A program made the position numbers and the translations under genes. A stretch of DNA of 5,116 nt from Nitrospinota bacterium (GTDB lineage Bacteria; Tectomicrobia; Entotheonellia; J063), in the NCBI GenBank assembly GCA_003696125.1, contig RFHZ01000371.1, forward strand, positions 1-5,116, given 5' to 3'. The notes beneath the pieces are model-generated. The model ran no database searches and had not been told where the DNA came from. It worked only from the letters and a program-made list of their open reading frames with translations. Within the stretch, counting starts at the first letter, position 1; the number at the start of each line of letters is the position of its first letter. Shown here piece by piece: positions 1 to 5,116 of the stretch.

Positions 1-834
1 GCCCGGGCCATCCACTACAACAGCTACCGGCAAGACAAGCCCCTGATCCCGATCAACTGCGGCGCCATCCCGGCCGAGTTGCTGGAAAGCGAGCTATTTG
101 GCTATGAAAAAGGCGCCTTCACCGGAGCCACCTCCAGCCGGATGGGACGTTTTGAACTGGCCAACGGGGGCACGATCTTCCTCGATGAGATCGGAGAGAT
201 GAGTCCCGCCCTCCAGGTGAAAATCCTGCGGGTCTTGCAGGAACGAGAGTTCGAACGGGTGGGAGGGACACGGACCATCCGGGTCGATGTCCGGATCATC
301 GCTGCCACCAACAAGAACCTGGAAGAGCTGGTCAATCAGGGTCTTTTCCGCGAAGACCTCTACTACCGCCTCAACGTCATTCCGATCAACATCCCTCCCC
401 TGCGTGAGCGCAAGTCAGACATCCCCCTCCTCGTCTACCATTTCATCGAGCGATTCAATAAAGAGAAGAAGCGGCACATCCAGGGGATCACCCCGGAAGC
501 CATGGAGATGCTCAAGCGCTACCACTGGCCAGGCAATGTCCGCGAGCTGGAGAACATCATTGAACGGATCGTGATCCTCAAAGGGAGCGGGATGATCACC
601 CCGGCCGACCTGCCGGAAAAGCTCGCCTCAACCTCACGCGAGGCCTTGCTACCAGATATCGAGATCCCAGAGGAGGGGATCGACTTCGGAGCCACCATGG
701 AAATGCTGGAAAAAGAACTGCTTCGCAAGGCTCTGGAAAAAGCCGGAGGGGTCAAGAGCAAGGCGGCGCGCTTCCTGCACATGAATCGGACCACCCTGGT
801 GGAGAAGGTGAAAAAACTCCGCCTCGAGGTCTGA
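1..834 (+). CDS. Sigma-54-dependent transcriptional activator, FleQ/FlrA/FlgR-like, 5' partial
   Basis: The gene is open from base 1 and has no start in the window; 277 residues are visible. Seen: the fragment opens with ARAIHYNS, which normally directly follows Walker A in this family. It then shows the sigma-54 contact loop GAFTGA (residues 38-43), Walker [11 protein letters not shown] (56-65), sensor I AATN (about 101-104), LYYRLN near the arginine-finger region, WPGNVREL (sensor II), and a Fis-type helix-turn-helix at about 236-277. Family knowledge: such AAA+ proteins hydrolyse ATP to remodel sigma-54 RNA polymerase at -24/-12 promoters. The recognition helix NRTTLVEK resembles FleQ/FlrA-type flagellar regulators, and flagellar genes follow directly, so a flagellar role is inferred. 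The N-terminal domain (receiver, FleQ-type or other) is outside the window, so the exact subtype and any phosphorylation or c-di-GMP control cannot be judged. The TTG at 79 lies inside the AAA+ domain and is not a start. No intrinsic terminator is seen after the stop. Confidence 0.95.
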
Positions 835-846
835 ATCTCAACACGA

Positions 847-860
847 GTCAAATTCTTGAC
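847..860. promoter_or_regulatory. Perfect palindrome GTCAA-N4-TTGAC, candidate activator (FleQ-box-like) site 1
   Basis: The bases read GTCAAATTCTTGAC: two perfect 5-bp arms around a 4-nt spacer, 12 bp after the activator's stop codon. It has the GTCA-N6-TGAC form recalled for FleQ boxes. Its centre lies about 191 bp upstream of the transcription start inferred from the -12 element. The overlapping TTGACA at 856-861 could be mistaken for a sigma-70 -35 box, but no acceptable -10 follows at about 17 bp. Binding is inferred from sequence form only. Confidence 0.55.
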
Positions 861-926
861 AATTCCCGGAAGGAGCCCTCTTTCGCCATCCTTCTCCCTT
901 CTCCTCTTCCCCCACGCCGGTGATTC

Positions 927-940
927 GCCATTTTTTTGAC
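927..940. promoter_or_regulatory. Degenerate GTCA-N6-TGAC-like element, candidate activator site 2
   Basis: The bases read GCCATTTTTTTGAC. The right half-site TTGAC is intact and the left is GCCA instead of GTCA. It lies exactly 80 bp after site 1, and TTGAC followed by A/G then ATTCCC is shared by both positions (856-867 and 936-947). The centre is about 111 bp upstream of the inferred start site, a typical distance for an enhancer-like site of a sigma-54 activator. It is weak alone and is listed because of its phasing with site 1. Confidence 0.35.
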
Positions 941-974
941 GATTCCCTCCTCTTCCTCCCCACGCCTCCCTTCC

Positions 975-991
975 TCTCACCCCTCTTCCCC
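975..991 (+). repeat. C-rich 17-bp repeat, copy 1 (near-match inside fliE)
   Basis: TCTCACCCCTCTTCCCC matches 4036-4052 inside fliE at 16 of 17 bases. The single difference is T versus C at the thirteenth base. It may be a fragment of a dispersed C-rich palindromic repeat, or chance similarity within pyrimidine-rich sequence. Confidence 0.3.
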
Positions 992-993
992 GC

Positions 994-1008
994 GTCAGCA
1001 GGGCTGAC
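994..1008. promoter_or_regulatory. Palindrome GTCAGC-N3-GCTGAC, candidate operator or activator site 3
   Basis: Two perfect 6-bp arms (994-999 and 1003-1008) flank an AGG spacer, ending 10 bp before the -24 element. The outer GTCA...TGAC halves match site 1, but the spacing is one base longer (N7 rather than N6). Centred about 44 bp upstream of the inferred start, it could be a promoter-proximal site for the same activator or an operator for another protein. The symmetry is plain in the sequence; the function is inferred. Confidence 0.45.
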
Positions 1009-1018
1009 ACAGGGATAG

Positions 1019-1034
1019 TGGTATATTTTTTGCT
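1019..1034 (+). promoter_or_regulatory. Sigma-54 (-24/-12) promoter of the TPR-flgB-flgC-fliE-fliF operon
   Basis: The bases read TGGTATATTTTTTGCT. The -24 GG (1020-1021) and the -12 GC (1032-1033) have the canonical spacing, and the -12 half TTGCT matches the consensus TTGCW. The -24 half TGGTAT departs from TGGCAC at two positions. The transcription start would fall near 1045, giving a leader of about 99 nt before the ATG at 1144. The gene immediately upstream encodes a sigma-54 activator and the genes downstream are early flagellar genes, both fitting sigma-54 control. No comparable sigma-70 promoter was seen nearby. Confidence 0.72.
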
Positions 1035-1064
1035 TACCCCTAAAGTGCCTGAGGAAATCTCTGG

Positions 1065-1097
1065 CCTGGGAGAGGGGAGAAGAGGATTCCTCCCAGG
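1065..1097 (+). other. Stem-loop in the 5' leader of the flagellar operon
   Basis: CCTGGGAG (1065-1072) and CTCCCAGG (1090-1097) form a perfect 8-bp stem with a 17-nt purine-rich loop. The hairpin begins about 20 nt after the inferred transcription start and ends about 30 nt before the ribosome binding site, so it does not itself cover the start codon. The loop contains GGGGAGAAGAGG, similar to the true Shine-Dalgarno region at 1129-1140. No T-tract follows, so it is not an intrinsic terminator. A role in mRNA stability or protein binding is possible. Confidence 0.4.
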
Positions 1098-1128
1098 AGA
1101 GGGATGGAGAAAAAACGGTGCCGAGCAA

Positions 1129-1140
1129 GGGGAGAGGAGA
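1129..1140 (+). promoter_or_regulatory. Ribosome binding site deciding the ATG start at 1144
   Basis: GGGGAGAGGAGA offers two overlapping Shine-Dalgarno cores: GGAG at 1131-1134, 9 nt before the ATG, and AGGAG at 1135-1139, 4 nt before it. This supports the start at 1144 over the in-frame GTG at 1018, which lies at the edge of the -24 promoter element and has no comparable site. Confidence 0.7.
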
Positions 1141-1143
1141 AAC

Positions 1144-3093
1144 ATGCGAAGATGGTGGAGAAAAGGGAAGCTATTTCTGGTGCTCTCCCTTCTCTGGTGG
1201 CTCATGCCCCAGCCCGGAGAGAGCACACCCCTGCTGCAACGGGTGCGGTTTGGCGATCATGGGGATTTCTTCCGGATCGTCTTTGATCTCCGGCAACCCA
1301 CCCCGTACCGCATCCTGGAGAAAAAAGACCGGTCGATCCTCCGAGTGGAGTTTCCCCGCCTGCGAGCACTCCCCCCTCAGACGCGCTATCAGCTTTCCCA
1401 CCCCCTGGTAAGAGATGTTCATCTTGCTTTGACCAGGGAGGGGGTGACAGGAGAGATTCGAGGGAGGCAGCCGATCAGGGTCAGGCGGCATTTTCGCCTA
1501 GATAATCCTCCACGCATCGTGCTGGACCTCTCACCCCGTCCTGAGCGGCAGGAAACACCCCCGCCTCCAGAGCCATCTCCAGCCGTCTCCCCCTCTACCG
1601 CCCAACAGCCCCCTGCTCCTCCTCCCCCGGCAGCAGAGCCAGAGGAAGCTTCCCCTCCGATCAAAACAGGAGAGGGCAGGTCAGAAGCTCTCCTCTATTC
1701 CCTGCTCCAGCAGGAGACCCGTCTTTCCCCTGCTGCCCTGGTGAAATACGCAGAGGATGCTCTCGCCCAGCAAGACTTCCAGACAGCCTATCAGGCCTAT
1801 ACGACCATATTACAGCGCTTCCCTCACTATACCGGCAATCATCTCATCGCTACCCGTCTGGCAGACATCTTACGCGAGCAGCACCGCTACCAGCAGGCGA
1901 TTGAGCGGTACGCAGAGGTCATAGAGCAGTATCCGGGAAGTGAAGGGGCATTGATCAGCCAGATTCGCATGGCCGAGCTCGGGGTGGAGTTTCCTGACCT
2001 CCTCTCCTCTCCTTCCGGAGATCGCTATATGCCCTATCGCCATCCGCTCTCCACTCTCCTCCGCATCAGCGAGAAATACGCTTTGAGTCCTCTGGCCGAC
2101 GTGGCCCTCTTTAAAGCCGGTGTTGTCCTGCTGAAACGCCATAAATTACAGGCGGCGCGAGAGAAATTCCGCCAGGTCCTGGAACGGTCGACAGAGCCTT
2201 CTCTCCGGGCCGAAGCAGAGAGAAAGATCGCCGAAACCTGGGAAGTCCTCCTCACCGACCTCTACCAGCAGGGGAAGCCCCTTCAGGTGCTACAAACCTT
2301 TTTCCGCGAAAAAACCGCGTTGCAGCAAAGTCCAGATTTCCCCCTCCTTCTGTCCTATGTGGCGGACAGCTACGCCCGACTCGGCCTGTCCGAGGAAGCC
2401 CTGCACATCTGGAACCAGGTCCTGGAGCAATCTACCACTCCCGACCTCCAACTGCAGGCCCGGTTTAAGCAGGCGACCCTCCTGGCAGAGGAAGGACGCC
2501 GGAGCGAAGCCCAGGCCTTGCTCCTGCCTCCAGAACATTTTTCCGGCTCTCCCCTCTTCGGCGCTGTCCTCTTCCTGCTGGGGAAGCTCGCCTTTCAGGA
2601 ACAGCGATTCGAGGAGGCGGTACACTATCTGACCCAGGCAGAACCCCGGCTTGACGATCCATCAGATCAGCTCCGGCTCCTGATCCTGCTGGGGAAGGGA
2701 TATCAGGCCTTAGGGAAAAGCCGGGCCAGCCAGCAGGCCTGGCAGCGATGTGTCGATCGTATCCCGTCCCAGACCGAGGCTCCCCCTGCTGCCGAAGAGT
2801 GCTTCCTGCTGCTTGCCGACACCTTTTTCACCCAACAGAGATATCAGGAGGCGTTATCCCTCTATGAGCAGGTCTTGTCTAAGTTCCCGCAGAGTCCCTA
2901 CCGGGATCAGGTGCGGTTCCGGATGGTGCAGATATACGCGAGACAGAAGGATGAAAAGGGGATAGAGCAGGTGTTGGCAGCCATAGAGCAGCCTTTCTGG
3001 CAGCGTATGGCGCAGGAGACGTTACAGGATCTGCGGTGGCAAAAACAGTTTGCCCCGCTGTTTGCGAGTTTTCAAAACCAGATGCTACGCTGA
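1144..3093 (+). CDS. Exported AMIN-like/TPR protein, first gene of the flagellar basal-body operon
   Basis: 649 residues from ATG 1144. The start is chosen because it directly yields a signal peptide (MRRWWRKGK, hydrophobic core to about residue 20, then PQPGES) and follows a good ribosome site. Residues about 32-130 look like an AMIN-type beta domain: VRFGDHGDFFRIVFDL, a central IRVRRHF strand and a closing PPRIVLDL. Residues about 131-175 are a proline/alanine/glutamate-rich linker. From about 200 to the end runs an alpha-helical TPR array of roughly eight repeats, clearest at 201-266, 403-436 and 551-585 (for example LLADTFFTQQRYQEALSLYEQVLSKFP). Family knowledge: AMIN domains direct periplasmic envelope proteins, often to cell wall or secretin complexes, and TPRs bind proteins. 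Inference: a periplasmic scaffold or assembly factor for the basal body, co-transcribed with flgB 38 bp downstream. No enzyme motif was seen and no gene name is recognised. An unrelated cell-envelope role is possible. Confidence 0.88.
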   Translation: MRRWWRKGKLFLVLSLLWWLMPQPGESTPLLQRVRFGDHGDFFRIVFDLRQPTPYRILEKKDRSILRVEFPRLRALPPQTRYQLSHPLVRDVHLALTREGVTGEIRGRQPIRVRRHFRLDNPPRIVLDLSPRPERQETPPPPEPSPAVSPSTAQQPPAPPPPAAEPEEASPPIKTGEGRSEALLYSLLQQETRLSPAALVKYAEDALAQQDFQTAYQAYTTILQRFPHYTGNHLIATRLADILREQHRYQQAIERYAEVIEQYPGSEGALISQIRMAELGVEFPDLLSSPSGDRYMPYRHPLSTLLRISEKYALSPLADVALFKAGVVLLKRHKLQAAREKFRQVLERSTEPSLRAEAERKIAETWEVLLTDLYQQGKPLQVLQTFFREKTALQQSPDFPLLLSYVADSYARLGLSEEALHIWNQVLEQSTTPDLQLQARFKQATLLAEEGRRSEAQALLLPPEHFSGSPLFGAVLFLLGKLAFQEQRFEEAVHYLTQAEPRLDDPSDQLRLLILLGKGYQALGKSRASQQAWQRCVDRIPSQTEAPPAAEECFLLLADTFFTQQRYQEALSLYEQVLSKFPQSPYRDQVRFRMVQIYARQKDEKGIEQVLAAIEQPFWQRMAQETLQDLRWQKQFAPLFASFQNQMLR

Positions 3094-3110
3094 GGTAAAC
3101 AAAGGTTACC
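3094..3110 (+). other. Small inverted repeat between the TPR gene and flgB
   Basis: GGTAA (3094-3098) and TTACC (3106-3110) form a 5-bp stem with a 7-nt loop directly after the TPR stop codon. It is too weak and lacks a T-tract to terminate transcription, so the TPR gene and flgB most likely share a transcript. It may be incidental. Confidence 0.2.
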
Positions 3111-3131
3111 AGCAAGAGAAGGATCGCTCCG

Positions 3132-3548
3132 ATGCTTCCAGCCCTCTTTTCCAGAAACATCGCCCTCCTGGCCAAGAACCTCGACCTGCGGTTGCGTCGA
3201 CATCACGTGTTGACCTCCAACATCGCCAATGCGGAGACTCCCGGCTATATCGCCAAGGATCTCCGTTTTGAAGAGGTCTTGCAGAAGGTTGCCGGGGCCA
3301 CCCCTCCAGACCCCCTGCACCGTACCCATCCCCGCCATCTTCCCAGCCCGGCAGAGGGAACCCGTGATGGCGAGGGAAAGCTGGTGGCCTCCCCTTCCGA
3401 TGATGTCGGACGCGATCTGAACACGGTATCGCTCGATCAGGAGATGGCCAGGCTCACCACCAACATGCTCAACTATAACGTCTCTACCGAAATCCTGACC
3501 CGGCTATTCGACCAACTGAAACGCACCATAACAGAAGGAGGACGGTAA
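3132..3548 (+). CDS. flgB: Flagellar basal-body proximal rod protein FlgB
   Basis: 138 residues, the usual FlgB length. Seen: the N-terminal rod signature LDLRLRRHHVLTSNIANAETPGYIAKDLRFEEVL (residues about 17-50), with the NIANAxTPGY motif shared by rod, hook and hook-associated proteins; a variable middle (about 55-98); and a conserved C-terminal helix, SLDQEMARLTTNMLNYNVST, followed by LFDQLKRTI. Family knowledge: FlgB is exported by the flagellar type III apparatus without a cleaved signal and forms the proximal rod with FlgC, FlgF and FliE. AAGGA (3119-3123), 8 nt before the ATG, supports this start. The stop is one base before the flgC ATG, so translation is probably coupled. Confidence 0.97.
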   Translation: MLPALFSRNIALLAKNLDLRLRRHHVLTSNIANAETPGYIAKDLRFEEVLQKVAGATPPDPLHRTHPRHLPSPAEGTRDGEGKLVASPSDDVGRDLNTVSLDQEMARLTTNMLNYNVSTEILTRLFDQLKRTITEGGR

Positions 3549-3549
3549 G

Positions 3550-3990
3550 ATGAACATGATGGCCGGCTTAGAAATCAGCTTCTCCGCCTTGCAGGCGCAG
3601 CGCATACGGATGAATGTGATCGCCGCCAACCTGGCCAATGCCGAGACCACCCGCACCCCAGAAGGGGGACCTTACAAGCGACGAGAAGTCATCTTTGCCG
3701 CCCAACCAGAGGTCTCCTCTTTCGAGGCGTTACTGCGTGATCGCCTACAGCAAGGGTTGAGCAAGGTTCGTGTCCTCGACATCATTACCGATCCCCAGGG
3801 GACGAGGGTGGTCTATGATCCTGATCATCCGGATGCGGATGCACAGGGGTACGTTACCCTCCCCAACATCAACCTGATCCAGGAGATGGTCGATCTGATG
3901 TCGGCCAGTCGCGCGTACGAGGCCAATGTTACGGCCATTAATGCCTTCAAAGACATGGTATCCCGGGCATTACAGATCGGTAAAGCGTAG
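3550..3990 (+). CDS. flgC: Flagellar basal-body proximal rod protein FlgC
   Basis: 146 residues, within the FlgC range. Seen: the N-terminal helix LEISFSALQAQRIRMNVIAANLANAETTRT (residues about 6-35), with the FlgC-typical continuation TPEGGPYKRREVIF, and the C-terminal motif NINLIQEMVDLMSASRAYEANVTAINAFKDM, shared by rod/hook-type proteins. Family knowledge: FlgC is a proximal rod subunit exported through the FliF-housed secretion gate. A strong AAGGAGG (3535-3541) lies 8 nt before ATG 3550 and overlaps the end of flgB. In-frame ATGs at 3556 and 3559 are possible starts but are spaced less well. The gene is intact, without oddities. Confidence 0.97.
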   Translation: MNMMAGLEISFSALQAQRIRMNVIAANLANAETTRTPEGGPYKRREVIFAAQPEVSSFEALLRDRLQQGLSKVRVLDIITDPQGTRVVYDPDHPDADAQGYVTLPNINLIQEMVDLMSASRAYEANVTAINAFKDMVSRALQIGKA

Positions 3991-3999
3991 GAGTACGGC

Positions 4000-4290
4000 A
4001 TGGAGATTACCCAGATTCAAAACGGTCTCCCCCCTTCTCACCCCTCTCCCCCCTCTGGGGAGCAGAAGGGAGGGTCTTTTCTCTCTTTTCTGCAGGATGC
4101 CCTCACCGAGACCAATCGCTTACAGCATGAAGCCGAGCAGGCCACCCGAGACTTTGTGTTGGGGCAGGCAGAGAGCGTTCACGCCACCATGCTTGCCCTG
4201 GAAAAAGCGGATATCGCGCTGCGCTTCATCACGCAGGTGCGGAATAAGGTGGTTGAGGCCTATCAAGAGATCATGCGCATGCAGGTTTAG
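4000..4290 (+). CDS. fliE: Flagellar hook-basal body complex protein FliE
   Basis: 96 residues, close to the usual 95-110. Seen: the conserved FliE body SFLSFLQDALTETNRLQHEAEQATRDFVLGQAESVHATMLALEKADIALRFITQVRNKVVEAYQEIMRMQV (residues about 26-96, quoted for its key blocks), including the near-universal AYQEIMRMQV end. Family knowledge: FliE joins the FliF MS ring to the rod and is among the first exported substrates. TAGGAG (3988-3993), which overlaps the flgC stop, provides the ribosome site 6 nt before the ATG. Odd point: residues about 10-25 (LPPSHPSPPSGEQKGG) are low-complexity and are encoded by a C-rich palindromic segment that could be an inserted repeat. The reading frame stays open through it. 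Confidence 0.96.
   Translation: MEITQIQNGLPPSHPSPPSGEQKGGSFLSFLQDALTETNRLQHEAEQATRDFVLGQAESVHATMLALEKADIALRFITQVRNKVVEAYQEIMRMQV
4032..4070 (+). repeat. C-rich palindromic element inside the fliE reading frame
   Basis: Nested arms pair: CCCTTCT (4032-4038) with AGAAGGG (4064-4070) outside, and CTCCCC (4046-4051) with GGGGAG (4057-4062) inside. The internal loop is asymmetric (7 nt against 1 nt). Four bases later comes TCTTTTCTCTCTTTT, so the whole resembles an imperfect intrinsic terminator or a dispersed palindromic repeat. Part of it (4036-4052) nearly repeats 975-991. It contains two runs of six C (4029-4034, 4048-4053), possible slippage points. Downstream fliF is intact as far as seen, so strong termination is unlikely. 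Confidence 0.45.
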
Positions 4291-4293
4291 GGG

Positions 4294-5116
4294 ATGGCAG
4301 CCGTGCGGGAACGACTACAGGCACTCCTCGACAAACTACCAGAGCGGCTCCGTAACCTTCCTCCGACCAGGCTCTTCCTCCTCCTGGGTCTGGCCGGAGT
4401 CGGGCTGGCCATCGCCCTGGTCTCGCTGCTCTGGATGTCGCGTGGTAGCGATCAGCAGGTACTCTATACCCGGCTCACCCTGGAGGATGCGGCCGCCATT
4501 ACGGCCAGGCTCAAGGAGATGGGAGTCCCTTATACCCTGCACAACGAGGGGACAACCATCAGCGTTCCGGCGTCCCGTGTCTATGAGCTTCGCCTGAAAC
4601 TGGCCGCCGAAGGCCTCCCCCAGGGAGGAGGGGTGGGGTTCGAGCTCTTTGATCAGCGCAACTTCGGGATGACCGAATTTGTGCAGAAGATTAACTATCG
4701 ACGGGCCTTACAGGGGGAACTCTCCCGGACCATCAGTCAACTGGCCGCCGTGGAGACCGCCCGGGTCCATCTGGTGATCCCGGAAAAATCCCTCTTCCTG
4801 GAAGAGCAGGAGAAACCGACCGCCTCGGTCGTGCTCAAGTTACGTCCCGGACACCGGCTGCGGCCAGAACAGATCCGGGGGATTGCCCATCTCGTGGCCA
4901 GTAGCGTAGAAGGACTCCAACCGGCCGACGTCATCATCGTAGATAGTAGCGGACAGATCCTGAACCAGAAGGAGGAAGGGGAAAACTTCCTCTCTCTTAC
5001 CGAGGCCCAACTGGAATACCAGAAGCGGATCGAGCAGAGCCTGGAGCGGCGGGTAGAGAGCCTGCTCGAGCGGGCCGTGGGCAAGGGAAAAGTGGCGGTC
5101 CGCGTCTCCGCCACCC
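4294..5116 (+). CDS. fliF: Flagellar MS-ring protein FliF, 3' partial
   Basis: 274 complete codons are visible before the window ends, about half of the usual 520-570 residues. Seen: a short cytoplasmic N-terminus, a membrane segment at about 26-48 (RLFLLLGLAGVGLAIALVSL), and a first ring-building domain (about 50-110) with VLYTRLTLEDAAAITARLKEMGVPY. A second domain with FGMTEFVQKINYRRALQGELSRTI then ARVHLVIPEKSLF (about 124-167) is highly characteristic of FliF/YscJ proteins. A third region starts after about 230. Family knowledge: FliF forms the inner-membrane MS ring that carries the C ring and surrounds the export gate. The gene starts 3 nt after fliE. ATG 4294 has only a weak upstream CAGG. 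GTG 4303 sits 9 nt after AGGGG (4289-4293) and is a credible alternative, shortening the protein by three residues. Confidence 0.97.
   Translation, partial: MAAVRERLQALLDKLPERLRNLPPTRLFLLLGLAGVGLAIALVSLLWMSRGSDQQVLYTRLTLEDAAAITARLKEMGVPYTLHNEGTTISVPASRVYELRLKLAAEGLPQGGGVGFELFDQRNFGMTEFVQKINYRRALQGELSRTISQLAAVETARVHLVIPEKSLFLEEQEKPTASVVLKLRPGHRLRPEQIRGIAHLVASSVEGLQPADVIIVDSSGQILNQKEEGENFLSLTEAQLEYQKRIEQSLERRVESLLERAVGKGKVAVRVSAT

Follow-up and report, generated by a model that had tools for sequence, protein, structure and literature searches.

A conserved, predicted FleQ-type operator between a FleQ/FlrA-clade activator gene and a sigma-54 promoter-like site in a flagellar gene cluster outside the Gammaproteobacteria

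FleQ-type regulators and their DNA target

The 14-bp FleQ box reads GTCAAT-NN-ATTGAC, and the protein itself carries a phosphorylation-incompetent receiver and contacts c-di-GMP through R144, R185, R334 and E330 (PMC10723142). In Vibrio cholerae, the FlrA site upstream of flrBC is of the form GTCA-N6-TGGC (as cited in PMC4641369), and in 2015 the inverted repeat yGTCA-N6-TGACr was predicted for the FleQ/FlrA-like regulator DVU2894 of the Desulfovibrionales (PMC4641369). The view from which the present work started, of a site preference described for gammaproteobacteria alone, is therefore superseded. FleQ-like activators have been listed in one phylum or class only (PMC3162934), and in the part of the literature that was covered, the motif was not found to be reported from Nitrospira-like genomes. 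In Pseudomonas, the motif occurs hundreds of times per genome, and its presence says little about where FleQ peaks lie (PMC6120874). Matches to it are therefore not to be trusted alone, and conservation and spacing have to carry the argument.

Organization of the locus

The stretch of DNA analysed here (the window; 5,116 nt of contig RFHZ01000371.1, assembly GCA_003696125.1, Nitrospinota bacterium) opens with the 3' part of a sigma-54 activator gene (1-834, forward strand; N-terminus outside the window) encoding an AAA+ domain and a Fis-type HTH (Pfam Sigma54_activat, AAA_lid_14 and HTH_8). A 309-bp intergenic stretch separates it from the first gene downstream of the promoter described below, which encodes an AMIN-TPR protein (1144-3093, forward; Pfam TPR families and a weak AMIN match). 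On the same strand follow flgB (3132-3548, TIGR01396), flgC (3550-3990, TIGR01395; best match of the protein 57% identical), fliE (4000-4290, TIGR00205) and the 5' part of fliF (4294-5116, TIGR00206), all above the model cut-offs.

The AMIN-TPR protein, used as a query, found no relatives among 84,980 species genomes, and it matches weakly the model of the flagellar collar protein FlcA (NF047371, E 1.2e-07, below cut-off). Relatives of the locus also have a TPR-like gene at this position, and in many loci of two phyla such a gene lies between the FleQ-like activator gene and a kinase gene. The order in many orthologous loci is activator, TPR gene, kinase, second activator and flgBC-fliEF. In the window, flgB comes directly after the TPR gene (3094-3131), where many relatives have the kinase and a FleR-like second activator, which suggests that a FleS/FleR-like pair has been lost or moved.

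An activator of the FleQ/FlrA clade

The closest solved relative of the window activator is Pseudomonas aeruginosa FleQ, and in a phylogenetic tree P. aeruginosa FleQ falls among these activators, with the FleR-like second activators forming a separate clade (support 0.988). From its sequence, the window activator is assigned to the FleQ/FlrA clade of sigma-54 activators. The NRTTLVEK that the original prediction had read in its recognition helix is indeed present and matches the (R)RTTLVEK of the FleQ clade: R468-T-T is invariant in 103 sequences, L471, E473 and K474 are nearly so, and position 467 is Asn in 88 of them. The corresponding helix of FleR-like proteins reads RTLRNKL.

The residues that contact c-di-GMP are another matter. 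In the same 103 sequences, E330 (FleQ numbering) is replaced by His in 86, the position of FleQ N186 is never Asn (0/103), and R334 is variable (Arg in 37). At R144 most relatives have Glu or Asp. The window activator keeps R185 and R334 and has His for E330; R144 lies outside its visible part. A canonical receiver (Response_reg, PF00072) is found in the closest full-length relative, and 84/91 full-length relatives retain the phosphoacceptor Asp, so that a phosphorylation-incompetent receiver of the FleQ type (PF06490) is likely absent from the window activator; a search with PF06490 returned weak hits only, none of them at activator loci. Most full-length relatives look like regulators controlled by receiver phosphorylation, with a canonical receiver and little of the c-di-GMP pocket. 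Given the kept helix, the altered contacts and the canonical receiver, these activators appear FleQ-like at the DNA, but their control probably differs.

Palindromes and promoter in the intergenic region

Three palindromes lie in the intergenic region where they had been described: GTCAAATTCTTGAC at 847-860, GCCATTTTTTTGAC at 927-940 and GTCAGCAGGGCTGAC at 994-1008. Downstream of them, the forward-strand site TGGTATATTTTTTGCT (1019-1034) has the GG and GC elements of a -24/-12 sigma-54 promoter with correct spacing, and relatives carry TGGCA-N6-TTGC at the corresponding position. Transcription from it would be expected to start near 1045, and with this start the centres assigned to the three palindromes (-191, -111 and -44) are correct.

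The first palindrome is a perfect GTCA-N6-TGAC with an A/T-rich core, as in the 14-bp FleQ box, and a perfect match within 835-1143 has a chance probability of about 0.0016 (5000 shuffles). The second keeps 7 of the 8 fixed bases, and alone it is not significant, because 1.27 matches with at most one mismatch are expected across the whole window. The third, GTCAGC-AGG-GCTGAC, departs from the box by its N7 spacer and is unremarkable as a palindrome, since 72% of shuffles contain at least one 6-bp-arm palindrome in the intergenic region.

Spacing bears on the second site. Where a box and a sigma-54 site could be paired (48 cases), they lie a median of 116.5 bp apart, and 36 of the pairs fall between 80 and 130 bp; the perfect box of the window, at 172 bp, is outside this main mode. 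The site at 927-940 is degenerate, yet lies at a usual distance from the promoter (92 bp), and is hence plausibly a FleQ-type box. In one relative (L186), the sole candidate box, GCCAATATCTTGAC, stands 103 bp before the sigma-54 site and shares with the second box of the window the same T-to-C change. The distance and this shared change suggest that, of the two, the second box may be the working site close to the promoter, with the first as a further strong site.

The C/T-rich intergenic sequence also contains imperfect direct repeats 79-80 bp apart (853-867/933-947, 87%; 884-912/963-991, 72%). An 80-bp duplication was considered as the origin of the second box and set aside, the best ungapped offset being 72, with P 0.02-0.09 in C/T-rich sequence; the repeats could conceivably be the trace of an old duplication.

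Conservation of the box beside the activator gene

In the phylum that includes a deltaproteobacterial MAG, 131/297 genomes have an orthologue of the activator, and in the phylum that includes a Nitrospira genome 78/148 do, at about 55-67% identity. For a set of 105 loci, grouped at 80% activator identity into 73 clusters, the window and a few Nitrospirota loci among them, all palindromes with 4+4 fixed bases and spacers of 0-14 (3840 in total) were scanned in the 600 nt downstream of the activator gene. GTCA-N6-TGAC ranks first, with 26 of the 73 clusters, and the next palindrome not nested in it reaches 9; in shuffled sequences, GTCA-N6-TGAC averages 0.35 and never exceeds 2, against the 26 observed. 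A perfect box is missing within 600 nt in the other 47 clusters. When only loci with a sigma-54 site are considered, the box is present in 25/34. The Nitrospira-containing phylum has a downstream box in 24/30 loci, counted without clustering for relatedness, one of them being GTCAATCGATTGAC. Of the spacers, N6 alone is enriched: in 132 pooled regions, it occurs in 76 and each other spacer in 0-3.

The comparison of orthologous regions thus finds the type of the first box kept in two phyla, and 847-860 is, as a predicted operator, a conserved FleQ-type box. As the same box recurs at the same places in many genomes, the pairing of regulator and DNA target appears to have persisted across phyla, in Deltaproteobacteria-like and Nitrospira-like genomes.

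Other promoters with the box

Is the motif also found at other flagellar promoters? The genomes of three relatives were scanned whole for GTCAW-N5-TGAC. Most sites are intragenic, and the intergenic boxes near sigma-54 sites lie beside the activator gene and directly before fliL-fliM. The latter arrangement, a box followed by a sigma-54 site, is seen in 3/3 genomes (L200 1448-1514, L206 1501-1603 and L235 2014-2137; FliL and FliM identified by Pfam), making fliL-fliM a recurrent second target. A search of fliM loci found an upstream box in 18/30; in 15 of these a sigma-54 site follows at 86-145 bp, and five of them are near-identical.

Upstream of the activator gene itself, GTCA-N6-TGAC occurs in 14/70 cases (shuffle mean 0.25), which suggests that the activator could regulate its own gene in some lineages. 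In one locus (L120), a second box, GTCAATTTTTTGAC, lies some 100 bp upstream of the activator gene.

Proposed mechanism and alternatives

Taken together, it is very probable that an activator of the FleQ/FlrA clade acting at 847-860, and probably at 927-940, drives sigma-54-dependent transcription of the AMIN-TPR and flg/fli genes. A dimer of its Fis-type HTH would bind the 14-bp box at 847-860, and probably also the weaker site at 927-940; the AAA+ ring of the box-bound activator would then remodel the sigma-54 RNA polymerase at 1019-1034, allowing it to transcribe the AMIN-TPR gene and flgB-flgC-fliE-fliF, i.e., early flagellar genes, as a presumed operon. The idea that the activator binds these sites is thus carried forward in part: presence in two phyla and before fliL-fliM strongly supports a FleQ-type site far beyond the gammaproteobacteria, and binding and activation are predicted on this basis. 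The series of three equivalent sites is not retained, the third having an N7 spacer and no counterpart in relatives, and the second being degenerate, though at the usual distance.

For the third palindrome, a different function can be considered. It lies within a predicted hairpin (987-1015; 13-nt arms, 11 pairs, shuffle P 0.06), which could mark where transcription of the activator gene ends and have no role as an operator. This is unlikely, as the hairpin is followed by no T-run and no terminator was called, its fold z-score is -1.45, and it has no counterpart in relatives.

Alternatively, all three palindromes might be operators of the activator, forming one cooperative array in which the third acts near the promoter. 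The third site does share the GTCA/TGAC ends, and two GTCA...TGAC pairs (N5-N8) in the region occur in 0/5000 shuffles. However, palindromes within 40 bp of sigma-54 sites are found in only 5/59 cases, and a dimer fitted to N6 would sit one base off at an N7 site. As a FleQ box, 994-1008 was rejected: its spacer misfits the 14-nt box and occurs in 1/132 regions of relatives, so that it is very likely not a FleQ box and the array is improbable.

Just as improbable is a real box bound by another regulator of the cluster, such as a FleR-like second activator. Across genomes, the box and the activator do not correlate cleanly: the fliL box is present in 14/24 genomes with an orthologue and in about 5/14 with none detected, in a set where MAGs are incomplete. 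Against this, the adjacent protein retains the recognition helix of FleQ and the box agrees with the one established for FleQ (PMC10723142), whereas the FleR-like helix differs and no FleR-like gene stands at this place in the window. Chance matches in the intergenic region, although a window this large should contain some with one mismatch, are hardly credible as a general explanation in view of the conservation, spacer and spacing statistics. They are refuted for 847-860 by the conservation tests; 927-940 and 994-1008 may be such matches.

Implications and comparison with known systems

What the predicted operation of the first box by the FleQ/FlrA-clade activator adds is a further conserved FleQ-type operator, and a modest point on which parts of FleQ are old. 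Two properties of FleQ are separated here, DNA specificity being kept and the residues contacting c-di-GMP mostly not kept in relatives. A tentative scenario, perhaps a little short of an even bet, is that the FleQ box and its recognition helix predate the c-di-GMP switch, and that a phosphorylation-controlled regulator runs a small core regulon, the gammaproteobacterial form having changed later. If so, this regulon would comprise the neighbouring operon and fliL-fliM in Deltaproteobacteria-like and Nitrospira-like phyla, and the gammaproteobacterial form would later have lost phosphorylation and gained control by c-di-GMP. The operator can be searched for, and together with its spacing rule and the two recurrent targets it provides a testable flagellar regulon in phyla for which few genetic tools exist.

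Among described systems, DVU2894 of Desulfovibrio vulgaris is likewise a FleQ/FlrA-like regulator from outside the gammaproteobacteria, with the same inverted repeat and a flagellar role, predicted by comparison; it differs in having no N-terminal domain and no conserved sigma-54 promoter by its gene (PMC4641369), whereas here the box precedes a sigma-54 promoter beside the activator gene. As with V. cholerae FlrA, the activator gene is followed by an operon with a sigma-54 promoter under its (here predicted) control, and relatives show an FlrA-like order, with kinase and second activator after the activator locus; unlike at flrBC, the window has the AMIN-TPR gene and then flgB, with no kinase or FleR-like gene there. 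With P. aeruginosa FleQ, finally, these activators share the clade of the AAA+ and HTH regions, the RTTLVEK helix, the GTCA-N6-TGAC box with its A/T-rich core and flagellar sigma-54 targets, but unlike FleQ most full-length relatives (84/91) have a canonical receiver with its phosphoacceptor Asp, and E330 and R144 are not kept and R334 is variable.
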